In this document: positions 1 to 41,860 of the stretch, piece after piece
Layout of the letters: each line of letters starts with the position of its first letter
Numbering within the stretch: the stretch's first letter is position 1
Assembly (NCBI GenBank): GCA_022614695.1
Contig: JAKEIC010000361.1
Location: 1-41,860, forward strand
From: Planctomycetales bacterium
Lineage (GTDB): Bacteria; Planctomycetota; JAKEIC01
Length of the DNA stretch: 41,860 nt
Direction of reading: 5' to 3'
Position numbers and translations under genes: made by a program
Notes under the pieces: generated by a model
The model's database searches: none
The model's input: the letters and a program-made list of their open reading frames with translations, nothing else
What the model was told of the DNA's origin: nothing

Positions 1-348
1 ATCGTCTTCCCCGAGACCGCCAAGGCCGACGCCGCGCGGATCGCCGAGAGGCTCCGCCAGAGGGTGCGCGAGGCCGCGGTGACCCTCCCGGACGGCCGGA
101 AGCTCGGGGTGACGGTGAGCCTCGGGGTCGCGACCTACCCCGACGATGCCGAGGACATGCGCGGGCTCGTGGCCGAGGCCGACAAGGCCCTCTACGCCGC
201 GAAGGAAGGCGGGCGCGACCGGGTCGTCGTCTGCACGGGCACGGCGGGAGCGAAGACGCCCGCCGCGCCGGGGAGCGGAGGAGACCCGGGGACCGGAGGG
301 GCCGTGCCGGGTGCCCGGAGGGGCGCGGGGGCTGGAGGGGAGGTCTGA
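1..348 (+). CDS. GGDEF diguanylate cyclase, C-terminal fragment (gene truncated by window start)
   Basis: Frame 1 is open from base 1: IVFPETAKADAARIAERLRQ...VTVSLGVATYPDDA...LVAEADKALYAAKEGGRDRVVV, typical GGDEF C-terminal half. Confidence 0.9.
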   Translation: MVFPETAKADAARIAERLRQRVREAAVTLPDGRKLGVTVSLGVATYPDDAEDMRGLVAEADKALYAAKEGGRDRVVVCTGTAGAKTPAAPGSGGDPGTGGAVPGARRGAGAGGEV

Positions 349-350
349 GG

Positions 351-2354
351 ATGCCGGAACCCGCAAAGCCCCGTCCCTCCGCGACCCCGAACCCGGCGGC
401 GCCGAGGCCCTCCGGCCCGCGGCCGGCCGGAGCGCCGCCGCGCCCGCCGACGGGCCGGATCGTCGCGAAGCCCGCGGCCCCGCCCCCCGAGGAGCCCCTC
501 GCCGAGGCGCCCCCGCTGGAGGAGGCTCCGCCGGCAGCCGAGGAGGGCAGGGGCGGAGCCCGCGCGGGGGCCCGACGCCCCTCCGAGCGCCGCCGCCGCC
601 GCGAGGCGGAGGGCGAGGGGGGCCCCGCGCCGGCCTCCGGTCCCCCGACGACCCGCGGGAAGCCGGTCCGCGGCCCCGTCCAGGCCCCGCGCGACTACTT
701 GAAGCCCGAGGGGCTCCCGCTCGCGCTCAAGTTCGCGATGATCGTGTCGGGAGCGATCCTCGTCCTGATGTCCATCTATTCGGTCATCGTCTACGGGATC
801 GCGTCGAGCTCGATCTCCCAGCAGGTCGAGGACGACGGCGTCATCGCGGTGAGCCTCGCCGCGCAGATCGGCGAGGAGTACTACATCCTGAGCCAGATCA
901 ACGAGGAGCTCTACAAGCCTCCTGAGCCCAAGGAGGACGAAGACGACGACACCAAGATCGCGCGCAGGAAGAAGACAGAGTCCTGGAACGCGAAGAAGAA
1001 GCAGACCCGGGACCGCTACATAGCCCACCTCCGGCACCTGCTCTACTTCGACATCGAGGGGGAGAAGCCGACGCCGTTCCGGCGGCTGCTCGACGTGTAC
1101 ATCCTCGACATGAAGCAGAAGAAGGCCTACCTCGCGGCCACCGAGACCATCGGGGGGTACCGAGGCTCCGCGGCGAGGAAGTTCGAGTGGGACGGGCGCG
1201 AGACCGACATCGAGATCATCGAGGGGACCTACGCCCGCGCGAACGAGCCGATCGTAGCCTTCACGAAGCCAGTCTACGACCGTTACAAGGAGGCGAAGGG
1301 GTCGCTTCCCTACGTCGCCCACGTCTTCCTCTCGGGGGCGGAGATTGCGGCGGCCAAGAACAAGCTGAAGTTCCAGATGGTGATCTGGCTCGTCCTCTCG
1401 ATCCTGGCGGGCGTCGGGCTCTCGTTCGGGGTCGCCCGGCTCGTCACGCGCCCGGTGAAGCAGCTCCTCGAGGACATACACCTCGTGTCGCAGGGGGACT
1501 TCGCGCACCGCACCGAGGCGTCGTCCAAGGACGAGGTGGGCATGCTCGCCCGCGCCTTCGACGCGATGACCCAGTCGCTCGCGGCCGCCCGCGAGAAGGA
1601 GATCGAGAACCAGCAGCGCCAGCACGAGCTGCACATCGCGACCGAGATCCAGGCGAACCTCCTCCCGAAGAAGATCCCGCGGATCCCCGGCTTCGACTTC
1701 GACGCCTACTACCGGCCGAGCAAGGAGGTCGGGGGCGACTACTACGACTTCATCCCCATTGACGACACGCACCTCGGGCTGATCGTGGCGGACGTGTCGG
1801 GCAAGGGCGTCCCCGGCTCGATGGTCATGACCATGGCCCGCTCGCTCATCCGGTTGGAGGCGGGCCGCAACCTCTCGGCCGCCGACACCCTCGTCAAGAC
1901 CAACCGCATCATCGCGGCCGACATCCGGCGGGGGATGTTCGTGACGGCGCTCTACGCGATCCTCGACATCCCCAACCGGACGATCCTCGTGAGCAGCGCC
2001 GGCCACAACCCGATGGTCATCTGGCGGAAGGAGTCGAACGGCATCCAGCTCGTGAACCCGAACGGGATCGCGCTCGGGTTCGACCGGGGCCCGATCTTCG
2101 AGCGGACCGCGAAGGAGCAGCTCGTCCGCCTCGGCAAGGGCGACCGCGTCGTGATGTACACCGACGGCGTGGTCGAGAGCATGAACAAGGACCACGAGGA
2201 GTTCGGCGACAAGCACTTCTACCAGCTGGTGCAGAAGGTCGCGAACCGCAATTCCAACCAGGTCGTGAACATCATCGTCACCAAGCTCGACGAGCACCAG
2301 GGCGACGCCGAGCAGCACGACGACATCACGATGCTCACCTTCATGGTCGAATGA
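351..2354 (+). CDS. Membrane HAMP + SpoIIE/PP2C-type serine phosphatase (RsbU-like) with a Pro/Ala/Arg-rich N-terminal tail of about 110 aa
   Basis: Two TM segments, HAMP (RLVTRPVKQLLEDIHLVSQGDF), SpoIIE motifs (PSKEVGGDYYDF, LIVADVSGKGVPGSMVM, LVSSAGHNPMVIWR, VVMYTDGVVESMN). Confidence 0.9.
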   Translation: MPEPAKPRPSATPNPAAPRPSGPRPAGAPPRPPTGRIVAKPAAPPPEEPLAEAPPLEEAPPAAEEGRGGARAGARRPSERRRRREAEGEGGPAPASGPPTTRGKPVRGPVQAPRDYLKPEGLPLALKFAMIVSGAILVLMSIYSVIVYGIASSSISQQVEDDGVIAVSLAAQIGEEYYILSQINEELYKPPEPKEDEDDDTKIARRKKTESWNAKKKQTRDRYIAHLRHLLYFDIEGEKPTPFRRLLDVYILDMKQKKAYLAATETIGGYRGSAARKFEWDGRETDIEIIEGTYARANEPIVAFTKPVYDRYKEAKGSLPYVAHVFLSGAEIAAAKNKLKFQMVIWLVLSILAGVGLSFGVARLVTRPVKQLLEDIHLVSQGDFAHRTEASSKDEVGMLARAFDAMTQSLAAAREKEIENQQRQHELHIATEIQANLLPKKIPRIPGFDFDAYYRPSKEVGGDYYDFIPIDDTHLGLIVADVSGKGVPGSMVMTMARSLIRLEAGRNLSAADTLVKTNRIIAADIRRGMFVTALYAILDIPNRTILVSSAGHNPMVIWRKESNGIQLVNPNGIALGFDRGPIFERTAKEQLVRLGKGDRVVMYTDGVVESMNKDHEEFGDKHFYQLVQKVANRNSNQVVNIIVTKLDEHQGDAEQHDDITMLTFMVE

Positions 2355-2806
2355 CCCCGATGGGCACCCCGGCGAGCTTCCGTCGCGACCTGCGGGTCAC
2401 CAGCGAGACGAAGAACCTCTCGGTGGTCCGCGACTTCGTCTCGGAGTGCGCCACGAGGAGCGCGCTCCCGAGGACCGAGATGAACAAGGTGATCCTCGCC
2501 GTGGACGAGGCGGTGAGCAACATCATGCGCCACGGCTACCGCGGGGGGCCGGGCGAGATCGAGCTGGTGGTCGAGGCGGACCCGAAGAGGATCGCCATCA
2601 CGATCCTCGACTCGGGCACGAAGTTCGACCCCGACCGCGTGCAGGACCCGGACATGGGCGAGCACATCCGCCAGGGACGGAAGTCCGGCCTCGGGATCTT
2701 CCTCATGCGGCAGATCATGGACGAGGTGTCGTACTCGTTCCGGGAGGGGGTCCGGAACCAGCTCCGGCTCGTGAAGTACCTCGGGCCGGGCGGGGCGGAG
2801 GCGTAG
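2351..2806 (+). CDS. RsbW-like anti-sigma serine kinase (HATPase_c)
   Basis: ILAVDEAVSNIMRHGYRG, ITILDSGTKFDP, GLGIFLMRQIMDEVSY; ATGA overlap with upstream phosphatase. Confidence 0.9.
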   Translation: MTPMGTPASFRRDLRVTSETKNLSVVRDFVSECATRSALPRTEMNKVILAVDEAVSNIMRHGYRGGPGEIELVVEADPKRIAITILDSGTKFDPDRVQDPDMGEHIRQGRKSGLGIFLMRQIMDEVSYSFREGVRNQLRLVKYLGPGGAEA

Positions 2807-2858
2807 GGAGGGCCCCGGAATGCGACGCGGGGTCTAGAGGCGAGGGGGGAGGGCAGAG

Positions 2859-3206
2859 ATGCCGAAGTTCCAGATCACCACGCAGAAGGTCGGCAACAAC
2901 GTGACGCTCGTGAACGTGCAGGGCTTCCTCGACGCCCACACCTTCGAGGAGATGGAGACGACGATCACGGGCCTCTTCAACGAGAAGCAGTTCCGCCTCG
3001 TCGTGGACCTCTCGAAGGTGGACTACATCTCGAGCGCGGGCGCCGGCGTCTTCATCGGCGCGATCGGCACCGCCCAGGAGAACCGCGGGAGCATCATCCT
3101 GATGAAGCCCACGGCCAACGTGAAGGAGGTCTTCGACCTCCTCGGGCTCAGCCAGCTCTTCCAGTTCGCGGACGACGTGGATTCGGCGATCAAGATCTTC
3201 CAGTAA
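2859..3206 (+). CDS. STAS-domain anti-anti-sigma factor (RsbV/SpoIIAA-like)
   Basis: VVDLSKVDYISSAGAGVFIGAIGTAQENRG, canonical STAS with conserved Ser. Confidence 0.92.
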   Translation: MPKFQITTQKVGNNVTLVNVQGFLDAHTFEEMETTITGLFNEKQFRLVVDLSKVDYISSAGAGVFIGAIGTAQENRGSIILMKPTANVKEVFDLLGLSQLFQFADDVDSAIKIFQ

Positions 3207-3239
3207 TCCTCCGGCGGCGGGCCCCGCCGGAGGATTACT
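3202..3239 (+). terminator. Perfect 16-bp inverted repeat hairpin after the STAS gene (contains its stop codon)
   Basis: AGTAATCCTCCGGCGG-cgggcc-CCGCCGGAGGATTACT; no strong T-tract follows. Confidence 0.6.
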
Positions 3240-3248
3240 ATCGGGGCC

Positions 3249-4970
3249 GTGAGGCCCCGGCTCGAGTGGCTCGCGGTCGCGGTCGCGGGGTGCGTCGCGC
3301 CGCCGCCGGAGTGGTACGAGGAGGCGCGGGAATCCGAGGGCTCGGCGACCGGCGCCGAGACGCGCGCTCCCCCGGCGCCTCCCGGGCCCGGCGACGGACT
3401 CGCCTCGGAGATCCTCGCGCTGGCGCTCGAGGAGGACCCGTCGGCCGACGTTGCGGCGGCCGGGCGCGCCCTCGAGGAGGTCGCGGATCGGGCGCGGCGA
3501 CGCGCGGGGCCCTCCGCGGGCCCCCACCGGCTCTGGGAGTGCGTCCTCGCGGCCGTCTACGACGACGCGGGACTCCGGGGGGACGAACGCGATCCCGAGG
3601 GGCTCGACCCCCAGAACTCCCGCCTCGACCGAGTCCTCGAGCGGCGGCGCGGGAACTGCGCCTCGCTCTCGGCCCTCCTCCTCGGCCTCGCGGACCGTCT
3701 CGGGCTCCCCGTCCACGGGGTGAGGCTCCCCGGCCACTTCCTCGTCCGCTACGACGACGGGCGGCGGCGGCGCAACGCGGAGGCGACGGACCATGGGATG
3801 GAGCTGCCGGACGAGCACTACGCGCGGAAGTTCCGGGTCCACCCGGCCGCGGTGGCCTCGGAGACCTACCTCGCCTCGCTCCCGCCGCGCGCCGTCCTCG
3901 CGGAGCTCCTGGTGAATCGGGGGGCGCTCGCGAGCCGCGCGGGACGGGCGCGCGAGGCGCTCGGCCTCCTCGACCGCGCGATCGCGGCCGACCCGCGCCA
4001 CCCGCACGCGCTCTACGACCGGGCCGTGGTCCGGAAGAGGCTCGGGGACGACGCGGGGGCCCTTGAGGACCTCGGGGCGGCGATTGCGCTCGACCCGGGC
4101 CACGCGCCGGCGCTCGCCAGCCGGGCCGAGGTGCACCTCCGCGCGGGACGGCGGGAAGAGGCGCTCGCCGACCTCTCGGCCGCCGAGGAGGCGGACCCCG
4201 GCTACGCGGGCTCCCAAGTCGTCCGGGCGGCCCTGCTGGCCGGCGCCGGCCGCCGGGAAGAGGCCCTGGCCGCCCTCGAGCGGGCCCTCTCGAGCGACCG
4301 GCGCTCGGCCGTGGCCCACGTGCTGCGGGCGAGGCTCCGCCGCGAGGCGGGCGACCTCGTCGGGGCGCTCCAGGACGCCACGGCCGCTGCGCAGATCGAG
4401 CCCGGCTCCCCGGAGCCGCACGCCGAGCGGGCGATGGCCTACGACGCGCAGGGGCGGACGGCCGAGGCGCTCGCCGAATGGGACCGGGCCGTCGAGGCGG
4501 ACCCGGGCCGGCCCGAGGTGCGCGCGAACCGGGCCGCCGCCCGCGCGCGGGCCGGGGACCTACGGGGCGCCCGGGAGGACCTGGACCTCCTGCTCCGGGC
4601 CGACCCCCGGCACGCCGACGCGCTCGCTCGTCGCGCGGCCGTCTCGATGCTCGAGGGACGGGAGGCCGACGCCCGCGCGGACCTCGACGCCGCCGTCGGG
4701 GCCGACCCCGCCCACGCCGGCGCCCGCGCCAACCGGGCCGTGCTCCGCGCCCGCGCCGGCGACCTCGAGGGCGCCGAGGAGGACGCCCGCGAGGCGGCGC
4801 GCCTCCGTCCCGAGGCCGTCGAGACCTGGGCGACGCTCGGTCGGGTGCTTGCGAAGGCGGGCCGGTGGCCCGAGGCGGCCGAGGCGCTGCGGCGGGCGCT
4901 GGCGCTCTCGCCCGGCGCGGCCGAAGCCGAGGAACTGCGGGCGCTGCTCGGGCGCGTTGAGGGACGCTGA
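3249..4970 (+). CDS. Lipoprotein-like transglutaminase-like (SirB1-type) + TPR-repeat protein
   Basis: N-terminal hydrophobic segment ending GC; RRGNCASLSALLLGLADRLGLPVHGVRLPGHFLVRY; many 34-aa TPR units (ALEDLGAAIALDPGHAPAL...). Confidence 0.85.
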   Translation: MRPRLEWLAVAVAGCVAPPPEWYEEARESEGSATGAETRAPPAPPGPGDGLASEILALALEEDPSADVAAAGRALEEVADRARRRAGPSAGPHRLWECVLAAVYDDAGLRGDERDPEGLDPQNSRLDRVLERRRGNCASLSALLLGLADRLGLPVHGVRLPGHFLVRYDDGRRRRNAEATDHGMELPDEHYARKFRVHPAAVASETYLASLPPRAVLAELLVNRGALASRAGRAREALGLLDRAIAADPRHPHALYDRAVVRKRLGDDAGALEDLGAAIALDPGHAPALASRAEVHLRAGRREEALADLSAAEEADPGYAGSQVVRAALLAGAGRREEALAALERALSSDRRSAVAHVLRARLRREAGDLVGALQDATAAAQIEPGSPEPHAERAMAYDAQGRTAEALAEWDRAVEADPGRPEVRANRAAARARAGDLRGAREDLDLLLRADPRHADALARRAAVSMLEGREADARADLDAAVGADPAHAGARANRAVLRARAGDLEGAEEDAREAARLRPEAVETWATLGRVLAKAGRWPEAAEALRRALALSPGAAEAEELRALLGRVEGR

Positions 4971-4993
4971 CCGCCGCCCGCCGGGGGAAGAGA

Positions 4994-5719
4994 CTAGGCG
5001 TCCGGTCGGCGGCGGTCGGACTCGAGGGATACCTGGAGGCGCCCGAGGAGGCGCTTGATCTTCTCCTCCTTCTGGTTCACGCGGAACACCATCTCGAGCG
5101 TGATGGTCCGTGACTCGGAGGCGGGGAAGAGGACGAGCGTCCCCGAGCCCATGAGGAGGAACTCGAAGAGGTCGGGGATCTCCTTAGAGATCCGCAGGTT
5201 CGGCGAGGGGTAGCGCTCGATGTTCCCCCACATCCCGTGGTGGTGCAGCAGCTCGTTGCTCGTGATCTCCCAGTAGTCGAACCGCGAGTTCACGACCACG
5301 CAGAGAAACGTGATCCCGAGCACCGCGGAGACGCAGAGGTAGAAGGCGGCGTTCGCGTGGATGTGCAGGCTCCGGAAGAAGCTCCCCACGTAGCCGAAGA
5401 TCGGGACGTTCCACCGTTCGCTGAGGAACATGACGAAGAAGACGAGCGCCAGGACGACGGCGAACAGCGCGAGCGCGATCGCGCGGCCGAACTCGAAGTT
5501 CATGACGAAGAGGTTCGCGGCGAAGATGAAGACGAACGCCAGCCCGATCCACTCGGGCTCCGTGCCCGCCGAGTAGGCGAGGCAGATGAGCCCGAAGACG
5601 AGCGCGACGATCGCGGTCGGGTAGAGGATCACCGCCCGCGGCATCGGGCGGATGAGGACCCGGTTGGGGCCCTCGGCGTCCTTCGGGGCGGACGCGGCGG
5701 GCTTGGGAGGGTCGGTCAT
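4994..5719 (-). CDS. Integral membrane protein with PH-like C-terminal domain
   Basis: MTDPPKPAASAPKDAEGPNRVLIRPMPRAVILYPTAIVALVFGLICLAYS...YWEITSNELLHHHGMWGNIERYPS; several TM helices; start at ATG 5719, not the longer ORF to 6535. Confidence 0.7.
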   Translation of the reverse strand: MTDPPKPAASAPKDAEGPNRVLIRPMPRAVILYPTAIVALVFGLICLAYSAGTEPEWIGLAFVFIFAANLFVMNFEFGRAIALALFAVVLALVFFVMFLSERWNVPIFGYVGSFFRSLHIHANAAFYLCVSAVLGITFLCVVVNSRFDYWEITSNELLHHHGMWGNIERYPSPNLRISKEIPDLFEFLLMGSGTLVLFPASESRTITLEMVFRVNQKEEKIKRLLGRLQVSLESDRRRPDA

Positions 5720-5829
5720 GGGAGGTCGCGGGAGAAGGCGATTATAGCGGAGTGGACCCACCGGGCCTTCTCGCACCCCTTGGCGAGCACGCGGGATTCG
5801 CGGGGCCCTGGCCGCGCAAATCGCGCGTG

Positions 5830-6798
5830 CTAGCCACGCATGAGGTTCAGGCTCGACGGCGCCACGCGCACGGCGACGCGGCGGCCCCAGAGGAACTCGA
5901 GGCGGTCTCCCTCGATCCCGTCGCCGAAGATGACGCCGTCCTCGTTCATCTCGGAGGTGACCCCGAGCGCCTCGCCCTCCCCCAGGAGCCCCTCCGTGAG
6001 GGTCGTCCCGGTGGCGACGCTCGGCCAGGCCTCGCGAACGAAGAAGGCGAGCCGGCGGTCGGCGGGCCGCGGGAGCCTCACCTCGCCCTTCCTCTCGCGG
6101 TGGATCGAGCGCGCCCAGCCGGTCGCGCCCGTCCCGGTCGCGACGATCAGCCCCGAGGAGGACTGCCTCTCGGAGCGGTCGCCGAGCGAGACGACGTAGC
6201 GCGCCGACTGGTGGGTCCGGTGCCCCACGAAGACCTCGTTCAGCGCGAGGATCCGCTGGCCGTCGTCCAGCTCCGCCTCGACCATGGTCCGCGCCTCGCA
6301 GGCCGCCCGCCCCGCGACCACCGTCGCGAGGAGGTCCCCGGCCGCCCCCGGCGGGTGCGGCACGAGGACGCCCTCGTAGCGCTCCGGGTCCGGGTTGAGC
6401 CCGATCACCGTCTGGCCGGCGAGGTACTTCGCCGCGTTGGCGACGAGCCCGTCCTGCCCGACCGCGACGACCAGGTCCTCCGGCTCGAAGAGGAACCGGT
6501 CCAGGTCGCCCCGGTCCACGCGGGCGCGGCGCCACTCGGCGGGGACCGCCTGGAGCACCCCGCGCAGGGCGGCCTCGAAACGGCGGTGCCGCGCCTCGAC
6601 GTCGGAGAGGTTCTGCTGCCGCCCCTGCAGGAAGAACTGCGCCTGCTGTTGGGTGGCGTGCCGCTCGAGGAGCTGCTCGTACTCGGTCTTGCGGGTGACG
6701 ATCACCACCCGCGGCGTCTTCGACTGGGACGGCGGCTCGCGGGGGGACGGCGCGACGGCCTGCCCGACCTCCTGCGTGTCCGGGGGGCGGCGACGCAT
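5830..6798 (-). CDS. NAD kinase-like / diacylglycerol-kinase-fold protein with a divergent GQDGL motif
   Basis: VVAVGQDGLVANAAKYLAGQTVIGLNPDPERYEGVLVPH...SSGLIVATGTGATGWARSI resembles the NADK GGDGT and TGSTA regions. Confidence 0.65.
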   Translation of the reverse strand: MRRRPPDTQEVGQAVAPSPREPPSQSKTPRVVIVTRKTEYEQLLERHATQQQAQFFLQGRQQNLSDVEARHRRFEAALRGVLQAVPAEWRRARVDRGDLDRFLFEPEDLVVAVGQDGLVANAAKYLAGQTVIGLNPDPERYEGVLVPHPPGAAGDLLATVVAGRAACEARTMVEAELDDGQRILALNEVFVGHRTHQSARYVVSLGDRSERQSSSGLIVATGTGATGWARSIHRERKGEVRLPRPADRRLAFFVREAWPSVATGTTLTEGLLGEGEALGVTSEMNEDGVIFGDGIEGDRLEFLWGRRVAVRVAPSSLNLMRG

Positions 6799-6807
6799 GC
6801 GGAGCGC

Positions 6808-7863
6808 CTATCCCTTCTTGGAGGACTTCCCGCCCGCGCCCGGCTCCTCCCGCTCGAGCCGCCGCGCGCCGGCGTCGGCGAGCCGCGCGAGCACCGGCGC
6901 GAGCAGCTCGGGCGTCACGCTCACGTGCTCGAGCTTCTGGAGCTTCCCCGCCAGCTCCTGCGCCGCGAGCCCGAGCAGCACGTCCCCGGGCAGGTTCTTG
7001 TAGATCCCCGCCCGGCGCTCCTCCGCCTCGAGCCGCGCGGCGTCCACCGCCCGCAGCCCCGCCGCCCGCGTCTCCGCCTCGAGCCGGTCACGGGCGGCTG
7101 CCGCCTCGGCGGCGATCTTCTGCGATTCCGCCTGCTCGCGGGCCTGGCGCTGGGCGTTGCTGCCCTCCTGCGCGATGAGTCCTTCCTTGCGCTTCGCGAG
7201 CTCAATCTGGTTCTTCAGCTCGTTCTCCTGGATCGCGCGCTCCTTCTCGACCGCGAGCGCGCGGCGCTGGAACGTCGCCTCGTCAGCCGTCTGCTGGATT
7301 GCCTCCCGCGTCGGGGCCTGGAGGGCCTTCTCGAGGTCGGCGGTCGGCGCCACGCCCGAGACGCGCACCGAGACGATCTCCAGCCCGAGCCCCTTGAGCC
7401 CCTCGTCGGCGAGCAGCGCCTCCCGGATCCGCGTGCGGACCTGGTCCACGCCCTCGGCGAGGAGCTGGCGGACGGGCGTGTGGGCGAGGTAGTCCCAGGC
7501 GTGCTGCTGCGCGAGTTGGGTGAGCAGCTGCGAGAGCTGCTCGAGGGGCGTCTTGAGCCACACCCCGGTCCGGAGGTCGAGCGAGAAGTCCACCCGCTTC
7601 GCGAGCAGCGCGGGGTCGGAGACGCGGTAGGTGAGGACCCCCTGCGCCGTCACGTCCTGGAAGTCGCTCGAGCGGCCGTGGAACAGGAACGGCTGGTCCC
7701 GGTCGTCGCACGGGATCTCGTAGAGGCTCGCCGAGAGGGGGGTGAACCAGAAGGCGAGCCCGCGCCCGCTCCGCACCGCCGTCCCGCGGCGGAACTGGAT
7801 CACGTGGGACGAGGGCTCGCTGCGCAGGTGCCGCCAGAACAGGAAACGTCCGATCGTGGCCAT
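6808..7863 (-). CDS. SPFH/Band 7 domain protein
   Basis: VIQFRRGTAVRSGRGLAFWFTPLSASLYEIPCDDRDQPF...DVTAQGVLTYRVSDPALLAKRVDF...GLEIVSVRVSGVAPTADLEKALQAPTREAIQQ then Ala/Glu-rich helix. Confidence 0.85.
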   Translation of the reverse strand: MATIGRFLFWRHLRSEPSSHVIQFRRGTAVRSGRGLAFWFTPLSASLYEIPCDDRDQPFLFHGRSSDFQDVTAQGVLTYRVSDPALLAKRVDFSLDLRTGVWLKTPLEQLSQLLTQLAQQHAWDYLAHTPVRQLLAEGVDQVRTRIREALLADEGLKGLGLEIVSVRVSGVAPTADLEKALQAPTREAIQQTADEATFQRRALAVEKERAIQENELKNQIELAKRKEGLIAQEGSNAQRQAREQAESQKIAAEAAAARDRLEAETRAAGLRAVDAARLEAEERRAGIYKNLPGDVLLGLAAQELAGKLQKLEHVSVTPELLAPVLARLADAGARRLEREEPGAGGKSSKKG

Positions 7864-7959
7864 GTCTCCTCCCCTCCCCGCGCCCCCCGGATGCCGGGCG
7901 GACCGGGGAAGCTAGCGCGGTGGGAGCGCGGGCGCCAGCGGGCGGCATAATCCGCGCCC

Positions 7960-9027
7960 GTGCGGGTCCTCCTCGCCACCCCCGCCGCCCCTCCGCGGAT
8001 CGCCGGGAACGCGACGACGGCCGCGCGGCTCCGCGACGGGCTCGCGGCGCTCGGGGTCGAGGTCTCGATCGTCGAGGTGTGCGGAGAGGGCGGCGAGGAC
8101 GACCCCGGGCGGCTGGCAGAGGCCCTCGGTCGCGTGCGGCCCGATCTCCTCCACGTCCACCAGGCCTACCGTGCGGGACAGGCCCTCTTGGCGCTGCCGG
8201 ACGGCGGGTGGTCGCTGGTGGTCTCGCTCGGGGGTACGGAGCTGTGGGGGGACCTCCCGGACGCCGCGCGCGGCCGCGTGGTCGCTCGGGCGCTCCGGCG
8301 GGCCGCCCGGATCGTCGCCCCGACCGCCGCAGCGGCCGCGACCGTGCGCGAGAGGCTCCCGGACGTCGCGGCCCGCGTCCTGGTCGTCCCGAGGGGCGTC
8401 CGACTCGGGACGGCGCCGTTCCCGCTCCGCGACCGGCTCGGATTCCCGAGCGACGCGGTCGTCTTCTTCCTCCCGAGCGGGCTCCGCCGGGTGAAGGCAC
8501 CGGACGTGGCCGTCGAGGGACTCGGCCCCGTCGCCGCGGCCGACGCCTGCGTGCGGCTCGTCCTCGCGGGGCCGGTCCTCGAGGAGGCCTACGCGGCCGA
8601 CCTCCTCCGGCGCGCGGCGGCGCTCCCGTGGGTCCGCCACCTGCCGGGCATCCCCGCCGAGGCGATGGGGGCGGCCTACGCCGCGTCGGACGTCGTCCTG
8701 AACACCTCGCACGCGGAGGGGATGAGCAACGCGCTCCTCGAGGGGATGGCGGCGGGGCGGGCGGTGCTCGCCTCCGACATCCCCGCGAATCGGGAGGCGA
8801 TCCGGGACGGCGAGACCGGCCTGCTCTATGCCCGGGGCGGCACGCCGGGCGGCGGGGAGACCGCGGACCTGGCCGCGAAGGCGGCGCGGCTCGCGGGCGA
8901 CGAGGAGCTGCGGCGCCGCCTCGGGGCCGCCGCACGGGCGACCGCGCTTCGCGACCACGACCCCGGGCGGGAGGCGGAGGCGATGCTCGCCGTCTACCGG
9001 GAAGCGCTGGGCGGGAGCGAGAGGTGA
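7960..9027 (+). CDS. Glycosyltransferase family 4 (GT-B fold)
   Basis: VLLATPAAPPRIAGNATTAARLRDGL...VVLNTSHAEGMSNALLEGMAAGRAVLASDIPANREAIRDGETGLLY. Confidence 0.88.
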   Translation: MRVLLATPAAPPRIAGNATTAARLRDGLAALGVEVSIVEVCGEGGEDDPGRLAEALGRVRPDLLHVHQAYRAGQALLALPDGGWSLVVSLGGTELWGDLPDAARGRVVARALRRAARIVAPTAAAAATVRERLPDVAARVLVVPRGVRLGTAPFPLRDRLGFPSDAVVFFLPSGLRRVKAPDVAVEGLGPVAAADACVRLVLAGPVLEEAYAADLLRRAAALPWVRHLPGIPAEAMGAAYAASDVVLNTSHAEGMSNALLEGMAAGRAVLASDIPANREAIRDGETGLLYARGGTPGGGETADLAAKAARLAGDEELRRRLGAAARATALRDHDPGREAEAMLAVYREALGGSER

Positions 9028-9131
9028 GGTGTGGCTCCCTCCCGTCCTCCGGGGAGCACGAGGGGCGGAGCCCCTCGTTGAGCGATTCATGCGCGTCCCG
9101 GCTAGCGCTGGGTCGCGGGAGCGAGAGGTGA
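9003..9131 (+). repeat. Imperfect direct repeat (9003-9027 and 9104-9131) bracketing a palindrome-bearing insert
   Basis: AGCGCTGGGCGGGAGCGAGAGGTGA versus AGCGCTGGGtcgCGGGAGCGAGAGGTGA; palindrome 9058-9078 ACGAGGGGC-gga-GCCCCTCGT. Confidence 0.7.
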
Positions 9132-9210
9132 ACCGCATACGGGACTCCGCCCCTTGACCGTACCTCAGGGGAGCCCTTACCCTCCTCCCGACCTCGACGC
9201 CGACCCACCG

Positions 9211-9786
9211 ATGCCCCGAATCCCGAAGAGCGCCGTGCTGAAGCTCCGCGACCCCTCGGCCCCGACCGAGCCGGAGCTGCTCGCCATCGTCCGGGGGGCG
9301 GACGTGCTCGTGATGCGCGGGGGGCTGCGGCTCCTCTCGCTGGTCCTCGCGGGCTCGCGCTCGAAGGAGATCGCGGCCCGGGGGCTCGAGAAGCTCCCGG
9401 TCTTCGGGGCGCTTCGCGGGCGGACGCTCCGCGAGATCCGCCGGCGCCTCGAATGGGCCGTCCGGGCGGGCTTCCTCCAGCTCCGCTTCTCGGGAGCGAA
9501 GACCCTCCTCGCGCTCGGCCCCGACGGGTGGGAGCTGGACCGGGCGATCTACGTGGAGGAGATCCTCAAGGACTTCGAGCAGAAGCTCCTGGAGCCACAC
9601 CAGCTCGGGGACTACATGTACCTCCAGGAGATCCACCCGGAGATCCTCGAGCAGCTCCTGGACGAGGTCCGCTCGCGCGACCTCTCGCACCTGGCCCCGG
9701 TCCTCCGGAACTGGAAGGGCTTCGCGGCGACCAAGATCCAGCGCAGGATCGAGCGGGTCCTCGCGGCGCTGGAGCCGAAGACCTAG
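9211..9786 (+). CDS. RQC-like (RQC-minor type) winged-helix DNA-binding protein
   Basis: VLVMRGGLRLLSLVLAGSRSKEIAARGLEKLPVFGALRGRTLREIRRRLEWAVRAGFLQL resembles the RecQ C-terminal wHTH; ORF extends to 9154 but ATG 9211 is the likelier start. Confidence 0.55.
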   Translation: MPRIPKSAVLKLRDPSAPTEPELLAIVRGADVLVMRGGLRLLSLVLAGSRSKEIAARGLEKLPVFGALRGRTLREIRRRLEWAVRAGFLQLRFSGAKTLLALGPDGWELDRAIYVEEILKDFEQKLLEPHQLGDYMYLQEIHPEILEQLLDEVRSRDLSHLAPVLRNWKGFAATKIQRRIERVLAALEPKT

Positions 9787-10256
9787 AACCCTCCCACCAG
9801 CGCATCGGCGATCCGGCGCGCCAGGACCCGGGTCGCCGCCTCGATCGCGGTGTCCTCCGTCTGTCCGAGCGAGGCGACGTAGCCCGCCGCCTCGCGGATC
9901 CCGCGGCGCTCGACGGCGACCGAGCCGTTCCGGCGCCGGAGCACGACGTCCGCCTCGACCGTCACCTCGCCCGCGAGGACCTCGTCGCGGGGGCTCTCGG
10001 CAACGACCCTCTCCTTCACCTGGCGGACCCGGACGTGGAGGGTCGAGTCGGCCCCGCCCCCGAGCGCCACGACGAGGCCCCGCGCCTGCAGCTCCTCGCC
10101 GATCGCCCGGGTGAGGTTCCAATCCAGGTCGCGGCGGTCCGTCAGGTTCTCGGCCGGGGCGATCGCCACCGTGCGGACTCCCGGGGGGACGAGGGGACCC
10201 ACCGTGTAGCCGCAGCCTGCGGCGGCGAGCATCCACCCGAGCGCGGCCCGCATCAC
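9783..10256 (-). CDS. lptE: LptE-like LPS-assembly lipoprotein
   Basis: GCGYTVGPLVPPGVRTVAIAPAENLTDRRDLDWNLTRAIGEELQARGLVV. Confidence 0.75.
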   Translation of the reverse strand: MMRAALGWMLAAAGCGYTVGPLVPPGVRTVAIAPAENLTDRRDLDWNLTRAIGEELQARGLVVALGGGADSTLHVRVRQVKERVVAESPRDEVLAGEVTVEADVVLRRRNGSVAVERRGIREAAGYVASLGQTEDTAIEAATRVLARRIADALVGGF

Positions 10257-11128
10257 TTCCCCGGCTCGAGCGCCGCGAGACGTTCCGCCGCCACCTTGGC
10301 CCAGGTCGTGGCGGGGAGATGGTCGCGGACGAACCGGTAGTAGAGCGCGGCCGCCGCGGGCTTGCCCTCCGACCGGTAGTGCTCGGCCGCCCGCACGTCC
10401 TTCTCGGCGAGGTCCTCCTCGACGCTCCGGAGGAGCTCCGCCGCCCTCTCCCGCACGGTCGGGTGGCCGGCGGGGAAGAGGACTCGGTACATCTGCAGCC
10501 GCCAGCGCGCGTCCTCGAGGGGCCCGCGGTCGTAGGCCGGCCCCCGCGACATCTCGTAGAGGGCGTAGGCGCGCTGCAGCTCCGCGAACTCGGCCCGGGG
10601 GCTCTCGGGGTAGCGAGCGATCAGTTCGTCGTAGAGGCGGCGGGCGGCGTAGGGGTCCCGGGTCGCCAGGGTCGCCTCGCCGGCGAGGAAGAGCGCCTCC
10701 GCCGCCTCGTCCGAGGTCGGGAACTTCTCCGCCACGTGTTTCAGGATCCGGATCCCCTCGGAGCGGGTCGGGAAGAGGCCGATCGGGTCGGAGGCGTACC
10801 CCTTCTCGGCCATCTCCGCCCCGATCTCGAACTGGAGCCGCGAGATCTCGGCCGTGCGCGTGCCGCGGAAGTCGGCCTTGTGCGCCGCGTCCGCGGCGTC
10901 GAAGGCCCCGACCGGGTCGCCGGCCGCCCTCCGCTTCTTCGCGATCTCGATCTGCTCGGCGACGACGGACGCGCCCGCCGGCGGCTCCTTCTTCTCCTCG
11001 GTGGCGGGGCCGCCGGCGCAGGCGAGGGTCGCGAGGAGGAGGAAGCCCGGGAGCCTGGCTCGATCCCGGGGGTGCGGGGGCGAAGCCCCTGCGGTTCCGG
11101 GATCCGATGGGAGGCGGGTGGAAGACAC
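10253..11128 (-). CDS. BamD-like outer-membrane assembly lipoprotein (TPR)
   Basis: GFLLLATLACAGG lipobox-like; AAEALFLAGEATLATRDPYAARRLYDELIARYPESPRAEFAELQRAYALYE; overlaps lptE-like gene by 4 bp. Confidence 0.7.
   Translation of the reverse strand: MSSTRLPSDPGTAGASPPHPRDRARLPGFLLLATLACAGGPATEEKKEPPAGASVVAEQIEIAKKRRAAGDPVGAFDAADAAHKADFRGTRTAEISRLQFEIGAEMAEKGYASDPIGLFPTRSEGIRILKHVAEKFPTSDEAAEALFLAGEATLATRDPYAARRLYDELIARYPESPRAEFAELQRAYALYEMSRGPAYDRGPLEDARWRLQMYRVLFPAGHPTVRERAAELLRSVEEDLAEKDVRAAEHYRSEGKPAAAALYYRFVRDHLPATTWAKVAAERLAALEPGK
11062..11104. repeat. Nested palindromic (REP-like) element near the 5' end of the bamD-like ORF
   Basis: GATCCCGG...GGGGC-gaa-GCCCC...CCGGGATC. Confidence 0.6.
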
Positions 11129-11143
11129 GGAGAGCGCGCGACT

Positions 11144-11908
11144 CTAGCCCCGAGCCGGCGATTGTTCAATCCAGCGGGCGAAACGGTCCCCCGGCCGCGA
11201 CGGTCGCTCCCCGAGCGTCCGCAGCAGGTCCGTGAGCGCGGCGCGGGCCTGCCGGAGCGACGCCGCGTCGGGCCTCACCCGCGCGGCCGGCGTCCCCGCG
11301 GCGAGCGACCGCAGGAGCGCCCGGGCCGCGGGCCGCAGCGTCCGGAGGGCCGCGCCCGACTCGGCGGCGCACGCCCGGCAGACGACGCCTCCCGAGTCGG
11401 CCGAGAAGCCCACGGGCTCCCCCTCCGGGGCCTCTCCCCCGCAGGAGGCGCAGGCGTCGAGGCGCGGGGCGAGCCCCACGGCCGCGAGGAAGCGCGACTC
11501 GAAGGCGGCCAGCTCCACCCCCGGCCGGTCCGACTCGCCGAGGCGGCCGAGCGTCTCCGCGGCGAGGGCGTAGACCTCCGGAGCCGGCTCCTCGTCGCGG
11601 GTCCCGTCGCGGAGCGCCTCGGCGACGCCGAGCCCGGCGAGCAGGCGGTCCAGCCGCGCGCGCAGTCCGCGGAACCCCGGGAGGACGGAGGTCTCGGCGA
11701 GGAGGTTCAGCCCCCCGGGCCTCGGGTAGAAGAGCGCCTGCACCCGGTCGAGCAGGTCCACGCCGCCCCCGTGGCGCGACTTCGGGCGCCGCGCGCCCTT
11801 CGCGATCGCGTGGAGCCGCCCGTGCGTGGCGGTGAAGAGCGTGAGGAGCTGGCTCGCCTCGCTCCACTCGCGGCGCTCGATGACGATCCCCTCGGTGCGG
11901 AGGATCAC
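11144..11908 (-). CDS. recO: DNA repair protein RecO
   Basis: VILRTEGIVIERREWSEASQLLTLFTATHGRLHAIAKGARRPKSRHGG...ACASCGGEAPEGEPVGFSADSGGVVCRAC; GTG start at 11908. Confidence 0.9.
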   Translation of the reverse strand: MILRTEGIVIERREWSEASQLLTLFTATHGRLHAIAKGARRPKSRHGGGVDLLDRVQALFYPRPGGLNLLAETSVLPGFRGLRARLDRLLAGLGVAEALRDGTRDEEPAPEVYALAAETLGRLGESDRPGVELAAFESRFLAAVGLAPRLDACASCGGEAPEGEPVGFSADSGGVVCRACAAESGAALRTLRPAARALLRSLAAGTPAARVRPDAASLRQARAALTDLLRTLGERPSRPGDRFARWIEQSPARG

Positions 11909-11915
11909 GGGGGGG

Positions 11916-11923
11916 AGTATAGT
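11916..11923. promoter_or_regulatory. Symmetric -10 element AGTATAGT shared by divergent recO and purH
   Basis: TATAGT (+) 9 nt before the purH GTG; TATACT (-) 7 nt before the recO GTG; only 24 bp between start codons. Confidence 0.55.
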
Positions 11924-11932
11924 GCCCGCCCC

Positions 11933-13495
11933 GTGGCCGGACCCGTCCGCCGCGCGCTCCTCTCGCTCGCCGACAAGACCGAGGGGCTCGGCTTCGCGCA
12001 GGGACTCGCCGCGCTCGGGGTGGAGGTCCTCTCGACCGGGGGGACCGCCGCGCTGCTGCGGGGCGGCGGCGTGAAGGTCCGGGAAGTGTCCGAGGAGACG
12101 GGCTTCCCCGAGATCCTCGGCGGCCGCGTGAAGACGCTCCACCCGAAGATCCACGGCGGGATCCTCGCGCGGCGGGAGATCCGGGACGACTCGGCGGACC
12201 TCGCGCGGCACGGGATCACCCCGCTCGACCTCGTGGCGGTGACCCTCTACCCGTTCGAGGAGACGGCCGCGAAGCCGGGCGTGAGCCTCGCCGAGGCGCT
12301 CGAGCAGGTGGACATCGGCGGCGTGACGCTCCTCCGCGCGGCCGCGAAGAACCACCCCGACGTGACCGTCGTCTGCGACCCGGACGACTACGGGCCGCTG
12401 CTCGCCGAGATGCGGGCGAACGGGGGCGCGACGACCCCGGAGACCCGGGCCGCGCTCGCGCGGAAGGCCTTCGCGCGGACCGCCGTCTACGACGCGGCGA
12501 TCTCCACCTGGCTCGGGGCCGCGCCGGGGACGGGACTCCCCGACACTCTCCTCCTCGCGTTCCGGAAAGTCTCCGACCTCCGTTACGGGGAGAACCCGCA
12601 CCAGCGCGGAGCGTTCTACCGGGTCCCGGGCGCCCCGACGGGGCTCGCCGCGGCGCGGCAGCTCTCGGGCAAGGAGCTCTCCTACACGAACCTCCTCGAC
12701 CTCTCCGGCGCCCTCCGGTGCGTCGGGGAGTTCCCCGGCCCTGCGGCGGTCGTCGTGAAGCACGCGACGCCCTGCGGGGTGGCGACGGGCGAGTCCCCCG
12801 CCTCCGCCGTCGAGCGCGCCATCGCCGGCGACCCTCTCTCCGCCTTCGGGGGGGTCGTGGCGCTCAACCGCCCCCTCGACGCGGCCGCTCTCGAGGTGAT
12901 CGCCGCCAAGGGGAACTTCTTCGAGGCGATCGCCGTGCCGGGGGCGCCCGAGGGGCTCGCCGCCCGGCTCCGCGCCCGCGGTTCCTGGGGGGAATCGGTC
13001 CGGCTCGTCGAGGCGTCGCCCGCGCCCCCTGCGGCCGGGGCGCTGCTCGTCCGGAGCGTCCCCGGGGGGGCGCTCGTCCAGGAGGACGACGCAGCCATGG
13101 AGGAGAGCTCCCGCTGGGCCGCCGTGACGAGCCGCGCGCCGACCGAGGCCGAGCGCGACGACCTCCGGTTCGCGTGGACGGTCGCGAAGCACGTGACGAG
13201 CAACGCGATCGTGCTCGCGAGCCGCGGCGCCACGGTGGGGATCGGGGGCGGTCAGACGAGCCGCGTGGACTCGGTCGAGATCGCGCTCCGGAAGGCCGGG
13301 GGCCGCGCGCGCGGGGCCGTCCTCGCCTCCGACGCCTTCTTCCCGTTCCGCGACTCGGTGGACCTCGCCGCCCGCGCCGGGGTGACCGCCATCGTCCAGC
13401 CGGGCGGCTCGAAGAAGGACACCGACTCGGTCGCCGCGGCCGACTCGGCGGGCATCGCGATGGTGTTCACCGGGACGAGGCACTTCCGGCACTAG
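11933..13495 (+). CDS. purH: Bifunctional AICAR transformylase / IMP cyclohydrolase PurH
   Basis: RRALLSLADKTEGLGFAQGLAALGVEVLSTGGTAALLR...GGRVKTLHPKIHGGILARR...LRYGENPHQRGAFYR...VKHATPCGVA...DAFFPFRDSVDLAARAGVTAIVQPGGS. Confidence 0.97.
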   Translation: MAGPVRRALLSLADKTEGLGFAQGLAALGVEVLSTGGTAALLRGGGVKVREVSEETGFPEILGGRVKTLHPKIHGGILARREIRDDSADLARHGITPLDLVAVTLYPFEETAAKPGVSLAEALEQVDIGGVTLLRAAAKNHPDVTVVCDPDDYGPLLAEMRANGGATTPETRAALARKAFARTAVYDAAISTWLGAAPGTGLPDTLLLAFRKVSDLRYGENPHQRGAFYRVPGAPTGLAAARQLSGKELSYTNLLDLSGALRCVGEFPGPAAVVVKHATPCGVATGESPASAVERAIAGDPLSAFGGVVALNRPLDAAALEVIAAKGNFFEAIAVPGAPEGLAARLRARGSWGESVRLVEASPAPPAAGALLVRSVPGGALVQEDDAAMEESSRWAAVTSRAPTEAERDDLRFAWTVAKHVTSNAIVLASRGATVGIGGGQTSRVDSVEIALRKAGGRARGAVLASDAFFPFRDSVDLAARAGVTAIVQPGGSKKDTDSVAAADSAGIAMVFTGTRHFRH

Positions 13496-13513
13496 GCCGA
13501 CGAGGAGGTTCCC

Positions 13514-14587
13514 GTGGTCGAGGCGACTTTCGACAAGGTGAAGGCCGAGGCGTTCGCGGGCCACATGCTCGGGATCCTGAATGGCGGGCTACTCACGCTC
13601 ATGGTGAGCGTCGGCCACCGCACCGGCCTCTTCGACACGATGGCAAGACTCCCACCCGGGACGAGCGAGGCGATCGCGAAGGCGGCCGGCCTCTCCGAGC
13701 GCTACGTGCGCGAGTGGCTCGCAGCGATGACCGTCGGGAAGATCGTCCTGCACGACCCGGATTCGGGGACCTACCGGCTCCCGCCCGAGCACGCCGCCGC
13801 GATCACGCGTGAGGCGGGCGTGGACAACCTCGCAGGCTTCTCGCAATACCTCTCGCTCTTCGGAGGCGTCGAGGACGAGGTGGTCGCCTGCTTCCGCAAG
13901 GGCGGCGGTGTCCCCTACAGGAAGTTCCCGAAGTTCCAGGCGCTCCAGGCCGAGGAGTCTGGGGCCATCTTCGACGCGACGCTTATCCAAAGGACCCTAC
14001 CCGGGATCCCGGGGCTCGTCGAGAAGCTCCGCTCCGGTGCCGACGTTCTCGACGTGGGCTGCGGCAGCGGGCACGCGGCGAACCTGATGGCGCGCGCGTT
14101 CCCCGCCAGCCGGTTCACGGGCTACGACTTCTCGAAGGAAGGGGTCGCGGCAGGGAGGTCCGAGGCGAGGCGGTGGAAGCTCAAGAATGTACGCTTCTCG
14201 GTGAAGAACGTGACCGCCCTCGCCGACCGCGCCCGCTACGACCTGATCACCGCCTTTGACGCGATCCACGACCAGGCGAAGCCGCGGAAGGTGCTCGCCG
14301 GGATCGCGCGAGCGGTGCGGCCCGGCGGGACGTTTCTCATGGTGGACATCGCCGCCTCGAGCCGGGTGCACGAGAACATGGACCACCCCTTCGGCCCCGC
14401 GCTCTACGGCGCCTCGACCTTCCACTGCATGACGGTCTCGCTCGCCCAACGGGGGGAGGGTCTCGGCACGATGTGGGGGGAACAGAAGGCGCGAGAGCTC
14501 CTCGCCGAGGCGGGATTCGCACGGGTGGAGGTGCGCCGGATCGAGGGGGATTTCTTGAACAACTACTTCACCTGTTCGAGGGGGTAG
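13514..14587 (+). CDS. Class I SAM-dependent methyltransferase with N-terminal winged-helix region (Rv2258c-like)
   Basis: LSERYVREWLAAMTVGKIV; DVLDVGCGSGHAANLMARAFPASRFTGYDFS; VRPGGTFLMVDIA. Confidence 0.85.
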   Translation: MVEATFDKVKAEAFAGHMLGILNGGLLTLMVSVGHRTGLFDTMARLPPGTSEAIAKAAGLSERYVREWLAAMTVGKIVLHDPDSGTYRLPPEHAAAITREAGVDNLAGFSQYLSLFGGVEDEVVACFRKGGGVPYRKFPKFQALQAEESGAIFDATLIQRTLPGIPGLVEKLRSGADVLDVGCGSGHAANLMARAFPASRFTGYDFSKEGVAAGRSEARRWKLKNVRFSVKNVTALADRARYDLITAFDAIHDQAKPRKVLAGIARAVRPGGTFLMVDIAASSRVHENMDHPFGPALYGASTFHCMTVSLAQRGEGLGTMWGEQKARELLAEAGFARVEVRRIEGDFLNNYFTCSRG

Positions 14588-14627
14588 CCGCGGCGCCGAG
14601 CCGCGGCGCCGGGGTACACTGCACCCG

Positions 14628-15437
14628 ATGGCCCTCGCCACCGTCCTCTGGATGTTCCTCTTCCTCGTGCTCGTCTTCGGGCTCGGGGCGCTCTGGGCTC
14701 CGCTCCTCGACAAGAAGGGCGTGCGTTTCGTCCTCGCGCCGGGGTTCCTCGCGATGGTGGTGCTCAAGCACGTGGCGTGTCTCCTCGCCGCGGCCAAGGT
14801 CCGCGAGAGCCGGCCATTCGGGCCTGGAGACGAGATCGTCGAGCACGCGGAGCCGAAGCTGCCCGGGATCGGGAACCTCCTCGTCGCCGCGATCCCGTTC
14901 TTCGGGCTCGTGGTCGCCTTCTGCCTCGCGCACTGGGCGCTCGGGAACCCGCTCGCGCTCCCGCGCGACCTCCCTCCGCTCGTGACGAACCTGGACGAGA
15001 TCGCGCGGTTCGGCTACGGCCTCTCCGACTACGTCCAGGGCGCGGTCAACGTGGTCCGGAGGCTCCCCGGCTCGCCGGTCGCGGCCTGGGTCGTCGCGTA
15101 CCTCGGGATCTCGGTCCTCCTCGCCCTCCGGCCCTCGTTCCGGGACATGAAGTTCCTCTCGGTCACGATCCTCGTGCTCGCCGCCGTGGCGTGGCTCCTC
15201 GACTACCTCGGGATCGGGTTCACCCGCCGCACCGAGGGGGCGGAGCGGGCCTCGTACTGGACCGAGCTGACGCTCAAGAACACCGGGCTCCTGATCGCGT
15301 TCGCCCTGCTCCTCCTCGTGGTCTCCTCGCTCACGATCGGCGTCGTGCGGTTCGTCGAGTGGTGGCGCGAGGAGAGCCGCCGCGACAAGGCCCGCCGGCA
15401 GGCCGAGGCGGCCGAGCGCCGGGCGCGGGGGGAGTAG
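14628..15437 (+). CDS. Multi-pass membrane protein of unknown function
   Basis: MALATVLWMFLFLVLVFGLGALWAPLLDKKGVRFVLAPGFLAMVVLKHVACLLAAAKVRES; five or so hydrophobic helices. Confidence 0.7.
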   Translation: MALATVLWMFLFLVLVFGLGALWAPLLDKKGVRFVLAPGFLAMVVLKHVACLLAAAKVRESRPFGPGDEIVEHAEPKLPGIGNLLVAAIPFFGLVVAFCLAHWALGNPLALPRDLPPLVTNLDEIARFGYGLSDYVQGAVNVVRRLPGSPVAAWVVAYLGISVLLALRPSFRDMKFLSVTILVLAAVAWLLDYLGIGFTRRTEGAERASYWTELTLKNTGLLIAFALLLLVVSSLTIGVVRFVEWWREESRRDKARRQAEAAERRARGE

Positions 15438-15439
15438 CC

Positions 15440-15460
15440 GGTTCACGGTTCACGGTCGGG
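15440..15460 (+). repeat. Heptameric short tandem repeat (GGTTCAC)2-GGTCGGG
   Basis: ggttcac ggttcac ggtcggg in the 15438-15486 intergenic gap. Confidence 0.6.
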
Positions 15461-15486
15461 TCCCCGGAGTTCTGTCGAGGAGGCGG

Positions 15487-17001
15487 ATGGCCATCACCCT
15501 CGAGACGATCCGGGAGCAGTGCGAGGGGCTGGACGAGGCCCTGAACCGCGAGTGGTATCTCTGCCTCTCGGGGCAGAAGCGGGACTTGGACCTCGAGGCG
15601 ATCTACGGGAAGTTCCCGGCCCCCGCCACCCGCGAGGCCTTCGACCTTGTGTCGGCGCGGCTCCGAGCGGCGGACCCCCGGAGCGAGGAGCACCGCCGGC
15701 TCCGGGTCCTGCGCGAGGCCGTCGCGCACTACCACCTCGACGCGCGCGGGAAGGAGCTGGAGGAGGAGATCGAGCGGGCCGAGGCCGAGGCGACGGTGAA
15801 GTTCCCGGGCGGCCCAGGCGGCAAGGAGGTCCCGTTCCGCACCGGCTGGGTGCTCCGCGACAACGAGCCGGACCGCGCGCGGCGCCAGGGGATGGAGGAC
15901 GCGCTCTCCGGGGCGGTCGCGAAGCTCACGCCGCCCCGCGAGGAGCGCCATCGGGTCACTCACGCCCTCGCGCGGGAGCTGGGCTTCCCGAGCTACGTGG
16001 CGATGATCGAGGAGCTGTCGGGCCTCGACCTCTTCGCCCTCCGCACGCTCACGAGGCCGCTCATCCACGCGACCGACCGGCTCTACGAGGGGGCGCTCGG
16101 CGAGTCCCTCGCCGCAGCGGGGATCCGGGTCGCCCCCGGGGAGGTCCGGAAGCACGACATCGGCCACGTCTTCCGCGGAAGCCGCTTCGACGCCGCCTTC
16201 CCGAGGGACGAGATGGTCGGACAAGTCTCCCGATTCGTCCGGAACCTGGGGCTCGACCTCACGGCCGAGGGCCGGATCCGGCTCGACCTCGAGCCGCGCG
16301 AGACCAAGTCCCCCCGTGCCTTCTGCTCGACGCCCGTCGTCCCGGACGAGGTCTACCTCGTGATCTACCCCCACGGCGGGCCCGACGACTGGTCGGCGTT
16401 CCTGCACGAGCTGGGGCACGCTCTCCACTTCGGCTACACGAGGCGCGACATCCCCGTCGAGTTCCGCCGGATGGGAGACAACTCCCTCACCGAGGGCCTC
16501 GCGATCCTCCTCGATCACCTGCTCCTCTCGCCCCGCTGGGTCTCGCGCCACACGGGGGTCGCCGAGGAGCCCGGACCCTACATGCGGTTCGCCGCGTTCC
16601 ACGAGCTCTACATGCTGCGACGCTACGCGGCGAAGCTCGACTACGAGCTCGGGCTCCACGAGAGCGCCGACCTCGCGGGAAAGCCCGACCTCTACGCACG
16701 GACCCTCTCCCAGGCGACGGCGGTCCGATACGGGGGCGAGAGTTACCTCTACGACGTGGACCAGCACTTCTACTGCGCCCGGTACCTCCGCGCGTGGCTC
16801 TTCCAGGCGGCGCTCACGGCGTGGCTCGAGACGCGCTACGGCGAGGGCTGGTTCGGGGACCGCGCGGGAGGGAACATCCTCCGCGAGATCTGGTCCCACG
16901 GCCAGACCTACCGCCCCGAGGAGATCCTCTCGATCTACGGCGCGCCCCCGCTCGACACCGCCCCGCTCATCCGGCGGGTCGAACGGCTCATGAACCCGTG
17001 A
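15487..17001 (+). CDS. M3-family-like zinc metallopeptidase (oligoendopeptidase-like)
   Basis: WSAFLHELGHALHFGYTRR (HExxH) plus M3-like helical context (NSLTEGLAILLDHLLL); upstream SD gaggaggcgg. Confidence 0.8.
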   Translation: MAITLETIREQCEGLDEALNREWYLCLSGQKRDLDLEAIYGKFPAPATREAFDLVSARLRAADPRSEEHRRLRVLREAVAHYHLDARGKELEEEIERAEAEATVKFPGGPGGKEVPFRTGWVLRDNEPDRARRQGMEDALSGAVAKLTPPREERHRVTHALARELGFPSYVAMIEELSGLDLFALRTLTRPLIHATDRLYEGALGESLAAAGIRVAPGEVRKHDIGHVFRGSRFDAAFPRDEMVGQVSRFVRNLGLDLTAEGRIRLDLEPRETKSPRAFCSTPVVPDEVYLVIYPHGGPDDWSAFLHELGHALHFGYTRRDIPVEFRRMGDNSLTEGLAILLDHLLLSPRWVSRHTGVAEEPGPYMRFAAFHELYMLRRYAAKLDYELGLHESADLAGKPDLYARTLSQATAVRYGGESYLYDVDQHFYCARYLRAWLFQAALTAWLETRYGEGWFGDRAGGNILREIWSHGQTYRPEEILSIYGAPPLDTAPLIRRVERLMNP

Positions 17002-17408
17002 GCGGCGCCCGGACCGCGCCGCGCTGGGCGGGGGCCGTCCTGCGGGCCGCCGCGGCCTATAACGTCGCCTGGGGGACCTTCGTCGTCGCGTCGCCGGGAA
17101 CGCTGTTCTCCTGGGCCGAGATGGAGCCGCCCCGGTACCCGGAGATCTGGCAGTGCGTCGGCATGATGGTCGGGGTGTACGGGGTGGGCTACGGCATCGC
17201 GGCCCGGGATCCCGTTCGCCACTGGCCGATCGTGCTCGTGGGCCTCCTCGGGAAGGTCCTTGGCCCGGTCGGGTTCCTCTGGTCCGCCGCGCGCGGGCAC
17301 CTCCCGTGGGTCGCGGGGTGGACGATCGTCGGGAACGACCTCGTCTGGTGGGTGCCGTTTGGGTTGCTCTTGCGTCTGGCTTGGCGCGGTACGATGCCGT
17401 CGCGGTGA
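16998..17408 (+). CDS. Small multi-pass membrane protein
   Basis: GTG start overlapping the peptidase stop; VSGARTAPRWAGAVLRAAAAYNVAWGTFVVASPGTLFSW...GMMVGVYGVGYGIAARDPVRHWPIVLVGLLGKVLGPVGF. Confidence 0.7.
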   Translation: MSGARTAPRWAGAVLRAAAAYNVAWGTFVVASPGTLFSWAEMEPPRYPEIWQCVGMMVGVYGVGYGIAARDPVRHWPIVLVGLLGKVLGPVGFLWSAARGHLPWVAGWTIVGNDLVWWVPFGLLLRLAWRGTMPSR

Positions 17409-19213
17409 ACTCCGACGCCGTGCGTGAGCAGGGTCCCCGACCAGGCACCCGGGACCCGGGACCCGGAACCTCCCGAGCCTTCCTCGCCGATTTCGGCCTC
17501 GCCAAGTCGGTGGCCACGGGCTCGAGGCTCACCCGAACTGGCGAGGCACTGGGGACCCCGGCCTACATGTCGCCCGAGCAGGCTCGGGGCGAGGTCTCCA
17601 CACTCGGGCCGCCGACCGACGTCTGGAGCATCGGCTGCGTCCTCTACGAGATGCTCGCGGGGCGGCCGCCGTGGGAGGCGGAAACGACCGCCGCGGTGGT
17701 CGGGGCCCTCCTCACGAGGGAGCCGGTCCCAATCCGCCGGCGCCGGTCGGACGTGCCTCGGGGACTCGAGCGGATCGCGCGGGCGTCGCTCTCGAAGAGT
17801 CCCCGTTCGCGGTACGCCGACGCGGGCGCGGTACGGGACGACCTGGAGCGGGTCCTTCGGGGCGAGACTCCGCGGCCGCCGAGGCGCGGCCGCCGCGGCC
17901 TCGTCGTCCTCGCGGCCGCCGCCCTCCTCGTCACAGGGATCGCCGTCGGCCTGGGCGCGCGGCGACTCGCCCGGACGGAGTCCCCCGCCTCCGCGCCCTC
18001 GCGACCGGCGCCCCCGGCGCGCGCCGATCAACTCGTCGCCCGCGCCCGCGGCCTGCGAGCCTCGGACCCGGCGGGGGCGATCCCGCTCTACTCGGAGGCC
18101 CTCGCGGCCGAGCCGACGCGGGACGAGTGGCGCGTCGAGTGCGGGCTTCTCCTGTGGGGTGTCGGCCGCCGCGCGGAGGCCCTGGCGGAGTGGGAGCGCG
18201 TGGGGCCCGTCTCGAGGGAGGGCCCTCGCGCCCGGCTCTACGCGGGCCTCCTGGCCCTGTTCTCGCTCGGCGAAGCCGGAGTGGACCTCCGCCGCGCGGC
18301 GGAGCAGCTCGACGCGGTCGAGGCGTCGGGGGCGCCCGAGTCGAGGCTCGGGGGCGGCGCACGGGCCGTGCTGGCCGGGGGCTGGGCCGACGCCCGGGCT
18401 CGCCTGCGCGACCTGCCCGGCTGGCAGGCCGCGCTTCTGCGCGCCTACGTCGAGTCGAGAGATCCTGCCGGCGACCGCGCGGCGGCCCTCCGCGAGTACG
18501 GGACCGCGCTCGAGGAAGGGATCCCGCTCGCCTGGGTCCGCAACAACCGCGGCTGCCTGCGGGACAACCTCGGCGATCCCCGGGGCGCCCTCGAGGACTT
18601 CGAGGTCGCGATGCGCCTGCAGCCGGGGAACCCCGAGCACTACTACAACCGCTCGCAAGCGAGGCAGAGGCTGGGAGACGCGGTCGGAGCCGAATCGGAT
18701 CTCGACCGAGCGCTCCAGCTCGGGCCCGGCTCGGTGGATGCCCTCACCAACCGCGGCCACCTGCGGGAGGAGCGGGGGGACCTGGAGGGGGCGCTTTCGG
18801 ACTACGAGGCCGCGCTGCGGCTGGGACCCGAGAAACCCCAGGCGCTGAACGGCCGGGGGATCGTGCGAGAGGCCCGCGGGGACGTCGAAGGCGCGCTCCG
18901 GGACTACGAAGAGGCGATCCGCGTCGCGCCCGGGGACGCGATCTCCTACTCGAACCGCGGCGCGCTCAGGAACGACGTCCTGCGGGACCACACCGGGGCC
19001 GTCGAGGACTTCCGCCGGGCGGTGCGGCTCGACCCCGGCCTCGCGAGCGCCTGGAAGAACCTCTCGGTCGCGCTCCAGGACCTGAAGGACTGGGCGGGCG
19101 CCTCCGAGGCCCTGAAGGAGTACCTCCGTCGCTTCCCGGACCATCCGGACGCCGCACAGGCCCGCGAGTGGCTCGCCGAGTGCGAGGGCCGGCTCCGGGG
19201 TGCGGGGAGGTAG
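17405..19213 (+). CDS. Truncated ('headless') Ser/Thr kinase C-lobe + TM + TPR protein
   Basis: Kinase homology begins abruptly at FLADFGLAKSVATGSRLTRTGEALGTPAYMSPEQARGE...DVWSIGCVLYEMLAGRPPWE; no Gly-rich loop, VAIK or HRD; then TM and about 9 TPRs; GTGA overlap with upstream gene. Confidence 0.75.
   Translation: MNSDAVREQGPRPGTRDPGPGTSRAFLADFGLAKSVATGSRLTRTGEALGTPAYMSPEQARGEVSTLGPPTDVWSIGCVLYEMLAGRPPWEAETTAAVVGALLTREPVPIRRRRSDVPRGLERIARASLSKSPRSRYADAGAVRDDLERVLRGETPRPPRRGRRGLVVLAAAALLVTGIAVGLGARRLARTESPASAPSRPAPPARADQLVARARGLRASDPAGAIPLYSEALAAEPTRDEWRVECGLLLWGVGRRAEALAEWERVGPVSREGPRARLYAGLLALFSLGEAGVDLRRAAEQLDAVEASGAPESRLGGGARAVLAGGWADARARLRDLPGWQAALLRAYVESRDPAGDRAAALREYGTALEEGIPLAWVRNNRGCLRDNLGDPRGALEDFEVAMRLQPGNPEHYYNRSQARQRLGDAVGAESDLDRALQLGPGSVDALTNRGHLREERGDLEGALSDYEAALRLGPEKPQALNGRGIVREARGDVEGALRDYEEAIRVAPGDAISYSNRGALRNDVLRDHTGAVEDFRRAVRLDPGLASAWKNLSVALQDLKDWAGASEALKEYLRRFPDHPDAAQAREWLAECEGRLRGAGR
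17450..17470 (+). repeat. Heptameric short tandem repeat (CGGGACC)2-CGGAACC at the headless-kinase junction
   Basis: cgggacc cgggacc cggaacc; reverse complement GGTTCCG GGTCCCG GGTCCCG resembles the 15440 repeat. Confidence 0.6.
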
Positions 19214-19222
19214 ACTCCGGCC

Positions 19223-19786
19223 ATGCCCGGCTTCCTCCTCGTCCTCTCGGGCCCGAGCGGGGTGGGGAAGTCCTCGATCGGGGACCTGCTCCTGAAGGAC
19301 CCCGCGATCGTCCGGTCGGTCTCGGCGACGACGCGGCCGCCGCGCGGGGGGGAGCGGGGCGGCGTGGACTACTTCTTCCTCGACCCGCCCGACTTCGAGA
19401 GGAAGGCGAAGGCGGGCGAGTTCCTCGAGCACGCGACGTTCGGGAAGAACCGCTACGGGACCCCGCGGCCGTTCGTCGAGGGAAAAGTCCGCGAGGGGAA
19501 TGTGGTCCTCCTCGTGATCGAGGTCCAGGGGGCCCGGCAGGTCCGCGACGCGGGGCTCTCCTGTCACTCGGTCTTCGTGAGGCCACCGTCCTGGCAGGCG
19601 CTCGAGGAGAGGCTCCGCAGCCGCGGGACGGACTCGCCCGACGACATCGCGCGCCGCCTCGACATCGCGCGGGGGGAGCTGGCCGCGGCGGCGGAGTTCG
19701 AGGCGGTCGTGATCAACCGGGACCTGAAGCAGGCCGCCCGCGAGGTGAAGGCCCTCGTGGACGGTTGGCGAGGGGGCGGCGCGTAG
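19223..19786 (+). CDS. gmk: Guanylate kinase
   Basis: LVLSGPSGVGKSSIGDLL...VSATTRPPRGGERGGVDYFFL...FLEHATFGKNRYGTP...VVLLVIEVQGARQVRDAG. Confidence 0.95.
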   Translation: MPGFLLVLSGPSGVGKSSIGDLLLKDPAIVRSVSATTRPPRGGERGGVDYFFLDPPDFERKAKAGEFLEHATFGKNRYGTPRPFVEGKVREGNVVLLVIEVQGARQVRDAGLSCHSVFVRPPSWQALEERLRSRGTDSPDDIARRLDIARGELAAAAEFEAVVINRDLKQAAREVKALVDGWRGGGA

Positions 19787-19799
19787 AATGGCGGTCTGA

Positions 19800-20342
19800 G
19801 TGGCCCGCATCCTCCTCGGCGTCACCGGCAGCATCGCCGCCTACAAGGCGTGCGAGCTGGTGCGCCGCCTCCGCGAGCAGGGCCACGAGGTCCAGGTCGT
19901 GATGACTCGGGCCGCCTGCGAGTTCGTCTCGCCGCTCACGTTCGCCTCGCTCTCGGGGAAGCCCGTCCTCCGCGACCTCTGGGACCCAGTGGAGGGCGTC
20001 CGCCACGTCGCGGCGGCCGACGAGGCGGAGCTGCTCCTCGTCGCCCCCGCCACCGCCGACGTGATCGGAAAGATGGCCCTCGGGCTCGCCGACGACTTCC
20101 TCACGACGGCCGCGCTCGCCTTCGCGGGGCCGATCGTGGTGGCCCCGGCGATGGACGACAACATGTGGAAGCACCCGGCGGTGGCGGCGAACGTCCACAC
20201 CCTAGAGAAGCGCGGCGTGACCGTCGTCCCGCCCGCGAAGGGCCCTCTCGCCTCGGGCCACGTGGGAGAGGGGAGGCTCGCGGAGGTTCCGGACGTCCTC
20301 GCGGCGGTGGCGCGCGCCCTCCCGCAGCAACGGAAGAAGTAG
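19800..20342 (+). CDS. coaC: Phosphopantothenoylcysteine decarboxylase domain only (CoaC/flavoprotein)
   Basis: RILLGVTGSIAAYKACELVRRLREQGHEVQVVMTRAACEFVSPLTFASLSG...LLLVAPATADVIGKMALGLADDFLTT...VVAPAMDDNMWKHPAV; no synthetase domain fused. Confidence 0.92.
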   Translation: MARILLGVTGSIAAYKACELVRRLREQGHEVQVVMTRAACEFVSPLTFASLSGKPVLRDLWDPVEGVRHVAAADEAELLLVAPATADVIGKMALGLADDFLTTAALAFAGPIVVAPAMDDNMWKHPAVAANVHTLEKRGVTVVPPAKGPLASGHVGEGRLAEVPDVLAAVARALPQQRKK

Positions 20343-20352
20343 GAGGTAACCC

Positions 20353-21399
20353 ATGTCCGGCCGGTCCACTGTCGCCCTCGTCGTCTCGGCGGGCCTCGTC
20401 CTCAGCCTCGTTCTCGGCGCCCGCGCGCAGTCTCGTGAGGCCAAGGCCGAGCTCCAGGAGCTGGAGAAGCGCTACGAGCGCAGCAACAAGTCCTATCCCG
20501 ACCGCGCGAAGGAGCTGCAGCCCGGGTACGAGGCGATCGCCAGGAAGTGGCCGGGGACCGAGGAGGCTCTCACCGCGAAGCTCTGGCTCCTCTCGAACCT
20601 CTGGTGGGCGCGGGACGACCCGAAGACCCCCGAGCGGGCGCGGCAGATGGCCGAGCAGATCCTCGCCGAGCACCCGAAGTCCCGGCAGCTCGCGAAGATC
20701 GCCGTGGACGGATACCTGCTCGCCGAGAAGTACCGGCGGCCGTTCTACGAGAAGCTCCTCTCGGTCTCGCCCGTGGACGAGGTCAAGGCCGCGGCCCTGA
20801 TCGGGCTCGGCCGGGACGGGCTCCGGGATGCCTCGGCGGAGAAGGAGGAGGCCCGCGGACGCCTCCGCGAGGTGATCGAGAAGTACAAGGACGTCCCTTA
20901 CCGGCTCGGGACGGCCGGCGACATGGCGGACGCGCTCCTGAACCCTCATCCCGCCGCCGCGCTCGAGATCGGGCAGCCGGCGCCCGAGATCGTGGGCAAG
21001 ACCGCGGACGGGAAGCCCCTCAAGCTCTCGGACTTCCGCGGGAAGGTCGTCGTCCTCGACTTCTTCGGCGACTGGTGAGGCCCGTGCCGGGCGATGTACC
21101 CGCACGAGCGGTCGCTCGTGAAGAAGCTCGCGGGCCAGCCCTTCGTCCTCCTCGGCATGAACAGCGACGCGAGCCCCGAGAAGCTCGCGAAGGTGGTCGA
21201 GCGCGAGAATCTCACGTGGCCCATGTTCTTCGACGGCGGCGGCACCGGGGGCCCCATCGCGACGAAGTGGGGCGTCCGCGGCTGGCCGAGCATATTCGTG
21301 ATGGACGCCGAAGGCATCATCCGGGAGCGCGACTGCCGCGACGAGGAGATGGAGAGGGTCGTGATGAAGCTCCTCGCGGAGTTGCGGCGGGGGAGGTAG
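20353..21399 (+). CDS. Candidate selenoprotein: exported redoxin/thioredoxin-fold protein with in-frame TGA (21076-21078) giving DFFGDW-U-GPCRAMYPHE
   Basis: ORFs 20353-21078 and 21094-21399 are in the same frame; codons 21079-21093 read GPCRA; the C-terminal half is a complete thioredoxin fold; SD aggaggtaaccc; SECIS-like hairpin downstream of TGA. Confidence 0.75.
21103..21120 (+). promoter_or_regulatory. Candidate bacterial SECIS element
   Basis: Perfect 7-bp stem CACGAGC / GCTCGTG with apical loop GGUC (21110-21113); 31 nt separate the TGA from the loop. Confidence 0.6.
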
Positions 21400-21458
21400 G
21401 GGCTGGACGGGCCTCCGGGCCGGCGCGGCGGGCGTCCCGGCCCCTTGCGGCTGATATG

Positions 21459-21473
21459 CAGTCTTGTAGACTG
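21459..21473. promoter_or_regulatory. Inverted-repeat operator overlapping the toxin-antitoxin promoter
   Basis: CAGTCT-tgt-AGACTG overlapping -10 TAGACT (21467-21472); -35-like TTGCGG (21445-21450), 16-nt spacer. Confidence 0.6.
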
Positions 21474-21483
21474 TTCGGCATAC

Positions 21484-21786
21484 ATGGGACAGACGACCGT
21501 CCGCATCGCAGAACGGACGAGGGCGTCGCTGCGAGCGCTGGCCCGGCGCGCGGGGACCACCATGCAGGCCGTCCTCGAGCGGGCGGTCGAGGAGGCCCGA
21601 CGGCGCGCCTTCATTGACGCCTTGAACGCCGACTACGCCGCGGCCCGGCGGGACCGGGAGACCTGGGCGATGGTGCGCGAGGAACGGGCGGTGTGGGACG
21701 CGACCGTCGGGGACGGCCTGGCCGACGAGCCGCCTTGGCCGGCGGAGGACGCGAAGCCCGTCCCGAGGCGCCGCCGGCGGCGGTGA
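21484..21786 (+). CDS. MazE/RHH-type antitoxin
   Basis: MGQTTVRIAERTRASLRALARRAGTTMQAVLERAVEEARRRAFIDALNADYAAAR; directly upstream of and overlapping a MazF-like toxin. Confidence 0.8.
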   Translation: MGQTTVRIAERTRASLRALARRAGTTMQAVLERAVEEARRRAFIDALNADYAAARRDRETWAMVREERAVWDATVGDGLADEPPWPAEDAKPVPRRRRRR

Positions 21787-22127
21787 TGAGGGCCCCGGTC
21801 CGCGGGGAGGTCTGGCTCGCGGACCTCGACCCCACGCGAGGACGCGAACAGGCGGGGCGTCGCCCGGTCCTGGTGCTCTCCGTGGATCGGTTCAATGCGG
21901 GGCCCGCCGGGCTGATCATCGCGATCCCGCTCACGTCCCGTCTGCGCGGGTGGACGGGGCACGTGCCGATCGTCCCGCCCGAGGGCGGCTTGCGCGTGCC
22001 GAGCGCGGCGATGTGCGAGGCCCTCCGCTCCCTCGACCGATCGCGGCTCGGGGTGGCGTGGGGTACGGTCACGCCGCGCACCTTGGCACGGGTCGAGGAC
22101 GCTGTGCGGATCATCTTGGGGCTGTGA
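21786..22127 (+). CDS. MazF/PemK-family toxin (endoribonuclease)
   Basis: RGEVWLADLDPTRGREQAGRRPVLVLSVDRFNAGPAGLIIAIPLTSRLRG...VPSAAMCEALRSLDRSRLG; TGATG overlap. Confidence 0.92.
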   Translation: MRAPVRGEVWLADLDPTRGREQAGRRPVLVLSVDRFNAGPAGLIIAIPLTSRLRGWTGHVPIVPPEGGLRVPSAAMCEALRSLDRSRLGVAWGTVTPRTLARVEDAVRIILGL

Positions 22128-22174
22128 ACCGGACGGCCGGGGGCGGCAGGTGAGCGCCGAGAGCGGCTCCGTGG

Positions 22175-23740
22175 CTACTTCACCGCCGGGCGAAGCGTCC
22201 CCGTCGCCTCGTCCAACTCGTAGCCCGCCATCCGCGCGAGCTTCGGGACCTCCTCGCTGAGAGTGGTGTACTGGCGCCGCGCGCCGAGGCCGCCGGGGCG
22301 GGGCGCGACCGGCTCCGCCGGGCGCGCGAGGCGGAACCCCGCGACCTGCTCGATCCAGCCGAGGATCTCCGCGGGGCCTCCCACGTCGTAGTCGAGGCAG
22401 GCGCGGAGCTGCCGGGCCATGTTCCATGTCCGGATGCCGGGCGCTACAGGTTCCGAGTGGGCACTCGACTCGAGCACGACATCCCGCTCCCGAACATCGG
22501 GCAGGAGGTCCACAAGCTGGCTCGTGGGCCCCAGCCCCGGTCCGAGAGCGACGAGGCGATACCGGCCGGGGAGGAGTCCCTGGATCTCGTAATGGCCGTC
22601 GTCATCCGCCGCGTCCGAGTAGATCTCGCACGCGGCTTCGGAACCGGGTCCCGCAAGCAACTCCAGGAACACGGAGGGTCGCGGTCGGTAGCGCTGCGAA
22701 CGGATCGGCTGGCGGTCGGGGTCGAGGAGGCGGCCGTGGATCGAAACGCCGCGGCGCAGCCGCACCGGATCGCAAACCCCCATCGCCGCATCCTCCGCGC
22801 CGTCCGGGAGGGAGACCTCCCGGGCCACGTAGCCGGGGGCGTCCACGATCATCCGGAATGGGAACGACGGGATCGAGAGGGTCAGCTCGCCCCCGCGGTT
22901 CTCCGAGGAGTCGCGAAAGCCGTAGGCGCGCGCTCCCGGGAGTCGCTCGCCTGTCTCCGCGTCGGTGACGATGAAGGTCGCGCGCGGGAGCGCCTTCGCG
23001 AGGAATCCCACATCGGTCGCGCCGGCCTCGACGGTCCGCTTCGCCTCCCCCACGATCCTGTGCCGCGCCCGCTCCCCCGGGTCCGCCTCGATCTCGACGG
23101 GACCCGGCGCGAGGCCCGGGAACCGGTAGGTGCCGTCCTCGCCGGTCCGCGTCTGGACGGAATAGCGGCCGTCGCCGAGGGTGAAGATCGAGGTCCAGCC
23201 GGCCGGCTTCGTCCGGGTCCGGGCGTGGAGCCAGATCCCCGCGACCCCCCGCCCCACCGGGTCGCGGACCGCCCCGGAGACGGAGAGGGAACCGGCCGGG
23301 ACGCGCGCGGGGTCGGTGTCCTCCTGCGGCGCTCCTGCGAGACCGCCCGTGAAGGGGTTCTCGTTCGCACCGAGATCCAAGAGGCGAGGATCGCGAGGGG
23401 GCGGATCCTGGGGCGAGACCGGGGACGCAGGACTCGGATGTCCCCCCGGTCCGTGGCCCAGCACGACCACCGCGACGAGAGCGGCGGCAGCGGCGAGCCC
23501 GGCGGCCGCAAGGATGCGAAGCGGGGAACCCGCCCCCCTTCCCGAGAAGAGCGGCGCCCGCCGCGCGCGGGTCTCTTCGAGGGCGTGGGCGGCCCGCAGA
23601 ACCGCCGCCGCGTCTCGAAGCGTCTCGGCCTCGGCCCGGCACGCGGCGCAGGCCCCGAGGTGCGCCGCCGCCTCGCCCTCCACCGGCAGGCGCGCCGCGG
23701 CCGCTCCCGCGAGGGTCTCTCTCGCCTCGTCGCAGTTCAT
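22175..23740 (-). CDS. Anti-sigma factor (zinc-finger ZAS-like) with TM and exported carboxypeptidase-regulatory-like (CnaB/beta-sandwich) domains
   Basis: MNCDEARETLAGAAAARLPVEGEAAAHLGACAACRAEAE (HxxxCxxC), TM, GAVRDPVGRGVAGIWLHAR...GEDGTYRFPGLAPGPVEIEAD; ATGA overlap with sigma gene. Confidence 0.82.
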   Translation of the reverse strand: MNCDEARETLAGAAAARLPVEGEAAAHLGACAACRAEAETLRDAAAVLRAAHALEETRARRAPLFSGRGAGSPLRILAAAGLAAAAALVAVVVLGHGPGGHPSPASPVSPQDPPPRDPRLLDLGANENPFTGGLAGAPQEDTDPARVPAGSLSVSGAVRDPVGRGVAGIWLHARTRTKPAGWTSIFTLGDGRYSVQTRTGEDGTYRFPGLAPGPVEIEADPGERARHRIVGEAKRTVEAGATDVGFLAKALPRATFIVTDAETGERLPGARAYGFRDSSENRGGELTLSIPSFPFRMIVDAPGYVAREVSLPDGAEDAAMGVCDPVRLRRGVSIHGRLLDPDRQPIRSQRYRPRPSVFLELLAGPGSEAACEIYSDAADDDGHYEIQGLLPGRYRLVALGPGLGPTSQLVDLLPDVRERDVVLESSAHSEPVAPGIRTWNMARQLRACLDYDVGGPAEILGWIEQVAGFRLARPAEPVAPRPGGLGARRQYTTLSEEVPKLARMAGYELDEATGTLRPAVK

Positions 23741-24297
23741 GGGGAACCTCCCAGACGCTCCCGCAGCATCCTCACCGCCCGCGCGAGCCAGCCCGCCACC
23801 GTCCCGGACGGCACCCCGAGCTGCGCGGCGGCCTCGCGCTGCGTGAGCCCGTTTCCGAGCACGAGCCGGAGCGCCTCTCGCTCCCGGGCTGGCCGCCCGG
23901 CCACGTACTCCCGGACGGCGTCCAAGACCCAGGGATCTCCCGCGCCGCCCGAGGGCGCCGGGAGGGCGTCGAGGTCCTCGCCCGAGGAACGGTCGGCCGG
24001 CCGCCTCCCCCGCCGCCGGAGCCACGCCGCGGCCACTTGGCGCGCGACCGCGTCGAGCCATGGGACGAGCGGCCGCGAGGGGTCGTAGAGCCGCCCCTTC
24101 GCGACGAGCCGCAGGCAGACCTCCTGGAACACGTCCTCGGCGTCGGTCGGGGGCACGAACGCCCGCACGATCCGCGCGAGGCGTCCCTCGTATCGGGCGA
24201 GGAACGCCGCGAAAGCGGCCCCGTCTCCCTCCCGGGCCCGGAGGAACTCCACCGCGGACGGGTCCCGGGCTGTCCCCGTCTGGGCGAGCGGCTCCAT
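23737..24297 (-). CDS. ECF-type RNA polymerase sigma factor
   Basis: FVPPTDAEDVFQEVCLRLV (sigma2), GLTQREAAAQLGVPSGTVAGWLARAVRMLRERL (sigma4). Confidence 0.9.
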   Translation of the reverse strand: MEPLAQTGTARDPSAVEFLRAREGDGAAFAAFLARYEGRLARIVRAFVPPTDAEDVFQEVCLRLVAKGRLYDPSRPLVPWLDAVARQVAAAWLRRRGRRPADRSSGEDLDALPAPSGGAGDPWVLDAVREYVAGRPAREREALRLVLGNGLTQREAAAQLGVPSGTVAGWLARAVRMLRERLGGSP

Positions 24298-24344
24298 CCC
24301 TACTTCCAGTATGCCCTCTGGGCCCGTGCCGCTTGTGGACCGGG

Positions 24345-27023
24345 CTAGCGGGCGACCTCGAGGAGCCGCCGCGCGAGCGGGCGGTACCGGCCGGGGTCCC
24401 CCTGCCCGAGGTACCTCGCGAGCGCCTCGCGGGCTGCCGCGCGGTCCCCGCGCCAGAGTGCGCCGACCGCGACATAGAAGGACGCGTCACGGCGTACGGG
24501 GAGTTGGCCGGTGAGGCGCAGCCGCGGGAGGATCTCCCGATCGGAGGCGCCTTGCAGGGCCCTCAGGACGGCCCTGGACTCGTACACCACGTCGAGGTTG
24601 GGCCGGTCCGCGAGCGTCCGCAGCTCGCGAGCGAACCGGGCGGCGTCCTCCGTGTGGCCACCCGCGAGGGCCCCCGCGTAGGCAAGGACGGTGACCGGGA
24701 CCGCATTGTGCATGAAGAGCTCGCGGGACTCCTCCACGGCCCGCCCCAGCAACTCGGGCGAGTCCTGGATCAGGGCGAGGTGGAGCGTGCGCCAGCACCT
24801 CCACTTCCCCAGGTCGGACTCCGCCAAGCCGTCCAGCCTCTCTCTCGCGGCGTCGGGCCCTTCCTCCTCCCAGGCCCGGAGGCAATCCGCCAGGACGAGC
24901 GAGAGCCCATCCGTTCGCACGCTCCCGGGTCGCGCCCGCGCAGACGCCGTCGTCCGGGGTTCGACTCGGGCGTTGGTCAGGGCGATCTCCGCAAGCATCT
25001 CCTCGAAGACCGGCCGACGCCAGGGGCCCGCAATGGGCGCCAGGCGTCGCAGCAGCTCAACGAGGCCGGCATCGTCTCGGGAGAGGACCGCCCGGGCGAA
25101 GGTCCCGTCGTCGAGCGCGAGGGCCACCCGATCGGACCGCCCCCATCGCTCTTCGAAATCCACCAGGATTCTGACGGCCGCCTCGGGGTCGAGCGCGAGC
25201 AGGGCCCGCACCCGCACGTCCGCCGCGGCCTCCGCCGAGTCGCGCGTGAGTCCAGGCTTGCCCGCGACGGCGGCGGCGCAGCGTTCTGCCACCCCCGGGC
25301 GTCCGGTCCGCAGGCACCCCTGCGCGAGGCGGAGTGTCGCCTCGCCCTCTGACGCCACACGCTGGAAGACGCGAAGGTCCTCGTAGTGGACGTGGTCGCA
25401 GCCGCTCCCGAAGCCGACGAGGTCCCCGCCCAGAGGCTGACCGTCCCGGTAGCGGAGGAGTTCCCGTCGGTCCACGCGCCACACGAGCAGGCTCCCCGAG
25501 CGCTCGGCCTCGAGGTGCACGCGGCCCCCGCGCACGAGGGGAGCGCACGGCATCTGGCGGACCGGGGTCCCCTCCCGCTGGATCATGTCCTGCCCGTAGT
25601 CGGCGTGCTCGAAGGAGTACCCGGACCGGAGGCCACGCGTGAGCGTTCCGGCGAGGAAGAGGCTCGTCTCGACCGGATGCTGCGCGTCTAGCTGCACCGT
25701 GGCGACCGCCTCCACCCGCACATCCCCCGGGAACGGGAGGTCGAGGGTCACGTGGCCCACCCGCGAGCAGAGGGCCGCGTCGTGTATCGTCACGTCTCCG
25801 CGGAGGACGTTGGCCCACGCCTCGCCGAGTTCCTCGCGATCGAAGCCGTCCTCGAAGACGAGTCGCCATGGGGCGGGGCGGCTCGCCCAGTAGAGGGCTC
25901 CCCCGGCGACCGCGAGTGCCACCCCGGCCGCCACGGCGAGCTTGACGGCGTGGCGGCGCACGAGCCGAGCGAGCTTCCGCAGGCGTCCCGGGGGCCGCGC
26001 CCGGACCGGCTCCCCGGCCAGGAAGCGCCGGAGGTCGTCCTCGAGGACCGCAGCCGAGGGGTAGCGACTGTCGGGGCGCTTCTCGAGGCACTTGAGGACG
26101 ACCGTCTCGAGGTCCCGCGGGATTGCCGGAACGCGCCGCCGCGGCCGGACCGGCTCGTCACGCTCCACACGCAGGAGAACGGCCCGGCTCGTGTCGCCCT
26201 CGAAGGGCGCGCCGCCCGTGAGAGCCTCGTAGAGGGTCGCCCCGAGGGCCCAGACGTCCGCTCGCAGGTCCACGGCCTCGCCCCGAGCCTGCTCCGGGGC
26301 CATGTAGCTCGGCGTCCCGAAGACCTGCCCCGCCGCTGTGATCCCGGGCGAGCGGTCGGCGACGCGGGCGAGCCCGAAGTCGGTTACGACAGGGCGTCCC
26401 TCGCGATCGAGGAGGATGTTACTCGGCTTGAGATCGCGGTGGAGGACCCCGCGGGAGTGCGCATGGGCGACCGCGCCCGCGACGTCGGCGAGGAGACGGG
26501 CCGCGCGCTCCGGCGAGAGGGGGCCGCGCGTGAGGAGGGTGGAAAGCGTCTCGCCTTCTACGAACTCCATCGTGAAGTAGGGGCGCCCCCCCTCTTCACC
26601 CACCTCGTGGATCGCGACGATGTGGGGGTGTCGTAGGCCAGCCGCGGCGCGGGACTCCCGGAGGAACCGAGCCCGCAGGTCGGGTACCGCCTCCACTCCG
26701 GCCGGCAGCATCTTGAGCGCCACGTCCCGGGCGAGGCTCCTCTGCCGGGCGAGGTAGACCACGCCGCCGCCGCCGCGACCCAGCTCCCTCACGATCTCGT
26801 AGTCGGTGAGGCGGCCCGTGGCCCCGGCCGGAGCCGCGTCGGCACCGGCCTCCTGGCCCCAGGGTGAGTCCAGCGTGCCGCGCAGGAGGGCGAGGCCCGC
26901 CCAAGCCTCCTCGAGTTCTGGACGCAGTTCGGGATGCCGGTCGGCCCAGTCCTCCACGGCCTCGCGGGCCCATCCACGGGCCTCAAGGTCTGACAGCGCC
27001 CGCTCGAGTAGATGTTCGCTCAT
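24345..27023 (-). CDS. Transmembrane Ser/Thr protein kinase with large C-terminal lectin-like (concanavalin/DUF1080-like) region
   Basis: ELGRGGGGVVYLARQ, VALKML, VLHRDLKPSNILLD, VTDFGLARV, GTPSYMAPEQARGE; TM VKLAVAAGVALAVAGGALYWA; then FEDGFDREELGEAWANVLRGDVTIHDAALCSR. Confidence 0.92.
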   Translation of the reverse strand: MSEHLLERALSDLEARGWAREAVEDWADRHPELRPELEEAWAGLALLRGTLDSPWGQEAGADAAPAGATGRLTDYEIVRELGRGGGGVVYLARQRSLARDVALKMLPAGVEAVPDLRARFLRESRAAAGLRHPHIVAIHEVGEEGGRPYFTMEFVEGETLSTLLTRGPLSPERAARLLADVAGAVAHAHSRGVLHRDLKPSNILLDREGRPVVTDFGLARVADRSPGITAAGQVFGTPSYMAPEQARGEAVDLRADVWALGATLYEALTGGAPFEGDTSRAVLLRVERDEPVRPRRRVPAIPRDLETVVLKCLEKRPDSRYPSAAVLEDDLRRFLAGEPVRARPPGRLRKLARLVRRHAVKLAVAAGVALAVAGGALYWASRPAPWRLVFEDGFDREELGEAWANVLRGDVTIHDAALCSRVGHVTLDLPFPGDVRVEAVATVQLDAQHPVETSLFLAGTLTRGLRSGYSFEHADYGQDMIQREGTPVRQMPCAPLVRGGRVHLEAERSGSLLVWRVDRRELLRYRDGQPLGGDLVGFGSGCDHVHYEDLRVFQRVASEGEATLRLAQGCLRTGRPGVAERCAAAVAGKPGLTRDSAEAAADVRVRALLALDPEAAVRILVDFEERWGRSDRVALALDDGTFARAVLSRDDAGLVELLRRLAPIAGPWRRPVFEEMLAEIALTNARVEPRTTASARARPGSVRTDGLSLVLADCLRAWEEEGPDAARERLDGLAESDLGKWRCWRTLHLALIQDSPELLGRAVEESRELFMHNAVPVTVLAYAGALAGGHTEDAARFARELRTLADRPNLDVVYESRAVLRALQGASDREILPRLRLTGQLPVRRDASFYVAVGALWRGDRAAAREALARYLGQGDPGRYRPLARRLLEVAR

Positions 27024-27079
27024 ATCTTGGCGTGCCAGGCGAGAGGGACGATTGAAACTCCCGGAGGGACCCCTATACC

Positions 27080-27787
27080 ATGCGCCGACCGATGGGCGAA
27101 GAGCGATCGAGACCGCTCGACGGCTCCGGGACGGGCGCCGATCCGGGCCATGGAGCGCCTCGGTCCGCGACGACGACCTGCCTCCTGATCCGCGAGATCC
27201 AGGGCGGGAACGCCGACGCGTTCAATCCGCTCTTCTCCCGCTTCGAGACGAGAGCGCTCGAGTACGTGCGCTCGCGGATGAACCGGGCGCTCCGCTCCGT
27301 GACCACCCCACGGGACGTGCTCCAGGAGACCTATCTCCGCGCCTTCCAGGCCTTCGCCTCGTACCGGCCTGCGGGGGACGCATCGTTCTTCGACTGGCTC
27401 GCCGCGATCGCGAGGAATCAGATCGTGGACCAGTACCGGAGGTACTTCGAGACGGCCAAGCGGGGGGGTGGGGAGATCCTGTCGCTCGATCGCCCCGCGG
27501 CTGGCGACACGACCGGGGCGGGCGTCCTCGCGGACCTCCTGCCGGAGAAGCCCCGTGCAGGGATCTCGACGATGCTGGACCGCGCCGACCGGGTCCGGCG
27601 GATCATGGAAGCGCTCGACGTCCTCTCGGAGGACCACCGGAGCGCGATCCTCCTCTGCCACTTCCAGGGGATGAAGGCGGAGGAGGCCGGGAAGGTGCTC
27701 GGCCGTTCGGCGAACGCCGTTCGGCTCCTGCTCGTGCGCGCTCTCCGCGATCTGGGCTCGCGGGTGGGCGCGGGGTCCGCGACATGA
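27080..27787 (+). CDS. ECF-type RNA polymerase sigma factor
   Basis: LIREIQGGNADAFNPLFSRFETRALEYVRSRM...DVLQETYLRAFQAF...LSEDHRSAILLCHFQGMKAEEAGKVLGRSANAVRLLLVRALRDL. Confidence 0.9.
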   Translation: MRRPMGEERSRPLDGSGTGADPGHGAPRSATTTCLLIREIQGGNADAFNPLFSRFETRALEYVRSRMNRALRSVTTPRDVLQETYLRAFQAFASYRPAGDASFFDWLAAIARNQIVDQYRRYFETAKRGGGEILSLDRPAAGDTTGAGVLADLLPEKPRAGISTMLDRADRVRRIMEALDVLSEDHRSAILLCHFQGMKAEEAGKVLGRSANAVRLLLVRALRDLGSRVGAGSAT

Positions 27788-27799
27788 CGGCTCGGGCCT

Positions 27800-27825
27800 C
27801 ACGTTCCCCCCTGTAGGGGAACGTG
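27800..27825 (+). promoter_or_regulatory. 10-bp perfect hairpin between the sigma gene and HTH gene, overlapping the HTH GTG start
   Basis: CACGTTCCCC-cctgta-GGGGAACGTG; GTG start 27823-27825 forms the end of the 3' arm. Confidence 0.6.
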
Positions 27826-28152
27826 GTCGGCCAGCGTCGAAAGAGAAGCAGGCGAACGCGCCGCGAGGGAACTTCCTCGCCCGGGGTGTCTCCCAGTCCC
27901 GAGGAGGTCAGCTACGCCGTACCGCTCTCCGAGGCGGCCCGGTACCTCGGCGTGACGGTGCGGACGGTCCAGAACTACGTAGCTCGAGGGGTGATCGCCC
28001 CCTTCTACCTGCCGGGCTCGGGCCGGCCGAGGATCCCGATGAGCGAGATCAACCGCGTCCGCCGCGCGACGACCCGGGACGCGGCCTTGGCGAAGGCGAC
28101 GCCGCTAGACCGCTTTAATCGGGCGCGAAAGCACGAATCAGAGAGAAAGTGA
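27823..28152 (+). CDS. MerR/excisionase-like helix-turn-helix protein
   Basis: YAVPLSEAARYLGVTVRTVQNYVARGVIAPFYLPGSGRPRIPMSEINR. Confidence 0.8.
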   Translation: MVGQRRKRSRRTRREGTSSPGVSPSPEEVSYAVPLSEAARYLGVTVRTVQNYVARGVIAPFYLPGSGRPRIPMSEINRVRRATTRDAALAKATPLDRFNRARKHESERK

Positions 28153-28259
28153 ACGAAACAGAGCGCAGATAGGCGCATGTGAGCGAGACCGCGCGCGCGC
28201 GTCTGAGGCCGCCTTGACGTATTCGTGCCGAAGCTAGGCTGTGCGAAGGGGAGGTAGGA

Positions 28260-29396
28260 ATGTCGCGACACATCATCGGTGCGGTGCTGATCTGCGGGCT
28301 TCTGGTCGGAGATAGCCCGGCCGGGGCCCAGGAGAAGAAGGGGTGGCGGGACCGGGCGAGCGAGGCCGTTCGCGGGGCGGGGGAGAAGGCGCGCGGCGCC
28401 ATGGACCGGGCCGGTGATCGTGCTCGCGAGGGACTCGACCGCGCGAAGGAGCGGACCAGGGAGAGCATCGACCGGGCGAAGGAGAAGGTCAAGGAGGAAT
28501 GGCAGGAGCGCGCGCACACCTGCCCATCCTGCGGGAGGACGATCCACATCGGCTCCACGTGCGCCGCGTGTGCGACGAAGCGCGTCACTGACCGAGCCCG
28601 CGAAGAGATCCAGAAGCGCGAGCACCCCTGCTCAGTCTGCGGGAGGTCCATCGTACTCGGGTCGCGATGCGCCGGATGTGCGACCAAGCTCACCATCGAG
28701 AGGGTCTCACGGGACTGGAAGGCTCGTGCACATCCGTGTTCCAGTTGCGGGGCCCAGATCCACGCCGGATCGCGATGCGGTCGCTGCGCGTGGGGCCCCA
28801 TGCGCACACGCCTCGCGGAGCGGACAGCTCGCCTCCGGCCCCGCGTAGAAGCCGTCACTCGAGAGTACGGCCCCAGGGTCAGGCAGTTCGTCACCGACCC
28901 CGAGAACCAGCGGCGCGCCATCGAGGCCTTGGCGGTCGGCTACGCGCTCTACCGTGAGCAGGACACGGTGAAGCGGCAACTGACAGAGGCGGCGATCCTC
29001 AAGCTGGGTAACGGCATCGTGGTCACGACTCCGAAGTACGGCCGGGTGACGCTGCTGGATCTTTCGACCCGGGCGCTTGTGGAGCGAGCCCCCTACCTGC
29101 GCGGGACCGACATCGAGAAGGATCCGGCCAAGGTGCTCACCCACCTGATCTACCAGGACACGGATTACTTCCTCACGGAGGCCAAGCTTGTCGTGCGGAA
29201 CGGGGAACCCCTGAGCGTCACGGAGGCTCTTGCGAAGTCCAATCCTGCTCTCGCCCAGGACGCGCTCGTCTGCCTCGAGGCGATGGACGCCTACGAGACG
29301 CTCACGGACGAGATGTTGACGGTCGGGGACGTGCAACTCGCGGCGCGCGGGCTCGAAGTCGCGCTCACTCCGCTCCAGGGCGGCGGAGGACGCTGA
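28260..29396 (+). CDS. Exported protein: amphipathic helix + three 36-aa zinc-ribbon repeats + unknown C-terminal domain
   Basis: Signal peptide MSRHIIGAVLICGLLVGDSPAGAQ; HTCPSCGRTIHIGSTCAACATK / HPCSVCGRSIVLGSRCAGCATK / HPCSSCGAQIHAGSRCGRCAWG; SD ggggagg. Confidence 0.8.
   Translation: MSRHIIGAVLICGLLVGDSPAGAQEKKGWRDRASEAVRGAGEKARGAMDRAGDRAREGLDRAKERTRESIDRAKEKVKEEWQERAHTCPSCGRTIHIGSTCAACATKRVTDRAREEIQKREHPCSVCGRSIVLGSRCAGCATKLTIERVSRDWKARAHPCSSCGAQIHAGSRCGRCAWGPMRTRLAERTARLRPRVEAVTREYGPRVRQFVTDPENQRRAIEALAVGYALYREQDTVKRQLTEAAILKLGNGIVVTTPKYGRVTLLDLSTRALVERAPYLRGTDIEKDPAKVLTHLIYQDTDYFLTEAKLVVRNGEPLSVTEALAKSNPALAQDALVCLEAMDAYETLTDEMLTVGDVQLAARGLEVALTPLQGGGGR
28515..28838 (+). repeat. Three 108-bp in-frame repeats encoding 4-Cys zinc ribbons
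   Basis: Units 28515-28622, 28623-28730, 28731-28838, each beginning H[TP]C and exactly 36 codons. Confidence 0.75.
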
Positions 29397-29806
29397 TGAC
29401 TCGCGGCAAGGCTGTCGGATGCCTGTTCGTCGTTCTCGCGATTCCTGGCGGGCTCGTGGGCTACCACCTCTCCCAGGGCGTTCGACTGGAGGACATCACG
29501 GAGCGGATTCGCGCTCAGGCCGAGGGTCTCGCCCGAGGGGCACGTGACCGGATCGAGGGACGGAGCGGCGGCCAGTCCGCAAGCGAGCAGCCGGAGGAAG
29601 TCTCTGCCCAGAAGACTACTGAGGATCGGGCGCAAACGGCGATGAGGATCTTCGAGGCGGGAATCAGGTATCGGGACAAGGGACATCCGCGATCTGCAGA
29701 GCAGGCATTCAAGTACGTGGCGGACAAGTACGGGGACTTGCCGGTCGCGGAGAACGCGCACGCGGAGTTGGCAGCGATCCGCAGTGCCGGCGTCGGAGGG
29801 GGCTAG
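29396..29806 (+). CDS. Small membrane-anchored/exported TPR-like protein
   Basis: GCLFVVLAIPGGLVGYHLSQGV TM; MRIFEAGIRYRDKGHPRSAEQAFKYVADKYGDLPVAENAHAELAAI; overlaps previous stop. Confidence 0.65.
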   Translation: MTRGKAVGCLFVVLAIPGGLVGYHLSQGVRLEDITERIRAQAEGLARGARDRIEGRSGGQSASEQPEEVSAQKTTEDRAQTAMRIFEAGIRYRDKGHPRSAEQAFKYVADKYGDLPVAENAHAELAAIRSAGVGGG

Positions 29807-29828
29807 ACAGCAAGGGGGAGGGAACTGC

Positions 29829-31493
29829 ATGCGTCGGAGCTTGTGCGGCGGAGTTGGACTGCTTTGCATGTTGCTGGGCGCCGACCCAGCTTCCTCCCAG
29901 GAGAGGAGCGACCCCGCTCGGGCGCTGCTCGAGAGAGGCCTGGACGTCGTCTTGCGCGGGGCAGGGATCGACCCTGCCTCGACCGAGGCGAAGCTCGCAA
30001 AGGAGTACGGGATCCAGACGTTCAATCCCTACTACTCCGGAGGCGAGTACCTCGAGCTCGCTCGGCACCTGGCCGACCGGGCTGTCAGCGACGAGGACCG
30101 GTCGATGATCACGCGCGCGGGAAGCTCTGCGGCCGATGGCGACCAGGCCGCAGCACTTAGGCACATCGAGACTCTGGCAGGGCGCTGTGGCTGCCACTGC
30201 TGCGGCAAGGCACTGCATCACTTCCGCAGAGCGGTCCTGGACAAGGACTCGGCGCTCATCGTGTCAGCCTACGACTTGGAGACAGGTAAGCCTCTGACCG
30301 GTGTTCGCATGACTTTCGCATTCAGCTTCCGCGGCGGAGTGAATCCACCTGATCTCGTTCACGATGAGACGACCACGGACGAGACAGGCACGGCTCGAAT
30401 CCCGCTGATCCCGAGCGGACAGGATCCCCAGGCCCTGCGGAAGTGCAAACCGTTCTCGTGGTCCATGGCGCTCGCCACCCACGTCGGCCAGGCAGAAGAT
30501 GTCCTGAGCGCCCACTCGCCAGGTGGCCTCTTCGGGCGTCGCTATGTCGCGCTCCGGAAGGCGGGATCGTCAGATGGCTTTAACCTCATGGACACAGTAT
30601 TCAGCGCATTCTGCGTCCGCCTGAAGAACGACCCGCGATTCCGAGGACGCGAGGCCGTGGACAGCAACCGACCAGCGGCCTACCAGGCATCGCTTCTTGA
30701 GGAGCTCGTCTTGGTGGCAAAGAACCCATACCGGGCAATCGGCAACTACTGGACGCACAAGGTAACCCCCCGCTCCGGAAACCAGAGGACGACCATCACG
30801 GTGATCGCGACAAGTGGAGACAACGCTGAGCTACGAAACGACTGCGTTCCTGCGGACGGCTCCTCGGCGCAGTCACTCACATTCCAGCTGGTGGTGCCGG
30901 GGAAAGACTATTTCGAGGGGCGCACGCTGACTCACGAAACCGTGACCGTTGCTGCTGGGACGTTCGACTGCATCAAGGCGTCCCCCTATAAGAGAGGCTA
31001 TCCGGTTGAATGGTACGATCGCAAACCGGGTCTCGTAGTGAAATCCACAGATGCCGACGGGGAATTCATCACTGAGCTTGAAGTGCACCAGGTGCGGGCG
31101 ATTCCGAGTTCTCCTTCAATAGACGCAACTCCGTTCCGACCTCGCTCTCAGCCTTCGTGTGGAAGGTGCTCTGGCACGCAAAAGTGCTCCCAGTGCGACG
31201 CTTCGAAGTGGGTCTACTGCCCAGACTGTGATGGCCGATACATCAAGAGCAAGGAGACCTGCGACATCTGCAAGGGGAACCCCAACCGTTGCATCGTCTG
31301 CGAGGGGAGAGGAAAGCGCGGCGGAGGGGCGCGATGCGATCACTGCAACGGCACGGGCAATCGCACGTGCAGCCAATGCAAGGGGACAGGACAGATTGAC
31401 GTGGTTGTCGTTCACCAGGCGTGCGGGGGAACTGGACGGATCACATGTCCGACCTGTGCAGGTTCGGGCGTCTGCCCAAATTGTAGGCGTTAG
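29829..31493 (+). CDS. Exported protein with RCGCxxC motif and C-terminal DnaJ-type Cys-rich zinc-finger region
   Basis: Signal MRRSLCGGVGLLCMLLGADPASSQ; LAGRCGCHCCGKALHHF; CGRCSGTQKCSQCDASKWVYCPDCDGRY...CDHCNGTGNRTCSQCKGTG...CGGTGRITCPTCAGSGVCPNC. Confidence 0.8.
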   Translation: MRRSLCGGVGLLCMLLGADPASSQERSDPARALLERGLDVVLRGAGIDPASTEAKLAKEYGIQTFNPYYSGGEYLELARHLADRAVSDEDRSMITRAGSSAADGDQAAALRHIETLAGRCGCHCCGKALHHFRRAVLDKDSALIVSAYDLETGKPLTGVRMTFAFSFRGGVNPPDLVHDETTTDETGTARIPLIPSGQDPQALRKCKPFSWSMALATHVGQAEDVLSAHSPGGLFGRRYVALRKAGSSDGFNLMDTVFSAFCVRLKNDPRFRGREAVDSNRPAAYQASLLEELVLVAKNPYRAIGNYWTHKVTPRSGNQRTTITVIATSGDNAELRNDCVPADGSSAQSLTFQLVVPGKDYFEGRTLTHETVTVAAGTFDCIKASPYKRGYPVEWYDRKPGLVVKSTDADGEFITELEVHQVRAIPSSPSIDATPFRPRSQPSCGRCSGTQKCSQCDASKWVYCPDCDGRYIKSKETCDICKGNPNRCIVCEGRGKRGGGARCDHCNGTGNRTCSQCKGTGQIDVVVVHQACGGTGRITCPTCAGSGVCPNCRR

Positions 31494-31494
31494 C

Positions 31495-31950
31495 ATGTCT
31501 GACTTCGCCGGTACTCCTGTACGCCCCGGTGTGTGGAGCCTCCCTACTGCCTTCCTATTGGCTCTGGTGGCTAGTTCATCTTCTGAGGCAGGAGCTGCGT
31601 CGAGCCCTTCTGCGCGAGTGGTGATCGCGGCCGGTGACGAGTCTTGGCACGCCCTCCGGACGGTGGCTGGCCGGCTCAACAGGATCGAGTTCGACTTCTC
31701 GAAGCACAGTTTCGACGGGAACCGGGGTGAGCCGCGCGGATGGCGCCAGCAGTACGTCATCGACTACTGCAACGGGCTGCGGCAGAAGGTGAGTATCGAG
31801 GTGGGAGACGACACGAAGGGCACGAACGTGAACATCCCTATCAGTAGTCAGGTCTTCCTCCCTCCCGGAGATCAGGTCCGGGTCATGGTCCTCGACTCGG
31901 CGTACGAGGATAACCGCGGCGCAGTTGTCATTAGGGTCAGACAGGACTAG
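31495..31950 (+). CDS. Small exported hypothetical protein, probable beta-sandwich
   Basis: Signal-like VWSLPTAFLLALVASSSSEAGA; QYVIDYCNGLRQKVSIEVGDDTKGTNVNIPISSQVFLPPGDQVRVMVLDS. Confidence 0.6.
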   Translation: MSDFAGTPVRPGVWSLPTAFLLALVASSSSEAGAASSPSARVVIAAGDESWHALRTVAGRLNRIEFDFSKHSFDGNRGEPRGWRQQYVIDYCNGLRQKVSIEVGDDTKGTNVNIPISSQVFLPPGDQVRVMVLDSAYEDNRGAVVIRVRQD

Positions 31951-31984
31951 GCATTTGGCATTGCACACTCATGAGGAGGTCAGG

Positions 31985-32299
31985 ATGTGTCGGACTGGTC
32001 CGCATCGGAGCCTGGTCGCGAGATTCGCGCCGCTCCTGTCGATCGCTTCACTCGCGGCTCTCGGAGCTGGCTGCGAGAAGTGCGAGGATGCCAGACTCAC
32101 GATCGCCAACAACTACCCGAGCACCGTTACTGTGAAGATCGACGGGTCTACTGCCGGGAGTATCGGGGCCGGCGCTAGCGGGCAGTACAAGCTCGAGCCC
32201 GATGAGAGTCACAACGTCCAGGTGTACGAGGCCACGAACATCCACAGTTGGAGCTTCAAGCCCGGCTGCGACGACAACCTGACGGCCTCCGTGCCGTAG
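31985..32299 (+). CDS. Small lipoprotein-like hypothetical protein
   Basis: LLSIASLAALGAGCEKCEDARLTIANNYPSTVTVKIDGSTAGSIGAGASGQYKLEPDESHNVQVYE. Confidence 0.6.
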   Translation: MCRTGPHRSLVARFAPLLSIASLAALGAGCEKCEDARLTIANNYPSTVTVKIDGSTAGSIGAGASGQYKLEPDESHNVQVYEATNIHSWSFKPGCDDNLTASVP

Positions 32300-32326
32300 T
32301 GTCGACCCGAGGAGGATAGACCGCGC

Positions 32327-33427
32327 ATGGTCGTCAGGGCGACCATCATCACAACGGCGGTGGCGGCCGGATCGTGGTGCGCTTTGGGAACTAGCCCAAC
32401 CGCACGGCCCGAGGTGCTCCCCATCCGGAGGGAAGCTCGGCTCACCGATCACGGACGTCCCGGGGGTCCTGTCGACGTCGCTAGCGCCCCTGCAAAGGTG
32501 ATCGGCTGCACCTTCCCCGAGTTCGCAGCGCCAGCCCTGGGGTCCTGCGAATCTCCCGATCCACCCAAGTCCGGAATGGCGACTCCCGGGATGGACGAGG
32601 CGGGGGACCCGCGACGGGGTGCACAGGCCGCAGGTCGCCTTCGGATGCACCCAGGAATGCTGCCGGAGGACGCCTTGCCAGGTCTTGGCCTGGTGGGGCT
32701 CGACTCGCGGTGTCTCGCGGAGCGTCTTGCGCGCATCGCCAGCGAGGATCCGGTTGGGCCCCGACGGACACCGGGAGAGCTGCTGGCCGACCCCGTGGAC
32801 TTGGCGACGTTCCTCCTGGGGCGGGACCATCGAGACGTCAGGACGCTCGCCGGGCTTCTGGAACGCCCCGAAACGGACCGAACCCCCGCCGTGGCTCTGG
32901 CTCTCTGGGAGGCGCTCGCCAGAGACTCGCCCAAGACACCGGACCCCCGAGTCGCCGACAGGCTGTTCCAACTCGTCGCGGCCGGCGAACGAGAAGGTAC
33001 ACGCCACTTCGCAGCCGAGTGTCTCGCGAGGGCCGCTCCCGAACGCTTCTTCGAACTGCCACAGGGGGCGCCGCAGATCGATCGAGCGGTGGCCAATGCT
33101 CTGGCGTCACTCATCCACCGTCGCGATCCCCGTGCCCTGGAGCGCGCGCGATGGAGTGCCCTCCACGGGAGCTGGCCGGACGTTCAGAGACCTGCGCTCC
33201 TCGCTCTCGATGCGCTGGCGGAGCCCACTCGGAGACAGATCCTCTCGGAGATCGTCATCAGCAATCGGGGGACACCTTCCGGTACCTTGGCGTCTGCGTT
33301 GCTCAACCAGGATCCCATTGAAGGGGGCTCAACGCGAGAGGGGTTCGTGGAATCCCCCGCGCCCGCAACCCCGTCGGCGGCCGTCCACATTTCGCCCGAG
33401 GCTTGTCGGGAACGGCGGGGGCCTTGA
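32327..33427 (+). CDS. Hypothetical protein with HEAT-like helical repeats
   Basis: SD aggagg before ATG; RVADRLFQLVAAGEREGTRHFAAECLARAAPERFFELP...ARWSALHGSWPDVQRPALLALDALAEPTRRQIL. Confidence 0.5.
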   Translation: MVVRATIITTAVAAGSWCALGTSPTARPEVLPIRREARLTDHGRPGGPVDVASAPAKVIGCTFPEFAAPALGSCESPDPPKSGMATPGMDEAGDPRRGAQAAGRLRMHPGMLPEDALPGLGLVGLDSRCLAERLARIASEDPVGPRRTPGELLADPVDLATFLLGRDHRDVRTLAGLLERPETDRTPAVALALWEALARDSPKTPDPRVADRLFQLVAAGEREGTRHFAAECLARAAPERFFELPQGAPQIDRAVANALASLIHRRDPRALERARWSALHGSWPDVQRPALLALDALAEPTRRQILSEIVISNRGTPSGTLASALLNQDPIEGGSTREGFVESPAPATPSAAVHISPEACRERRGP

Positions 33428-33519
33428 ACCTGGCGGAGCCACGATCAGGACGGAACTTCCGGACGCCGACGCCCCGCGACGGATTGGTCGTCGAGGCCGG
33501 ATACCGCAAGGAGGTACCG

Positions 33520-34599
33520 ATGGCTCGCCTGTGGATCGCTGTTGCAGCGGTCAGCACCATGATCGGGAGCGCGGGCGCTGAGGGCGCGCAGCAAGACAAG
33601 AAGAAGCCGGGGCTTCTCGAGCGGCTCGGGAATGCGGTGGCCGACAAGGCGGCCGACGCCGCCGACAAGATTGCCGAGAAGACTCTTCGGTCCATGGGCG
33701 AGGATCCGAACTCCCCCCAAGGGCAGAGCATTCGTCGGCTCGCCCGCGTCGTCTACGACCCGCGTGTCAGTCAGGCCGACTTCGATGCCGCCATAGATCA
33801 CGTCGCAAGGAGCGCTCTGACCACTGCGGAGCTCGAGGCCGCCAACTCCTCTTCCCCCGAGGACGCTCGGCGCATCTTCGATGCTGCTCGGCATCGCTGC
33901 GGATGTACGACTTGCCGGTCGCTCGATGCGGGCCCGTCCACCTCGATCTCCTACGCCGGATGTTCGACTTGCGGGGGAGCCGGGAAGATCCCGTGCTCGA
34001 GCTGCCAGGGCTACGCCGGTCGGAAGTGGGTTGTCTGCGGTTTCTGCCAGGGGGAGAAGACGGTCTGGACGGATGACGGTGCTGACAGAGCGGGCCCCTA
34101 CCGTGGAGCGTGCCCGACGTGTCGAGGCGAGGGCGGCAGGATAAGCGACATGACCTGCGGAGCATGTGGTCGCTCCGGTACCGTGACTTGCTACGCCTGC
34201 GACGGGACTGGAAGCCAGGCGCTCGCCGAGCAACGGCGCCGCGACGCGGAGGCAGCCGCTCGGCTGGCGGAACTGCGTCGTCAGGAGGAAGCGCGTCGCG
34301 CCGCCGAGGAGGAGCGGAAGCGGAGGCAGGAGGAGGTCCGTCGCCGCCGTGAGATGTTCGAGAACGGGTACCTCGGGACAGTGCTTGTGGTGTGTCCGCG
34401 TTGGAGGTTCGTCTCTGTGAAGCTCGAACAGGCTGCGGAGCGGCGTCCGGTCCGCACCGGGGACCAGGTCGTGCTGAGGTCCGGCGAGCAGTCGTTGACG
34501 CTGGTCGTTTCGGAGATCTACCCCGAAAGGATCGTCTGCCGCGGCTACGACTCAGGCCGGGGACGCGTGGACGGGAGAGCTCAGGCATGGCTCCGATAA
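33520..34599 (+). CDS. Exported protein with RCGCxxC motif, DnaJ-type zinc-finger region and coiled coil
   Basis: Signal MARLWIAVAAVSTMIGSAGAEGAQ; HRCGCTTCRSL; CSTCGGAGKIPCSSCQGYAGRKWVVCGFCQGEKT...CPTCRGEGG...CGACGRSGTVTCYACDGTG; RRQEEARRAAEEERKRRQEEVRRRR; SD aaggagg. Confidence 0.8.
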   Translation: MARLWIAVAAVSTMIGSAGAEGAQQDKKKPGLLERLGNAVADKAADAADKIAEKTLRSMGEDPNSPQGQSIRRLARVVYDPRVSQADFDAAIDHVARSALTTAELEAANSSSPEDARRIFDAARHRCGCTTCRSLDAGPSTSISYAGCSTCGGAGKIPCSSCQGYAGRKWVVCGFCQGEKTVWTDDGADRAGPYRGACPTCRGEGGRISDMTCGACGRSGTVTCYACDGTGSQALAEQRRRDAEAAARLAELRRQEEARRAAEEERKRRQEEVRRRREMFENGYLGTVLVVCPRWRFVSVKLEQAAERRPVRTGDQVVLRSGEQSLTLVVSEIYPERIVCRGYDSGRGRVDGRAQAWLR

Positions 34600-35093
34600 T
34601 GCTCATACGTCGGCGCATGGGCGTTCGGCTCACCCTGGGCGGGCTGGGGCACGGGTTGCTCGCGATCGCCATGACCGCGTGTGCCGGGCCTGGGTTCCAC
34701 GTATCGACTGGGTTCAGGGCCGAGACGCTCGTGGCTCAAGACATTCTCGCAGACGATGCCAGGGCAGCCCTGGCTTCGCTCTCGCGGCAGACCGTGAGAG
34801 ACTACGACCACGAGGGTGCCCGGAACTTCCTGGGGTTCATCCTGAATCGAGAGGGACTCGAGTACTCGTGGTCCGTGGCAGGCAAGAAGGAAACCAGACG
34901 TCTCAAGTTCTCTGACGTCGCCCAAGTATTCGTCCACCACCGCTCGAATCGGCCGCCTGAGCGGCCCAGCACCGACCGTTATGCCGTCATCGCTCGCCTG
35001 AAGGACGCGTCCGAGCACACGTACGCCGTGTTCGCAACGCCAGAACCCGCAGAGGTCGCGGCGGAGGCAACCTTGGGACTGTCCCTTAGATGA
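34587..35093 (+). CDS. Lipoprotein-like hypothetical protein
   Basis: LLAIAMTACAGPGFHVSTGF lipobox-like; start could also be ATG 34599 (TAATG overlap). Confidence 0.6.
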   Translation: MAPIMLIRRRMGVRLTLGGLGHGLLAIAMTACAGPGFHVSTGFRAETLVAQDILADDARAALASLSRQTVRDYDHEGARNFLGFILNREGLEYSWSVAGKKETRRLKFSDVAQVFVHHRSNRPPERPSTDRYAVIARLKDASEHTYAVFATPEPAEVAAEATLGLSLR

Positions 35094-35509
35094 ACGGCGA
35101 GGCAATCTTCCGGGGCAGGTGCTCGACACCCGCGCGCGCCCCGGCTACCGCTGCTGCCCGAGGCGGTTGGGGAAGTCGGTGGTGGTCGTGGCCGCTGGCA
35201 GCATGCATTGCGTGCGGTTGCGTTTCCCGACCGCAATATGACTCGAGGTGGGGCGATCTCGCCACGGAACGTGGCGAGAACCGGCTACTCTACGCCGAGA
35301 GGGCAGCCGGTCGTGCGAAGCGCGAGCAGGACTTCTGGACCGGGGTGACAGTGGTGAGTGTGGTCTCGTGCTTGATTGGACTCGTTGGGTACATGTCGGA
35401 CGAGGAGGAGTTCAGCAAGGGCTGGGGTTCCGCCTTTCTCATCCCAGCGTTCGGGGGCCTCGCCGGCTCGCTCGCCTGCGGGACCTCGCCGATGGCGCAG
35501 GGAGAGTGA
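35090..35509 (+). CDS. Small membrane protein of unknown function
   Basis: SWPLAACIACGCVSRPQY; TM VVSVVSCLIGLVGYMS and SAFLIPAFGGLAGSLACG; ATGA overlap with upstream ORF. Confidence 0.5.
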   Translation: MNGEAIFRGRCSTPARAPATAAARGGWGSRWWSWPLAACIACGCVSRPQYDSRWGDLATERGENRLLYAERAAGRAKREQDFWTGVTVVSVVSCLIGLVGYMSDEEEFSKGWGSAFLIPAFGGLAGSLACGTSPMAQGE

Positions 35510-35867
35510 AGCACGAGTGGCGAGCGGTTGCGCGAGAGCTGTCAGATTTCATGACTCGCGGGAGGGAGTCGCGTACGGGGGGCACCCCCGGCGCGACCCG
35601 ATAATGATGCTCGTTATTCTGAGTGTTCCTCATGGGACCCACGTGGGGAGGTCGAAGGTTGAGCCGTGGGCGGGGCCCGTGGACCCGTGCGGAGTTTCGT
35701 TCCGGCCACGCGGTGAACGCCGACGTGCTGGCGTGCCTCCTGGGTGGGAGGGCCGTTCAGGCGCGATGCAGCCAGGACCCGCTGCGCAACCCGCCTCCGT
35801 GCCGGCCACGAGACGGGCTCGGAACACGACTCCCGAGTGTGGCACTCCCAAGTCAGAGGAGGGTGAC

Positions 35868-36359
35868 ATGAAGCTCGGATTCTCGCTGGCGCTTCCACTG
35901 ATCGCGGCCCTGGCAACTGGGTGCTCTTCGGCAATCTACCTCATGCCCGAGCGGATCAGGTACGACGCCTCTGTAAAGGATGTGTATAGGGCCATGAAGG
36001 ACATCTCGTCCGAGTTGCAGCCGCCCTGGGAGGTCGTCAATGCCGGCGAAGGCGTCGTCCGGTTTGAGCGCGATGATCCGGGCGGCGTTGAGCACCGCGT
36101 CATGGTGAAGCCCCACGGCGACGGGGGGGACGCAACCACTACTTGGGAGTTCTGCGCCATTACGCTCGGCAAGCCCGGACAGAAGGGGATGCTCGAGCAG
36201 ATCGCAAGAGAGGACTGCACCCTCGTATCGACACGACTCGCGGATAAACTGCGAGGGCGCTCGCCGCCCGAAGGAGGGCGCCCGTTCTGCGGCTCGTGCG
36301 GCTGTCGGATGGCGCCTGACACGCGATTCTGTCAGTCGTGCGGTGCCAAGCGGCAGTAG
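35868..36359 (+). CDS. Lipoprotein with C-terminal zinc ribbon
   Basis: MKLGFSLALPLIAALATGCSSAIY lipobox; C-term PFCGSCGCRMAPDTRFCQSCGAKRQ; SD aggagggtgac. Confidence 0.8.
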   Translation: MKLGFSLALPLIAALATGCSSAIYLMPERIRYDASVKDVYRAMKDISSELQPPWEVVNAGEGVVRFERDDPGGVEHRVMVKPHGDGGDATTTWEFCAITLGKPGQKGMLEQIAREDCTLVSTRLADKLRGRSPPEGGRPFCGSCGCRMAPDTRFCQSCGAKRQ

Positions 36360-36483
36360 TGTCCCGGGGGTGGCGGCGGGAGTCTTCAGAGAGCCAGAGG
36401 GCGCTGGCAGCACTGCGGGGGAAGGAGCGGTCTGGGACGGCCTGGTATGATTGACTTGTCCGGGAGTGCGAGATCCAAGCCCC

Positions 36484-37143
36484 GTGCGCTTCCTCATCAC
36501 CGGCGGCCCGACTCGCGAGCACTGGGACGCCATCCGGTATCTCTCGAACGCGTCCTCCGGGAAGATGGCGGTCGCGGTGGCCGAGGCGGCTCGGGACCGG
36601 AAGCACGCGGTCACGCTCGTGCTCGGGCCGGTCGAGGTCACGGCGCCCCCGGGGGTCGAGGTCGTGCGCGTCACCTCGGCGCAGGAGATGCACGATGCCG
36701 TCCTCCCGCGGGTCGCCTCGTGCGACGTCTTCGTCGCGGCAGCCGCAGTCGCCGACTACCGGCCGGCGACTCGCGTCGCCGGAAAGCTCCGCCGGCAGTC
36801 CAAGCCGACGTCTCTCGACCTCGTCCCCACCGTGGACTTGCTCGGGGCCGCTGCGGAGGCGGCGGCGCGCCTCGGCCCGCGCCGCCCCGTCCTCGTGGGG
36901 TTCGCCCTCGAGCCGGGGGGAGACCTGAAGACCGGCGCGCTGGAGAAGATGAAGCGCAAGGGCCTCGACCTCGTCGCGGCCGACGGGCCCGCCGCCATCG
37001 GCGGAGACCGGGCGACCGTGGAACTGTACGGGCCCGAAGGGCTCGTGGAGAGGTGGGCGGAGAAGCCCAAAGCGGAGATAGCGAAGGCGCTGGTGACGCG
37101 GATCGAGGAGCGCGCAGCGCGGCCGGACCGCCAACGAGGTTGA
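36484..37143 (+). CDS. coaB: Phosphopantothenate-cysteine ligase domain only (CoaB)
   Basis: VRFLITGGPTREHWDAIRYLSNASSGKMAVAVAEAARDRKHAVTLVLGPV...DVFVAAAAVADYRPA...PVLVGFALEPG; GTG start (ORF also open to TTG 36451). Confidence 0.92.
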   Translation: MRFLITGGPTREHWDAIRYLSNASSGKMAVAVAEAARDRKHAVTLVLGPVEVTAPPGVEVVRVTSAQEMHDAVLPRVASCDVFVAAAAVADYRPATRVAGKLRRQSKPTSLDLVPTVDLLGAAAEAAARLGPRRPVLVGFALEPGGDLKTGALEKMKRKGLDLVAADGPAAIGGDRATVELYGPEGLVERWAEKPKAEIAKALVTRIEERAARPDRQRG

Positions 37144-37321
37144 CGGCCGCGACCACGATTGGACCAGGAGCCCAGCCGCCCGCGGCCTCTCCCGAGTTCA
37201 GGGATGTCCTAACCCTCTGGGCGGCCTCGGCTAGTGGAATGCCGCTCGAGGCATCCGGGGCACGCAGGTTGCGGCTGTCTTCGGTTTCGCCGGATCCCGC
37301 CCGGCCCGAAGGGACAGCCCC

Positions 37322-40300
37322 ATGACGCTCCGGATCGTCCCCCTCCTCGTTCTCTCTTCGGCCCTCGCCCTCGCGGCGGGGGCCGGCTGCTCCAAGGAGA
37401 AGTCCTCCGGCTCCGCGGCGCCCGCGCCCGCCCCGCCTCCTCCCACTCCGGTAGCGATCACGTCTCTCGCGCCGGTCTCGGGACCGACCACGGGAGGGAC
37501 CGCCATCACGATCACGGGGACGGGCTTCCAGACCGGAGCGGCCGTGACCGTCGGCGGATCGGCGGCGACGACCGTCGTGGTGGTCTCCGCTACCACGATC
37601 ACCTGCGTGACGCCGGCCGGCGCCGCCGGACCCGCGAACGTCGTCGTCACGAACCCCGACACCACGACGGCCACGGCCACGAACGCCTTCACCTACACGT
37701 CGGGTCCGGCCCCGGCGCCGACGGTCGCCACGCTGAACCCGACATTCGGCCCGACGTCCGGCGGGACGACGGTGACCGTCACGGGCACCGGGTTCCAGAC
37801 GGGAGCCACCGTCACGGTCGGCGGGACCGCCGCCACGACGGTCACCGTGCTCACCGCGGGGACCCTCACGTTCGTCACCCCCGCGGGGACGGCCGGGCCG
37901 GCGACCGTCGTCGTCACGAACCCGGGCCCGTCCTCGGTCACGGTGACGAATGGCTTCACCTACGGCTCCCCGGCACCGACCGTCACCGCGATCTCCCCGA
38001 CCTCGGGCCCCGTCGCGGGCGGGACCACGGTCACGATCACAGGGAGCGGGTTCCAGAAGAGCGGCGCCTCCCAGGCGACCGTGATGATCGGGACGGCCGC
38101 CGCCACCGGGGTCCAGGTCCCGAACGGCGGGACGATCGTCTGCACCACCGGCGCGAGCGGGCTCGTCGGCCCGCAGAACGTCGTCGTGACGAACCCGGAC
38201 ACGCAGACGGGGACCCTCTCGAACGGGTACACGTACGTCGGGCCGACGCCCACGATCTCCGCCGTCTCCCCGACCTCCGGGACGCAGTCCGGCGGGACGA
38301 CGGTGACGATCACGGGGACGAACTTCTTCCCGGGGGCCACCGTGACGATCGGCGGCACGGCGGCCACGGTGACCTCTGTCACCGCGACGACGATCGTCTT
38401 GACGACCGGCGCCGGGGCGATGGGCCCCGCGAACGTCGTCGTCACGAACCTGGACGGTAACTCGGCGACGGCGACAGGAGGGTTCACCTACCTCGGGCCG
38501 CCTCCGACGCTCTCGACGGTGTCCCCGGGCGTCGGGCCAACCACAGGTGGGACATTCGTCACGCTCACGGGGACCAACTTCGCGGCCGGCGCCACCGCCA
38601 CCGTCGGGGGCACCCTGGCGACGACGGTCACGGTCGTGAACACGACCACGATCACCTGCACGACGCCCTCGGGCGCGATGGGCCCGGCGTCGGTCGTCGT
38701 GACGAACGTGGACGGTCAGTCGGCGACCCTCGCCAGCGGATTCGTGTTCCAGGGTCCTGCGCCGACCCTCACCTCCGTCACCCCGAGCACGGGCCCCACA
38801 TCGGGCGGAACCCTCGTCACCCTCGCCGGGACGAACTTCGCCGCCGGCGCGACCGTCCTGTTCGGGACCGCCTCGGCGACGTCGGTCATGGTCGTGAGCA
38901 CGACCACCATCACGTGCGTGACGCCCACCGGCTCGGCCGGCGCCGTGAGCGTCACCGTGACGAACGTGGACCTGCAGTCGGCGACGGTTCCCTCCGGCTA
39001 CACCTACACGGTCCCCGCCGACTCGACTCCCCCGACGTTTTCGGGCGTCGCGTCCGCCACGGCAATCTCCCCCTTCGCCGTGGAACTCCGCTGGACCGCC
39101 GCCACCGACAACGTGAGCGCCTCGGCGAACATCCGCTACCGGGTCTATGTCGCGACGACGGCCGGCGGGGAGAACTTCAGCGCCCCGACCCTCACGACCG
39201 ACCCCGGGGTCACCTCGGTCGTCGTCGGGGGGCTCAACCCCGGCACCCTCTACTACTTCGTCGTGCGCGCCGTGGACGAGGCCGGCAACGAGGAGACGAA
39301 CACGGTCGAGGTGAACGCGACGACGCCCACGGCGCGCGCGGCCGGCTGGAACGCGGCGGGTCCGCTCGGGACGGCCCGGCAGAACGGTTCGCTCACGCTC
39401 CTCGCGGACGGCCGGCTCCTGGCGGCCGGGGGGATCGGCGGGACGCCCCTCGCCACGGCGGAGATCTACGACCCGGCGACCCGGACCTGGACCGCCACGG
39501 GCTCTCTCACCGCCGCGCGCTACCAGCACACGGCGACTCTGCTCCCGACCGGGCGAGTGCTCGCGGCGGGCGGCCGGAACGCCGGCGGCGCCGTGGTGAC
39601 CACGGCGGAGCTCTACGACCCCGTCGCGGGCACGTGGTCCACCACAGGCTCGATGGCGACCGCGCGCACGCTCCACGGGGCAAACCTGCTCGGGTCGGGA
39701 CTCGTGCTCGCGTCGGGGGGGTTCAACGGCACGACCGTCGCGGCGGCGGCCGAGCTCTACGATCCGACCACGGGGACTTGGACCGCCACCGGCTCGCTCG
39801 CGACGGCCCGGTACTGGCAGACGGCGACTCTGCTCCCCGCGGGGCGCGTCCTCTGCGCCGGGGGCTTCGGCGGGACGGTCCTCACGAGCTGCGAGATCTA
39901 CGACCCGTCCACGGGGACGTGGACCGGCACCGGGGCGCTCACGGGTCAGCGCTACTACCACACGGCGACGCTCCTCGCGCCCGGCCGGGTGCTCGCGTAC
40001 GGCGGCCACAACGGCTCGTTCTCGATCGCGACGGCGGAGCTCTACGACCCCGCGACCGGCACGTGGACGGCCACGGGCGGGACGACGGCGGCGCGGCGGA
40101 ACCACGCGGCCCTCCTCCTCCCGACCGGCCGGGTGCTCGTCGCCGGCGGGTTCAACACGACTTCCCTCTCCACGGCCGAGCTCTACGACCCCCCGACCGC
40201 CACCTGGATCGCGACGGCGTCCCTCGGAGCGGCCCGAGACCTCCCGAGCGCGGCTCTGCTCCCGGACGGGTCGGTCCTGGTCACCGGCGGCCAGAATGCG

Positions 40301-41743
40301 GGCGGGACCCTCGGCACCAGCGAGACCTACGACTACGACTCGGGCGCCTGGCACGCGCGCGGCTCGCTCACGACGGCCCGGATGGACCTCCCGACGACTC
40401 TCCTCCCCGACGGGCGCGTGCTCGCGGCCGGCGGCTGGTCCGGGACCGGGAGCACCTATCTCGCGAGCTGCGAGGTCTGGAGCCCCGCGACGGGCACGTG
40501 GACCGCGACGGGGTCCCTCGCGACGGCCCGCGGCCACACGAGCGGGTCGCTCCTCGCGAACGGCCGGTTTCTGATCTCGGGCGGCTCGACCACCGGGAAC
40601 ACGGTCCTGAACTCGGCCGAGAGCTACGACCCGACGACCGGCACGTGGTCGAGCGCAGGCTCGTTCACGACGGCGCGCGAGTTCCACGGCTCGACGCTCC
40701 TCCCGGACGGGAGGGTGCTCGTGGCGGGCGGCACGAACGGCGCCGGCGGTGCGCTCACGAGCTGCCAGCTCTACGATCCGACGACGGGCACCTGGGCGGC
40801 CACCGGCTCCCTCGCCACCGCGCGCTTCTACCAGACGGCGACCGTCCTCCGTACCGGCGTGGTCCTTGCGGCGGGCGGCTACAACGGCCTCGCCGCCCTC
40901 GGGAGCTGCGAACTCTACAACCCGGCGACGGGGACCTGGGCCGCGACGGGCGCCCTCGGGACCGCCCGCGGGCTCCACAGTGCCACTCTCCTACGGACCG
41001 GCCGCGTCCTGGTCGCGGGCGGGTTCACGACGGCCGCGACGGCCACCTGCGAGGTCTTCGACCCGGCGACCGGGACTTGGACAACGACCGCGGCCCTCTC
41101 CGCGGCGCGGACGAGCCACTCCGCGACCCTCCTCCTCTCGGGGAACGTCCTCGTGGCGGGCGGGGACTCGGGGACCTCCGCGCTCACGGGAGTCGAGATC
41201 TACGAGCCGGGCCGCGGGACGTGGCGGGGCGGGCCCGCACTACCGGCCGCGCGCGCCGAGCACTCGGCGACTCTCCTCCTCTCGGGTCAGGTTCTCGTCA
41301 CCGAGGGCTGGAACCTGACGAACCCGGTGACGAGCACCGTCCTCTTCGACGAGGGGCGCGGCTTCTCCTCGCCCTGGCAGCCGCGCGTGGACTCGGTCGC
41401 CGGCTCCTCGGCGTTCCCTGTGACGCTCGCGTATGCGACCGCGACGGCGGTCGCCGGGGTCCGGCTGCGCGGGATCTCCGAGGGCTCGAGCGGCTCCTGG
41501 TCCATCCAGGCCTCCGCCACCGACGTCCCCCTCGTGACCCTCACCGGCCCGATCGGCGGGAACCTCGGCTCCTACGAGCACGGCGCCGGCCGGGTGACGG
41601 CCCTCCCCGCGACGGCCTTCGCGAGCGGGACCGCGCTCACGTTCACGACCCCGGCCTCGGGCGCGATCCCGAAGGGCTACTACCTCCTGCGGGTGACCAC
41701 GAACGGCATCCCCTCGGAGGCGCGCATCGTGAGATTCCCGTAG
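37322..41743 (+). CDS. Large surface lipoprotein: six IPT/TIG domains, one FN3-like domain, 14 Kelch-like repeats
   Basis: Lipobox ALALAAGAGCSKE; six copies of xxPTSGPTSGGTTVTITGTGF...VVVTN...FTY; DSTPPTFSGVASATAISPFAVELRWTAATDN (FN3); 14 copies of LLPTGRVLAAGG / AELYDPATGTWTATGSLATAR. Confidence 0.93.
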   Translation: MTLRIVPLLVLSSALALAAGAGCSKEKSSGSAAPAPAPPPPTPVAITSLAPVSGPTTGGTAITITGTGFQTGAAVTVGGSAATTVVVVSATTITCVTPAGAAGPANVVVTNPDTTTATATNAFTYTSGPAPAPTVATLNPTFGPTSGGTTVTVTGTGFQTGATVTVGGTAATTVTVLTAGTLTFVTPAGTAGPATVVVTNPGPSSVTVTNGFTYGSPAPTVTAISPTSGPVAGGTTVTITGSGFQKSGASQATVMIGTAAATGVQVPNGGTIVCTTGASGLVGPQNVVVTNPDTQTGTLSNGYTYVGPTPTISAVSPTSGTQSGGTTVTITGTNFFPGATVTIGGTAATVTSVTATTIVLTTGAGAMGPANVVVTNLDGNSATATGGFTYLGPPPTLSTVSPGVGPTTGGTFVTLTGTNFAAGATATVGGTLATTVTVVNTTTITCTTPSGAMGPASVVVTNVDGQSATLASGFVFQGPAPTLTSVTPSTGPTSGGTLVTLAGTNFAAGATVLFGTASATSVMVVSTTTITCVTPTGSAGAVSVTVTNVDLQSATVPSGYTYTVPADSTPPTFSGVASATAISPFAVELRWTAATDNVSASANIRYRVYVATTAGGENFSAPTLTTDPGVTSVVVGGLNPGTLYYFVVRAVDEAGNEETNTVEVNATTPTARAAGWNAAGPLGTARQNGSLTLLADGRLLAAGGIGGTPLATAEIYDPATRTWTATGSLTAARYQHTATLLPTGRVLAAGGRNAGGAVVTTAELYDPVAGTWSTTGSMATARTLHGANLLGSGLVLASGGFNGTTVAAAAELYDPTTGTWTATGSLATARYWQTATLLPAGRVLCAGGFGGTVLTSCEIYDPSTGTWTGTGALTGQRYYHTATLLAPGRVLAYGGHNGSFSIATAELYDPATGTWTATGGTTAARRNHAALLLPTGRVLVAGGFNTTSLSTAELYDPPTATWIATASLGAARDLPSAALLPDGSVLVTGGQNAGGTLGTSETYDYDSGAWHARGSLTTARMDLPTTLLPDGRVLAAGGWSGTGSTYLASCEVWSPATGTWTATGSLATARGHTSGSLLANGRFLISGGSTTGNTVLNSAESYDPTTGTWSSAGSFTTAREFHGSTLLPDGRVLVAGGTNGAGGALTSCQLYDPTTGTWAATGSLATARFYQTATVLRTGVVLAAGGYNGLAALGSCELYNPATGTWAATGALGTARGLHSATLLRTGRVLVAGGFTTAATATCEVFDPATGTWTTTAALSAARTSHSATLLLSGNVLVAGGDSGTSALTGVEIYEPGRGTWRGGPALPAARAEHSATLLLSGQVLVTEGWNLTNPVTSTVLFDEGRGFSSPWQPRVDSVAGSSAFPVTLAYATATAVAGVRLRGISEGSSGSWSIQASATDVPLVTLTGPIGGNLGSYEHGAGRVTALPATAFASGTALTFTTPASGAIPKGYYLLRVTTNGIPSEARIVRFP

Positions 41744-41784
41744 AGGTCCGGATACACCGAAGGTGGAGTGGTGCACTCTTTTCT

Positions 41785-41830
41785 TGGACACCCGTTTGGG
41801 AGATCCTCCGAGGGAGGAGAGAGGTGTCCA
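41785..41830. repeat. Inverted repeat in the 5' leader of the last ORF; possible IS-element left end
   Basis: TGGACACC (41785-41792) ... GGTGTCCA (41823-41830), with inner CCTCC-gag-GGAGG. Confidence 0.45.
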
Positions 41831-41860
41831 TGGTGAGCGAGAAGTCTTCTTCGGTCCCGC
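41830..41860 (+). CDS. Start of a truncated ORF (MVSEKSSSVP...), possibly a transposase
   Basis: ATG after SD-like gaggagagaggtg; only 10 codons visible, so identity is a guess from leader style. Confidence 0.25.
   Translation, partial: MVSEKSSSVP

Follow-up and report, generated by a model that had tools for sequence, protein, structure and literature searches.

Known UxxC selenoproteins and the locus under study

The SECIS element of Escherichia coli fdhF lies inside the coding region and consists of a short stem with a GGUC apical loop. Selenoproteins in which selenocysteine (Sec) occupies a redox motif of the thioredoxin fold are also known. Prx-like thiol:disulfide oxidoreductases and thiol-disulfide isomerase-like proteins with a UxxC motif (PF00578/cd02966) were found in the Sargasso Sea survey (PMC1088965) and are listed in Table 1 of a review (PMC13188914). 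The NCBIfam models NF041054 (ResA-like, WAxxUGC motif) and NF053656 (TUGYCR motif) likewise describe thioredoxin-fold selenoproteins with a TlpA-like domain, and, for planctomycete genomes, one study has reported other selenoproteins (PMC4807772). Prediction methods that require Cys homologs, such as deep-Sep (PMC12013277), state that families lacking them may be missed.

The gene described here lies on the forward strand (20353-21399) of a 41,860-nucleotide stretch of DNA, referred to as the window, from a Planctomycetota metagenome-assembled genome (MAG) of 4.99 Mb with 369 contigs and 88% completeness. It very likely encodes a probably exported selenoprotein, a TlpA/ResA-like redox protein with SelB-directed insertion of Sec at the UGA codon 21076-21078; we assign this reading a probability of about 0.96. 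With the UxxC Prx/TlpA-like selenoproteins, the product shares an AhpC-TSA/TlpA-type domain, UxxC in place of CxxC and a bacterial SECIS right after the UGA. Whereas those entries are defined by domain and motif only, members of the clade to which the gene belongs (GGUC clade) also have an alpha-solenoid at the N-terminus, share the motif DFWG[DFNHY]WU[GP]PC..M.PHERSLV and carry a GGUC SECIS that is fixed; the Sec motif of the clade also differs from those of NF041054 and NF053656. The original prediction had announced a candidate new selenoprotein. The assignment as a selenoprotein is supported, but the protein represents a new subfamily rather than a new kind, as the UxxC TlpA/Prx-like kind has had its place in selenoprotein lists from the Sargasso Sea survey onwards (PMC1088965; PMC13188914). 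Members of the GGUC clade may in part be counted already among the published UxxC representatives; in the literature, no paper was found that describes the GGUC TlpA-like subfamily or its SECIS. The novel features are a SECIS that is fixed throughout the clade, the scarcity of Cys versions, which are nearly absent, and a tentative small stem that covaries on the 5' side of the hairpin.

A single in-frame UGA at the redox-active position

The gene starts with ATG at 20353, just downstream of the ribosome-binding site AGGAGG (approximately 20341-20346, + strand), and ends with TAG at 21397-21399. Its sole in-frame TGA (21076-21078) divides it into the ORFs 20353-21078 and 21094-21399, which lie in the same frame, and standard annotation splits such a selenoprotein gene in two. 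Translation through the TGA yields 348 residues (...FFGDW-U-GPCRAMYPHERSLVKKL...) with no further stop and no frameshift, in agreement with the earlier proposal that one TGA interrupts one frame. The codon corresponds to Sec242, the first residue of a U-G-P-C redox motif, and its partner in the U-x-x-C pair is Cys245 (21085-21087, + strand). As had been recognised from the translation, the TGA thus aligns with the first Cys of WCGPC, the catalytic Cys of homologs, and the coding sequence is intact on both sides.

A genome-wide reassignment of TGA to Trp, Gly or Cys, as in codes 4 or 25, would likewise allow one internal TGA to be read through cleanly. However, TGA serves as the stop codon of neighbouring genes in the window and is absent from their interior, genes of the relatives also end in TGA, and the Trp residues of the family on either side of the TGA are encoded by TGG. 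The TGA stops within the window refute reassignment, which is the least probable of all explanations considered.

Protein architecture

The N-terminus contains a hydrophobic signal or anchor sequence, MSGRSTVALVVSAGLVLSLVLGARAQ (20353-20430, + strand), which was recognised by sequence inspection and corresponds to a helix of residues 4-43 in the AlphaFold2 model; on this basis, the protein is probably exported from the cytoplasm. The model has a mean pLDDT of 94.8; in it, this helix is followed by a solenoid made up entirely of helices and by a domain with the thioredoxin fold. The solenoid spans about residues 27-201 (20431-20955, + strand), with helices at residues 48-65, 70-86, 92-106, 111-118, 125-138, 142-158, 163-178 and 188-196; its match to TPR_6 is weak and below the cut-off of that model. 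The TlpA/ResA-like domain (about residues 203-348; 20959-21396, + strand) was identified by Pfam, PDB profiles and Foldseek. Residues 206-325 match PF00578 (AhpC-TSA) with E=1.2e-21 and 77.4 bits (cut-off 26), with UGPC as the UxxC motif; PDB profiles match ResA/TlpA, and Foldseek matches the ResA structure 4nmu (E=1.1e-10, TMt 0.86). Sec242, modelled as Cys, is located just before the helix 243-246.

The protein resembles the Cys-containing ResA, TlpA and DsbE in fold and active-site position, and its best solved relatives are ResA-like. It differs from them in having Sec for Cys and an extra N-terminal solenoid, and its NCBIfam scores lie far below the cut-offs: 60.4 of 170 bits for ResA (NF002854), 46 of 230 for TlpA and 46 of 123 for DsbE. 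The scores for the selenoprotein models are also too low (30.4 of 300 bits for WAxxUGC_long, NF041054; 14.6 of 100 bits for the TUGYCR (seleno)protein, NF053656), so that none of the NCBIfam models reaches its curated cut-off; the family members match the same distant models.

Distribution of the TGA-containing family

Among 59 relatives, the read-through protein matches many homologs with one internal TGA. In the strong homologs inspected, the TGA is found at the identical codon, and more distant paralogs have Cys there, which is the pattern that the original prediction had named as a check. A scan of 84,980 species genomes was performed with a pattern that fixes the residues W-TGA-x-x-C and E-R-S-L-V but accepts, for the latter five, any codon of the types GAR, CGN, TCN, CTN and GTN. 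It returned at least 121 matches, 120 of those listed being genuine; one locus (L175) was a chance match with a 7-codon tail and was left out of the count. Among the 120 genuine matches listed, 119 contain exactly GAGCGGTCGCTC and one contains GAGCGGTCGCTT, in which the pair is kept as G-U. The GGUC loop is present in all 120, and neighbouring codons vary freely. Of the 80 titles listed, nearly all belong to Planctomycetota or Verrucomicrobiota; a few are MAGs labelled Bacillota, Proteobacteria or Deltaproteobacteria. When R, S and L were each allowed any of their six codons in a scan of 392 genomes of the phylum, 65 genomes matched at more than 100 places, with GGTC in every match listed. Four of these sites carry GAACGGTCGTTC, in which A-U compensates for G-C (GAA...TTC), other sites contain G-U intermediates, and one (G334:C90) has a weakened stem, GAAAGGTCGCTC. 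The reversed pattern, used as a control in the phylum scan, gave no match.

The fragmentation of the assembly could raise the suspicion of a sequencing error in a true TGC codon or of a pseudogene that decays by nonsense mutation. However, the identical TGA occurs in the 120 listed matches from many genera and in the 65 genomes of the phylum, no second stop or frameshift is present, and strong protein conservation continues 3' of the TGA. Both possibilities are refuted by these independent copies, and the chance that either applies is negligible. Since relatives in two phyla keep the TGA and the hairpin described below nearly letter for letter, the stop codon is almost certainly read as Sec.

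A version of the motif in which Cys takes the place of the TGA was found in 0 of the 392 phylum genomes, using a pattern that demands ERSLV and Met and is therefore blind to Cys homologs lacking them. In the phylogenetic tree, two possible Cys homologs (L028 and L030) are both on long branches. The GGUC members cluster, except for one long-branch Cys row, and are nested in a broader Sec clade. Elsewhere in the tree there are further Sec-containing TlpA-like genes, and Sec has thus been gained or lost more than once. The family represents a large subfamily of probably exported selenoproteins in phyla whose selenoproteomes have hardly been described, and with its very few Cys versions the GGUC clade is a case that concerns Cys-dependent prediction.

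The SECIS element

The bacterial SECIS (bSECIS) downstream of the UGA is an apical hairpin at 21103-21120 (+ strand) with the perfect 7-bp stem CACGAGC/GCTCGTG, whose position and pairing are exactly as originally described, and a GGUC tetraloop at 21110-21113 (+ strand), which is invariant in relatives (130 of 130). The distance of 31 nt from the UGA that had been given for the hairpin applies to the start of the loop; the stem begins at 24 nt. Folded alone, CACGAGC-GGTC-GCTCGTG has a free energy of -10.5 kcal/mol. The predicted agreement with bSECIS elements was borne out, as stem length, loop sequence, spacing and energy all correspond to the published bSECIS model (PMC13188914). By the criteria of that model, all 13 GGUC-type members inspected pass, compared with 0 of 19 Cys homologs.

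The conservation of the hairpin was analysed in 130 copies. The codons +10 to +13, which form the loop and upper stem, are fixed in 130, 130, 130 and 129 of the 130 distinct copies, with z-scores of 10-20 when measured against the codon usage of the respective gene. A bias is also seen at codons +2 and +4 (z of 10 and 14), and z-scores at most other codons are close to zero or modest. This result is not built in, because the copies were retrieved by a pattern that fixes amino acids and leaves codons free. Furthermore, the hairpin pairs in 95% of cases versus 68% expected from synonymous shuffling, and the maximum of 300 shuffles was 72%. Judged from codon choice and pairing, the apical hairpin is under selection at the nucleotide level.

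A second small hairpin, GCCCG-TGC-CGGGC (21080-21092), had been proposed immediately after the UGA. It is present in the sequence, but it is not conserved: across the 130 relatives it pairs in 64.5% of cells versus 57% expected (shuffle maximum 61.8%), two of the five pairs are absent from most copies, and it was rejected as a conserved element. Its bases overlap an alternative pairing, CGGG/CCCG (21088-21091 with 21099-21102, + strand), directly 5' of the apical hairpin, in which one inner pair covaries. The top covarying pair of columns is 14-24, counted from the UGA (association p of about 1e-13, with relatedness ignored), and as this pair fits the CGGG/CCCG stem, a small lower stem was proposed. 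The RNAalifold consensus of 116 aligned copies contains the apical hairpin and omits the lower stem, and this stem, which has its support from covariation, is therefore regarded as tentative.

Like the SECIS of E. coli fdhF, the element has a GGUC loop on a short stem within the coding region; it differs in having an uninterrupted stem, a loop that begins 31 nt from the UGA and the tentative small stem on the 5' side. It may be speculated, at slightly less than even odds, that the residues HERSLV are kept for recognition by SelB and not for protein function, so that CACGAG-CGGUCG-CUCGUG is locked across Planctomycetota and Verrucomicrobiota as part of a two-part SECIS with a covarying lower stem, in an almost Sec-only branch of TlpA proteins where reversion to Cys is rare. 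Among the bacterial SECIS elements that sequence comparison by itself is sufficient to reveal, the hairpin is one of the clearest, and both its recognition by SelB and the constraint that a SECIS imposes on a protein are therefore directly testable.

Selenocysteine machinery and proposed mechanism

All four genes that the original prediction had suggested searching for are present in the genome. The tRNA-Sec (selC) scores 75 bits, above the Rfam cut-off, and ARAGORN concurs with SeC(tca); SelB (366 bits), SelA (541 bits) and SelD (351 bits) each exceed their curated cut-offs. Missing sel genes, scattered stops and a lone TGA, which would all speak against Sec, were looked for and none of them was seen. 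Of the genomes that carry the TGA motif, 61 of 65 have sel genes scoring above cut-off, compared with 49 of 74 genomes that lack the motif (Fisher p = 5e-5, uncorrected for relatedness, with SelB scored in the first genome set and SelA in the second). Among the four TGA-carrying genomes in which they were not found, three are MAGs that are 77-84% complete, and the remaining one, G263, reaches 91% completeness in about 480 contigs.

In this genome, selD (L048, G000:C237:11766-12689) also carries an interrupting TGA, at the Sec site U-A-G-K. Downstream of this TGA is a stem with a GGU triloop, which resembles the GGUC loop of the TlpA-like gene.

It could be argued that translation mostly stops at the UGA, which would leave a 241-residue product consisting of the solenoid only, and that the hairpin serves regulated read-through by a near-cognate tRNA, thereby inserting no Sec. 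One study reports that recoding of UGA in bacteria is partial, reaching 30-40% in vivo (PMC4513850), and some truncated product is therefore expected even if Sec is inserted. However, the UGA is located exactly on the redox Cys, the bulk of the conserved sequence lies around or downstream of it, sel genes co-occur with the TGA motif, and the GGUC/GGU loop is common to this gene and selD. This alternative is very improbable, although it retains somewhat more weight than an error or a reassigned code. Conservation and machinery together make insertion of Sec by SelB very likely, and no explanation other than Sec insertion fits; the proposal that UGA is read as Sec is thus favoured by the TGA of the relatives, the conserved hairpin and the sel genes alike.

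By analogy to the known bacterial system, SelB-GTP carrying Sec-tRNA-Sec would bind the GGUC hairpin of the mRNA, whose loop lies 31 nt downstream of the UGA. With the UGA (21076-21078) in the ribosomal A site, Sec would be inserted at the position that the nucleophilic Cys of WCGPC occupies in other TlpA-like proteins. Attack by one residue of the redox pair and resolution by the other are established chemistry for the TlpA/thioredoxin fold. By the same logic, the selenolate of Sec242 would attack a partner at a disulfide, or alternatively at an oxidised thiol or a peroxide, the resulting selenenylsulfide would be resolved by Cys245, and an upstream thiol reductant would regenerate the protein.

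Gene neighbourhood and further TGA-containing genes

Upstream of the selenoprotein gene, on the same strand, are gmk and a gene for a 180-residue CoaC-like flavoprotein (19223-20342 of the window), on which no CoaB part was found; the ATG of the selenoprotein gene lies 10 nt after the stop of the flavoprotein gene. Downstream (21484-22127), a 100-residue ORF starting with MGQTTVRIAERTRASLRALARRAG overlaps a MazF/PemK-like gene (PF02452, E=9e-27), and the two likely form a toxin-antitoxin pair. A scan for promoters and terminators found nothing, and no recurring partner gene that would support a specific pathway was present in the 8-kb flanks of the family genes.

The same genome contains at least five further TlpA-like ORFs in which a TGA occupies the redox Cys position, located on contigs C58, C211 (two in tandem), C204 and C359 of G000. 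These loci (L052, L063, L064 and L065) have the motifs UPPC, UGPC (twice), UVNC and URPC. The tandem pair on C211 and the gene on C359 pass the bSECIS criteria, with the loop 17-18 nt after the UGA, and those on C58 and C204 fail. A second type of SECIS was observed in related TlpA-like genes (L057-L060, L063 and L065), which consists of a 7-bp stem, e.g., GTGCGGA/TCCGCAC, with, for instance, a GUU, GUC, GUUC or GGC loop, 17-18 nt after the UGA. In another genome, three consecutive TGA-bearing TlpA-like genes are located on one contig (L067, G037:C206).
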